Below, one piece after another: positions 1 to 64,000 of a stretch of DNA of 64,000 nt. The notes beneath the pieces were generated by a model. It searched no databases, was not told the origin of the DNA, and was given only the letters and a program-made list of their open reading frames with translations. The position numbers were made by a program, and so were the translations under genes. The stretch comes from Chondrosia reniformis (lineage: Eukaryota > Porifera > Demospongiae > Chondrillida > Chondrillidae). Each line of letters begins with the position of its first letter. Position 1 is the first letter of the stretch. The DNA lies in the NCBI GenBank assembly GCA_947172415.1, contig OX359190.1:3534001-3598000 (forward strand). Reading direction: 5' to 3'.

Positions 1-209
1 TAAAATACACTTAGCTGCGCATAATTTATGCGCATACGCATGCAGGGTACACGTGTACCTGTTATAGCGGTGATTTTGGTCGAAGATGTGCCCATTGCAA
101 CAGCTCAGCACAACTGACGATCGAGGATTCATATGGATGTGGATATGGAGATGGTTGCCCCCCCTTGCAAAAAAGTTATGTACGGCCCTGTACTACTACT
201 ACTACTAAC

Positions 210-3200
210 TACTTCTAATGTTAAGCTTAAGTCGCATTTCTTAGTTCGGCTATTTGAATGCATTTCGTGTGTAACTAATGTCTTTTCATACCAATCGAGT
301 TTTCATTTTGGCTGAATTGAGCTACAGTCGGACCAGTAATAGTTAACACTCCTATAAACTGCTTTAGTTGACAAGAGACCTATTAAGTAAACTTACGTTC
401 TCCCTGTTCGTTATCCTCAGCAATGCAAACGAAAAACTGAAAACTTGAAACACTTAGCAAATACTTTATTGACCGACCGCACTGTTACTATGCGGTTACT
501 ATATAACGACCGTGTTATATTCCAACTATTGGCGGCAGATCTGAGTGTTGTCCCGCTATTCTTGGAGGAAAACACTTCCAAATAAAGTAAGGTATGCAAT
601 ACATTTCGAAATGTTTATATAGCAAACACTATATTAATTTAATCAAGTACATTTGCTAAGCATCCCTTGCCACTCTAATCGATACAACAGTTACTATACA
701 TCTCATGTGAACTATTTCCTTATAGCATTTGCGTAGTTCATTTTTAATTAAATTGTTCATGTATCTTTTTCCATAAGGGTATTAATGTCAGGTATGAAGT
801 TCCATTAGATTTCAAGGTAACAAGTGGAATGTCGTTTTCCAAGTGATGAAGGACACAGCTTCTCCTTTGTGATACAACTACCAGTGTAACCAGTTGAGAT
901 ACTTGGCAATGACAATGAGGTCACCTCAGCTGGTGACTACAAGTGCACCTCTGTACTGGGACCAGCAGGAATGTTGAGGAATGTGCTATTTCAGGAGGAC
1001 TTTGTCAATAAAAGGTATATTGCTCTCTATATGCATGAATTGACTGGATTAACAAGGATTTTCTGACCAATTGAAATCCACTTTTGAACCTGTGGAAGTG
1101 TACATACAATACATTATTTTATGATTTGATAATACGATGTATGAAATTTACTTGTAGTTCACACAGATGCTCTTCCAGTATTTAGCTAGTTAAGTGTTCT
1201 ATATGATTATATTCCTTTGGATTAGTGTTGCTTTAGTGAGGTATTGTTGTTTTGGTCTGCATGTTATGCTAAAGAACCTTAATTACTCAAAGATAATATT
1301 CTTGACTAGTCTCTCTATAGCCAGTGGAGGTCACATGTTCAGAGAGGGTAGTTGTTTTGTGAGATCTACATTCCATAGGGTCTTAATGAGGAAGTACTAA
1401 TCCAATGAATAACATTATGAGAGCCCTTAAATTGAATTACTTATATCATAATGTTATTCATTTGTACTCCTTCCCTTTGCTGGTGCCAAATGTAAAGGAT
1501 GACACCTCCTACTTGTACGTCATTTCAACTGTGCTATATATAGTAACAGTATTGGGTCCACTGGTAAATATAACTGTCCTGATGCTGATCTCCTAACTAG
1601 GCCAACAAGGTCAGATGGTCCCCCAGGTCCACCAAAGGGAGTCGCTGGATCATCTGGTCCACAAGGTGCAGCAGTTAGTACATCATTTATATGAATAACT
1701 GTAGTGTTGATCAAAGTACAAATAATCATTCTCAGACATACTTTTACAGGGAAGAAAACTAATGTCACAGGGCAATAGATTTTATTGACCAGTTCTAGGC
1801 CATGGAGTCTACAATTATCCTCGGCAGTACCTCATGCAGTATTGTCTCCTATTATATTAATATGGCAAATGTTAAAATTTAAACTTTTTTGAACTGGTGG
1901 TGATTCAACTATATATGTAGCAAAACAAGCTATTGGGTTATAAAATTTTACAACTTATTAATCAAATAATAGGTAGCGTTAACTTCTTGAAGCGTACTTT
2001 TCTATTTTTGTTTTTCGTAATCTAATCACTATATACCTATATCACAACATGTGTATGTATATGTATATGTATAGGGTTCCAGAGGACCTGCAGTTGGTCC
2101 TGGTAACTCAGGACAACAAGGTCTACCTGTAATAGGTGGAGATCGTGGTGCAGCCGGTGAACAAGGAGGTGATGAATCTGCTGGTCTTGCTGGTCCACAG
2201 GGAATTACTGGTTCTAAAGGTCAGACTGGAGAACCAGGGTCAACGTGGCAAAGATGGCAGACCTGAAGGTATACTTATGATTGGTATAACTTAAAACAGG
2301 TCCAAGTGTGTTTAATCTGTTACCATGGCTAAATAAGTCAATTTATGTTGTGTCTTTAGGTGCAGGGAGCCGAGGGTCCCATTGGTGCTACGGGATTAAG
2401 AGGTGATCTTGGTGCACCAGTAAGCTGTCATACATACAAAGTATTATCATGAAAATGTCTGACTGTCCATTGTATAAAGTGACTTGCATTCCTACGACTG
2501 TAGGGTCTGGCAGGAGGTCCAAGGTCCTGCTGGAAATCCAGGAGATGATGGAGCAGCAGGACGTGTGGGACACCAAGGAGCCGGAGATGCAAGAGGAGGG
2601 TCTGAAGATGGTGGATCTACGGGAGCCCAAGGACCTAATGGTAGTGATGGTGGTCTAATAGGGCTTAAGGGTGCTAGGGGAATGTGTGGTGAGCCAGGAG
2701 ATGTTGGAGAACCGGGTGATGCTGGAGATGTGGACATAGAAGGAAATGTTGGTCTCCCTGGCCCAAAAGGACCTGCTGTAAGTATATGTGTGGAATGTAT
2801 TGCTGATTGTTGATAGTATTTGATGACTTGTACAGTGTTGCACACTCTGTATAATATTGATATTCTTTTTTACACTCTATGATGCATAATTATTAGACTG
2901 TCATCAGCTAGACTGCTCTTCTCCCTATTACTGTACAGGACAGTGAGGGTGGACCTGGTTTAGCTGGAGGTGAAGGGCTATGGGTGATGATGGAACAGGG
3001 GGAAGTGCTGGTCCCCAAGGTGCCCAAGGAGAACCAGGTGACATGGGTCCAGTGGGTCCACAAGGCTTCCATGGTGCTGATGGTTTGCCAGGTCGTGATG
3101 TGTAAGTAAACCTCTATATACACTAACTATAGACTCCACTAATGTATATATACTAAAGGTAATTATAAGTACTTTAGAGGTCAAATGTAAACACATTTTA

Positions 3201-3540
3201 ATCTATTTGAAAATAATTATTTAATGTCAACTCTATTATGGGATAGGTACCAGATGTCCAGCTGAAAGCAATGGAAGAGAGATATATACATACGTAGCTA
3301 TAGTTGTTGAAATGTGAAGGTGACCTTTAGAAGTCTCAATGTGTTTGCTGTCCTGTAGGTTCCAACTGGAAGTAGGGGAGAGAGAGGAATTGATGGAGAT
3401 CCTGATGATGAAGGTGTTCCTGGTAGACCAGGTGCATATTGGACGAGATAGGTCAGGCACAACAAAAAGTGTTGGATGATGTGTTGGAAGATTTAAAAAT
3501 GAAACAAAAGCACTACAAAAATGAAGAGGGTTTTCAGACA
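210..3540 (+). pseudogene. Ig/collagen-like gene fragment, duplicate copy A
   Basis: Exon-sized pieces code for Gly-X-Y collagen repeats: about 1600-1670, 2075-2268, 2360-2419, 2504-2777, 2939-3101 and 3359-3450, most bounded by AG and GT splice sites. Upstream, 895-1000 codes for the end of an Ig-like domain (motif SAGDYKCTSV). The whole block recurs at 31.7-35.4 kb. Within 2504-2777 the collagen frame is broken by one extra C near 2519-2521 (GGAGGTCC where copy B has GGAGGTC), and the 2075-2268 exon leaves the Gly-X-Y frame near its end. It therefore looks like a decayed host gene rather than a working collagen. Ig plus collagen is compatible with a secreted or surface matrix protein. No signal peptide, N-propeptide or C-terminal NC1-type domain was found, so the full protein cannot be named. 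Confidence 0.6.
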
Positions 3541-3808
3541 AAGTAACTAAAGCAGATCCAACAATGGTAAGCCTGTAACACTAGATATTATGATTTGTTT
3601 ACATTTGTTTATGTTTGTCACCTATACATACACATGTATATACATTAATATTAGACATGGTAGCATGGAGGTGCACTAAATTGCTACACAGGAAGTTGCC
3701 TGGTTGCCAGCTCACCTTTAGGATGTCAACAACTAATCACTTTCTGCCAATGCAGCTGAAAGCACCCCTCAAAAGGCCAGCACTTAAGGGAAAGCCTCAT
3801 TTTAGATA

Positions 3809-4906
3809 GTGTTCTTTCAAATGGATCAAGTTACAGTGCAGTTAAGCAGAATCAGAGCCCTTGCCACAGAGGAAACTATCAGTCCCGATATGTTCAGGCG
3901 CTTGAGGCGGAGGCTGATGGAGGTGGCAGCTTTGATGGAGGATGAGTTATTTAGGGATAGGGAGAGTATATATGAACAGGAGGGTGAGAGTGACAGTGGA
4001 GAAGATGAGGGTGAGAGTGAGGATGACAGTGTCAGTGGAGAAGGTGAGGGTGGAGAGGATGAGGGTGGAGAGGTTGAGGGTGGAGATGATGAGGGTGGAG
4101 AGGTTGAGGGTGGAGATGATGAGGGTGGAGAGGTTGAGGGTGACAGTAGTAGTAGGCCAAACACATGCACCATCAGACAATACACTTTAGAAAGGGGTAG
4201 GATCACGCAAACAATGCATACACTCTATTGTGGGAGACTACAGTCCACAAGGAACTTGCCATCCTTGATAGAGGGGGCAGGCATGACTGAAAATGGGGAA
4301 ATGATAAGAGAAAGGTTGGTAAGACCAGACCTTTCCAGTTCGGTCATTGAGCCAGTACAAGAGTCGCTGTGTGAAGCCCTGGAGTCATGCCTGTCCCCCC
4401 TGGATGGGATGGCAATCCTAAAGGCAAGGGCTGTATCCAATCAGTTCAGCTGTCTGGTGGATGTGAAGATCGGCCAGTTGATCCACAAGGCAGCTGAAAA
4501 CACACAACAAAATGTCAATGACATTTTAATTAGGGTGCTAACAGAGATTGAGGAAACAAAGAGGAGGGCGTATAAAAGCATTGTTGACTCGTGCAGCTGT
4601 GAAAGCTGCACAAATGCCAACCAGGGGAACCAGCCATGCCCTCTGACCTTGTCTCTGTTGGGGCTGCAGAAAGCCACCTTCACTAATTGCACACACACTT
4701 ACTTGGACCAGTGTGTGCAATTTTACCGGGCATGGGACAGTAGCCATGCCCTAAACCAACTGTCACCTGCAAAGACCAGGATACTATGGCCAAATGTTTC
4801 CCACAACCAGTGGAAACTCTTTAGGGTCAGCAGTCCCATTTGTTCAATTACTTATGTGGACGGAGATGGAGGTGGAGATGTCTCTCTCCTCCTTCTGAAC
4901 ACTTGA
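3809..4906 (+). CDS. Unrecognised acidic intronless ORF (365 aa)
   Basis: An uninterrupted 365-residue ORF opens with a basic/helical stretch (about residues 10-45). An extremely acidic segment (about 55-115) follows, built on a 10-residue repeat of the type EGGDDEGGEV that reflects a 30-bp minisatellite near 4050-4140. The C-terminal part is globular-looking, with cysteines in SCSCESCTNAN at about residue 265. I do not recognise the family. The ORF lies between the collagen relic and the first visible STAT exon and shows no STAT homology. A 20-bp direct repeat (CTCTCCTCCTTCTGAACACT) occurs at its 3' end and again about 55 bp downstream, which may mark a small duplication or an insertion edge. 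It may be a remnant of a mobile element or a lineage-specific gene. The start codon is uncertain. Confidence 0.4.
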   Translation: MFFQMDQVTVQLSRIRALATEETISPDMFRRLRRRLMEVAALMEDELFRDRESIYEQEGESDSGEDEGESEDDSVSGEGEGGEDEGGEVEGGDDEGGEVEGGDDEGGEVEGDSSSRPNTCTIRQYTLERGRITQTMHTLYCGRLQSTRNLPSLIEGAGMTENGEMIRERLVRPDLSSSVIEPVQESLCEALESCLSPLDGMAILKARAVSNQFSCLVDVKIGQLIHKAAENTQQNVNDILIRVLTEIEETKRRAYKSIVDSCSCESCTNANQGNQPCPLTLSLLGLQKATFTNCTHTYLDQCVQFYRAWDSSHALNQLSPAKTRILWPNVSHNQWKLFRVSSPICSITYVDGDGGGDVSLLLLNT

Positions 4907-5021
4907 GCTGGTTACAAAACTACCACTTTGAACTTTCCACTCTCCTCCTTCTGAACACTAGCATCAGGCTTAATGTAGATCTGCTTTGTTAGCTTGTGTT
5001 TCTGTGTGATCCCGTCTGTAG

Positions 5022-8000
5022 GTGTGAGATTCTAGCTGAAGTGAACTGGCAGCTCTGTCACCCGCTGAAGCAGTTAGAAACCCTTTATCAGAATGCGATG
5101 ATGTCGCAACATGGACAGATGCACACTGCTTCCCCCTCTCCCCAGCAGATGCACCAGTACGCTGTCCGACTGCTAGTCACTTTAGTGAAAAAGTGAGTGA
5201 ATTATCTAAATATCACCCTTCATTGACCACATACTGATTTAATTACATTATGTTGTATATCATCAAATTGTATGATATTCAATTGTAACTCAGTGGTAGC
5301 GAACTGGTGATTATAGCCAACTGCCCAGGGTTCAATTCCAAGTGTTCCCCTCTTCATGATGTTTAATAATGGTTGTGGTTTGATTATCACTTTGATTATT
5401 GGTACCTAGCCATTATTGTATTTTGCTCACCCCCTGTGTACTTTCTAAAAGAATGTTTTATACTTATCATCAGCCAGTATGTTGCTCAATGTTACAGCCA
5501 GTATTGCTCAATGATATAGCCAGTATTGTTCAATGGTATAGCCAGTATTGCTCATGGTATAACCAATACTGCTTAATGATATAGCCAGTATTGCTCAATG
5601 GTATAACCAATACTGCTCAATGATATAGCCAGTATTGCTCAATGGTATAGTCAGTATTGCGGTGTTTTCATGTGATTACATGTTCATTTGACTTGTTGAC
5701 AGGTGTTTTGTGCTGGAAAGAGAACCTCCACAAGTGCTGAAGACAGCCAATCGTTTCTTAGCTACTGTCAGAATGTTGGTTGGCAACAAGTTAAACTTCC
5801 ACATGAGTCCACCGGAGGTTGTCGTGTCAATAATAAAGTGAGCTGTACATTATAGGGAGCTTGGAGTAGAGAGACTGCATAAAACAGTATAAATTAGATG
5901 ACATGATTTAGCTAGTGTTTAATTATTTGATAGTATAAATGTGACTATTACCCGCTGTCTCTAAAGAGATCCGTACAAGCTGTCTTAGTTATCTTTTGAA
6001 TGATGCATGATCTTTGAACATCAAAAAATTTGGATTTCAATTGTTACCATATACGTCGCAAAATTTTCTCAACCAAAAAAAATCGCGAATCGCTGTCTAA
6101 ATGGGTGGGCAGAAATTTTTGTGAATAAACATTGTGCAATGTACTCCATTCGCGAAATTTGCAAAAATTATTAATTGCGGAAATTTTGCAATGTACAATA
6201 TGTCAAATTGAGTCAGTTTGAAGGAATCCTTATTTTATTATAACGGCACTGCTTGCTTCCATTCCTGGGAGTAGCTACTGGTGCATGTGCTGTTGTTCCT
6301 CACTGCTTGTGACTGTTTAGTCTCTCTTTATTGTTTAGATGAGTTAATTACTGTCTTCCCTTTATTCTCTCTCAGTGAACAGCAAGCAAGACAGGTGCAT
6401 GGGGAACCAGAGAAGAGGTAGGTCCAGACAGACGGCCATGGGTATGGGGCCCTGTACAAGAGCAGATCTAGAAATTTGTAAAGGAGGTGATGAAGACAGC
6501 TGTATAGCTGTCAGAATGTTTGGTCATATATATTTTAAACTTTTAGCATTTAAAGAGAACAAGAATGAATTGTCCTAACCTCTCAGGTCTTGTTGCATGT
6601 GGGCGTAAGGCTGTAGAGTATCCAAGTGCTATGAATTACCAACTTTTGCTTACACATGAATATGACAGTATGATTGATTTTCCATTTTGTGACAGTTGAA
6701 TATATGTACGAAGGGAAAGTTAAGTAATGCAATAGTGAAAAATGGCCTCTGAAAATTGTCCAGTATACAACTACTGCTAAATGCTTCCTCCTGTGTGTCA
6801 ACATATGCTGTGTATGGATATTGTCAAATGGAGTATAAACTACACACATATCTTGAAATGAGATCTTAGAAAACATTCTGATGTCAAAAAAGCTTGAGTT
6901 ATTCCCTCTAGGTACAATGTGGAATATGACGTCATTGGTTTAGTATGTTATGGCATCCTTGTATCCCATATCAGCCATGTTGTTGTTAAGTTTCATTGAT
7001 CTAGTGTGGCCAGCTGTGTTTTACTTGAGGGTACAAGTTCTTATAATTCTGTCTGGTGATGTAGTAGGTTTGTCCACATGACAGAAAGAAGACTGAAGGT
7101 CTGTGATTACGTAATCCACCTGACCCTAACCCTAACAGTTGTGTCTGTCAGCTCAATGACATTACTAGCGCATTTTGAAAGAATGTGTTATACCAATCAT
7201 TCTGTGTGTACTATGTATTGTACCAGTTACATCTTATCATCAGTGTACAGTGGTGCCTACTAACTCCTAATATTGATTGCTTCATAGACATGTGACTAGG
7301 CAGAAGAATATTGTAAACTACTTTGGTTTTAATTGGTATGTATTTAGTATACAAGCATCTAAATACTTCCTTAACATGCTTTCATCTTTAGTCTTTTAAG
7401 TGTCTAGAGATGCAGTTAGTTTCTTGATAATCAGACTTTTTGACCCTGGGGGTCTTCTTCAGCGTCTGATTCTCCATGTCCATATCTACGTACATACCAT
7501 ATCTACATACATACCATATCTACATACATACCATATCTACATACATACCATATCTTAAAGATGATATTTAGTGCTTTTAAAATTGTATATTATTGCTGGC
7601 AGCCAATGATGACAGGTAAAAGGGCTGATTTGGCAACTGTTACCTAGCAACCCCAATTCTTGCATAACCATTCTTTCTGATCTTGAGAGGTTGATCTGGT
7701 CTACCCAGGACTGGACAGTACCTCTCCATTCAGTTTGAATGATACAGTAACCCTCACCTCCCGGGAGACCCAATGCAGTAACTAGGCTATGATGTACACA
7801 GCAGATATGATGTAATTATTGGACAGTGGACAGAGGTGGGTAGTCCCTGTGAGTAAAGCTGGTTAGAGTTAGTACTAGATCCAGTTTTAACCAGTGGACA
7901 CGGAATCACAAGTCTTTACCTCTTTGGTCGAGACTGCGGCCATTTCCTTTTGCTCTGTTGTTCAAATTGGTAGCTGACAAGTTTGAACACTAAAAGGAGT

Positions 8001-11000
8001 GGTACAGTTGCTGGGAAACAGTGCTTGTGATAAAAGATATGATCTGAGGTTGCCAAGGACATTCAATTAATTATTTAATTACTTTATGCATGTACTTGGA
8101 CATATGTGCGTGCAATAAAACAGTTGCCAAGTCCAATTAATTATATACTTAATTAATTGACATGCTACCTGTATATATTAGCTGTAATCAAGGAAATGTC
8201 TACATATTACGTACTTACAATAATTAATTAAGAGTCTAGAAATAATCAGAAATCATTTAATCAGTTAGCCCCTCCCTAATATGTCATCCACCCAGTTGGA
8301 AGTGGTAGCTGGATGGATGGGTGAAGTGGTAGCTGGATGGATGGGTGAAGTGGTAGCTGGATGGATGGGTGAAGTGGTAGCTGGATGGATGGGTGAAGTG
8401 GTAGCTGGATGGATGGGTGAAGTGGTAGCTGGATGGAGGGTGAAGTGGTAGCTGGATGGATGGGTGTAGTGGTAGCTGGATGGATGGGTGAAGTGGTAGC
8501 TGGATGGATGGGTGTAGTGGTAGCTGGATGGATGGGTGAAGTGGTAGCTGGATGGATGGGTGAAGTGGTAGCTGGATGGATGGGTGAAGTGGTAGCTGGA
8601 TGGATGAGTGAAATGGTAGCTGGATGGATGGGTGTAGTGGTAGCTGGATGGATGGGTGAAATGGTAGCTGGATGGATGGGTGAAGTGGTAGCTGGATGGA
8701 TGGGTGAAGTGGTAGCTGGATGGATGGGTGAAATGGTAGCTGGATGGATGGATGGCTATCCCTCCATCCATCTATACGTGTATACACATACATATGTACA
8801 GTATATATACGTATCTGTACAATAACATAGCAATAAATAGCATAAATGTTTAAAAATTAAAAGTACACTTTTTAGATTAGTTCCCTACACTGCACATTTA
8901 ACAGCATGGTGAGCACATCACATGCACATCACATGCACATCATAAGAGCGTTCTCCATCATTGACTCGTTCAATATTTTATCAAATTTATGGTGCGAACC
9001 AACAGTCATGTCACAGGAATACAAAATGGATGGCAATTAAATTATACCAGTTGATTGTATAATTCCTGTGCAAAGACTTTGATGTGCATGGAAAAATCAT
9101 GTCCTGTAATATTCCAGTGATTTTTCACTTTATAAAATGAATTTTGCTTTGCTGTATTTAACCAGTATGCACGCTTTTCCCACGTCTTTGCTGTAGCAAT
9201 TGAAGAAAATCAAGAGATCACCAGAAAGAAGAGGAAATGAGGTAATCAATGGTCCTACCTTTACACTCACACATCTCCCTATATTTACGTATTCACATAT
9301 CTTTATAATATCTCTATTTAGTCAGTAATGGAAGAAAAGTTTACATTGCTCTTTCAAACTCAAGTGAATATTGGTGGAGAGATTAATGTAAACATCAAAG
9401 TGATGTCACTTCCTGTAGTGGTCATTGTCCATGGCAACCAGCAGTCGCAAGCTGAATTCACAATCTTCTGGGACAACTCATTTGCAGAACCTGTAAGTGG
9501 ACATTATAAAAATAGTATACCGTATTTGTCTAAATGGAAGCCCCGGCTTCTATTTCGTTCCAGCCATTTTTGACCCGGCTTCAATTTGAGCAGGGCTTCT
9601 ATTCGAGCCCAGCTTCTATATAATAGCTAAAATTGGTGTTGGTATAGATATTCGCAGCACATTCCACAGCCTTGAATGCTGCGATACAACTTAACGGAGA
9701 CATCGTAGGACTTTTCGCTTTGACACTACTACGCTACTGCAGCGGAAACTGGTTAGACATCGCGATGAATTTGCACCTTGACCGGCGTGTCGATTAGAGA
9801 TATTTGGCTGCTATTCAAGATTGGCTTCTATTCAACAATAATTAAAAATTATTATTAATTACCATTCTAACTTATTGCATCAAATCTATCAATGACAGAC
9901 ACAGGACCCCCTGAAAGACCAGCTATTGACTGATGAAGGGGTATTTTCCTGTTAAAAATATAAAATAAAGAATAAAATAAAAATAAGTAGACTGGTTAAT
10001 CAACGAATCAAAGCATAATATCTAATAACTCATGATTACTATTAGACCACTATCTACTTTTCTATTTCATACATAACTACACATTAAGTAATTGCTTAAT
10101 TTATGGATACTAACAAACTGGAATTTATTTCTTAGCATTGATCTTAAATGTAAGCAACACTGTATTCATAAACTGTTATCCGTCAAACACAAGATATTTG
10201 CCTCCTTGTAGAATCGTAATCCATTTCAAACACCGGATTTAGTGGATTGGCCCAAGTTAGCCGAAGCTTTGAAGGCATTTTTTGCAAGTACCACTGGTAG
10301 AGGATTGACACCAGGCAATCTAAACTATTTGGCATACAAACTAATACCTTCATTAGGTAAGGGAGAAGGAAGGCCATTTTTATATATCTGTATACCTGTC
10401 CAATGAAAAAATGGCTCCATGTCTCTTCAGGGCACGATGAGGACCCTTCCAATTACAAGGTTGGCAGGCAGGCTGTGGGAAAGGACACCTTGAAAGGTGT
10501 CATGTTCACCTTCTGGTCGTGGTTTTATCAGGCAAGGGAATTAGTTGTGACTTGTTTCAAAAAGGAATGGGAAGCAGGGTGATTTAACCATCCATGTCTC
10601 TGTCCATCTATCTGTTCATTTATCCATTTCTCTATTTTGTTAAATTTTCAATTTATCAATTTATTTATCCATCCATCCATCCATCCTTCCATCCTTCCAT
10701 CCATCCATCCATCTATCCATCCATCCATCCATCCATCCGTCCGTCCGTCCGTCCGTCCGTCCATCCATCTACTCTTTCTCTGCAGTCTGATTGAAGGTTT
10801 TATTGATAAGAATGAAGCTCACACAAAGCTTGCACAGTGTGTTCCAGGTACATTTTTAATGAGATTCAGTGACTCAGGCATAAGGGGCATATCAATTGCT
10901 TATACAAGAAGTAAGCCACATGATTCAATTATTAGTCACATGATCCAAGTGTTGGTCACATGACCCTATTATTAGTCACATGATCCAAGTGTTGGTCACA

Positions 11001-13862
11001 TGACCCTATTACTGAAGCTGCGGTCATGTATGGTATGTATGTCAACTTGTGGATACTTCAACTGACTGTTTATTCTGTTAGATGTTGATACAATGTTGGT
11101 TCAGAAGTGTACAGCGTTCAACCATGGACAAAGAATGACTTACAGCATGTCCATCCATTCTCTGCCAGGTACGTATGCATGGTGTAATTGGTACCAAATG
11201 ACATTCAATCTGCCAATTGGCAATTTGACTTTCTGCAAGTGAAGGCAAATGCTCCCCTCCCTTAAAGAGGTGCTTTTCAGAGTTTGGTCTAGTTATTATA
11301 AGACCTTGCAAGTGTTTTACTGGAGATACTGTACATTCCAAGCATGTGTATGTTATAGCAGTTGACTTCACTCAACCTTTACTGGACATGTATGTTTGTG
11401 TATGTATGAAGTGTTCTAACACTGCTTGCTTACATTGTGAGCCATTTTATGAGATTTATTAAGCCATGCTTGCTCTGTAGGTATTCCCTAAGTGATTAGT
11501 TGAGGAAAACAGCCTATTATAATAATATTTACCTTAGCCTCGTATTGATGTCAACCATGTCAATAAGAAAATGGTGTTTATAGTATTCGTGGAATAAATA
11601 AATTGCTTACCTTTGAATGACAATGTGGTTACTATGTCAACTTTTGCTTTTAGAGAAAAGAATCGAGCATCTTGACTAATACTTTGATTGTTTCTTATCT
11701 TGATTCAGAATTAGAGATTTGGAAGAGCTGCTTTACTTGTATCCCTGTGTTTTGAAGAATGAAGCGTTTGCAAAATTCTATCCACGTATGTTTAGTATGA
11801 TTTACATTATAAACCCTCAGTATGCTGTGCCTGAATGGTATGCAAGTAAATATACCAACTGGAACTCTACCACCTGCATCATGTCACTTTGTCTGTATTA
11901 ACAGATATACATAATTTCATTGGCACTCCTTCATGTGACTTATTCCAATTATGTTTTTGGGTTTATTTATGACTTTTTTAATCAATATTAGTTTGAACTA
12001 TCATTACATTTTCTATTTACATAACTTAAATTTCTCATTACATAGCATATATTTCTCTTGAAATATCCTACATACCTGATTGTCTTAGCCTATACAATAT
12101 AAAAATAACCTTCAAAATGTTAATAGTTGTGGTTTGTAAATCAGTTGATGGTACATTAAATAATAAACTGTATACATCACAGTAACCTTCATAAGTTCTT
12201 GTTAAGATTCACATTTGAGACTCCTAATTCCTTGGATCTCATATTGTCTGGATAAGTGAGGTTTATGTACTCTTTCTTATTGGCCCATTCAGAGCCTATT
12301 GATGAGTCAGCAGATCCAGCTAAGTATGTGGGATGCACTGTGGTGGTCTCGCTACACCCTCCTGGATCATCCCGAACAAACACTGAAGCTTCAATGTGAG
12401 TATACATAACTGTTGTATACCTCTTGTATACCTCTTGTATACCTGTTGTATACCTCTTGTATACCTTTTGTATACCTGTTTATACCTCTTGTATACCTCC
12501 TGTATACCTCTTGTATACCTCTTGTATAGCTGTTGTATACCTGTTGTATACCTGTTGTATACCTGTTGCATACCTCTTGTATACCTCTTGTATACCTGTT
12601 GTATACCTGTTGTATACCTCTTGTATACCTCTTGTATAGCTGTTGTACGTATACCTCTTGTATAGCTGTTGTATACCTCCTGTATACCTGTTCAGTGTTT
12701 TAAGGTATCTGTTTAATTTTAAACACTGAAAATTTTTGGGATTTGATTGAAATGGTCACTTTAAGTAGAGACTGTCATAGAGAGGTGACCGTTCCACTGT
12801 ACATGGAGTGTTCCTCACTTTGTTGCAGGTCCTTACCTCTGAGTAGTCCGATAATAAGGCCAGACAGCATTGGACAGCCCTCCCCCATGCCACAATACGG
12901 GTTACATGTAAGTGTTTACCAACATGTGTGCATGCATGTATACATACAGATTAGCCTATGGATGATGGTAGCCAAAAACCAATAGATGACATCATTGTAC
13001 GCATTGGTTGGCTATCTTAACACATTGCTTATGATAGCCTCTCTCACATGCATACATACTTGTGTGTGTCTGTGTGCATGTATAAGTAGATTCATACTGT
13101 GACTTGTGGTAGCCAGTAGACATATATGACCATATTAGGATTACATCATCATCAGCACTATTTAAGATCTCTCAATTGAAATGGACAGTTATATATGTAA
13201 TAGACTACAATACTTAACTGCTGTTAATAACTGACCACTTTTTCCTACCACAGAACCAGCCCTCTCCGTTGCAACCTTTTGGAGTGAGTGATTGCATAAT
13301 ACTCTCACTTGTTTATTAGAAACAGATAATTGCTTACTGAATACATATTATAAGTGTTTACAAACAGTTATCTCAACAGAAGAACAAAGAGTCCAAGAAG
13401 GCTCTTGTATCCTCATCCAAACCTATCTAGGTCTAATTTTCTATAATTCTGAACTTACAGTTTTCTCTCTCCTTTTTATCCTGTACATAGTATGGTATGT
13501 ATTAAAAGAATACTCATATAAAAGTTTTCATAGGTAGAAAGTATTTAGACCAGTGAATGCTAAATTATTAGACAAATGTGATTTCTAAATAAATTCAGTT
13601 TAAATACTCTAAATTGTATCTCACTGTTTTAAGGCATACGTATCTGAGGTATTTGTTACATTTAGTCCTATTAGAATGCCACTTGCCATGATATTGCTGG
13701 AATCATGTTTTATTAGTGTTTTACATACCTACCATTTTTTCATGTTTCTTCCAAATAGAATGAACATGAAGAAAATAGAATGAACATGAAGAATTTCCCC
13801 AACCTCCAGGTGCACAGGGACTGTTTAATTCTACTTTTGATGGGCGATCACTTTACCACTAA
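5022..13862 (+). CDS. STAT: STAT transcription factor (STAT5-like), 5' exons not seen
   Basis: Fifteen exons join in phase: 5022-5192, 5703-5837, 6376-6417, 8881-8908, 9197-9241, 9322-9492, 10212-10356, 10431-10578, 10786-10910, 11105-11168, 11709-11785, 12293-12395, 12829-12907, 13254-13283 and 13779-13862. The 482 codons cover the end of the coiled coil ([10 protein letters not shown]), the DNA-binding domain ([36 protein letters not shown]), the linker (FWSWFYQ) and the SH2 domain ([17 protein letters not shown], with the phosphotyrosine-binding Arg). A tail follows with a candidate activation tyrosine (AKYVG) and Pro-rich sequence ending in [16 protein letters not shown] and the IINEQQA region are closest to vertebrate STAT5/6 by memory. 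STATs dimerise after JAK phosphorylation and bind DNA in the nucleus. The N-terminal domain and most of the coiled coil are absent upstream. The 28-nt exon at 8881 is inferred from phase and STAT similarity. Confidence 0.9.
5466..5660. repeat. 22-bp minisatellite in STAT intron
   Basis: About eight diverged copies of a roughly 22-bp unit (CAGTATTGCTCAATGGTATA and variants) lie between the first two visible STAT exons. Any ORF here is a by-product of the repeat. Confidence 0.85.
6050..6200. mobile_element. Possible small MITE-like fragment in STAT intron
   Basis: A segment rich in GCGAAATTT/AAATTTTGC words in both orientations (CGCAAAATTTT near 6057, GCGAAATTTGCA near 6153, GCGGAAATTTTGCA near 6178) resembles the ends of small inverted-repeat elements. 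Edges and target duplication are not clear. Confidence 0.35.
7480..7557. repeat. 17-bp tandem repeat
   Basis: Four to five copies of CATATCTACATACATAC lie head to tail in a STAT intron. Confidence 0.9.
8296..8756. repeat. 24-bp minisatellite, about 19 copies
   Basis: The unit GAAGTGGTAGCTGGATGGAT plus GGGT is tandemly repeated about 19 times with few substitutions (GTAGTGG/GAAATGG variants) and one 1-bp loss near 8437. It lies in the 2.5-kb STAT intron about 125 bp before the 28-nt exon at 8881. Because the unit length is a multiple of three, it opens long repetitive ORFs on both strands that are not genes. Confidence 0.95.
9525..9845. mobile_element. Degenerate MITE-like repeat in STAT intron
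   Basis: The segment begins ACCGTATTTGTCTAAATGGA and carries repeated GGCTTCTATT words (9545, 9577, 9593, 9609 and again 9825). This pattern recalls CGGTATTT-type small elements of many animal genomes, by memory. The right-hand inverted end is not clearly preserved. Confidence 0.4.
10660..10770. repeat. CCAT/CCGT tetranucleotide microsatellite
   Basis: Interrupted (CCAT)n runs into (CCGT)6, ending about 15 bp before the splice acceptor of the STAT SH2 exon (10786). It occupies the place of the polypyrimidine tract, so length changes might affect recognition of that exon. Confidence 0.95.
10925..11012. repeat. Two-copy 40-bp tandem repeat
   Basis: The phrase ATTAGTCACATGATCCAAGT plus the following 20 bp (GTTGGTCACATGACCCTATT) occurs twice in a row just after the STAT SH2 exon. 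Confidence 0.85.
12412..12692. repeat. 11-bp minisatellite in STAT intron
   Basis: About 25 copies of CTTGTATACCT / GTTGTATACCT. The array begins about 17 bp after the donor of the exon that holds the candidate activation tyrosine. Confidence 0.95.
13759..13798 (+). promoter_or_regulatory. Duplicated 3' splice acceptor at the last STAT exon
   Basis: The 20-bp block AATGAACATGAAGAAAATAG is followed by a second AATGAACATGAAGAA, so two AG acceptors lie 20 bp apart (exon starts 13759 or 13779). The distal one gives the short ending [12 protein letters not shown]...SLYH. The proximal one shifts the frame and gives a longer, different tail. Both are open. Confidence 0.7.
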
Positions 13863-16107
13863 TCATCGAGCCACCACAAATCGTTATTTGTTACTACCAC
13901 TGCAATTTTGTTTCTTTCCTAGACAACATTCTTAGCATCTCAGCATTCCCTTCTCTCCATTCTTATCTAATATGCGTGCTTAGTGTATCTCCTTTTATAA
14001 ACACACACTCACACACAAATGTAATAATCCACAGGAAGTTACTAGAGTTTGTATTTAAACATTATTGTTTGTATGCTGCAGCTAAATAATCCATTTTATA
14101 TTTGTATGATTAATGATTAGTGTAAAATGCTAATTGTCGTAACCATCAAAGCATCTATATATATGAGGCTGCATGCATGGTTTTACAAGTGCATTTCCTG
14201 CAGGAATGGTTTCTGCCTCATATTAGGAGCCATAAATAAAGACAATGTCATTCTTAGAAGTTCGAAGAAGGATGGTCGGATGGTCAGGTGTTGGAACAAT
14301 GATCATCAATAGTATATCTGGAAAAGTATTGAAACAAGACAGTGATCATGAAAGATACAGAAGTCCATATACACATCACTTCAGTGTTTTGGCGCACCAT
14401 GGACATAATGGATTCATTCCCTTTAAGTCCCTTCATAAAAGTCATAATTACTCCCTCTTTCCTTCCCAGCATGGAGGTTCATCTTGTAGCTAACATGATT
14501 GGCCTTTTCTTCCTCTCTCTCAGTACTGTAAATCAGTTTGTACAAGTACAGCTACTACAACAAATATTTATAGAGCAGTGAGAAAGTACAGTAAGATTTG
14601 GTATAACAGACCAATCTAAACTAATGAAATGTTAAACACAACATTAATCTGGTGTAAATCCTAAAAAGCTATTTAGACTTTGGGTCATTTTCAGCTATTT
14701 CTTGTACAAGTATAATACAAATTTATTATAAACTGCACTTGTACAATAAACAGCTGCAAATTCTGAATATAGCTGTGCATGCTATTTCTAAGGGTTTATA
14801 CCAGATTGTGTTATTACAAAATGTGTCACTTGGTAAACAAGCAACTCTGACAGTATTCTAATAATACAAGTTCTCAGATCACCATCACACTCTCCCAAGT
14901 TGTCAGATGGTGTTGTTTGCTAAAGTGTAAGGAGCTACCCATATTCTGGTGTCCCCTTCCAGTCTGTTAGCCCCTTCTTCATGTACCTCATAGTCTCTTG
15001 AGGTTTGTTGGAGGATCTTATATTACAAAAATGTCAACACTTGAAAGTGTTTTACTTCTCCAGTGTTCCAAAACTTCCATCTTTCTTGGTTACAACATGA
15101 TTGATACTCTGATAAATGTCATCTGTAATTAGCTATGTTCCATCCACTCCTTGCAAGAGTTGGTTGGCAATTTCTTTTTTTGATATAGAGATTCTCTAGC
15201 AGGTAGACCCTATGATGGAGATGAGTGGTGATGGAGTTGTCATATATACGTACGCATATATGAATACGCATTATAGAGATGAGAGATACAGATCGTGATC
15301 ATACTTATTATCCAATTTTTGTCCCAAACTACGTTGAGACATCTCTTAGCTGGAGATCGACACCATAAATATAACGTATTTTCGCCTCTATAGATAAACG
15401 GTAACACAACAAACTGGACGGATTATAATAAATTCACAAATATAAAGAAATTAAACTGTTTGACTAAATAAGTTAAAAATTGAGCAAGTTACAAATATAG
15501 AGACGAGAGAGACAATTCAATTTGAAAGCTACATTCCAAATTTGAAATCAGTTTTTAGTTTCTCAAGAAACTAAAAACTAAAATTGTCGGAGGATCTTGC
15601 ATCACAAAAATTTTTATTAAGTATTCTTCTGTTTCGTATTCAAATATATAACAAATTACATACTTCATAAAGTGACAAACAGAACTTGCTTAAATACACT
15701 GATGACAGTAAAAATACAAATTTGTGAATATACACAATAAAATTGGTTTATAAAGTATAGCTATGTAGACAGTGGATCTACAGTATATGTATCTGTGAAT
15801 GGAAATGTGTGCATAGCATGCTATGGGAAGATCTTCAGTGGAACCAAAGTAATGTAGAATGTACGCATATCTGCACATAGCATCGGTATAGAAGCTGACT
15901 TGTCATCGAATTGATAGCCATTTTTGTTTTGCAATCTGGAATGCTACAATTAATATGCTATATATACATGTAATAGATTGAGATGTCTATAATAATTGTT
16001 CAATGTCATTCAGTGAGTTTTTATATTTAAAAATGATACAATATATGTAAATTTCTAAATAGTATATTAAAGAGTTACTGTGACAGTCTATAAATGGAAA
16101 CAAGTGA
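13863..16107. other. Intergenic region between STAT and CARD GTPase
   Basis: No gene was recognised. It holds AT-rich sequence and, at about 14,870-15,180, words shared with the CARD exon downstream: ACCATCACACTCTCC..AGTTG.CAGATGGTGTTG at 14,880 against 16,421, and CTGTAATTAG..TTCCA.CCACTCC at 15,122 against 16,293. The order differs, so this is a rearranged, decayed partial copy. A shared phrase GGAGGATCTT..AT.ACAAAAAT also occurs at 15,010 and 15,590. Confidence 0.5.
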
Positions 16108-16110
16108 AAG

Positions 16111-19100
16111 TTACTTGTCCTCTTGTAGTTTCTGCAGAATCTCTTCATGTATTGGATACTCTACAGATGTATCATGAAGCACTTTACAAAACAGCCTCAA
16201 TGTCTCCTCTCTACCAGTACTCCGGAGGTGATGGAGAAAGATTTCATTCGATTCTTCTCCGCTCTTTGCTGTTTTGATTTCATCGCGTAGCTTGTCTGTA
16301 ATTAGTGGCTTTCCACCCACTCCCTGGTACAGTTCGTTGACTATGTTGCGAATGACGAGGTTTTTAATAAGGAAAATCCAGTGCTTGGCCCGTAAGGTCT
16401 GCTTCCAACTGCCTCCTTCACCATCACACTCTCCTGAGTTGGCAGATGGTGTTGGCTGTCTAACAACTTCAGGTCCTCCAGTACAGGTAGACTGGTCTTT
16501 ATAGAGAAGGAACTGGTCTCCATCAAATTCCACTTTACCAGCCACGCTCAACTATACAGAAGAAGATATAAAAATCAATAAATTACTTGTGTTGAATAAC
16601 ATATTAAATAGAGTCAGTAGCAGCAAGATTAGCATGTAAAATAGACAGTCTATATAGTCAATAATTGCTACATTCATGATAAGGTCTATTCTGTTGAATA
16701 CACAATATTATGCAAACTTACATTGGCATCACTGTCCTGTTCCTTAGCAACCCAAACAGACTCTCTTGGAGTAAGTCCAGTCATCTTGTTCAGTCTGGTA
16801 CACAGACCCTTTCTCCGGTTGCCACCTTCAAATCGAAGAAGATGCAAACTGGAGCCCTTACATTTCTGGTGACTGCAAATGACCCCCTCCTCTAAAGTTG
16901 CTTTCTCTTTGACAAGAAACTCTGCTCCAAATACTATCTCACTCACGTAACAAATGCGTTTGTACATCTCCCTTCTGATGTGCCTGCAGAGCTCAGTCAA
17001 GGATGGCTCTGTGTTAGGAAAGTCCTCAGGAACCAACAGTTGGAGTTGAATGAGGTCTTCCTTTTGGGAAAGAGCAATGTGGGCATCTTCTTGTGTGAAA
17101 AAGAACTGTGTACAGCCTGATTGGTTGTGATAGTACCTCCACTGTCTTCCTCTCAGCTGGATTGGGCTCACTTCCTCCTCCTTGAGTGCTTGTCTGCCAC
17201 TTGCAATGTCCACAGCCAGTCTGTGGAATAGACCAGTCGGTACACAGCTGTACCTGTCAAATTCGTCGGAACAAAATAAAAAAGTGAATCCCAAAGTAGC
17301 CACAGATGCTTCTAGCAGGTGGATCTGCCTCTCGGGAAGGGCTGCTGGAATGAAGTAGCGTGTCTCCTTCTCTCTCACTTTGGCTGCAATACCAATTTTT
17401 ACTAGGACCTCCAGGAGCCATCTTGTTGGGATGTCAGCATTGATATCTAGCTGCTGAAACAAGGGCTCAGAAAGAGCTTCAGTAATCACACCTTTTTCAA
17501 TGAATTTGTGTAGTTCTGGACTTGAAGATTCAATTGGGCCATACTGGACTGATAGCACTTTGGAGATTTCTTTGTACAGAAAGGTTGCATCTGTACAGAT
17601 CCACTGCTCTTTGTACTCACTCTCACTCAGATAAAAGTACAAATAGAACCCAAGGCTGTGAAACAGGTTCAGCAGTGCAAGGAGCTGTCCATCGGCATCT
17701 ACCGGTTGGATGTATTGGCATCGGAGGCAAAACTCTTTCAGTTCTGTGAACTTCCACATCTTCTTTTTCGCAATAGATGTGATTAGTTGCAGGCAGAACC
17801 AAATTTTTGGGACCTTCAGTGTCAACTGGTAGTTGGCGTCTGAAAGTAGAGAACGAAGGACATTTACAGCTTTACGAGTGTGCTCCTTCAGTTTGCTGTC
17901 TCCCTGTAGCTGACTGTCCACTACAAAGTAGCTACCAGCACCTTCGTAGACAATTGCTTTTGGGGGGGAAACCCTGTTGCCATCATAAGGCTTGTTGTTC
18001 ATTTCCTCTAGAACCTTCTTGTTGTCGTCCAGTAGAGCTTTTTTAGCTTTGGAATCTTTGGGAAGATGGGAAAGGTGAGTGCCAACAAGGAAAATGCGAA
18101 GTTGGGGCTCATTAGGCATGTCAAATGCTTTCAACTGCCGCTTGCTCTTCATTGACATTGTGTAGGCAGCTGTAATGGACTCCTTCATCAATTCCCAGGT
18201 TGAACGGCTGTTGGCTCTTGTCTCTTCAGTGGCTCCATCTCGACAGAAAGCATTGACATACGGATCTGTCAACCTCTCTGAAGCTTTAAAGACGTGCAAG
18301 AAGTTGCAGGGAAAGTCCAGTAGGAGTGGAAGGATATTCTGAAAGGAGGGCTGGCCTCCTGTGTCCAGGAGGTAAATGAACGTACACTTCTTTTCATCAA
18401 ATTCTGCTTCAGTGGAGAGATTGTGCTTCAGCAGGAAGCTGTCCCTGGCTTGCTCCAGCAGCTCTAGTGGGTCTTGCACTGCTAAAGCCTCAGTGGTATC
18501 ATATCTAGGAGGAGAAGGGGAATTGGAGACATCGGTTAGCAGCTTGGTCGTCTCACTGGCTACCTCTGTTGTCTTGGTGATACCACCAGGTAAAGTGGCA
18601 TCATTAGATGAAGCCTGTGGAAGAGAGGCAGGTGGAGCTTCTAGAGTGCTGCCTGGAAAGGCCTTCCTTTTCTCCATTTTAACCTTTGAAATAAGCTGCC
18701 CTAGCTTTTCATCTGTTAAAACTTTCCAGGAAGAACCAACTGCCAAACATTTAATGAAATCATACTTCTCTTCCTCTCCCTGGCTCCCCTTCCCCTGGCC
18801 TTCCTCTCCCTGGCTCCCCTTCCCCTGTCCTTCCTCTCCCTGGCTCCCCTCCCCCTGGCCTTCCTCTCCCTGGCTCCCTTTCCCCTGGCCTTCCTCTCCC
18901 TGGCTCCCTTTCCCCTGGCCTTCCTCTTCCTGGCTCCCATTCCCCTGGCCTTCCTCTCCCTGGCTCCCCTTCCCCCGGCTTTCCATTTTCTGCTTTTTTT
19001 CTCTCTGGTATTCCTCCAACCGATCTGTTCTTCCTTTTGTGTCTCCATTGTCAGCAATTGTGGCCACTTCAGGAGCTTCCAGCACTCCAGTGCTAGTTTT

Positions 19101-19325
19101 GTTTTCTCTTGCTGTGTTGTAGAGCAGGTAGTGCTTCAGCGAGGTTTTACCAACACGCGAGCCTCCTGTGAAGATTGCACGACTAATGTTCACTTCAACT
19201 GAACCATGTCCTTTTATGGCTTCTCCATACCACTTTGGTTCCTGCATGGCATACCAAGAAGAGATAGCTATCATAGACAATTGATATAAAGTGTAATATG
19301 TGTTTACAGTGTAATACACATGCAC
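16111..19325 (-). CDS. ROC-COR GTPase with C-terminal CARD
   Basis: Two exons, 19325-16722 and 16551-16111, join in phase across a GT-AG intron to give up to about 1,014 residues. A P-loop (GGSRVGKTS, about residue 54) is followed by a Lys/Gly/Glu-rich 10-residue repeat, then a G3-like motif (DTGGQPSFQN) and a G4-like motif (LVGTHLSHL). A COR region follows (WFCLQLITSIAK ... FHSLGFYLYFYLSE ... WICTDATFLYKEI). The second exon holds a CARD-like six-helix fold (KHWIFLIKNLVIRNIVNELY ... LFCKVLHDT). ROCO proteins are GTP-regulated dimeric scaffolds, and a CARD would recruit caspase or adaptor partners, so an apoptotic or innate-immune role is inferred. The first codon is unsure: an acceptor-like AG (ATGCAG before EPKWYGEA) suggests an upstream exon. 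The CARD call rests on pattern only; DEATH or DED is the alternative. Confidence 0.8.
18768..18985 (-). repeat. 30-bp coding minisatellite in the GTPase exon
   Basis: About seven in-frame copies of a 30-bp unit encode GKGSQGEEGQ and variants. They sit between the P-loop and the G3-like motif, an unusual place for a low-complexity insert, and form a charged loop likely to vary in length between alleles. Confidence 0.9.
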
Positions 19326-20226
19326 TTAAGCATATTTGTAGTATTCACTATTCTCACCTACTAAGTCATTCTATGAATAAGCAGTTTCAAACATTATCCT
19401 AATTCACAGGTTCTCGGTTTATTATTCCTCAACCGCCTGCTACAGTTAACATGTGATTAACCAGGAACTACTTTAACGTCCTTCTAGACAATCTGTGGAG
19501 TGTCCTAAATGGTTTGGTAATTTTTTTATCAGTTCAACCTTATCTGTTATTTGCTGTATTCAAACTGACGCCAGACATTTTTACCGAATTACATGCACAT
19601 GATATTGAACCTACGTACCTACGTTGGAATGACTTTGTGAGAAATGTGACTACTTTTAAATGTGCATTATGTTGTAAACTCATGTATACATGGACTCTTA
19701 ATCCAACTAAAAGTACGAAGCTTTCAAACGTCATTTTAATGTTTAAACGGACATGCTTATATTTTCACATTTACATGACACGTATACATAGGTAACGTAA
19801 TAATGACGGCTTTGAAAGACCGCATTGCATGCTAAACGCCTACTAGAATACGTTATGTACAAGCGTATGAAGACATTAGCTCTTTAGCTGACTGAGCATA
19901 CCTTTTTCTAAATATGGAAGGTAATGACCACTAATTGACTGCGGGTGATTGCATAATGATTTCATCCTTAAAAGGTTGACAATAAACAATAGATTACCCC
20001 CAAAGGGACAATCTGTATTCATAAACAAATATTCTTTTGACAATTCAGTCAGTAGGTCAGTAGGTCAACTAACAAGAAGCATCTTTAGAGAACAATCAAT
20101 TCAGCCAAGTAATACAGTCAATACCCGACATCTCTTCTGAGTGACACATTCATTTGACTTCTGTTTACCTTTCACTTACTTTGAACAAGAAAGACTAAAA
20201 ACATGGAAACTATAAAATGATGATTA
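19326..20226. other. Intergenic, nothing recognised
   Basis: AT-rich sequence between the CARD GTPase and the Helitron relic. Short ORFs here have no recognisable domains. It should contain the promoter and possibly an upstream exon of the GTPase gene. Confidence 0.4.
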
Positions 20227-22820
20227 TTGTACATACATATGAAAATGCAACACCAGCTAATCTCACAAGCATCAGTCTATCTCCACCACAGTCCTGGAGA
20301 TGCCAATCTGACCATTGAAGAATTGCAAGCCATGGTTGGCAGCCTTAGTTCTGAACTTTTTATGAAGCGCATTCAACGATATGCAGCCAAGATACTGGGT
20401 TCAAACCAATATTGGTTTCAGCGGCATCAGGAGCTTTATGACTTACTGGAACAAAAAGGACCACCAACCTTCTTCTGAGCAGTCAGCCTGCAGATATGTA
20501 AGGAATAGCCTGAGCTGCACAAGCTCATGGCACCCCCCAGGAACACCAACTACACACCAAATGAGAGTTCAAGCAGTGATTAACAATCCACACATCACAG
20601 ATTGGTATTTTTCTTCGAAGTTGTCACATTGGATTACTCATTGGTTGTACAACACACTTGATGCTGACTGGCATTGGTGTTGTTATGAGTATCAGGCCCG
20701 TGACAGCACATAAGCACATGGCTGTGCAAAGCTGTAAAATGATCCAGTCTTATCTGCAAGGGTGAGGCACTGGTATACGCCACTGTTCATCAGGAGTGGA
20801 GTCATTCATTGTGGTAACTAACCAGTCACAGTATTCCAATGCTTGTGCACCTTGGAAGTGAAGGATATCCATGACACTGATGATCAAGATTACTGTAACA
20901 CTATCAATACTGTGCAGAGACACACAAGGTGTAGTCCAGCATATTACCTCCACAAAAAGGCTAGTGAGCAGGACCAGCATTGTCGATTTGATTACCCTCG
21001 ACCTCTCCAACCAACATCTTCACTGCAATTTGAGAAACTCAATGATGGTACACTTGGTGTAATTCTGACTACCAAAAGAAATGATCCTCGAATAAACTCA
21101 CGTAACCGGCTAATGATTCAGCAATGGCGTGCAAATGTGGACATGCAGATCATTGTTGATGTTGACGCCGTGTGAGATACATGGCAAAATATGCTACCAA
21201 AGGTGAACCCAGATTAAAAGCTCTCTCCTCAGTCTTTCAGGGCTGCTTAGCTGTTGATAGTGACACTCGTTCGGGGTTGCAAAGTGCTATGGTCAGATCA
21301 GTTGGTGAAAGGGACTTTAGTGCTCCAAAGACAACACACCAACTACTCAGTTTACCTTTGGTAAGCTGTACTTTCAGCTTTGTTACTGTCTGTCTGGATG
21401 GTAGTTACAAACTGAGCAAGGATAATCTTGGTGAGTATTCCCTTAAAATGTCAATGTTTGACCACTAAGTAACACGTTCTTCTCTCCTTGATATGAACCT
21501 CATTGAATTTGTATCCAACTACAGTGTCACCCACTTAAGAGGCTGCAATTCGTTTTAGCAAATCTTTGGCCTAATAGCCATTTGGCCTAATAACCAGTGG
21601 CGTCCTTTATTATAAATAAATATGCTTATAAAATAGAGTGGTTTGAATAATATAAAAGTTTAACATGTACATAGTCAATATCTCTTAAAATGGTTAAACA
21701 AAGTGCTCTGAGTTCGAGTTTGAGCAGACAGCTTAGTAACCAACGTTTTCATGAGCATTGACAGCTGTCCAGTCACGCTTCCGCTCCAAAATGTTGCCCA
21801 CCGTTCTCCTTGCAATCCTCCTGTTCCACTTGCTCGAGAAAAGCTCGGCGATCAAGTCCTGTGTTGCCTTCTTATGGTCATCTTTGCATTCACATATCTC
21901 CTTCTTCTAAGCCAAAGTTAAGTCGGTTTGTTTGACTCTGGCCATATTTTACGACGAAAACGAATTAGTTTTTAGTTTGGCCTAATAAACGCTATTAAAA
22001 CGTGTGAAATTCCACAACAGCTGCGTGGAAAAGATGGCGAATGGTGGTATTGGCAGTTGGCATATTATACCAATACTTTTGTATACTTTTGAATTCGTGC
22101 CAGGCAGCTGGTGGGCTAATAAGCGGTTTGGCCTATTATCCGGTGGTATAATAAGCAGGTGACACTGTACTATATGCATCATGGTCAACTGCAAAAACGC
22201 CCCTCACCAGTAATTGTCCACACATTTCCATAACACCCTTCCAACCCACATGGTGAGCGATATGGTTGATACTGCAAATATCAACTATTCAAGTACAAAC
22301 CATGGCATGGTCAACCATCTAATTCATGGGGCAATGTTGAAGACACAGACACTAACTGCATTCAAGCCTATCACATTAACCTATGTATGACATCAGTTGC
22401 AGAGAACTACAATCCAGAGTTTGCTAATGAGCTTGATCAGACACAACAGCATATAGAAGAAAATGCAAGCACTGAAATCTAAGATGAAGAACTTGCAAAC
22501 ATTGAAGAGCAGGATGAATGGATGCTCCACTGTTGCCTGAATCCTCAATTTACTGAAGTAGCCACCACACAGGACAACTCTGTTGACTGGACAGATATAG
22601 CACAAGCCTTTCCACCTGAAATCTTACAAGAATGCTCAACATGGGTAAAAATGACACACCAAGAAAGCACCGATATAGGACACGACACTATATATATGCA
22701 ACTATGGTCACTTTAATGGATTGGTTTCCTCCTAAAAGACTATGCAGAAGACAAACAAAGGCCAAGAAAACATGCTGCCATCTCAGCTGTGACTTTCAAA
22801 CCTAAGAATCAACTTAAATA
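20227..22820 (+). mobile_element. Helitron relic (Rep/HUH part), interrupted
   Basis: Pieces of the Helitron replication-initiator (Helitron-like N) domain are readable in order: [20 protein letters not shown] and KGPPTFF (20370-20478), EYQARDST (20690-20712), DPRINSRNRL..QQWRANVDMQ (21080-21150), RYMAKYATKGEP with the Rep tyrosines (21175-21210), FSAPKTTHQLLSLPLV (21320-21362), and NPHGERYG...CKYQLFKYKPW (22235-22305). The frame is lost several times. In the HUH region a TAA stop at about 20710-20712 stands where the first His of the T-H-A-H-G motif belongs, so the element is catalytically dead. The coding sequence is split at 21,522-22,167 by a TA-flanked insertion and resumes cleanly after it. 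No helicase domain or Helitron ends were found. Confidence 0.85.
21522..22167 (-). mobile_element. Pogo/Tigger-like non-autonomous element in the Helitron
   Basis: A 646-bp insertion is bounded by inverted termini CAGTGTCACC / GGTGACACTG and flanked by TA on both sides (21520-21521, 22168-22169), the signature of Tc1/mariner/pogo elements. On the minus strand near 21,945-21,720 it codes for MARVKQTDLTLA(stop)KKEIC followed by a CENP-B-like helix-turn-helix (ATQDLIAELFSSKWNRRIAR and on). This is the DNA-binding N-terminus of Tigger transposases; no DDE domain follows. It is therefore an internally deleted copy that depends on a transposase made elsewhere. Confidence 0.8.
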
Positions 22821-22989
22821 AACAATAAATTTCGTTGAAATTAGCACCTTCGGTGTTTTACTCGTGCGAGTTATCGAGTACTCTAGTGAAAACGCATGTT
22901 ACATGGCTAACTACTTTTAATCCCCACTGTATTAATGTATCTTCTAATACGTTAACTGCACTACTTGGAAGATGGCCAAATATAGAAAC

Positions 22990-23230
22990 TAAAAGCAGTC
23001 TAGTATAAGGTACAGAACTGACCCAAGTTGAACAACTTATTCTTAATAAGCGTTATAAAGTAACAAACACTCAAATTGTCAATAATTCCAAAACATGATG
23101 CACATGGCCCAGTGGAGAAGAGAAAGAGAAACTCTGTATCCTGACTCGCTAAGTTTAGTTCCTTAGCCTTCACTCTAAAGTAGATGTAGCATGTAAGAGA
23201 AATGTTTATAATTTTATGCAAAGTGCAAGT
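22990..23230 (+). repeat. Interspersed repeat family R1, copy 1
   Basis: Contains CCCAGTGGAGAAGAGAAAGA, AACTCTGTATCCTGA, TTTAGTTCCTTAGCC and AAAGTAGATGTAGCATGTAA. The same words in the same order recur at 38,520-38,790 and 43,225-43,490, and inverted at 37,800-38,090. No coding capacity; a SINE or MITE is possible. Confidence 0.7.
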
Positions 23231-23580
23231 TGTGTTTATAAACAAACAAACACAAGGTCACTAATTATCAAACTGCTGGATTAGGACTTTGGAATTTTTG
23301 GTTCAATCAATTTTAGAAGTAAGCTTCAATATTCAAAAAGATGAGATATTTTCAAATCAATTGCAATACCATACGTTTTAGGAACTATCAGAAATAATTA
23401 ATTCTTCCCTTATACGTTCGTTATAGAACCAAAAAGTGACACATAACACATTTATGATAAACAATAGCTTCACAAGAATGTGTTGGGAAACAGTAGGAAA
23501 CCATTAATCACAACTCAGTCAATCCCACAAGTGTATGCATAAGGACTTTTCAGAAGTGTCTAAATTAAAAATATATGATA

Positions 23581-24102
23581 CCGTAAAGGTACAATTGTAT
23601 GCATGTGAAAATTTATGCGAAAATTTGGAAAATTTGGCCTCTGAACAAATTTATGCGCTTCTTATTTATGCGTTTTTGTCTATTAAGATTAAGCAACATC
23701 TTTTATTACTGACTGATTGCCGCTACATTTCCATTCTCGGAAGCATATCTCCCTATGGCAGCTCTCTGTTCAGCGGTAAACACCCTGTAAGCCTTACACT
23801 TTCTTGACTGGTTTGCTTATAGTCTGTGTTGTACCTCGTGTAGAACGGCTACATTTGCTGACTGTGTCATGACATCTCCGAGCTGTGTTTCTGTGGCTGT
23901 TCGCAAAGAATTCGCAGGTTGGAAGTAACAAAACAAAGCCATCATTAACTGCGCTAATGTACGTACGTGTGAAAATCAGCCGCAAATATGATCAGGTACT
24001 TTTATGCCTGACTAATATAGTGCGAATAAAAATTTATGCGTCCAGGAATTGACTCACATAATTCGCGTAAATAAAACTCACGCATACAATTGTCGCTTTA
24101 TG
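23581..24102. mobile_element. Non-autonomous inverted-repeat element (about 520 bp)
   Basis: The left end contains ACAATTGTATGCATGTGAAA and the right end the inverted counterpart (read on the minus strand, ACAATTGTATGCGTGAG). Both are followed inward by ATTTAtGCGAA-like words, and ATTTATGCG recurs inside in both orientations. No transposase was seen. Confidence 0.6.
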
Positions 24103-24753
24103 ATAACCTGCATGAATTAAATCTTTGTGGCCTTTGAAGGCTGGCACAGTGGTATCTTAGTTGTGGGTACATGGTCTACTTTTCTAAAACACGGTACCTC
24201 TCTCAGTCAAATGATCTGACTAGTACTATGACAAAATATTCACTGCTAAATGGCTGTAAGCATAAAGACTTAATTGGTAGCAATTTACCCTTTCTGCTGG
24301 TGGCAAGTGGCTCAACAAACAATCTATAACTAATCACTTGTACGTACACAGGACGAGAAATTAATATTCTACAAATTACATGTAAGAAACCGTCTTACAA
24401 CTTGGCCCTTTTATAAAACGTACACACTCTACTTTCTCCTTCAAATGCAAAGAGCGGCTGATACAAGAAGACTTCTAACAGTCCCCGTTAGTGGAAACTA
24501 TATAGTTAACACTTAAACTCGTGAGAGCGTTCATAGGACACACTTGTACGAGAACTTTAAAACAATACAAGTCTTATTAGCATTGACAGGCGCTTTGTGT
24601 ACACTGAGCACACAAGTTAGGTGACTCTAACGAAGGAAATAAAACCTTCTAATGTTTCTATTTGAAGGAGAAAGTGCATGCAAAGCGCATAACGAATGTT
24701 AACAAGACTTGTAATGTTTTAATGTAAAGTTTTGTAATTAAGTAAGTTCTTAC
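24103..24753. other. Region downstream of the kelch exon
   Basis: No exon recognised. It should hold the rest of the kelch gene (minus strand) or its intron. TGGCACAGTGG at 24,143 resembles a tRNA A-box, but no matching B-box was found. Confidence 0.35.
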
Positions 24754-25640
24754 CTCAACTGCAATATCATACTGTACAGCTCTTGTCTGATATCCTAATC
24801 CTCCTCCAATGGTAAGAAATGTAGTTCCGTTGAGGGAAGCCGTACAATTGTTGTAAAAAGATGTTTCTTTACTAATTCGTGTCCACTCCTTCTTCTCAAA
24901 AATAAAGATTCCTCTTGGACCTACTACGACTGGTAGGGTGCTGTATTGTAAAAGTGAACTCCCCTTTGGTGCATTAAGCCTATCCCACTCTGGTGCATCC
25001 TTATTGAGCTCATCCCAGTGATGTACATCATAAATGGTTAGTGAAGCCATAAAATTCTTCTTATTCATTCTCCAAAAATATCCATCCCAGTAGACGTAAA
25101 TGTATTCACCACACAATACCATGTGGTGTGCTGATAATGGTCGAGGAAGTTTAAGATTCGACTGGATCCACTTTCTATTCTTAATATCCAAGAATTCAAT
25201 TGTGTCTAATACTCTGCCATCTGCTCCACATCCTCCAGACACAATTACTAAGTCTCCAATAGCAAGAACTCCTGGCCAGGTTCGGGCAGTATGCATTGGA
25301 GGATATAGCTCTAACCATTCTTCCCCTGTCAATGTCACTAGATTGCTTGTACAAGTGTGATAAGTGTCTCTACCTCCTATCAGAGTTAACTGATCTTTAA
25401 TGATGGTGGCTCCATTGCGAGAATACGGAGATGGAGGTAGTGTTGACCATTTCTTTGCTACTACATTGTATACTTGAACGAACCGTTCAGATACTGTATT
25501 TTCACATAATCCACCATAGACAAATACTCTTTCATTAAGTACAATTGCCTTACTGAATTGAGTTCCAATAGGCGCTTCCGGTATTTCAGTTGATTTGAGG
25601 ATGTGACTTCCTCCAGCTGTCAGGAGGTCACTTCGAAATA
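24754..25640 (-). CDS. Kelch-repeat protein, one large exon
   Basis: An 887-nt exon between an AG acceptor (25641-25642) and a GTAAGA donor (24753-24748) is open throughout. It shows about five to six kelch blades with the usual marks: VFVYGGLCENT, LTLIGGRDTYHT, LVIVSGGCGADGRVLDTIEF, and TFLTIGGGLGYQ, with Trp-containing strands such as KKWSTLPPSPYSRNGA and RKWIQSNLKLPRPLSAHH. Kelch blades form a beta-propeller for protein binding. No BTB, BACK or kinase domain lies nearby, so the overall protein cannot be classed, and 5' and 3' exons remain unplaced. The exon sits between a small non-autonomous element and the foldback element at 25.8 kb. Confidence 0.8.
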
Positions 25641-25825
25641 CCTAATTAGAGACAAGAAAGAAAAGATAATATTCACTGTTTGGAGGAACTGAATGACATG
25701 GAAGGAGCAAGTTCTGTAGGAGCTTATTCACGGTATAAGGACACTTTGAGGCCCGTAAGTACCATAAATCTTCTTGTCTAAATATACTTAACGTGAATGC
25801 ATGGCTCATAGTTTAATAATGCTTA

Positions 25826-26575
25826 CTAGAAATATTAAAAATTTTCTACAAAAATAGTGAAGATGTAGGGATGGCATAAAAAGTAGAGAAACAAGAAAGG
25901 GATGTTACACAGTGAAGCATTAGCTATACATGAATCATACAACACCCTTGCTTGTAGGATTCATGTATAGCTAATGCTTCACTGTGTAACATCCCTTTCT
26001 TGTTTCTCTACTTTTTATGCCATCCCTACATCTTCACTATTTTTGTAGAAAATTTTTAATATTTCTAGTTTTTGTACTTTTTATGGAGCATGGGCTAGGA
26101 ATTAGATTCGTACAATTAAAACCATTTTAGTTTCGCAATCTTCGACTGAATATGACGTCATTAAAATGGCGACTTTATTGAGGCCTTGACTCTAGGGTCA
26201 CGAAAAACCGTCGTTCTCAATAATAGCGTTATCGCTCTCGCTTCTACAAAAGAATACAGCTCGGAAAATTTGCAGTAGTTTCGTTTAACAATTAGTCCAA
26301 AAGCTTATATAGTTTTTTAGTTATGGCTGACGAAGAAGAAGAAGAAGAAGAAGAATATGAAGAAGACGAAAATGGGAATTTTTAAGGTTTATTATTTCGC
26401 CAGCGGGACATATTCGCTTGCTTTTAAGGTCTATTTAGAGTATGTATATTGTATATTTAGCTATACATAGCCTTGTTTTGTCGATTTTCGGCCTATTTCG
26501 GGATTTCGCTCCTATACCGATGTATGGGGAAAACGAAAAAAACCGTGTCATCCCTACATAGGGAGTACTACCGTA
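25826..26575. mobile_element. Foldback element F1, copy 1 (perfect 111-bp hairpin)
   Basis: Arms 25826-25936 and 25958-26068 are perfect reverse complements around a 21-nt loop. The element continues to about 26575 with non-repeated sequence, ending CCCTACATAGGGAGTACTAC. A related copy lies at 55,066-56,527, with the same CTAGAAATATTAAAA start and the same CCCTACATA..ACTACCGTACT end. Inside, 26323-26385 codes for a 20-residue acidic peptide (MADEEEEEEEEYEEDENGNF) directly after TTTTTTAG. Confidence 0.8.
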
Positions 26576-26672
26576 CTCCCTGATATTTTAAATTTTATAA
26601 CGTTTACAGCGACAAGCTAATTGCCACCAGTAGAGTAACAGAATGTTTACTCAGTTACAGAAAGATTACGAA
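26070..26672. other. Body of the foldback element and transposon flank
   Basis: Holds the single-copy part of the foldback element, to about 26575, and about 100 bp of flanking DNA up to the target duplication of the next transposon at 26673. No host gene is seen. Confidence 0.4.
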
Positions 26673-26680
26673 TCAGTTCC

Positions 26681-26785
26681 GGCCGGGACTATTTCACGGA
26701 ACGGAGCGGAACGGAACGGAACGGAACGGAACTGAACGGAACGGAACTGGGGTCTAAAATACGGAACGGAACGTATACGGAATAG
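26681..26785 (+). repeat. Left terminal inverted repeat of the transposon
   Basis: GGCCGGGACTATTTCACGGA, then about nine GGAAC-type units with scattered substitutions, then GGGGTCTAAAATACGGAACG. It pairs with 31390-31457. Confidence 0.9.
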
Positions 26786-26977
26786 AATAGGTAGAGGGAG
26801 GACACACCGCACGGCGATTCAAGTACTGCGTAAAGCGCAATTACATTGCATCCTGCTGATATAATAGCTAAACTGCGCATGCTCACAGCTGGTACTGACA
26901 CGTGCTCGTTCAGGCATCGCCCCCTTCGTACGTGCTAGCCTGAACTGCAGTAGCTAGCTACTCCCATTCAGCGGAGT

Positions 26978-29687
26978 ATGAGCAAGCTCACTGTGTACCG
27001 AGTCTGTGCCACACCCTTAGCTATATCGGAGGTTGTAACCCTGCTGCAGAATCCTCCAGAGGACGGAGTGTCAAATCTTCCTCCAGCTACTCCAAAGGCT
27101 GGGGAGATTTACATTTACAAGAGCGAAGCAGCCAAAGAGAATGGTATGCAATATCAAGTTAGCTATTTGAAATTATTATAATTATAGCTAGATTTCAACG
27201 TTTAGTGTGGGTTCATGCATTTGGCTAAAGCATAGATTCCAATACCAGTGCATGTGTGCACCTATGATCAAGCATGTAGCTGGTAGTGTGGTTGAGTAGA
27301 TATGCCTACTTTATCATTCATTATATGTTGTATATTTCCATCTAATTGCTAAGCAGCAATACTTCTACTATAATCTGTATTAATTAGTGTGCATTGATGT
27401 GTGTATCTCTCTAGAGGACTGGCGGTGTGACCAGTACCGTTGGAGCAACCAGGGTGTACGACGACTCCCCAGGAAGGATCCCCGTGTGAAGAAATCCTAC
27501 TTCCATGTGGACACTCCAAACGGTCCCTCAAGAGAGTTCGTGAAGCATGCATATCAGCTGCTACCTCCTAACAGTGGTAATGTGGTTTTACTGCACTACA
27601 TGGGAGATGAGAGGGCAGCAGTGTCATTCACACATGGAAATGCAAAAGGCCTTGAAAGAGCGCATATTAGGACATGCCCTTCAGTGCTTAGAAGCATGGA
27701 GAATGAATGCAACCATGCAACCCCAGCTACAGTCTACAGGAAGCTTGTAACTGACGTACCACCCCCAATGCACATGCCTGTTAAGCAACCACGTGACACA
27801 AAACAGGCCAAAAACATCAGGTCTAAGCTGCTAGAGAAGCACAGGCTATCCCATGATGCCCTGTACAATCTGCACGAGTTAGCCATGGACCTGCCTGATT
27901 TTGTACACTCCATTCGTACTCACCCAGACCTGGTGTGTGTCTGTGGCAACAAAGCCCTATTTGCGGAGTTGGATAGAGTGCTAATCATTGATTCTCCCTC
28001 GGCCCAGCTCCTATCATATGACACCACATTTCAACTGGGTGACTTCTATGTGTCGACACTCGCATTTAGGCACACACTTTTCAAGGAAGCACCAGTCATC
28101 CCAGTTTGCTTCCTTATACATGAAAGGAAATTTGAAGCCTGCCATGAAGAGCTTTTCAGCATTTGCTGCAAGCTGATGCCTTCTCTGCGCAAAAGCACAA
28201 AGCCTATAGTGACCGATGAAGAACAGGCTTTTGCAAACACCATCAGGTGCCATATGTCACTGACACATGTCCAATGCTGGAACCATGTCTTCAGGGCAGC
28301 AATCAGGTGGCTTCGTAGTCATGGTGCTCCAGCCCAGGATGTAGCTGTGTACCTCTCTGATGTGAGAGACCTCTTCCATCTTCCAACAGAAGAGGAATAC
28401 AGCCTCACGCTAAAGCGAATGGCATGCAAGTGGAGTGCCCCTTTCTATGAGTACTACAGCCACAACATACATTCCGACGTACATGCAATTGCACGGTGGG
28501 CAATCGAGCCATTTGGTGTTTATGACCCCTACAGTGGTGTTACAAGCAATCAGGCAGAAGGGCTCAACTATGTACTGAAGCACCTGCGGGAATGGCATGA
28601 GAGCCCAGTTGATTGCATGGTCTTGGCCCTACACTATTTGCAAGGGTACTACCTGGTGGAAATCAGCCGTGGTAAACAAGGGCTAGGCAACTATCACATG
28701 CATTCCAAATTTTCATCACTGGTGCAAATGGAACCACCCCTGATTTCAGACCAAAACATCTATTCACCAGAGGAAATAGTAGGCCACATCAAGGAAGCCC
28801 GTGCAACTTTGCCACCCCAACCTGCTGCTGTGAGCTCACATGAGAATAGCAGCCAACCTATCATCCAACTGACCCAATTGGAACGAGCGAGACGTGCAAT
28901 TGAAGAGAACAAGGTCAGCGTGGACCCAAAGCTTCACACATTCACCATCATGGGTACTGAGCGTCTGCATGTTGTCACACTGTTTCCTAAGGAAACCTGT
29001 TCCTGCCCTTCCACAACAGAATGTTACCACATTTTAGCAGCTAAAACGAGTATCGGGCAAAAGGACCAAAAACAGCGATTAAGACGACTTAACTTAACCC
29101 AGCTTCGCAGAAATGCTCGTAGCCGGAAGGACAAGAAGTCTGGTAGGAAGCGGCCACGACCTGGTGACATGGACATCCTTCCAGCCCCAGATTCACTTGC
29201 AGCTGCAGATGCAAAAGTGCAAAACACGATCTGCCAGGGTACCACTGACAATGGTTGCAATGTTAGGGTCATACAAGGTGACTTAACAGAATTTTCAGCA
29301 GATGTAATGGTGAATGCTTCTAATGAGCAGCTCAGGCATGATGGAGGTATTGCAGAGATCATCTCCAGGAAAGGTGGCCCCATTGTTCAGGAAGAATCAA
29401 CGAAGTACGTAAAGAGTGCTGGGCAGCTGAGCACTGGAGATGCTGTCCTTCTCAAAGGAGTAGGAAATCTCCCCTGCAAAGCCATAATTCATGCAGTTGG
29501 TCCTCGTTGGAATGGAGGCCAGAAAAATGAAGAAGCTTACCTTGTCAGGACAGTTTACAACAGTCCATTGGAAGCATCTAAACACAAATTCACGTCAATT
29601 GCATTCCCTGCAATTAGTTCAGGGATATTTGGTGTCCCAATCCCTATCTGTGCAAAGGCAATGATGGAGGGAATCAGATCAGCTTAA
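26978..29687 (+). CDS. MULE/SWIM transposase fused to a macro domain
   Basis: Exons 26978-27143 and 27415-29687 join in phase (…AAKEN/E/DWRCDQ…) for 812 residues. The RNase H-like transposase core shows the first acidic residue in LLSYDTTFQLGDFYVS, a second in KPIVTDEEQAFANTI with CWNHVFRA after it, and the Glu in GVTSNQAEGLNYVLKHL. A SWIM-type zinc motif follows (CSCPSTTECYH). From about residue 660 a macro domain begins (VRVIQGDLTEFSADVMVNAS, NEQLRHDGGIA, AIIHAVGPRWNGG, AFPAISSGIFGVPIP) resembling PARP9/14-type macro domains. Macro domains bind or remove ADP-ribose. The ORF stops in the last macro helix; the +1 frame continues it (ESDQLKLITIMLLQEQHIAT), so a 1-nt frameshift near 29,668-29,675 is likely. 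The ATG at 27387 is intronic; 26978 is preferred. Confidence 0.85.
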
Positions 29688-30030
29688 GTTAATCACCATC
29701 ATGCTACTGCAGGAGCAGCACATCGCCACATTTGTACAAGCTGCTGGAATTGTCCTGAAGAATATTGTCCTCACAGCAGATGTCAAACAAGCAACTGCGT
29801 CTGGCAAGCAAATGAAACTGCTGACTGCAGCAACAACAAGCAGGGACAGTGACAATGAAGTACAGGAAGTTGATGAACGACCTGCACCAGTACCAAATGG
29901 GGATGATGAAGAAGTTGACAAACCAGTGAGACAGCTACTACCACCTGCACCAGTACCAAATGGGGATGATGACGATGAAGTACAGGAAATTCATGAACCA
30001 GTGAGACAGCTATACCACCAGCACCAGTGA
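29671..30030 (+). CDS. Macro-domain end and acidic linker ORF of the transposon
   Basis: This frame supplies the last helix of the macro domain and then a spacer with two copies of PAPVPNGDD(D)EEV in an acidic, proline-bearing context (EVQEVDERPAPVPNG). By comparison with the first repeat copy (CAGCTACTACCACC) the second reads CAGCTATACCACC, one base shorter; the frame is lost there and the third ORF starts. The three ORFs were therefore probably one polyprotein of roughly 1,200 residues, or the assembly has two single-base errors. Confidence 0.65.
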   Translation, partial: ESDQLKLITIMLLQEQHIATFVQAAGIVLKNIVLTADVKQATASGKQMKLLTAATTSRDSDNEVQEVDERPAPVPNGDDEEVDKPVRQLLPPAPVPNGDDDDEVQEIHEPVRQLYHQHQ

Positions 30031-30848
30031 CAAACGGGGGGAGTGATCCTATTGATGTGGACTTGTATACTTGTGAGCAGCCACCAGCACCATACTGGAT
30101 TCAGGATTTGGAGCTTCGTCAGCAGGATAAAGCACAGCTGACTGAAGGGGCCTGGCTAACAGACAAACATGTGAACTCGTGCAACAAGCTGCTAAAGCAA
30201 CAGTGCCCCAACCAGAATGGTCTCCAGGACACACTTGTCCTGGCTAAGAAGTTGGCGTGGCGCTCTAACATGAAGGACTTTGTCCAAATTGTTAATGTAA
30301 ATAATCTACACTGGGTCTGTGTAGCAAACATTGGCTCCCCAGACAACACCATCGATGTGTACGACAGCTTGCCTGCCAATTCACTCGGATCCCAATCCCT
30401 ACGGGAACAGGTTGCTGCTATAATACGCACTAGAGATAAGTTCTTAGAACTTCGTTTCATCAATGTGCAGCGGCAGTGTGGCAGCAGTGATTGTGCATTA
30501 TTTGCAATTGCAAATAGCACAGCACTGTGTCTGGGCAAAGATCCCCATCAGATACGTTCTGATCAGAAGCAGATGAGGCAACACCTTAAGGAATGTTTTG
30601 AGGCAGGAGCAATGCAACTTTTCCCTGAGCACAAGACTGCCCCAAGGGTGAAAAGGCAACGTGTCTGTGGTGAAGTCACAGTGGCCGTGTACTGCTTGTG
30701 TAGGCAAATATACACACATGCCAGTAACATGATCCAGTGTCACAGGTGCAAGGAATGGTATCACGATAACTGCATCCCAAATATTGGACCACAGTTTTGG
30801 AATACAAGTCAAACATGGATTTGCCACACTTGCACCATCCAGTCATGA
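30027..30848 (+). CDS. C48 (Ulp1/SENP-like) protease with PHD finger
   Basis: A 273-residue ORF. The protease part has a substrate-side motif GAWLTDKHVNSCNKLL (about 40), the catalytic His in NNLHWVCVANI (about 94), the Asp in DVYDSLPANS, and the Gln/Cys pair in QRQCGSSDCALFAIAN (about 152); all four expected residues are present. A PHD-type zinc finger follows (YCLCRQ...MIQCHRCKEWYHDNCI...WICHTC; C4-H-C3 pattern, residues 222-270). Ulp1-like enzymes cut SUMO or related isopeptides, and PHD fingers read histone H3 tails. It has no ATG at the first codon shown (GTG), consistent with being the end of a longer frame. It could help release the transposase from SUMOylated chromatin, or target insertion; that is inference. 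Confidence 0.85.
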   Translation: MTNGGSDPIDVDLYTCEQPPAPYWIQDLELRQQDKAQLTEGAWLTDKHVNSCNKLLKQQCPNQNGLQDTLVLAKKLAWRSNMKDFVQIVNVNNLHWVCVANIGSPDNTIDVYDSLPANSLGSQSLREQVAAIIRTRDKFLELRFINVQRQCGSSDCALFAIANSTALCLGKDPHQIRSDQKQMRQHLKECFEAGAMQLFPEHKTAPRVKRQRVCGEVTVAVYCLCRQIYTHASNMIQCHRCKEWYHDNCIPNIGPQFWNTSQTWICHTCTIQS

Positions 30849-31389
30849 CTTAATTGCAATACTCCTTCAAACAGTACCAACTACCTATACCTACACGGCT
30901 ACGTACGTTTGATTCATTAGCTTTCATTGTATACAATTACAATAACAGTCCACACTTTAACTTATATGTAGCACTATTTCCACAACACTGAGTAATTGTT
31001 GTAAGCATGCCCTTGATACAAACTGAAGTTATCTAAGTGTAATTTAAAATCATGAATTTAAAATATTATGCACTGCTATTGTAACTGGACCATGGCTGGC
31101 TGTGCTCGCGCTAAGCGTACGATTTGATATATGGACGCCAAGGTTGGGTCCATCCTACAGCATGTGCCCTGCAAGAAAGCGGTGGTTAGACACGTATACG
31201 TACTGAGGTACGTAGCTAGCTAGCTAGCTAGAGGCTAGGGGAAGACAAACTCCCACTAGTACTACCATCACCTAATCTAACCAACAGCCATTACCTGAGC
31301 CCTGAAAGAAAGCGCTTCACTGCTCCTCATCACTCATGCTGCACCAACGTTAACAACAGGGGTCTCGGAGCCTGCATAACATGTGCATA
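30849..31389. other. Transposon 3' non-coding region
   Basis: No ORF or RNA recognised between the PHD stop and the right terminal repeat. A GCTAGCTAGCTAGCTAG run lies at 31,215, and short CpG-bearing words occur. Confidence 0.4.
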
Positions 31390-31457
31390 CGTTCCGTTCC
31401 GTATTTTAGACCCCAGTTCCGTTCCGTTCCGTTCCGTTCCGTAAAATAGTCCCGGCC
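31390..31457 (-). repeat. Right terminal inverted repeat of the transposon
   Basis: Reads ACGTTCCGTTCCGTATTTTA, GACCCC, a GTTCC array of about five units, then AAATAGTCCCGGCC; inverted relative to the left end but with about four fewer array units. TCAGTTCC follows directly. Confidence 0.9.
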
Positions 31458-31699
31458 TCAGTTCCTCGCTTTCTAATTTGTCCCCTAAAAGGATATGAAT
31501 CGCGCGTGGTTCTTCGCCTCTACGACTGGTTTGGTTTAGGTTTTACATGGACCCAACAACTGCAATTGAAGTACACGAGCCAGCCAAGTATTCCTTTCTA
31601 AACAACCCCAATTGAACACAAACTAGTCTCTGAATGTATGCCAGTTAGTCCCGACAGCGCAGGTTCACTTACAATATCTGTGGCTATTTTCTCAATAAG

Positions 31700-34600
31700 T
31701 TATAGTGTTAAGCTTAAGTTTGGCTATTATAATGTCTTTTCAAACCAAGCGAGTTTTAATTTTGGCACTGAATTAGGACCAGTAATAGTTAGTTCCTATA
31801 AAATTAGTTAACAAGACATTAGTTATTAAGTAAACTTACATTCTCCTTGTTCATATTCCTCAGCAATGCAAACAAAACAAAAAAACTGACCGCACTGTTA
31901 ATTATATGGTGGCCGAGAAGGATACTTCCGCTTAGGCCGAATCGCCGGAATCGGAACCGCTTGGCCCGTGTCGCCCGTATCCGTATCGCCAGAGTAGTCC
32001 GAATCGTAATGATTTCGTCTACAGATTGTAAAAATATATATTCATTAGAGCTTGGCCACCATAAAATATCGACTAGAACACGTGGCTTGGTCACCATAGA
32101 TACGGTACTCCTCGTGTTCCACGATTTAACGGCAGAGTAGTAAGATTCCGGAATAATCCAGAGAAGTTCCGATTCCGGTGATTCGGCCTAAGTGGAAGTG
32201 TCCTTCTCGGCCACCATACTGTTACTATGCCGTTACTATATATAACGACCGTATTCCTTATTGGCGGCAGATCTGAGTGTTGTACCGCTATTCAAAAAAA
32301 AGAAAGCATTTCCAAATAGTGTAGTTTGTTGAGGCTTGATTGAGTCAATATAGTGTTCGCTATATATATAATATTATACAGTATAAACATTTCAAAATGT
32401 GTTGCATACCTTACTCTATCCTTCTGATCAAAAACATTCAACTTGTTGTACTTGGAACATGTACAGATTGTGCTGCAGTGGTGTGTCTGGTGAACAAGGA
32501 GCTCCTGTATTGGTTAGTAGTATAGTGGTCCCCAGAGGTCAGACTGGAGAACAAGATCAGGTTACTTCAAGTTATACTTAACATGAGGATAGGGAATGCG
32601 ATTCCCAGTATATTGACCCTGCCAAATGTACTTTCTTGTCTGCGGCACATTCAAGTATGATCACATATCTAATCTACTGCACCACCTCAATGATTTAATT
32701 CTCCTCCATGCAGCTGTTATGAAAGGTAAAGCTTGTCCTGTTTTCTGGATCGTACCAGTTCTAGCTATATGTATATAAAGAGTGTATAAAGGTGTCCATG
32801 TAGTAGCTGTAAAAAGTGCATTCGCTAAGCATCCCTTAAGCTTGCCACTCTAATCGATACTGCTGGCAACAGTTACTATACATCTCATACAAACTATTTC
32901 CTTATAGCATTATGTCATTTTTGATTAAATTGTTCAATTCTTTTTAGGTATTAATGTCAGGGATGAAGTTTCCATTAGATTTCAAGGTACCAAGTGGAAT
33001 GTCGGTTTCCAAGTGACGAAGGACACAGCTTCTCCTTTGTGGTACAACTACCAGTGTAACTAGTTGAGACACTTGGCAATGACAATGAGGTCACCTCAGC
33101 TGGTGACTACAAGTGCACCTCTGTACTGGGACAAGCAGGAATATTGAAGAATGTGCTATTTCAATAGGACTTTGTCAATAAAAGGTATATCGCTCTCTAA
33201 ATGCATAAATTGACTGGATTAACAAGGATTTTCTGACCATTTGAAATCCACCTTTTAACCTGTGGAAGTGTATGTACAATACATTATTTTATGATTTTAA
33301 AATATGATGTATGAAAATTTACTTGTAGTTTGCATCCTCTTCTGGTATTTAGCTAGTTAAATGTCCTATATGATAAGGGGAAACATATTTAGTGCACCAA
33401 TGTTCATTCCAGCACATATATAGCATATAACATATTATGTCATTTTCAAGGGGGCACAAATATTTCAATTTGGGGCGAATTGCCTAAAAGAAACCATGAA
33501 ATGTACGCTTCAGGGAGTTAACTATATATGTAGCGGAACAAGCTAACTATGTATTGTGTTATTAAACTTTACAACTTATCAATCAAATAATTAGATAGTG
33601 TTAATTCCTTGAAGCATACATTTCCATTTTTGTTTTTCATAATCTAATCACTATATGCCTATATCACAACATGTGTATGTATACATATGTATAGGGTTCC
33701 AGAGGACCTGCAGTTGGTCCTGGTAACTCGGGACAACAGGGTCTACCTGGAACAGGTGGAGATCGTGGTGCAACTGGTGCAGCTGGTGAACAAGGAACTG
33801 ATGAATCTGCTGGTCAGGGAAGGCATACTTATGATTGGTATGTAAACAGATTTAAGTGTGTTTTAAATCTTATTCATTTTTATTTATTTATTTATATGCT
33901 CTCTATATTTATCTTTATCTTTATCTTTAATGGGTCAATGGTGAGCATTGTCACAATGTGATCATTCTATTCTTGATGATATCCAATCTTAATCTTAATT
34001 TGTGTCCTTAGGTGCAGGGAGCCGAGGGTCCATTGGTGCTACGGGAATAAGATGTGATCTTGGTGCACCAGTAAGCTGTCATACATACAAAATATTATCA
34101 TGAAAATGTCTGACTGTCCATTGTATAAAGTCACTTGCATTGTTATGACTGTAGGGTCTGACAGGAGGTCAAGGTCCTGCTGGAAATCCAGGAGATGATG
34201 GAGCAGCAGGATGTGTGGGACACCAAGGAGCCTGAGGTGCAAGAGGAGGGTCTGGAGATGATGGACCTGTGGGAGCCCAAGGACTTAATGGTAGACCAGA
34301 TGCACAAGGCCGGAGAGGTGTACAGGGAACAAGAGGTCTGGAAGGTGCTCGTGATGCTTCTTGTCTTGATGGTCTCCATGGTGACCAAGGGCCCACTGGA
34401 GAGACTGTAAGTCTTACAAATAATATATCATACTAGATTGCATAGTACACTTTCCTTTGATTATATATATGTACATATGTATGATATTTGATGATGTGTT
34501 TAGATTTTATAGGACAATGTAGTACCTTTAGAAAATAATGGTTGCTTTTCCTTAACCCTGCATGAAGCCAACTTAACTAATAATCATATGTATACTGTTT

Positions 34601-35390
34601 GCTTTAGCTGAAATCGGAGCACAAGGTCTGACTGGAGTTACTGTAGCTTATTTTTGGAATATAGTTTGTATCTCTATATACACCTTTGTGTGTGTTTTAG
34701 GATATTGTTCGAAATCCTGGGCCCCAGGGTAGAGCAGGTCCTCATGGTCCAAATGTAAGTAAGTCCCTTTGAAAACCTGCACCAAATGTACAGTTGTTGA
34801 GCTATATGGCCAACCAGTGTAGTATGTTGTGCCTATCATATATATCATATGGTGTACCTCCATTGCTAGGGCCCCATTGGTCCAACTGGTGGTTCCAGTA
34901 GTCCTGGTGAATGTAGACCTGATGGAGAACCCGGAACTGGTGGTTCATCCGGGCCAAGTGGAGTAAGAGGTCAGAAGGGTGACCATGGCAACCATGGAAC
35001 TTATGGTATTCGCCCATGGTTCCAGGGGTGCAAAGGATTCAGAGGCCAAATAGGTCCAGATGGTATCCCAGGTAATCAAGGAACCATTGGCTCGCCAGGT
35101 CCTCAAGGCAGACCAGAAGACACTGGTGCAAGAGGTCCTCCCGGTCAACCTGGAGACAGTGGTACAACTGTAAGCATTAAAATAACATTTTCTTTGCTAC
35201 CAATGATATCTTCACTCTTTAAGGATCGATAGGTATCCATGGTCATCGTAGACCAGCTGGTCGCGATGGTCCACTTTGTCTGTCTTGGTTGCCAAGCATT
35301 GATCCAGCCCAACACGATCCATCCATATGGAGGCGATCAAGGTGGAGATGACACTCATTCTGACACTTCATCAGCAGAGTTGGTCTAATT
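31700..35390 (+). pseudogene. Ig/collagen-like gene fragment, duplicate copy B
   Basis: Second copy of the block at 0.2-3.5 kb. Shared landmarks are GTTAAGCTTAAGT (31,708), the Ig piece SAGDYKCTSV (33,066-33,150), and collagen exons at about 33,695-33,828, 34,013-34,070 and 34,155-34,406. Further collagen pieces at 34,701-34,754, 34,870-35,171 and 35,223-35,270 have Gly-X-Y runs such as GQIGPDGIPGNQG. The 34,155 exon keeps the frame lost in copy A but has a TGA inside (…GHQGA then stop), and the 34,013 exon lacks one C present in copy A. The two copies decayed independently after duplication. A 312-bp element inserted at 31,906 only in this copy. Confidence 0.6.
31906..32217. mobile_element. 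312-bp MITE with long inverted ends
   Basis: Ends read ATGGTGGCCGAGAAGGATAC inward from the left and ATGGTGGCCGAGAAGGACAC from the right (minus strand), and the match continues through CTT(A)GGCCGAATC.CCGGAATCGG, about 50 bp. ACTGTTA lies on both sides (31894-31900, 32218-32224). Copy A at 478-492 shows the empty site CGCACTGTTACTATG, which confirms insertion with a 7-bp duplication. Five bases (ATTAT) lie between the left duplication and the inverted end. No ORF. Confidence 0.85.
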
Positions 35391-35399
35391 CTTTTTGAA

Positions 35400-36077
35400 A
35401 GCAGATATTATGAAGAACCAGGAACGTTACCACCTGCATGTGAGCCTCCCATTATCTGACTTTGTCCATGCCTGTACATGTACAAATAGGGATCTCAGTT
35501 GCACACCATCCCTACTTCATGCATGCAACTATCCATGGTGGACATCATCACAAAAGTGGTGTGTATGGATAAGTAACTTAATTTCAGTATGCCACTTCTG
35601 TATGGTTAGTTCCCTCATGATCACTATCTTGTGTTGATACTTTTTCTAGATGTACTATTCATATATGTTGTACATTGTTATACAACAGCCCCCTACTTCT
35701 AACTTGATTGTTAATGTTTCTATTTTACTTTAATAATACTGTCAGTAAAGGCATTATTTATGAAATATATTATGTATATATTCACGTAATGTTCGTCCAT
35801 TTGTATGGAGGAAAGTATGGTTCAGGGGTGGCCAAAAATGACAGCAGAGAGGCTCAAATTCACGTGAACGAAAAGTGCACACTTACTCCTAAATTTTGAA
35901 GGTGAAATTCAAAAATTCAAAATGTAGCGAATATTTAGAATATTTACGGCATTGATGGACTAGCTAAAACATTTAATTACAGTAACAACATTGGCAAATA
36001 CAGTAACTATACAGTAATACCTGTATACCAGTTATGTTTGCCCATAATTATATAATCAAATCTATTCAATGTTTAAG
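35400..36077. other. Intergenic between the collagen relic and SHMT
   Basis: No gene seen. It should include the SHMT 3' UTR, which is on the minus strand and ends downstream of the stop at 36078. Confidence 0.4.
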
Positions 36078-39000
36078 TTACATTTCAAAGCCAGGAAGTG
36101 GGTATTTTGAAGCATAATCCTCCACACGTGTCTTCAAATCTTCAATCTTCTTCTGTGTAGCTTCATTTTTCAGAATATATTCATTAAATTCCTTAAGCGT
36201 TTCTGTCAAAAGAAGAAATACCATATGGTAAGATTCGTCATCATTGAACTCTGGATATTACCCCTGCCAACTCATGTCTCCTGAGGAGCACAATGAGCTA
36301 ATGGGCAGGACCGAAGTTCGCTTGATGGGAACCAAAGTCTCCCCTTAGCCACTCAATAAGATGGCTAAGCCATAGACAGTTGTTTCATCCTTAATAGGAC
36401 TCATCAGTGTGACATACGATGGCAGTTTCAGTGGCTAGATTCATTGTCTGCGTATTCATATTTAATATTATTGAGTTTACTCATTGACAAATCAATCTGT
36501 GTACTTTAGATAAAATTAAGCCAAAGCCCCCCATACGTATGTTAAGTATAATAATATAAAGCACTTTAAGTAGAAACATTTGACTAAGCAGTTGACGCAT
36601 TATTATTGTAAGATGGAAGTAATTTCACTTTCTGAGATCTAATTCAGAAAATTCTAGCACAAAAAATGTTTTTAGGGAATTAGAATATCAGGACTACATA
36701 AAGTAGTTTTAATTGTGCTGATAACAGAGAAAATCTAAATTTTGTATAAAAATATCATACTGTTTATACTATAATAATGACTTGTGGGCCCTAGTGCATA
36801 AATATTTGCATGTCTTACTTTTGTAAATAAATACTAGTACTTCCTGGCTAACATACGTATGTAAAACAAGCTGTTATCCTAGCAAGTGCAACAGCTCAAT
36901 GAATCACTGTACGTACTTGTCTCCTTGGCAACATCAGCAGCAATACAAAAGGCTTCTTCAATCATATTCACAATACTTCTCATATCATCTTCATTCATGT
37001 TTCGTGAAGTCAAGGCTGGTGTACCTATGGACATAAGAGACGGGGAAAACCCCTATATAATATTACGTAAGTATCATCAATATTACATAATCTTTCAAAT
37101 TGATATCATTCTTACAAAATGTTAGTTATTTTTACGTGGTTAGTAAGCCATGGGTTCAACCCAGATTAGCTGTTTACATTAAACATTTACACTGTCTAAA
37201 AGCAGAGTTGAGAAAGCGAACTAGAAAGGTGTGTTTTATCATTTTCCCTAGCTGAGCTCAACATTTAATCATCTTTGGGATGGTTCATCTTTAGCCTTTT
37301 GAACATCTACAGACACAGTTTGTTTTCTCAAGAAGTCAACTGTAGGGATTCTCAAGAAGCCATACTTCATTTTTAGATGCTCAAAAACTAAAGATGAACC
37401 ATCTCAAAGGTAAGTTTGACGCAGTTAGAAAAAATCCCTATCATCTGATTTAATGTGAAATAAGATGTGGATTCTTGTGAAGGAGAATGACAATGAATGA
37501 CAACAAGGCTGTAATAATGACGTACCCAATCGTATCCCACTAGGATGTAAGGCACTGACATCTCCAGGAACGGTGTTCTTGTTCACGAAAATGGACACCA
37601 ATTCTAAAACTCTTTCCGCTCTAGCTCCATCAATACCCCTTTGACGAAGGTCCACTACAAGAAGATGGATTTTTGTTCCTCCGGTGACGATAGGGTACCC
37701 TTTTGACTTGAAGGCATCCACCAGCGCTTCGGCATTCCTTAAAACTTGCCTTTGGTACTCCACAAACATTGGAGTCATGGCCTGTATGGGATTGGATGCA
37801 TGACACAATCTAACACACCATTTTTTTTACAAGGAAGCGATTGTGCAATAGTGACACGCACAGAGGATAGGGGTTGGATTCAAGACTATTTTCTTACATG
37901 CTACATCTACTTTAGAGTAAAAGGTCCTAGTGCAAGCTTCAGACGAGGATACAAGAGTTTCTCCTTCTCCTTCTCTTCTCCACTGGGCCAGACAGCTGCT
38001 TCTGGAAATGTTTCATCAGTAACCCTTGAAAATGTTTGTCTTCTTGATCCTTTGAGAATCCTTGTTAAAAACGTTATAATGCATTAGGATTCAGGATACT
38101 GATGAAAGATGAAATTCCCAGACACAGCTGTTATTTGTTTGGACATAGCAAAGGAAAATATGGTACAGTACTTTTTGGGTCGGTTGTCCAGACTGGATGT
38201 TGCAATCGGTAATTGTAAAAAGGTTATCACCGCACGGTGATGTCATTCTAGTGGGAAAGTTTGTTCAAATGGTAGTTGCAAGTGCTAACCAATTACCGAT
38301 TGCAATGTCCGGTCTTGACAACCGACCCAAAAAGTACTGTATAGTTTAAGTAAGGTACTAAAATGAGACAGTATATAAGCATTTTACCTTGTGTTACTGC
38401 ATGCACTGAAAGCTTCATGATAGCGCATACACGTGCACATCAGTTTATTGGGTTTAAAAGACTTTTTTTGTTATTCCATATAGATAGGGAGTTAAAATGG
38501 ATGATATTAAAGTGGACATACATCATATACTGCTGCCCAAATATTGCATGCCAAGGATTCAAAAAAGATCAGAATCAAGTAAAGACAAATATTCCCAGGG
38601 TCACTAATGAAGGGTGGAATTCCCAAAAACAGCTGTCTGGCCCAGTGGAGCAAAAGAAGAAAGCAGAGAAAAGTCTCCAGGACCTGTATCTTCATCCAAA
38701 GCTCTCTCCAGGTTTAGTTCCTTATTGGCTTTTACAGAGTGGGCATAGCATGTAGGAAAATGGCGTATTAGATTTTTCATGACTGTTAATTATTCGTTCA
38801 GTGTTTTACCACAGCAAAGTGAAACTTGAACAATTAGTAGGGACATTTCAGTCCATGGATCTTCCTCAGCCAATGATTAATTAGAATGACAGTTACACTT
38901 AAGAGACAGGTCTTGAAAACAACAAAATTAAAACACAAATTTATTGGAATTGATGTCATGTATGGTATAATACTGCTAAAATAGTTTCTGAATTATATAT

Positions 39001-42000
39001 TGCAAACAAAGGGCTTACACAGGTCACTTAGGATAGATTTTTCATGCTAACCTGTCTGAGGGCTACAGCCACTCCTGCTATGGTGTTCATATGAGGTCCT
39101 CCCTGCAGGCCTGGAAACAAGGCACTGTTAATTCTCTGCTCATAGTCGTACATTATGTCTTTTCCATTCTTGTCAACTCCCTTCTTGCCTCTTCTGAAGA
39201 AAATCATACCATTCCTACAAAAGAAGTTGTATGAAAAAGAGAAGTTGCTGAAGAAAGCATATCTTGGGGGACCAAAGTCCTATTTAAATGGCAATCAGTG
39301 AAAAGAAGTGGCATAGACAGTCATAAAAGCAGGAAAAGCCAAATCTAACTGGGTACAGTATGTAGTATTTAAATCAACTTTTCTTTTGGGAAGTCGATTT
39401 ATAGTCCTTTTTTATAAATGTTAAAAAGATTGACAGATTCGGAAGTACACAAAACAATTAAATACAAAACAAACTGGTAATTATATGCAATAATTGTAAC
39501 AAAATTTCCAAAATAACAGTGAAATATTTTACCTTGATCCTCGGAGTGTTTTGTGGGTCGTGGTCGTAACCACATCACAGTGTTCAAATGGCCCAGGGAT
39601 CAGTCCTGCTGCCACCAAACCGCTGATGTGAGCCATATCACCCATCAGGTAGGCCTTGTGCGCATCGGCTATCTGCCTCATCCTACCGTAATCTATCAAC
39701 TGGGAGTAGGCACTAATACCAGCAATAATCATACGTGGGCGGAACAACCTTGCTGTCTCCTCCAACTTATCATAATCAATTAGACCAGTTTTTTCCTAAA
39801 AGAGAGATTTAAGTACTACGTAACATACACAAGCACATATTCATGTAAATGCACGACTACCAATCAGATTAGCAGCACAAAATTCAAACAGAATAAAAGT
39901 CAATCCAAAATTTGAAATCGAAATGTCAAATGATAAGACATCACAGTTTTAAGATGGGCTTCTAATCAAAGTTCCCTATTTTTCAAAATAGGTTAAATTC
40001 AAAGATGGCTTAAAATCCAGCTTGAATAGTGATTGGTTAGCTAGTTAAGGAAACAAACACACATCTTCAATCTGAGAGAGAATAAATACTTGATTGGTTG
40101 GTATGCACCTTTGAAAATGGCTCCAAAGCTGATTTTTGCTACATACATACGTAGTTATTATGCAACACTATCATAGATGACTAATAATATTGATAAACAA
40201 AGTAATTTGAGCCCCCACACTTGAATTACTTTTACTTTTTAGCTGATAGATTGTTGTAATCTTAGCAATTTGGGATCCTTAAGTATCCTCTAAAATATAA
40301 GAATGGTAAAAAAGCCTAATTAGGTAAAGCTTCCCAAAAGCATCAGCCCCTAAGAATAAGCCGCAATAAGCTCAACTAATCACATGCTGTCAGATTAGCC
40401 ATTAAATGGGTCTATGTGCCAGTGTGAATACACCTACATACGTTTAGTCTGTAAGGCATTGACTCAAAGTAGATGGAAGTGGCAGAGACCCTCTTGGTGT
40501 CCGTCATGTAGCCGTGGGTCAGGTGACCACCATGTGGGAGGTCTAACCCCATAATACGGTCGTGTGGCTTCAGCAGGCCAGTGTACACGGCAAAGTTGGC
40601 AGGAGAACCTAGAGGGAAATAAGTAGAGAATGGAGTGAAATAAATAGAGAATGGAGTGAAATAAATAGAGAATGGAGTGAAATAAATAGAGAATGGAGTG
40701 AAATAAATAGAGAATGGAGTGAAATAAATAGAGAATGGAGTGAAATAAATACAAAACAAATAAAGTATATAGGGTAAATACATTTAAACTGCTTTATGCT
40801 TCATTCAATTTTAAGAATAAATCCAATGATTCTAGTTGTACATATTTAGCATTATATTGAGGATAATAATCTGGATAGTATCTTTTTAGTGCATTTAAAA
40901 TAGTGTTCACAAGATTATTATGAAATCCAAGTGGCAGTGTAACACTAAGTAAGAAGCACTGATTACATTCAGGCTTTCATCTTTGTAAGGGGGGATCGAT
41001 TTTTAAAATCTTTGCAGGGGCAGTGTCATACCCTGATAAAATATCAAAGTGGCAACCTTAATCCAAGGGGGGGCAACTCTTCAGCAAGTGACTCCCACCC
41101 CCCAAATATAATCTGGACACTAACATGACACAAGGTAAAATCACCCAGTCATAACTGTCTTACCAGAGAGAGGCTGCACATTGACCCCCCACTGCTCTGG
41201 CCTCAGTTTGAAGGCTTCCAGTGCTCGAGACCTGCAAATCTCCTCAATCTCATCACAGTGCTCAGTACCTCCATAGTAACGTCTCCCTGGATACCCCTCA
41301 GCATACTTGTTACCAAAGCAACTAGAGGCAGCTTCGAAAACTGCTCTACTAGCAAGATTCTATATGGAAATATCGCAAGCAAAACAATAAAATCCTTTAA
41401 AAGGTTAAATGACTCTAGAGGTACTTAAAAACGTCCATAATTCTTAAGATGGTTATTAAATTAAAGCGGACACATCCATTTCTGAATCTACCTTCCACAA
41501 ACACACAGTTTACATCATATGTACTAGTACATGAACGTAACCATTAATGGCTATAACAAGACTTGGAATAGGTGATATGCAACAATCGCACAACATTCAA
41601 AGAGTAAAGCTTGATGGTGAATTGGCATGGTACATTAGTATACCATCAGACTTAGAATGCACTGTTTTCATGGACCTACTAAAACTAGAGCTCCTAGGGC
41701 TGGCTCAGCTGATTAGAAAGGAGAACAGAAGCTCAGTGTAACTGAGCGAGCCGATTGACTCTAATAGTGAGACATTATACCTCCAACAGGCATCAAACAA
41801 TGTTGCTGAACAAGAGCAAAATAACTCCAATAACACTCAAAAGAGCTACTCAAACCAAAAAAATCCTCAGCACTGTCAGTCACCCAGTATACATGTATAT
41901 CCAGTTCAAAAAAACAGCAGAGCATGGATAAGATTTACACCCAGCAAAACAATCAATTAGCCACTTTGACCTGACCACAGGTTCCTATATACTACATATA

Positions 42001-44169
42001 CTACATACTAGAGGTTATATATATAGTCATACACAAATCTGTTACACTCAGTACATTAAATTAATCCCTATGGAGCCAACAGTCCATTGCCAAGGGCTTC
42101 TCTGAACTACGATGATTACACAAAATGTTTTCCACCTTACTATGCATATTATCTTGCCCTACTTCAACTATTACCATGCACGTAGAGATGATATATATAT
42201 TAATTATGCTTAAATTTCAGCATGCCACTTCTACATAATTTCCTTATCACATGACAAAAAGTAACTTTTCCCAGATGCCATCTCTATTTTAACTTCTTTG
42301 TTAAATGTTTTGTTAAACGTTTTTATTAGGTTTTCAGATACTAAAACATCCACTAGCCTATATATCTTACAAAAGGCCTCATATATTACAGACACAAGAG
42401 TTATCCCTCTATATTGGCTGGGGTCAAGGGGATCTCTGGTACTGATCTTTGGTAAAGGGACTACTACCGACACACCATTGGCTTGGTATAAGGCACATTT
42501 GGTAGCACTTCCTAAAGAGTGCTGCCAGAACCAGAGAGGGTACAGTTTAAACATCACTATTACAATTCCATCTCTCCCTGTGGCCTTCCCAGCTCTCAAT
42601 TGCCCCAAAACCAAAGTAATCACCTCGTTGTCTGCTTCCCAATTGAGAACATCACATGCAGGCCACTGAGGATAAGTGCTTCCTAGTATTAGATGGAAAT
42701 TGTTTTATAATAACTGCTAGCCACATTATTATTAGTGTTTAGAAGTGAGTCGAAGTGAGTCAACCACATCTTTTTGACCTCATATTTTCCTGCAACAGCT
42801 GATCCTACTGCTTTGCCCTCAAGGTATCAGGTATTAGGCATGCTCACATGAAGCTTTCCAGTGCTGCTAGTCTTTCTCCCTATGTGACTGAATGGCCTAG
42901 TCACACCATACGTGGCGAGAGAGCACTGGACCAAGGAGTGGTATTGCAGTGTATTGCATCTGTGTAACTGAATGGCCTAGTCACACCATACGTGGCGAGA
43001 GAGCACTGGACCAAGGAGTGGTATTGCAGTGTATTGCATCTGTGTAACTGAATGGCCTAGTCACACCATACGTGGTGAGAAAGCACTGGAGCAAGGAGTA
43101 GTATTGCAGTGGATTGCATCAACTATGTCATGTTCCGATAAGAATTCTGAAAGTGGTGTTACTTTATTCCACAAAAACTTAATAATAAAAATCTTTGCGT
43201 TTAACTATCCAATAGGCAACCAATGACCGTCCTTTTTGATGACACACATGTGAGGACTCACACAAAATTGAGAAGAAGACAAAGATTACCAGAGTGACTA
43301 AAGAAGGATGGAATTCCAGAAACAACTGTCTGGTGCAATGGAGAAGAAGAGAAGTAGGAGGAGAAAACTCTTGTATCCTCATCTAAGGTTCTCACTACGT
43401 TTAGTCCCTATAGGCCTTTTATTCTAAAATAGATGTAGCATATTGAAAAATGGTGTGTCAGATTATTCATGTGAGATTATCTTCGTCTGATACACCATCT
43501 AACATACACATCTCATTATCCATAAGATCAGAGCATGTCCACACTGCTACTTCTAGTGTCATTTAGGGGTGGCCTTTTCAGAACTAAACTGTCCAGCTCC
43601 TCATAAAGAGCACTCTCACTACCACATCTAGCATTAAATATAATTAAAATGGGAAAACCCTTATATGAAGAGATGAGTTCCTGCGCAACAACAAAATGGC
43701 CGATCAATTAACTACAGAGGACAAAATACTAAACACAAGCTGTAACTTGAATACAGACAACACTGGCCTTTTGTGGCCAAAATACACCACAAAATCTCAG
43801 ACCCCACACGATTGGTAAATATATTTAGTTTCAAAGTCTTCGTCAGCTGTGAATGAACAATGTTGCTCTATCAAACTCACTTCAGACGGGATCATCGCAA
43901 GGCCGCGTCTTTGCTTCTCTTTCTCACGCTTGATGATGGCGTAGACATCGGGATCATCCTGCGAAAGAGGTTCCTGGCCCGTCCAAGTTGACACGGATTG
44001 ATACACCGGAGCTTGAGACATTCTCGGCACGCGGTTAAGAACACAACGAAGAGTCGTTCCAATACGTAGGCCCACCTGCAAAATTTCCGTTATGTCAACA
44101 GATTGTAAACTATTCAGAGTTTATTATGATTTACTGCAATGAAATTAGTGGCGCTCTTACCTGAAACAT
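36078..44169 (-). CDS. SHMT: Serine hydroxymethyltransferase, probably mitochondrial form
   Basis: Nine exons close in phase for 493 residues: 44169-44161, 44075-43881, 41359-41164, 40608-40442, 39795-39533, 39214-39052, 37781-37526, 37024-36917 and 36202-36078. The enzyme is PLP-dependent and converts serine plus tetrahydrofolate to glycine plus methylene-THF. Visible marks are [69 protein letters not shown], the PLP lysine in [20 protein letters not shown], and the end YPLPGFEM. An in-frame TAA lies just upstream of the first ATG. The N-terminus [20 protein letters not shown] is Arg-rich without acids, like a mitochondrial presequence. MSQ at residue 22 could start a cytosolic form. Length fits the family (about 480-505). 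Confidence 0.95.
37270..37412. repeat. Foldback repeat family H1, copy in SHMT intron
   Basis: Arms with TTGGGATGGTTCATCTTTAG and its inverted counterpart CTAAAGATGAACCATCTCAA, plus ACACAGTTTGTTTTCTC, surround a variable centre. Same family as 52,535-52,727. Confidence 0.7.
37800..38090 (-). repeat. Interspersed repeat family R1, copy 2 (inverted)
   Basis: On the minus strand it reads GTGGAGAAGAGAAGGAGAAG, AAACTCTTGTATCCTCG, TTTTACTCTAAAGTAGATGT and AGCATGTAAGAAAAT, ending near AATGGTGTGTTAGATT. It matches the copies at 23.0, 38.5 and 43.2 kb. Confidence 0.75.
38166..38339. mobile_element. 174-bp MITE with about 50-bp inverted ends
   Basis: Ends CAGTACTTTTTGGGTCGGTT and its inverted copy AACCGACCCAAAAAGTACTG are flanked by TA on both sides. 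The arms continue through GTC.AGAC.GGA..TTGCAATCGGTAATTG with few mismatches. It lies within SHMT intron 6 and has no coding capacity. The TA duplication fits a Tc1/mariner-type transposase supplied in trans. Confidence 0.9.
38520..38790 (+). repeat. Interspersed repeat family R1, copy 3
   Basis: Contains AAAAAGATCAGAATCAAGTA, GGGTCACTAATGAAGGGTGG, AATTCCCAAAAACAGCTGTC and TGGCCCAGTGGAGCAAAAGA, then a final GCATAGCATGTAGGAAAATG. Confidence 0.75.
40615..40752. repeat. 21-bp minisatellite in SHMT intron
   Basis: Six near-perfect copies of a 21-bp unit (AATGGAGTGAAATAAATAGA plus G) begin about 15 bp from the acceptor of exon 4 (minus strand), so they sit in the region that normally holds its branch point. 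Confidence 0.95.
42231..42665 (-). mobile_element. LINE reverse-transcriptase fragment
   Basis: The minus-strand frame reads [20 protein letters not shown], then [20 protein letters not shown] and [20 protein letters not shown]. This is the finger/palm start of a non-LTR reverse transcriptase (pattern L..LK.GKA.G.DGI ... PLDPSNYRGITL.S). Only this roughly 130-residue piece survives. The catalytic YxDD region is absent, so it is an old internal fragment lying antisense in + coordinates but sense to SHMT. Confidence 0.8.
42885..43130. repeat. Three copies of an 80-bp tandem repeat
   Basis: The phrase ACTGAATGGCCTAGTCACAC recurs exactly 80 bp apart at about 42,888, 42,968 and 43,048. The first two copies are almost identical and the third is diverged, so the first pair is the younger duplication. 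Confidence 0.95.
43225..43490 (+). repeat. Interspersed repeat family R1, copy 4
   Basis: Reads AGAGTGACTAAAGAAGGATG, GAATTCCAGAAACAACTGTC, TGGTGCAATGGAGAAGAAGA, AAAACTCTTGTATCCTCATC, AAATAGATGTAGCATATTGA and AAAATGGTGTGTCAGATT. Confidence 0.75.
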
Positions 44170-44315
44170 GTCCGTTTATCCGAAAAAAGGTCGATAATAT
44201 AATACACCCACTCGTATCCAAAGGACAATGGACAGGCGCGTGGGTGCGTGCTTTTAATAATCTTTCCCGATCTTTCCTAATTGCCACGCGGGACAGTAGG
44301 TCACCCGACCATCAC
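44170..44315. promoter_or_regulatory. Shared bidirectional promoter of SHMT and P450
   Basis: The SHMT start codon (44169, reading left) and the likely P450 start (44316, reading right) are only about 146 bp apart. Both genes are complete and divergent, so their transcription must start in or across this short interval. The sequence is more GC- and CpG-rich (GGACAGGCGCGTGGGTGCGT) than its surroundings and has no obvious TATA box. Confidence 0.7.
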
Positions 44316-47300
44316 ATGATAATAGATATGCAATCTGTGGGATCTGCAATGGAGGTATTATTCTTCCGTGGATGGATTGCCATCGGAGTGCTTATCATAG
44401 GGACTCTCTTGCTATTGAAATGGAAATCCCAAAAGTTCAAACGACTTCCTCCAATGAAAAGCGGACCGATTCCATGGCTAGGCTGTGCTCTCCAGTTCGG
44501 CAAGGCACCGCTGCATGTAATTCGGTCGGCTCACCAAGAGGTTAGGACACTTTTGAGGGCTTAATGTCTTTATTCTGCTAGTACTTATATGTGTTACCGA
44601 CCTGCATCCTAGCCACCCTTGGACCGGATCAGCTAATAACGTAAAGAAAACCTTTTATTAGTCATCTAACATACATAATGGCCATTTCTAATGTATCTAC
44701 TCCCCATTGCCAATAATAAATGTACCACTTTTACTGGTATTTTATTTCCTTCTTGCAGATGGGTGATGTATATACAATTCATGCTGCTGGAAAGTGCATG
44801 ACTTTTGTGGCCAATCCAGAAGACTTTCAAAAGGATTTCTTTCAGAACAAAAACGTAGATTTCCAGGAGGCGGTGCAGCCCTACACTAAGCGGGCAGGTG
44901 TATTCATTAAAGAAATCTCTATTATTTATTTTTATGTATTAATGGTAAATATACACAGTTTATGAATTTTACTGGTATTTGTAGCTGGTGTTTCTCAGAA
45001 ATCCTTTTATGAGCACCACACCACCATTCATGACACCATAAGGTTGCACTTTGTACCAGCAGCACTGACTGAGATGTGTCCAAGACTGGCCAAGAGATTT
45101 GGAACCACTTTGCAGGTACCTTAGCAGCTAGAGTTAGAAGAAATAAGAATTAATATCTGTGACTAGAGATCGGCACTGAATGAAATTAATATTAATATTT
45201 TAAATTGCTGAAGAGTTAAATAAATGTTACAAGTTTGAAAAATTCCTTAAATTCATGTCAATGTTGTAAATCTCGAAAATCCATAAATCCATGTTTTGTT
45301 TGGATATGTAAACTTCAGGAATATAGTGAAGAAGGAACAGCTGATTTACTTGATTTAGTGAGGGAAGCCATGTTCACATCAGTTGTCAAGGAGATATATG
45401 GAGAGCATCGTGTTCCAACCACTAAAGCAGGAATGAAAGAAATGCTAAAAGCATTTATCAAGTTTGATCAAGATTTTGAATATGGAGCTGAATTACCAGA
45501 GATATTTGTAAAGTTAGTTACATTGCTGTTATTATTGTTATAAACCTTTTGGAATTGGATGTTTCAACCCTGGGGCTCACTTCAGTGACTGATTGCCTAA
45601 CTAGCTTCAGTTGCTGAAGAAGACCCTCAGGGTTGGAAAGTCTGATTACAAAAGAGCAAACTGCGCATCTCTAGACAATGAAGATGGCATTGCTACTCAA
45701 TGCAAATCACTCATTCATTTAGCACTCCTTTTTCTCTTTTTTCTTTGACCTTTAACCTGTAGAGATTGGGCAGATTGTAAGTATGGGCTAATAGACCTGT
45801 TTAAAGACTGTGTCAGTATGGTAAGAGGTGAACAATCACCAACTCTCAGTGGACAAGATACTCCAAAGCCAACTTTGTTTGAGGAGCTAATCAAAGTTTG
45901 TGATTATCCGAGTGCGCCAAACTATGCCCTCCTGCTGCTTTGGGCGTCCCAGGCTAATGCAGTACCGGTTAGTGCTGCTGAATTTAGATGAGCAATGACA
46001 CTATATTTGGGTTACATATACCTTAAGATTAATAATTTTAGTAAATTCAACGAGCAATGCCATAATCATTTTTACCCACAAATAGACTAAAGATAGTACA
46101 ATAACACATTATTTATTAATTTAAATGAATTTCTGTGTCCCACTACTTCCTGCTTGAAACATCTGTCTCCAATACTTTCTTATCTGTCTCTCCTCTGTCC
46201 GAGACACCTGTGTCACCTCTACAGAAATTCACTAAAGTTAAAATGGGTTAACATTCTTCCTAGCATTCATTACTACAAATGAATTGAATATCCAGATATC
46301 CTATCCAAGAGCCACAAAATGTTTGCTATCACTATTATTAAGATATACTAACAAATTATCATTTACTCTGATCTGATCTAGGCTTAGCCGCTAGGGTGTC
46401 TTTTGGACTGTAGCTCATATTTTGTTGCTAAAATTAGTTCCCATTAAAATATTAAACTTTTAAACATTCTTCCTAACATTCAGTATTAAAATGAATTAAA
46501 TATCTAGATATCATAGCACTGGCCAAGAGAGCTACAGAAAGCTTACTATCATTATCTTAAGTACATTTGAAGGTGTATATGTATACTGACCAATTATCTT
46601 TTTTTACTTTGATCTGATGTGCAGGCAGTCTTTTGGACTGTAGCTTATATTTTGAATAATCCAAAAATTAGGCAAAGTGTGACTCAAGAGATTAGTAATA
46701 ATTTAAATGAATTTCTGTGTCCCACTACTTCCTGCTTGAAACATCTGTCTCCAATACTTTCTTATCTGTCTCTCCTCTGTCCGAGACACCTGTGTCACCT
46801 CTACAGAAATTCACTAAAGTTAAAATGGGTTAACATTCTTCCTAGCATTCAGTACTACAAATGAATTGAATATCCAGATATCCTATCCAAGAGCCACAAA
46901 ACGTTTGCTATCACTATTATTAAGATATACTAACAAATTATCATTTACTCTGATCTGATCTAGGCTTAGCCGCTAGGGTGTCTTTTGGACTGTAGCTCAT
47001 ATTTTGTTGCTAAAATTAGTTCCCATTAAAATATTAATCTTTTAAATATTCTTCCTAACATTCAGTATTAAAATGAATTAAATATCTAGATATCATAGCA
47101 CTGGCCAAGAGAGCTACAGAAAGTTTACTATCATTATCTTAAGTACATTTGAAGGTGTATATTTTTTTACTTTGATCTGATGTGCAGGCAGTCTTTTGGA
47201 CTGTAGCTTATATTTTGAATGATTCAAAAATTAGGCAAAGTGTGACTCAAGAGATTAGTAATAATTTGAAGGAAAACAACATGAAAACATTTGGTGAGGA

Positions 47301-50300
47301 AATATCTGTGCTCTCCAAAGTAGCAAAATTTATACTGTGATGCTTTGTTGTACTTTATGGAATGTTGTTTGTAACAAAAAGAGCTCCTTATTTTGAAGTT
47401 AAAATAGTTGTTTCATCACCATGTAAGCTCTTATATGCATGGGTTAGGGTTGAAAATATGGCAATGAAATAAGATATCCTTATTTGGAATCAATAACAAG
47501 AGCTTACATCGTGACGAAATAGCTATTATAACTTCATAATAGGGAGCCGACTTTTGTTACAAACGATGTTCGATACATAATATTTTGTGATATTTCAGAT
47601 TACTCTGCAGTAACTGAACAGTGGCTACAAGGTTGTCCTCTTGTTAAGCGATGTGTTTTGGAGGCCATTAGGTTGAGGGCTCCAGGGATGATTCCCAGAA
47701 AGGTTACCAAAACACATACAATCAAGGTAAACCTGTGCATATCCTAATGACCCTTCCAAATATATAGTATATATATTCTTTTCCCACAAGAGGTAGCTGG
47801 ATTAGATTCCAATATTTTGGTCAGCCATCATAAAAGGGCCTGCCTGTGCCAAATGGATTGGCAATGTTCATGTGTCGTGATAATCTTAGTAGACTCTCAG
47901 CTTATGCCCCCCCCCCTCTATGCAGCACTGCTAGGTATATACTAGTCCAAGTACATCTGTTAAAGTAGCCAATGTACAACACTGTAAAGTTATAATAGAA
48001 TAAGGATTTATTCTAATTGCATCAAACTTATCTTTTGAAAGGATCATCTTTGACTTTTAGAGCGTCTAAAGACACAGTTTTGTTTTCTCTCTTGATTATC
48101 AGGTGTGTCAACCCTAACAGTTGAACACTGTAAAGTTAGATGTTGTCCTATAAATGAATGGTCTTATTTAAAAGCTAAATTAATGAATTGATTATTACAT
48201 AAAGTACCAGGCCTTCAATACACAATGACTGGTCGTAATATATATACAGTATAGCAGGAAATTTGCGTATGGCGGAATATTTCAAGGATGGGCTAAATAT
48301 GTGAAATATTTATTTGAAAATTTAAATAGGGCAGATTCTTCAATGCCCATAACTTTCTCCTTGGGAGTGGCATTTTGAAAATAAAAACCACGAAAATTTC
48401 TTTTGGAATGTCTGGTGGTGTTTCTGTGAAAATTTGCATCCTCAAACATTTCCCGCTATACAGTATGTTAGGAAAATTTACATATGTGGGCTTCCATGCG
48501 ACCTTTGTGCAAAATGGGGCACTCTCATTCACTTATTTCAACGAGATATTGCAATTGACAGTAAAAGCAGTGTTTTACTTGCGTATTCATAAAATAATTT
48601 TGCATATTCATAAATTGTCTTTTATATACATTGTGTATTATATGAACCTTTAAACAAGTAATGGTATGCAAAAGTGCATAAATGAAGATGATAAATAATA
48701 GTTACTTCTTTAAAGGACACGTCCTTTTTGTATGGCCTTCACATGAACTGCATGTAACAGGCTTTCGCTTTGTACCTGCTCTCATGACAGAAGTACTGCT
48801 AGCTATGCGCTCTGGAGCCATGGGACTTGGTTTTGGCTGGGATGGTATTGGACAGGTGATATCAGCAGAGGGCATGCTGGAGCAAAAGGGTCTGATCTTG
48901 TCGTAGAGATACCACTGCCTATCCAAATCCAGTCCCTTAGGATATATCGACTCAGGCAGAACTCCTTGAGGAACAGGATGCACACCAATGCTAATGGTTT
49001 CCTCTGCAGCTTGTGAATGTTGTTTTAGTACGATCATGGCAGGATGTTTGATTATAAAAATATGGTAATTTGTGTTTGAAGGAATTGCTCTGTAATAATA
49101 CTTTAGGAATTCAGACCAATCATAATAGTGGACTTGAGTGTGGCCATTTACACCACGAATCAACTGGCTCCACAAGTAGATGAATTTTTTACTACTCTCT
49201 AAATGCATGAAATAGTATCCACTCTTGTTCGCCGATAAGCCTTCTCAACTAAACCAAAATTGCGATCTGGGGCGAATTTAGTGTGCCCTGCCAACAAGAA
49301 AGATAGTTGTACAGATTGACGCCTTTCTGTTGCAATAAGCCACATGAGGTAGTGCACGAGTGCATTATTCTTGTTTTGACCTACACAGTAATCTGTGTGT
49401 AACAAAAGGTTTGCTTCTTGTATGCCATGTTCCTCCAGAAAGTGATGCAGAAGGCTGATGGTAGCATTTGCACCTTTTCCGATTGACTCACTTTCATCGA
49501 TTAAGTAATTCACCTGCACTCTTGTTGGCTCGCAAGCTACTTCAAACGGCTGGCACTTCCTAGCAGTAAGACAATATGCTGGTCCAGTTTGCAGTGGATT
49601 GTTCAGAAAGTGAACCTGCTGCGCATAGTCAAAACTATAATGCATTATTGATGGAGCACAGCCCTCAGTGATCTCTTCCTTGCACTTCGTAATTTGTTCA
49701 TTGTACAACTTGTGTTCGGCCCTAGCCTTATCTAAATGAGCTTCTGCCAACTACAAATGTGCAGACTTCTCATCTTTACTAAGGTGAGCAGAGCGCAGAA
49801 TTCTGGACATGAACTGCTGGCATTTAAAGCATAAGTCAGTGGCAGGCTTCATAGTGCCAATACTCGGGTAGAGATCCTGCCACTTTTTATAGAAGGCAGT
49901 TTTCTGCATAGGATTTAGCTGCTGCTGTATGCAAGCTGTCTTGTAGCTTCTGTAGACCTGCATTTTGGTCATATATATCAGAAGGCAAAACAACAACTTT
50001 CCTCTCACAGGTTGAAAGACACAGGTAGTGGTAATCCATGTGTTTCGGCCTTGTTTGTAATGAAAGAGGATGCATGCTCAATACTTGAAAATGAACAAGT
50101 ATTGTGATGCTTTTTCCCTTTGTTTCCATGTCTTCGATCAAGAACATGTTTACTTACTGAAGCACAAAGGTTTTTTAATTCGTTTGGCGGAAATGTCATG
50201 CAGAAACAAAAAGGTCTTTTGGCAGACCTGAATCCCATGAATCTTCATGTATGGTCTGAAGTCTCCTTGGACATGGCAAGAGGATGCTTGCTCTGCATTG

Positions 50301-52980
50301 TGAGTCCTAAGGGCATTGATTTGGGCCATAACAACAAGATCAAGCTCACTCATTCTTTGTCATTTGGAGGCAATTGTTCCTTGTCTGAATAACTGCCTCT
50401 TTAGAAATGACACTGGAACAAGCCACACTACGTGGTCCCCACTTGCAGCCACAAGACTCGCTAAAGAACTCATCTACCTTCATCTGCTCAGTCCTATTCT
50501 CAAAGCTAGACTCGGTTTCAACCAGCTCACCTTGTGTTAAGCCGTTTCCTTCTTCCTCGCCTGCAGGCTTCGTTTGATCGTCCAAAGTCTCGTCTTCCTT
50601 GCTGGAAACTTCTTCAGAAGCTGTATTCAGATCGGCATGCTGGTATTCTCTCTCAGCATCATCAAACTTGGCTTCTAGAAGAGACAATACTTCTTCTGAC
50701 TGGACACCTCTTTGCTGCGATGAACATTCCATTGCTGTACGAGGCCATAACGTCTTCAAGCAACGTCGTATTCAGTTGAAGCAAGTGGCAAAATGGAGCT
50801 GCCTATACCTCACTGGTTATGCAATTGTGGCATAGGTAGCACTGCGATATTATCGCAGTCAAAATTTATAAAACGTTTATCGTTCTGTTTCTCTTTATTT
50901 TTGCGGAACCCTCAAAGGTCCCTTTTCGTGCGGAAGCCCACGTATGACTTTACTGTATTCATATGTGGTCAATTATAAGGTATCTTTGATTTCTGAATAA
51001 CATAGCTCTTCTAAATCTTTTCTGTAGGGGTTTGATATTCCAGAAGGACATTATCTCATGTTGTCTCCTTATTGGGCTCATAGAAATGAAAGGAACTTTC
51101 CAGATCCAGAGGCATATGATCCAGTAAGTGTGTACTATGTACATAGCTCTAAATTTTATTGTAATTAGGTTATATGGTTTTAAAGGTATCTATGTATCTT
51201 TTTTATGAGCAGATGGCAGTGCATGAGTTACATCAAGATTAGTCTGCACTTGTATATACATAATCGTTTGTAGTACATACATAGGTATGAAGGGAATTAT
51301 TTATGTGCCCTATATATAGTAGCAATCTGAGGGCTCGTAACTACATATCGGGAATTGAATGTGTGGGAAATACTGTATATTGGGAATTGAATGCCTGTGT
51401 CAAAAGAATGCGAATTGTGAGTTTTGACTGTATGCACAATCTTTTGACACGTGTTGATTTGACACCTCGGTAATTTTGTATACACGTCACTATAAGCTTT
51501 ATCTCGCATTCTTTCAACTACAATGCTTACTTAAACCCGTAATTCACAATCTTTTACTCTCGCATTCATATCCCAATATACAGTAGATTGTGATTAATAG
51601 GTACATACGTATATAGGTAAAACATTGTGATAAATGTGAGATGCAATTTATGATGTACGCATGGACTAAAATAGGGAAATACTGAGGAGTCAAATCAATA
51701 CACATTAAAAGATTGCAGATGAAGCAGAACTTGCAATTTCGTATTCTTTAGACACATACATTCAACTCCCGATATACCTTACTTTTAATACATGCACATG
51801 TGATAGTGTGTATACATACGTACCTGTGTATGTATATACACAGGATAGATGGTTAGCCTGTGATGTTGAGAAGTATCAGTTCATACAAGGGTTTGTTGGC
51901 TTTGGAGGCGGAAGATATCAGTGTCCTGGAAGGTGAGTCCATTTGTACTGATGTACTTGCAGTATGTATATGTGCACAGATATGTACTACATTAGCCTGC
52001 ATAATGAGCACCTGTGATGAGAGATTCAAGAACCTATAATGTACAAATTACAGGAATTATCTCTTTCTTCATTTTCCTAAAATTATTGTGTAATGTGTAT
52101 ATGGCTGAAATATTTAATCAGCTATTATACTTACGTATATACAGATTTGATGTGATGACTATAAGGTAAGAATTTTGATGAAGATTCCGATGCATCCTTT
52201 GGGAATATGTACGTATATCTAGCTTAAGACATAGAAAGAGTGTGACTACTTATGTCTCTTGTAGAGTATAATACCTGAGTGATCGTAAAAGCTTCATTGA
52301 ACTTGAGTGCCAAAGTTTAGAAAGTACTAGCATGTTTAAATCCTGGTCATCCTGAATTTAATGTTCCTTCCTTCCTTCAGATGGTTTGCTCTGATGGAAA
52401 TGCACCTCTTTGTTACTATAGTAATGGCAACCTTTGAGTTTGAACTATTGGAAGAAGTTCCTAAACCTGTAAGTCAAGCCAGCAGTACTTGTCATGTTTA
52501 ATTGGACATTATTATGATTGCACAATATTTTCATTTATCTTTTGAAAGGATCATCTTTCGACCTTTACAGCATCTAAAGACACAGTTTTTGTAGTCTCTC
52601 TTGAGCATCAGACATTTCGACCCTGAGGGTCTTCTTCAGTGACCTTTATGTTTGAAATGTCTAATGCTCAAGAATATCTACAAAACTGTGTCTAAAGGTC
52701 GAAAGATGATCCTTTCAAAAGATAAGTTTAACACAATTAGAAAAATTCTTATTCTATTCTTTTCCATTTAAGTAATTAATTTACATGCAATTAAAGAATG
52801 TATAAATTTCTTGTTTTAGGGTATTCAGTAGTACAGTTAGCTATTCAGGCATATACTGTGTATAGCTACAAATCTATATTATCACGTATGTGTATATTCT
52901 ATTTGTAGAGTCCATTACATATAATAGGCAACCAGCAGCCACTTGGGAGCTGCCTTGTGAAGTATAAGAAAACAGTTTGA
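44316..52980 (+). CDS. Cytochrome P450, CYP39-like (CYP7/8/39 clan)
   Basis: Eleven exons close in phase for 490 residues: 44316-44540, 44759-44897, 44985-45115, 45319-45512, 45763-45967, 47188-47293, 47599-47726, 51028-51123, 51844-51932, 52381-52468 and 52909-52980. An N-terminal membrane anchor (GWIAIGVLIIGTLLLLKW) is followed by a proline hinge (RLPPMKSGPIPWLG), an I-helix with AVFWTVAYIL, ExxR in LEAIRLRAPG, and the heme Cys in FVGFGGGRYQCPGRWFALME. The C-terminus PLHIIGNQQPLGSCLVKYK resembles that of human CYP39A1, an oxysterol 7-alpha-hydroxylase, by memory. The I-helix lacks the usual acid-Thr pair, as in CYP7/8-type enzymes. It should be ER-bound and act on a sterol or lipid; the substrate is not readable. 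In-frame codons reach back to 44139, but the ATG at 44316 is preferred; ATGs at 44328 and 44349 are alternatives. Confidence 0.92.
45555..45690. repeat. Foldback repeat family H1, diverged copy
   Basis: Holds TTTCAACCCTGGGGCTCACT and the inverted counterpart CTGAAGAAGACCCTCAGGGT, lying between P450 exons 4 and 5. Confidence 0.6.
46117..47187 (+). repeat. Tandem duplication spanning P450 exon 6
   Basis: A roughly 582-bp block starting TTAAATGAATTTCTGTGTCC (46,121) is repeated at 46,703. It carries copies of exon 6: a decayed one at 46,395, a nearly intact 5' part at 46,625 (AVFWTVAYILNNPKIRQSVT), another decayed one at 46,977, and the complete exon at 47,188 (AVFWTVAYILNDSKIRQSVT). The 46,625 copy runs into block sequence without a donor, so the 47,188 copy is taken as functional. 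Confidence 0.85.
48000..48110. repeat. Foldback repeat family H1, half copy
   Basis: Reads CTTATCTTTTGAAAGGATCA, TCTTTGACTTTTAGAGCG and TCTAAAGACACAGTTTTGTT, one arm of the hairpin seen at 52,535. Confidence 0.7.
48247..48463. mobile_element. 217-bp MITE in P450 intron 7
   Basis: Ends CAGTATAGCAGGAAAT (left) and CTGTATAGCGGGAAAT (right, minus strand) are inverted and flanked by TA. No coding capacity. Confidence 0.75.
48702..50830 (-). mobile_element. Transposase-like gene relic (DUF7869-type), antisense in P450 intron
   Basis: The minus-strand pieces read in order. N-terminal acidic part: 50759-50346. Then CQKTFLFLHDISAKRIK (about 50,190) and KHHNTCSFSSIEHASSFITN with KAETHGLPLP (about 50,080). 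Then PMQKTAFYKKWQDLYPSIGT and DLCFKCQQFM (49,900-49,800), LHTDYCVGQNKNNALVHYLM and FLLAGHTKFAPDRNFGLVEK (49,400-49,220). Finally YDWSEFLKYYYRAI and a CCHC-like knuckle CSSCEGHTKRTC (48,730). This order is typical of a widespread metazoan family with an RNase H-like core (DUF7869 by memory). The frame changes several times, so it is dead. It fills most of the 3.3-kb intron between P450 exons 7 and 8. Its ends were not resolved; TACAGTA words at 48,244 and 50,953 (inverted) are only candidates. Confidence 0.65.
52535..52727. repeat. Foldback repeat family H1, most complete copy
   Basis: The left arm TATCTTTTGAAAGGATCATC and right arm GATGATCCTTTCAAAAGATA continue inward through CTTTCGACCTTTA and TCTAAAGACACAGTTTT..GTAG to a GACCCTGAGGGTC core, giving roughly 90-bp arms. 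It sits in the last P450 intron but one from the end. Related copies lie at 7,380 (partial), 37,270, 45,555 and 48,000. Confidence 0.85.
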
Positions 52981-53569
52981 ACCAATTAACATGTGTTTGT
53001 ATATTTTATTGCTGTATAAGTGATAAACAGTCATCATGATATTATACCTATCAATTTGAGACCCATGTAAGTAAACACTATCATTATTTACAAGGAAATA
53101 TACTTGAAGTCTTAACTTAATCTAATCCATCAGCTGTGCCATAAAAGGAGGGTAAAAAGATTTGCTTGTGACATTCCTTTTCCTATATATGCTGATTGTA
53201 CTACTTCTAAGTTGTTACTGACAGCCCACAAATAGGAGACCATGAGACACATTGTTGTTCTTTACATACATACTTATCAAAGAGTTAGTATATACAGTCA
53301 TATAATATACGACAATAGGATTAAACGTTTGGAAAAGCCCTTTTTGAAAATAAATTTATTACCTTTGAAAACGTATACACCATACATCAACCTTGAAAAT
53401 AATTATTTAATGAATGAAATATTATGAAACACTGAATTTATGTATATCATTGAAATTATTGTAATTTTATATGGAAGGAGGTTAGCATGAGCAGTTGTCA
53501 ATGCATGTGTTAGTTTTGGTTTTAATTTTCACATAAAACATGGCTATTCAAAAAGTAACCTTTGTTGCA
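52981..53569. other. Intergenic between P450 and the membrane-protein gene
   Basis: AT-rich sequence, no gene seen. It must hold both convergent 3' ends. Confidence 0.4.
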
Positions 53570-56500
53570 TTATTGCATATGGGAAATATCCAAATGCAAG
53601 CGGTTGGTGGATCTGAAGAATACTTTCCTAAAGCTGAGGATTACATAGGGAATAGCTATAGTTATTGCTGTAGAAAAGAGCCAAGAAAAGTTTATGTTGT
53701 AACTCAATGGTAAAGTTATGTCCAACAGAAGGAGACAGTGAATGCTCACTAGAAGTGTAGCTCCCAACAAGGACAGTGTGAAGATATAGAGCCAAGCAAG
53801 ACATTGTCTACATCCGACTTTACCTGTAACAGCCACTCTACAATCTGAAGCATATACTTGATCAATACTGATGACAGCTGCAAATAATGCAATGATGCAG
53901 GCAGCACACAAAACAAATGACATCATGATGAAAGCATTTCGATAAGGATCAGACAATAATGCTATCAACACCATAGGTACATGGTAGCAGACATAAGTAG
54001 TGATAGTATGAATGGTAATCCAAATGCCAAGCTTATTAGTACTCTTTTTTATTGCATTGAAACTGAAACACTTTAGAGTCAATATATTAAAAGAAACTAA
54101 AAGAAATCTGGGAATGGGTAGATTTGATGATGGATTTGATATTTTGGCAGTTAGTGTCAAGAATAACCCAATTGCAATGTTCATTCCTAGTACAAATGGT
54201 ATACAAATGCCGATACTTGGTAACTTCTTACTAGATCCATAACATCCTACTTCAGATTTAACAAAGGTAAATCCTAGTGCCCAAAAATGAATAATTAAGT
54301 AAAAGTCAAACAGGATAGCAAATAAGACTGTAGACCATGTTATGCTGAATGTTGAAATGTCAGAGGCTCCATTAGTTATATGTGCAATGATGTATTCTCT
54401 TACTCTGTACTTGACAATGAGAATGGCAATTGCTAGAGGCCAAAAACATAGCACTGCCGAACCAAAGAAGGCATTTATTGTGAGTGGAGACTTCAATGGA
54501 TTGGGATAAGGAATGCAGCCAGAATAGCAATATCCATTTTCAACATACTCTATTCCACAAGCATACCCCTTTGCTTCACTGTAAACTGTGCTATCAATCT
54601 TATTCATGGTAATGGCTCCTTTCAACTATATACACAATATAATATTATTATGTAAAGCAATGCCGTTTAGAGATTTGAAAGTCATGCAGTTATATAGAAT
54701 GAAAAACGTTAGTAAGAATTCCATCCTTACTGACGTAATACATATGTATATATAGCTATATATAGGGTTTCTTCTATCAAACTTATAATTATCTCAAACC
54801 TAAATTTTGGGATATATACTCAACTAAATTGTAACATTAAGAAGCCTTTTCAAAGAGTTAATTCTTTTTTGCATGGTAATGTGTTTCCTAGAGTAGTATA
54901 TACATGCTACTAAAGATTGAAATCAGTGATCTAGCTGTTGAAAATATATATTTTAGCATATACATATACTGCTATGAAAATGCTAATATACTGAAAAATA
55001 TAGAACTCAGACCAGCCACTTTGGGGGACTTGTGATTTCCTTGAAAGATCAATCATGCACCTTATAACTAGAAATATTAAAAAATTTCTACAAAAATAGT
55101 GAAGATGTAGGGGTGGTACAAAAAGTACAGAAACAAGAAATGATGTTATACAGTGAAGCATTAGCTGTGTATGAATCATACAACCAAGGGTGTTACACCG
55201 TATCCCTACATCTGGCAACATTGGTATAGGAACTGGGGCAGATGAAGTTGCAGTCCCTCCAACATGTATATACTCCACACAATGACATGCAGTGAAATAA
55301 GTGTAAAGGCTGCAAATAAGACTTATTTGCAGCCTTTACACTTATTTCACGTCAAAGAAAGATGGCGTTCAGCAAGAAGGAAGAGAGTAATAGAACGTTT
55401 TAGACTACTGCATAGTCTAAGTACATCGTATGAAGCTGAAACTGGCTAGTTACCGTTTCTAATGTATGATTAGTTAAAATTGTTTTTGTGCTAGTAATAA
55501 TGGTAATTCTTAAGAAAAAAAATAGAAGCTTGTCTGGGCTAAGGGTGGTGCCTGGGCACCCCAGGCACCACCCTAGATCCGCCCGCCACTGTATATATAG
55601 GAAAGTAGGACATAGACAAAGGCTTCCTGTATGGTGGTATATACCTATGTACATGGGAAGAATAAGAGTAGACATCATGCATTTTCTAGTGGGAAGTACA
55701 CCATGCAAAATGCTGCAAGATGTAGGGATATGGTGTAACACCCTTGGTTGTATGATTCATGCACAGCTAATGCTTCACTGTGTAACATCATTTCTTCTTT
55801 CTGTACTTTTTCTACCATCCCTACATCTTCATTTTTTCTGCAGAAAATTTAGTTTCTGTACTTTTTATGGAGCATGAGTTTGGAATAGAGGATATGCATC
55901 GGCACCGCCCACTCTGTGGTTAAGGGGTCAACGGTGAATAGTGAGTCTGGTTCGGTGTGTTAACATAGGAAAAAGGGCTGTAAAAGGATCATCGTTATAG
56001 AAGAAAGAAACTTTCGGTAACTAGAAAGTAAAGCAATTTGGATTTGAAGATTTACCAAAAAACTTATCGACAGCTTTTTGTTGTTTTTTCGTATACCTGC
56101 TAATACATTGATTCACCTTCGACCTTTTTATTGCGCAACCAATGCATATCCTCTATTAGATTTATATTTGGTTTCGCAATCTTCGACTGATTATGACTTC
56201 ATTAAAATGGCAAATTTGTTGAAGCCTTGACTCTTAATTGGGCCACGAAAACCGTCATGCTCAGTAATAAGCTTTCGGACTACTTCTTAAGCGAAAAGAC
56301 TCTAAATTTTCCGCGCTGTATTCTTTTGTAGAAGCGAGAGCGATAACGTTATTTCCTTTTTTAGTTACAGCGGGTGAAGAAGATGAAGATGAAGATAACG
56401 AAAATGGGATATTTCAAAGTTCGTTCAGCGGTTTTCAGCCTATTTCGGATTTTCGCTCCTAAACAAATGTATAGGGAAAACGAAACAGCCGGCACCATCC

Positions 56501-57115
56501 CTACATAGAGATTACTACCGTACTCTGATAACTGTAACTTACTGTTAAAGTCACAGGCAGTAAGATATCGTTAATATCTGAATCTATTCCATCTGGTGGT
56601 GTAAGATAAGGAATTGTGAGGCAAACAGTTGTGTAATATGTAATGATGGGATTCACTTTGAAGTATTGACCAAGTATGGATTGTGGGATTAGGAGAGCCA
56701 GTTCAGATATCACCACAGTTGAAGTTATAGTGTTGATGTTAGATGCATACCACATGGTTCCGTATACATTCTTTCTTCCATTTAATTCAAATATGATTCC
56801 AACATATGGTTCCCTGTCAATGCACACTTCTTTGTCAATTCTTGTCCCATTGGTAAAGAAGATGACTAGAATAAATTGAGGTTTTGCCTTATTTATGGGA
56901 TAAAATGCTTCCAACAACCTTTGATTGTTTCCTTCATCTGAGATAATGGCTTGTGTAATTTCATCAGCATTGTTGCAAGGTGAATGTGCCTGGCAGGTTT
57001 TATTACTCAAGACGTCGCCGACATTACTGTCTTGTCGTATATCTACATCTGCAGTGCCAAAAAACCCATCGAACAGGACTAGGAAATAAATCTTGTAAAC
57101 TATTTTCTTTCTCAT
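53570..57115 (-). CDS. Orphan multi-pass membrane protein with secreted ectodomain
   Basis: Exons 57115-56543 and 54625-53570 join in phase for 542 residues. The N-terminus MRKKIVYKIYFLVLFDGFFG looks like a signal peptide. An ectodomain of about 240 residues follows, with several Cys and N-glycosylation sites (SNKTCQ, FFTNGTR). In the second exon, a Cys-rich stretch (YACGIEYVENGYCYSGCIPY) precedes about seven hydrophobic segments, starting with NAFFGSAVLCFWPLAIAILI and ending with LFSTAITIAIPYVILSF. This ectodomain-plus-7TM layout resembles adhesion-type or other orphan receptors, but no GPS, DRY or other family motif was found, so I do not assign a family. The 1.9-kb intron holds foldback element F1 copy 2. 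Confidence 0.75.
55291..55352. repeat. Near-perfect 30-bp palindrome
   Basis: GTGAAATAAGTGTAAAGGCT-GCAAATAAG and its inverse CTTATTTGCAGCCTTTACAC-TTATTTCAC abut with essentially no loop (centre about 55,321). It lies in the extra sequence between the arms of foldback copy 2. Confidence 0.9.
55540..55578. repeat. Short GC-rich hairpin
   Basis: CTAAGGGTGGTGCCTGGG and CCCAGGCACCACCCTAG pair around a CAC loop. It is followed by ATCCGCCCGCCACTGTATAT, which resembles a transposon terminus. Confidence 0.85.
55888..56153. mobile_element. 266-bp nested MITE
   Basis: Ends GAGGATATGCATCGG and CCAATGCATATCCTC are inverted and flanked by TA. Copy 1 of foldback element F1 lacks it at the matching place (GGAATTAGATTC near 26,100), which confirms a later insertion. 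Confidence 0.85.
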
Positions 57116-57626
57116 TTTTCATTTCACAAAAATTAAACTTGTTCAAATGTAGATGTATATAAGTATGTATATGTATATATATTACAAGAGCAACAATTAA
57201 AGTGAAAATATATATATAGGTGCATGATACTGCACACATACTATTGTATGAATTATATAAAAAAAGCATCACATATACGTATTATGAAACCATAAAAATG
57301 GTGTACACGCTGGAGCTCTTTGCATATATAGTGTGTAGCTATAGACGACTCTGTGTACGCATATTATGTACAAGCATTAGTCAGTTTGAGCATTCCCCAC
57401 ATTAAGCTGCTGTACAGTTATACCTTATTATATTGTTTATCCCTTCTAACAAACAACTGCTCTATTTGTCACAACAGAAGAATCATGTCATAAATCAGAC
57501 AGCTAATTATGAGAAGAACTTCTCTAAAAGGAAATCTATAAAACCACATGCCATTTGAATAACATGAACAAATAACATTAATTCAATTATTAAATGACAG
57601 ACCAATAATGACGCTTATATGTTCAT
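57116..57626. other. Intergenic, nothing recognised
   Basis: AT-rich sequence between the start of the membrane-protein gene and the end of CDK5RAP3, both on the minus strand. No gene is seen. Confidence 0.4.
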
Positions 57627-58326
57627 TCATATTTGATTGATTTCTCCCATAATGTTAACAACTCTGTCACTATAAAGCTTTGAAATTTCAATGGCAACCT
57701 GAAAGAATAGAAGAATAATACTGAATATAACACACTTATACATGTACTATATTACTGTACGTATATATATGCATACTATATATATGGACTACATATTTAA
57801 AACTTTGTAATTTCTTCCACACTGCTTAGAATTCATTACCATCAGAGTCTTCTGCTTTACTGAAACTGACAAATTAAATCTAGTGCTAAAAAAACTACGG
57901 CAATCACAGAGATTCATGTGATAAAATGGCCACCTGTACGGAAAACTAATGCCCGTAGACAGAGGTGCCCGTAACCTTGATGACCGGATAATTGAGGTTT
58001 GACTGTACATTATGTATAGTGTGTGAAGACATACATACGTGCAACATAAGCTGGTTACATTAAATAAATAAGAACATATGTAAATCACACATATATGTAT
58101 ATAGTTTTCTGTTGAAGTTGATTCCATATACTGAATACTTTTAGGAATGCAAACCTGTCTCTGTAGTTCCTTAGTGTGTGCCTTAGTTTTACTGAGACAA
58201 GGTTCTGCAGTCCTTTGTGTCCTCAGTGCCTCGTCCCTTCTAGCAGAACACTTTAGAGCAGCTGAGGTGGACTTGTTGGCTTGTCTGAGGTGTAACTGAA
58301 TCGAATCCACTACTCTGTCAACATAC
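57627..58326 (-). CDS. CDK5RAP3: CDK5RAP3 C-terminal exons (partial gene)
   Basis: Exons 58326-58155 and 57698-57627 join in phase. The first gives YVDRVVDSIQLHLRQANKST through KAHTKELQRQ and the second VAIEISKLYSDRVVNIMGEI then NQI and a stop. Human CDK5RAP3 ends with the same layout (RYVDRV...KTKELQ..IE.DISKRYSGR.VNLMG, by memory). The protein (C53/LZAP) is part of the UFL1-DDRGK1 UFMylation complex on the ER and works in ribosome quality control and ER-phagy. Only the last 80 or so residues are seen. Earlier exons should lie at higher coordinates but none was found before 64,000, where transposon DNA dominates, so the gene is either split by a very large intron or truncated. Confidence 0.8.
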
Positions 58327-60910
58327 CTAAAAGTAACCAAATTATAGTCATATCACATAAAGAAATACAAAGATTAGATTAGAATTTAAGTACATGTATG
58401 TATAGTATAATATTAAGTACTATTCGTATGTACTTATACGTACATAATTAGTATACGGCATTTTACACCATTCGTAAGTCACAAAACACATAAAACAGAT
58501 GTAACAAGTTATATGTAGCAGGCACATTTAAAAAAATTGAATTATTCTGGATCTAGAATTCTTCACAGGAAGTCATGGAAAATTGCTGTTAGACTTCCAT
58601 TCGTAACTTGGAAACAATTGGTTCGATCGTTTCGCCACGTGGCCAGTGAGTTCAGCACGCAGTAAAAATGGATTGGTTGTTTTAATATGTGTTTAGCTTA
58701 ATTGAAATAACTACATTTTAAAGATGTCATTTTGTACATACTATGTCTTTAGTCTGTCCTATCCTAAACAATCTAAAAAGTATTGTACTTCTTTCAAGAT
58801 TATATTCTTGGAATGCCGGAGAGTGCAAAATGCTCAGCTGTATACCTGGCTTTATCTGCTGATATAAACCAGTTTGTGGACAGCAACATTCATCATGAGT
58901 GAGCCTGCTTTCTATAACTGTGACTGTACCTATATGGTACATTATAATCACGAGAGGTCTTGTAAATTGACAAATATATTTGCTAATTTTAATGTAATAT
59001 TAGATCGTATCTGAGGACAAATCGGACGGCACTCTAACAACTTCAACGCCATTTGTGGAAAGCATTTACCACCGCAGAAAGAAGACATGTCTAGAGAGCT
59101 ATCTCGCTGGTACCGGCAGGGCTGTGCAAATAGATAGGGAACTGCAGAGGAGTTTGAGCAGCAACGAAAGCAGCGTAATATCAGGAGAGGACCTAACAGT
59201 GGACACCGTAGCCAAAAGGCAGAAGAGAGCTTTGGAGAACAGCAGAGGATGTCCTGCTGTATTGAAGAATCTTGGAAATACCTACAACAGCGTTGGTTGA
59301 CACTGTTAACCTACGCTTTTGCTTCATGCCAGCAGGTCATACCAAATTGCATGCAACATGCTTTATCCAAGATGAAATGAAAATCTTCACATGGTGAGAT
59401 GCTTTAAGAGATAAGTACAGCAACCTTCTAGGCATCAGGAAGGTGCATGAATTTTGTGTACGTCCGAGCCTGGTGAAGCTGTGATCATGAAGGTCCGAGA
59501 GCACTGCTATAATCCACAAGAGAAACCTCGCATATCTCCACTACATGTTGTAGGATGGTAGGAGTATATAAATATACTGTAGAAGAAGTTTTTTATTCGA
59601 AATAGGTATTGGCGAAAATAATATTACAGTGGTTCAAGATCTTAAAACCCGCTGGGAAGGACAATCTGGAGTTGTCCTTGCTGAAAATGCAGAAAAGTGA
59701 AAATTGCCAATGTATTTCTAATTTGTCATTTCTAAATGCGCCTCCCATATATACATAATTTTGTATAGCCGTAATCCTTTCTTCAGTAACTTCTCCTGCA
59801 GCTTGCGTATGATCCAGCTGAAATGCAGAACTCTTACAGGGCATGGCATGGTGAGTGCCATAAGGTGGTAAACAAACAACGATTAGTCTGACCCAAGAAG
59901 AACGCCACAAGGATTCCATCCATTAAAAGGCGGCCATGTTTTTCAAGTGTTTTGCTTAATTAAGGGACGGCGGTCTCGAAAGTGCTGACATCTCTGTCGT
60001 TAGGAAGCACTGAGTCATAGGCAATGGAGCAGAGAAACTCACTGAAAACACAATGCCCAAGAGAAGATGCTCACACACTCTGGCCCACTTGGTCACATTT
60101 ACTGCAGTTGCCAGACGATATCATGATGAAGAAAATCAACAACAGAGAGACAGTACGGTGACATTGGCTCACATAGCATATTGCTTGGCCAGCAATGCAC
60201 AGCCTGCTACTGCCATCATACGGAGGAAGAAAGGAGATTATGCATCCATAGCCTTGTAATACAATACAGTGTCTTCTCAGATAGAGGCATGCTTGGGGGA
60301 ATACAACATGTCTGAGCTTGCGAGTCACTCAAGTTTCCTGGTGAACCTACATCTATATGCTGTACTAATGGACAAGTTCATCTGCAAGAGTTTCCAAATC
60401 CTCCTGAATACCTCTGACAGGTATATGATGGACACCATCCTCACTCCAAGCATTTTCTGATTGCTTTATACTCACTTACTCCTTACTCTTATGACATCTT
60501 TTAGGCTTTGGTTGCACAGATGTGGCTGTGCTAGGATGGAACCCTTTGTTTTGTGTACAGGGTCAGGTAAATCATCTTATTGACAGTGCCTAATGCCACT
60601 TCCAAATAAAGACCCGAAGTTCCTCCAAGTGTACTCATTGACAGTCAAATTCATGAAACTGCTACATGAATGAACATCAATAGTGAGTTGAAGCAGAACA
60701 TTGTTTATGAACCATCATTAATGCTACATCACGAGAATCAGTATGTACAGCATTTGCAAACAGCTCAGCAACATTTCCGTGGTTATGATACCAATGAAGT
60801 TTGCTATTTTTGAAGAGAAACGGCCAAGGACAGAGCATGTCGGCCATTTCAATCGACCATCAAGTGATGAAAATTGGTATATCCTAATGCCAAATGACCA
60901 AACCAATAGT
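58327..60910. other. Repeat-derived region with unrecognised ORF pieces
   Basis: No confident gene. A + ORF at 59,055-59,300 (81 aa, with SYLAGTGRAVQIDRELQRSL) and pieces at 59,310 (FCFMPAGHTK), 60,053-60,259 and 60,743-60,943 hint at an old transposase-type relic. The GHTK word recalls the DUF7869-type family at 49.2 kb, but the match is too short to claim. Two unrelated ORFs on the minus strand have no motif. Confidence 0.3.
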
Positions 60911-63900
60911 TGTGACATATGTAAAGAACTGTTGCTAGGCTAGCTACTTAAAAAAAAGATTTGATTACGTCATTATATACTGGTTTTGACTGCCTTGAAC
61001 TCTAGTGTATGTATGATGTTTTTTGGTAGTAGAGAGTATCTTTTCTGTATCCTTGATAAGTGGATTACGATTAACTTTACGAGTGCTCATTCGACAAGTC
61101 GTTGACCGTGGCATGGTTGCGCTAATATAACAGACTCGAGAGGAGAACGTTACACTTGGGGGCCTGTCCAGGATCTGAAATTCCTGTTCAAGAGCTGAAA
61201 TTCCTGTTCAAGATAGCAACGGTGGAGATATCATTATTGAATCGGAATCCGCGACCTTGTTAGCAAGCGATATGTCGAGAATGGAAGCGTTATCGTTAGA
61301 ATTGGAGACTGTCAAGGGAGAATTAGGAAAGTTAAAGTTAGAGAACGAGAAATTGCGTAGCCATAACGCCGAGGGGGCCTTGCTCGTCGACGCACAGACG
61401 GAGGCCAAGCAAAACCAAGAAATGTATGAGAAGGCAGTAGGAGATATGGCTGAGAAGGAGGAGGAAATTCGCCGACTTCGAGACGAATTAAAGATCGCCG
61501 AAGATCGACTACAAAAGGCAGTGGCTGACCACTCGAGGATTCAAGAGGAGGTTCAGGGAGTAAGAGATCAGGCTGAATTGGAACTGCATCGGGCATTGGC
61601 CAAAGAAAGGGCCAAATGGGAGGAGCGAGAAGAAAGGCTGGCAAGGCAGCTGAAAGCTCAGACTGTCCCAGATCCTGTTCCTGTGCCCACACTTCCACCT
61701 TTGACAGGGGAAGAGGAAGTTCCAGAAGTGGGGGATCTCGTAGAGGCAGAATCTACCAGGCCAGTAATGCCTCAAGGAATCCCACCTTTGGCTAAGTTCA
61801 CCGGCGAGGGGCATTCTTCCGAGGAGACTTTCCAGGAGTGGAAGGAGCAATTTGAACTGGTTGCTGGGTTATGCCAGTGGAGTAGCCAGACTAGGCTGAT
61901 GAATTTGGTAACTCGATTAAGGGGCCAAGCATACGCATTCTATCGCTCCTGTACACTGGCTCAGAGGGGTAACTATCTGACGCTCATGACAGAGCTGGAG
62001 AAGAGGTTCACTCCCGTCACCATTCCGGCCGTACAGGCAAGCATATTCCATGAGAGGCAACAGGGAGCAAAGGAATCTGTGGATGCCTATGCCCAGGACC
62101 TGAGACAACTCTTTCTTAACCAAAAGCTCAGCAGGGAAGTAAAGAGGCCGAGGAAATGGGTAAGTCTGTTTTATCCTCACAATTCGTAGCAGGACTGAGA
62201 GCAGATCTCAAGAGCAAGATAGCCGGGCTAGAGGGAGACATGGAGAATCTCTTGGTCCAAGCCCGCTTTGAGGAAGCAAAACTGAGGAGTTTTGGAGAGA
62301 ACGGCGGGGTGAAATTATATACAAAGAAGGTTTCAGCCGTACAGGATACCAGGAAAGATTCAACAGGGGTTCAGCCACCCAAGGCACCTAATCCACAGAG
62401 GCCGCAGACACAAAGTGTTACAGCTGTAGTGGAGTTGGCCACTTTGCTAGGAGTTGTCCTCTAAAAAAGAAGAGAGGGCCTGTGGAGGCCAAAGGTCAGA
62501 CCACCCCAGTGGCTGTTGTAGTTCCAGAGGAAAATCAATTAACCTCCACTAATAAGTCCACAGGAAATTGGCAAGATGTGGCAATAGAAAAGGAGCTGAC
62601 TCAGTTAAAGGCTACTCTGCATGGAGTGAAGGCAGCTAAGGAAGCCAGTGATGTGCAGTTAGGAGAAATCCCAAAGACAGTTGTCTCTTTGGAGGGTGTT
62701 CCAGTGGAAGCAATGATAGATACTGGATCTCCGGTGAGTATTGTCTCCTTAAAGTGCCTGTTGAATGTATTGCTTTCCAGGAAGGCTGTGGATCAAACTA
62801 TTGAAGGTTGGATCCAGGAAATTACCTCCAGGATGAAGCCCACAGCTGTGGCATTGAAGAGTTATAGTGGGGATCATCTTCCCATTGTTAAGCAAATGCA
62901 GGTGCAGGTGTCGCGTAAGGGAAGACATGGTAATGTTTGGGTGCAGATACAAAAGGATGCTCCTGTTCATTTTCTTCTAGGTACAGACCTCCAGCCCCGG
63001 TTGGGTCTCCTGGTGAGGGAAGAATCCGACTGTCAGGTAGAACAGCGTGTTGGAGCTGATGATTTGTAGATAAGGTGGCGTCTATAGGGCAGAAGACAAA
63101 AGCCTTGGATGCTCATGCGAATAGTTCACTCATTGAGGGTCAGGTGTGCCTCTTGAAAGCAGTAAAATTACCTGTTGGATTCTGTGGGATGCTTCCAGTG
63201 GAAAAGAAGGGTCCTGGTGGAGAGGAAGTAGCTCTGTTTATTCCAAAGGCTGACTTGGTTCAAAGGGATGGATTTATACTTGAAGAGGTGCTTATGGAGA
63301 CACAACCACGAAGCATGGTTTCAGTGAGGAATACTGGATCAGAGGCCATTGTATTGGACCAGGGACAGGTATTAGGTTCCCTGGAGGCAGTGACTATACT
63401 TGCGGAAGAGGCTGCAGGAGACGAAAGAAAGTCTGATCAGATCCAAGCCGATTGTTGCAGTATCCAGGGATCTTTGCCATCAGACTCGGTGGAGCGAGTG
63501 CAAGAGTTAATGGAGAAGCTTTTGCCAGATTCCAGGAACATTGGGGAGATTGGAAAGGTGCAACTGCAACAGTTAATAAAGGAATATGGAGACATATTTG
63601 CAATGAATGACACTGAGCTGGGATGTGCAGAGGATACTGTGCACTCCATTGATACAGGTGAGCACATGCCAATTAAACAACACCCTCGTCGTATACCTTT
63701 TGCATTAAGGGGGGAGGTAAAGAAAATGATTGAGGGGATGTTGCGACAAGGGGTCATCAAACCATCCCATAGTCCTTGGGCAAGCCCGATTGTTCTCGTG
63801 GCCAAGAAGGATGGGGGTACGCGATTTTGCGTTGATTACAGAAAATTAAATGCTATCACCAAAATGGATGTCTATCCCCTACCCCGTATTGATGACATGC

Positions 63901-64000
63901 TGGACCTACTGTCCAAAAACCGTTTCTTTACAACACTAGATCTGGCCTCTGGATATTGGCAAGTAAAAATGGCCAAAACATCTCAGGAAAAAACAGCCTT
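60911..64000 (+). mobile_element. Ty3/gypsy LTR retrotransposon fossil, 5' part, cut by the window end
   Basis: The putative 5' LTR ends in CA at 61154; its start is uncertain, with TG candidates at 60,911 and 60,929. A primer-binding site resembling the tRNA-Pro type (TGGGGGCCTGTCCAGGAT, 61157-61174) lies two bases on. A gag-like region with a coiled coil spans about 61,257-62,460, a protease-like region with a DTGS motif lies near 62,720, and a reverse transcriptase starts at about 63,700 and runs off the window. Order and motifs fit Ty3/gypsy. The coding part in view shows about two or three interruptions, of which one may be the frame change the family uses between gag and pol, so it looks only lightly decayed and fairly young. 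The 3' LTR is outside the window, so age from LTR divergence cannot be judged. Confidence 0.85.

Follow-up and report, generated by a model that had tools for sequence, protein, structure and literature searches.

The window, a 64,000-nt stretch of contig OX359190.1 from the sponge Chondrosia reniformis, contains a complete cut-and-paste element at positions 26681-31457 (Table 1). The left end begins with GGCCGGGACTATTT at 26681 and is the inverted repeat (reverse complement) of the end at 31457; complementarity was 98% over 56-nt arms and 95% over 42-nt arms. The initial annotation had called a DNA transposon with inverted ends and an 8-bp duplication, and both were found: TCAGTTCC flanks the element on both sides with an 8/8 match, for which the chance at fixed ends is about 1.5e-5 if equal bases are assumed. 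The available text of one paper gives a target-site duplication of 8-11 bp for MULEs (PMC6446971). The duplication observed here falls inside that range, and terminal inverted repeats are present (96 + 71 nt). The coding order within the element is transposase, SWIM-like motif, macro domain, C48 protease and PHD finger.

Table 1. Positions of the element's features in the window
Feature	Position	Strand	Remarks
Target-site duplication, left	26673..26680		TCAGTTCC
Left terminal inverted repeat	26681..26776	+	96 nt, 10 CGGAAC units
Predicted exon 1, first half of CG-1 domain	26978..27143	+	
Predicted GT-AG intron	27144..27414	+	also in copy 2
CG-1-type DNA-binding domain, second half	27415..27604	+	end computed from residue 118 of spliced product
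Mutator/IS256-type RNase H transposase core	28008..28712	+	profile matches of relatives, fold
SWIM-like zinc motif	28941..29051	+	C539, C541, C547, H549
Macro domain, probably captured	29229..29763	+	copy 2 numbering: residues 616-803; 26 nt missing after 29673 in the window copy, frame shifts
Acidic/proline linker	29770..30049	+	three PPAPVPNGDD-like repeats; TA at 30011-30012 absent in copy 2
C48 (Ulp1/SENP-like) protease	30057..30611	+	Pfam, fold
PHD finger	30693..30833	+	Pfam
Right terminal inverted repeat	31387..31457	-	71 nt, 7 CGGAAC units
Target-site duplication, right	31458..31465		TCAGTTCC

The ORF at 27384-29684 (767 aa) encodes a MULE-like transposase and a SWIM-like CxC..CxH stretch and reads straight into a macro domain (Macro, E 1e-30), as first described. 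In the profile search that the initial annotation had proposed, Macro, Peptidase_C48 and PHD each scored above the Pfam cut-off within the element, and MULE (15.1 bits, cut-off 27.6) and SWIM (11.8 bits, cut-off 19.6) scored below it on the element itself. The MULE assignment was made because relatives match the profile and the fold agrees; the core matched Mutator models and the Mutator/IS256 fold in a comparison that covered residues 168-459. The transposase is a Mutator-type DDE RNase H enzyme and, by the superfamily criterion, a MULE. Using general MULE motifs, we chose D213, D278, E392 and CWNH (C298, H301; ORF numbering) as candidate catalytic residues. The SWIM profile was matched at E<=0.01 by 6/30 relative rows, and the ligand columns of the motif were conserved at >=90% in the alignment of relatives.

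The coding region was predicted to begin upstream of the ORF start, with an ATG at 26978. The spliced N-terminus matched the Pfam CG-1 (CAMTA-type) profile just above the cut-off (23.7 bits vs 23.5, E 4.2e-5) over profile positions 10-114 of 116, and exon 2 alone gave no CG-1 match in the Pfam profile search. Among the relatives, P0060 scored 36.5 bits and P0086 26.9 bits for CG-1. The element connects a CAMTA-type CG-1 domain with a transposase lineage. The architecture first described was borne out; this domain, the intron, the frame breaks and the probable host origin of the macro domain had been missed.

The C48 and PHD domains are both encoded by the ORF at 29997-30845, with scores of 23.2 bits (cut-off 20.7, E 7.1e-5) for Peptidase_C48 and 24.5 bits (cut-off 24, E 2.8e-5) for PHD. 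The best fold matches of the C48 domain were SENP5/Ulp1, and its fold matches also took in NEDD8 and ubiquitin proteases. The candidate residues are H at 30309, D at 30363, Q at 30474 and C at 30492. In an alignment of 22 rows, H105 was invariant and Q160 and C166 were >=90% conserved, in keeping with the His, Gln and Cys named by the initial annotation; its Asp, candidate D123, was not among the >=90% columns. The nearest relatives of the PHD finger were DIDO1/PHF2, with MTF2 also among the matches. The proteins DIDO1, PHF2, PHF8 and BPTF are H3K4me3 readers, and to our knowledge MTF2 is not. The H3K4me3-type comparison of the finger used what we take to be the aromatic-cage residues of PHF2.

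The macro domain gave Pfam scores of 106.6 and 112.3 bits against a cut-off of 22. In placement trees it fell among animal PARP14-like macros; the phylogeny proposed at the outset was thus obtained for animal macros, and viral macros were compared by PDB scores only, outside the tree. Once identical rows, frames containing stops and matches shorter than about 110 residues had been removed, 132 rows were left, of which 45 entered the careful tree; the genome search lists for macros are lower bounds. The nearest macros among the matches listed were genes of other assemblies, not this genome's own. An origin from this genome's own PARP14-like genes was rejected (AU p 0.003; the tested group was named after the tree had been seen), and the true donor paralogue may have been lost from this genome. 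The data support a sharply bounded capture: some 190 aa would come from a host gene of the PARP14-like KH-macro type, and a single event is the simplest account. As an example of domain capture the element would be a clean one, in which the donor family is known and the boundaries are sharp.

The closest solved relative of this domain was a PARP14 chain, and the match was to macrodomain 1. In chain 3vfq the first macro domain scored 114.6 bits against the element's domain and the second 48.2 bits, whereas coronavirus domains scored far lower (best nsp3-type chain, 2.3e-19). The pocket motifs were kept in three lineages (the window copy with copy 2, P0003 and P0004). PARP14 macrodomain 1 (3Q6Z) is an ADP-ribosyl hydrolase according to the available text of PMC10499325, and from the closest chain and the kept motifs we liken the element's macro domain to it.

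A second copy, 97.6% identical, was found in the same genome, 1.2 Mb from the window copy, and is flanked by its own duplication, TTCATAAC/TTTATAAC (7/8 match). The genome search showed 2 copies of the element among the matches listed. The reading frame of the window copy is broken twice, by the missing 26 nt and by the additional TA at 30011, which places the end of the macro domain, the linker and the C48-PHD part in different frames. Copy 2 has an additional AT and CATG elsewhere. Silent and replacement changes between the two copies numbered 0 and 4 in the macro domain, 6 and 16 in the first ORF overall (pN/pS 0.78), and 2 and 3 in C48-PHD. Therefore no constraint is visible in these counts, and inferring selection from the two copies was rejected, the changes being too few. 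We also rejected the idea of many copies or short derivatives sharing the element's ends: the 14-nt end with <=1 mismatch occurred at 11 sites vs 10 for the reversed control. Four of the 11 are the ends of the two copies. At another, L072, there is a related end whose similarity extends over 76 nt, and the next 7 kb contained no partner end and no element domain except one 14-residue chance-like PHD match. The remaining 6 had no further similarity to the element.

The macro domain was present in 3/87 protein matches, the window's own sequence included. Sharing of the module order was confirmed: copy 2 and P0004 have macro, C48 and PHD, P0004 together with the core, and P0003 runs from the transposase core to the macro domain and ends before C48. 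No copy intact throughout was seen, because both genomic copies are frame-broken, P0004 starts in another frame and P0003 stops behind the macro domain. The genome search did not find the predicted proteins P0003 and P0004 in this genome, and on that ground they probably lie outside this species. They may also come from another assembly of the same species, since P0115, likewise from ENA, lies at no tree distance from this genome's L011 macro. The protein clusters P0002, P0003 and P0004 represent 9, 13 and 29 sequences, respectively. Judging from copy 2, P0003 and P0004, the architecture belongs to an element subfamily. The initial annotation would have been contradicted by copies without macro or PHD, or by a host gene trapped in one copy; for the subfamily, the results went in its favour.

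Relatives at 57-62% identity had no macro in the Pfam scan, many of them ending 23-46 residues behind the SWIM tail, with downstream exons out of view. L023, P0048, P0053 and P0074 reach C48 and/or PHD, with no macro in the scan. Since relatives without it exist, the macro domain is not needed for transposition in general. PHD adjoining C48 was common in this genome; a protein search with the C48-PHD part of P0004 had poor reach and gave 3 matches, P0004 itself included. As far as the detected domains go, the macro domain is the element's novelty; the core, C48 and PHD are widely shared within a broader Mutator-like lineage of animals.

Mutator-like elements share with the window element the Mutator/IS256 RNase H core, a putative SWIM-like motif, TIRs and 8-bp TSD, whereas the N-terminal CG-1 and the macro domain are features of the window element. 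The words 'macro' and 'peptidase' are absent from the main text of PMC6446971, and the main text of an arthropod MULE survey (PMC13359780) has no PHD, macro domain, Ulp1, CG-1, SWIM or C48. As far as the accessible texts go, some Mutators of hydra, lancelet and plants carry Ulp1 domains and an Ulp1/PHD alignment including Mutator transposases has been published (PMC2836005); a PHD finger has likewise been described in Rehavkus, whose transposase is MULE-like (PMC6446971). According to PMC2836005, Ginger1-9_HM of Hydra has a transposase with C-terminal Ulp1 protease and PHD, as in the window element, but its core is Gypsy-integrase-like; 'macro domain' does not appear in the text of that paper. 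The animal CG-1/MULE relatives P0048 (Mytilus edulis), P0053, P0074 and P0087 belong to the element's lineage (33-62% identity, with 20-73% of the query covered) and have CG-1, MULE, C48 and PHD at varying detectability, but unlike the window element no macro in the scan. PARP14/PARP9 macrodomain 1 and coronavirus nsp3 Mac1 have the macro family and pocket motifs in common with the element, whose macro domain differs in being fused to a transposase. Full-text literature searches found no report of a DNA transposon carrying a macrodomain. The statement that no standard element adds both macro and PHD is not supported in that form: PHD beside C48 was already published and is common here, and the macro alone is unusual.

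The best explanation, to which we give about an even chance, is a transposase that, at H3K4me3 chromatin, additionally clears away ADP-ribose and marks of the SUMO/NEDD8 type; the folds are supported, and we infer the activities. CG-1 and SWIM would bind the CGGAAC-repeat ends, and the RNase H core would cut and join the ends, giving 8-bp duplications. The macro domain would remove mono-ADP-ribose that host PARPs attach to the transposase, to chromatin or to DNA ends, and ADP-ribose-dependent silencing or clean repair would then fail to halt the reaction. The C48 protease would strip SUMO or NEDD8 off the same transposase complex, and the PHD finger would keep it bound to nucleosomes with H3K4me3 at open promoters, biasing the landing sites of the complex. 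The combination of a macro domain with a SUMO-protease-like domain and a histone-reading finger suggests an element that edits host damage or defence signals when moving. The initial annotation's reading in terms of ADP-ribose and SUMO is plausible on these sequence grounds, and is sharpened because the macro domain is akin to PARP14 macrodomain 1.

It is rather doubtful that the macro domain is instead a reader that docks at breaks on ADP-ribosylated chromatin or repair proteins, tethering the complex there for target choice or repair recruitment. The PHD finger is likewise a reader, and the available text of PMC10499325 describes PARP14 macrodomains 2 and 3 as readers without hydrolysis and PARP9 recruitment to damage sites as requiring its macrodomain 1; however, the element's domain fits the first macro of 3vfq, the hydrolase, far better than the second. 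We judge a passenger role unlikely, in which the domain would be a host exon that was captured, joined in frame and then tolerated with no use to the element. Mutator-like elements tend to pick up host gene fragments (PMC6446971, in the text available), silent-site bias was absent between the two genomic copies, and only 2 copies are among the matches listed; yet the domain is in frame, with core-like identity and pocket motifs intact in three lineages, and P0002-P0004 have the numbers of members given above. The reading as a host gene caught in a single copy, or as a chimeric host gene that was domesticated, agrees with few copies and one gene with an intron but is very improbable given inverted ends and duplications at two sites, frame breaks that differ between copies and the same fusion in proteins from elsewhere, and a single trapped gene is rejected by copy 2, P0003 and P0004.

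We tentatively consider that the element may be a transposon counterpart of coronavirus Mac1, with an ADP-ribosyl hydrolase stolen from a host PARP14-like gene, joined to a transposase and undoing PARP-based restriction, and that it then spread between animal species; spread is considered because genes of other assemblies lie nearer to the macro domain than does any macro found in the present genome. Viruses carry macrodomains against host PARPs (PMC10499325, available text). A working domain would mean that ADP-ribosylation serves the host as a weapon against transposons or acts as a checkpoint on them. Fungal DNA transposons with a TET/JBP dioxygenase likewise carry an enzyme whose target is a host epigenetic mark, as the accessible part of PMC12730594 describes, but the enzyme, the mark and the transposon lineages differ from those of the window element.

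The element described here is a Mutator-like element (MULE) carrying a captured PARP14-type macro domain. No report of a macro domain in a transposon was found in the largely open-access full-text literature searched, among the matches listed, nor in passages of PMC8195603. The element is bounded by inverted ends that both start with GGCCGGGACTATTT, the left of 96 nt with 10 CGGAAC units and the right of 71 nt with 7, and the octamer TCAGTTCC lies on both flanks as an exact duplication. The initial annotation had proposed the order transposase, macro, C48 and PHD within inverted ends and an 8-bp duplication, which was borne out by Pfam for macro, C48 and PHD, and by the end repeats and the exact octamer for the bounds.

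Features of the element and of other open reading frames in the window
Feature	Window position	Strand	Content
Element, complete	26681-31457		inverted ends and flanking octamer
Predicted gene start	26978		ATG
Predicted intron	27144-27414		GT-AG
Long open frame	27384-29684		transposase, SWIM-like motif, macro domain (Pfam E 1e-30)
Second open frame	29997-30845		C48 and PHD, each above Pfam cut-off
ORF	24658-25641	-	Kelch repeats
ORF	16686-19325	-	879 aa; COR-A match weak, below cut-off
ORF	62392-63069	+	CCHC zinc knuckle

The origin of the macro domain was analyzed using alignments and a tree. The four element macros formed one clade (support 99/95), which was nested in a 15-row clade (support 100/99) whose remaining 11 rows were the macros of proteins P0089-P0099. 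These showed up to 74% identity to the element macros, and 9 of the 11 proteins had a PARP14-type KH domain by Pfam. The best alignments to the KH-macro proteins P0089, P0090, P0092, and P0099 ran from residue 608 or 616 to 802 or 803 of the second genomic copy (copy 2) and then stopped. The nearest macros of this genome, in the PARP14-like genes L010-L012, were 49-55% identical and were placed elsewhere in the tree; grouping them and the ENA protein P0115 with the element macro, a group named after the tree had been seen, was rejected (p-AU 0.003). This means that the macro was captured in another lineage and then transferred, or that the donor gene was lost in this genome. Six near-identical stretches (L014-L018 and L020; C3 ~3.66-3.72 Mb and C11 ~3.62-3.67 Mb), each with a macro frame of 386-391 aa, were 96.5-98.9% identical to L014 over 2.2-2.8 kb. 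They lay on both strands of two chromosomes, with match onset near one common point, and are a recently amplified, possibly mobile, PARP14-like macro family.

Among the predicted element proteins P0003 and P0004, the window copy and copy 2, identity was 81-91% in the macro and 82-89% in the RNase H core; it was lower in the 480-520 spacer (71-81%) and was 68-89% in a second, short spacer. The macro pocket motifs were identical in P0003, P0004, and copy 2. Between the window copy and copy 2 the macro had 0 silent and 4 replacement changes, so constraint is not visible there, which speaks against the macro being retained for a function.

Copy 2 (L063, C2:4778862-4783633) was the single further copy found in the genome, 97.6% identical to the window copy over 4784 alignment columns, and its target duplication was TTCATAAC/TTTATAAC, with 7 of 8 bases equal. 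Both copies are broken and may be decaying, with frame-breaking indels at differing positions: relative to copy 2, the window copy lacked 26 nt after 29673 and had a surplus TA at 30011, while copy 2 had surplus AT and CATG relative to the window copy. From exon 2 onward every stretch was open in at least one of the two, and we therefore infer that their shared ancestor most likely had a single continuous frame. P0003 spans CG-1 through macro and ends there. P0004 (1015 aa) has macro, C48 (score exactly at cut-off), and PHD, and lacks the CG-1 part because its first ~37 residues correspond to a different frame of the window DNA; no counterpart of it was found in this genome. None of these four was a fully intact copy. 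A search of the genome with the macro DNA matched 2 places, and none of the 26 further genomic macro matches listed lay less than 36 kb from a listed C48 match, both lists giving lower bounds. A solitary end (L077:68-143, C3:2497765) carries similar repeats and resembles the left end of the element at 83%; neither a second end nor a transposase was seen in the 7 kb around it.

Joining exon 1 to exon 2 gave a CG-1 match of 23.7 bits (cut-off 23.5) over profile positions 10-114 of 116; exon 2 alone gave none. In CAMTA factors, CG-1 is the domain that binds DNA. It was clear in two predicted proteins, P0060 at 36.5 bits and P0086 at 26.9 bits; of 30 rows in the alignment, 9 matched it at E<=0.01. 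No report of CG-1 or CAMTA fused to a transposase was found in the portions of the literature searched, among the matches listed.

Among 87 related proteins at E<=0.001, precomputed Pfam annotation placed Macro in three (P0003, P0004, and P0002, the last of which corresponds to the frame in the window itself), PHD in seven, and CG-1 in three. Many of the 87 end shortly past the SWIM tail, so their lack of a macro counts for little as evidence. P0048 (Mytilus), P0053, and P0074 extend to PHD without macro, P0074 also with a C48 match below cut-off. At E<=0.01, locus L023 of this genome matched CG-1-region, core, SWIM, C48, and PHD in order and had no macro match. At L041 (C6:2990467-2994231), one frame at 1501-3576 (-) had C48 and PHD (22.2 bits, just under the cut-off of 24) C-terminal to a quite different DDE_1 transposase, which we take to be pogo/Tc1-like; the C48-PHD pair thus looks like a module common to more than one transposon superfamily. 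The initial annotation had regarded PHD together with macro as unusual. The macro part stands, with no transposon report found in the sources covered; the PHD part does not, since PMC2836005 already gives Ulp1 with PHD for Ginger1-9_HM. The record of P0066 names it an Ulp1 isopeptidase from the MAG of a bacterial symbiont (Candidatus Thiodiazotropha). At 35% identity, the protein belongs with the MULE relatives in this animal lineage and is probably host DNA within that bin.

By sequence, the solved chains nearest to the element macro were those of PARP14 (3vfq, 3q6z). According to PMC10499325, PARP14 macrodomain 1 (3Q6Z) hydrolyses ADP-ribose when it is linked to glutamate and also when it is carried on ssDNA or ssRNA, and PARP14 marks are reversed by coronavirus Mac1. 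The predicted C48 structure (pLDDT 85.9, 22 rows) best matched SENP5 and Ulp1, and NEDD8 and ubiquitin proteases were also among the matches. The PHD was nearest to DIDO1, PHF2, and PHF8, which are H3K4me3 readers. Drawing on these PARP14-like, SENP5/Ulp1-like, and DIDO1/PHF2/PHF8-like assignments and going beyond them, we propose that the element protein would be a transposase that also carries two domains for erasing host marks and one for reading them.

The upstream end of the Kelch-repeat ORF lies ~1 kb from the element, which may thus have inserted in its 5' region. The zinc-knuckle ORF is possibly a retroelement gag-like fragment.
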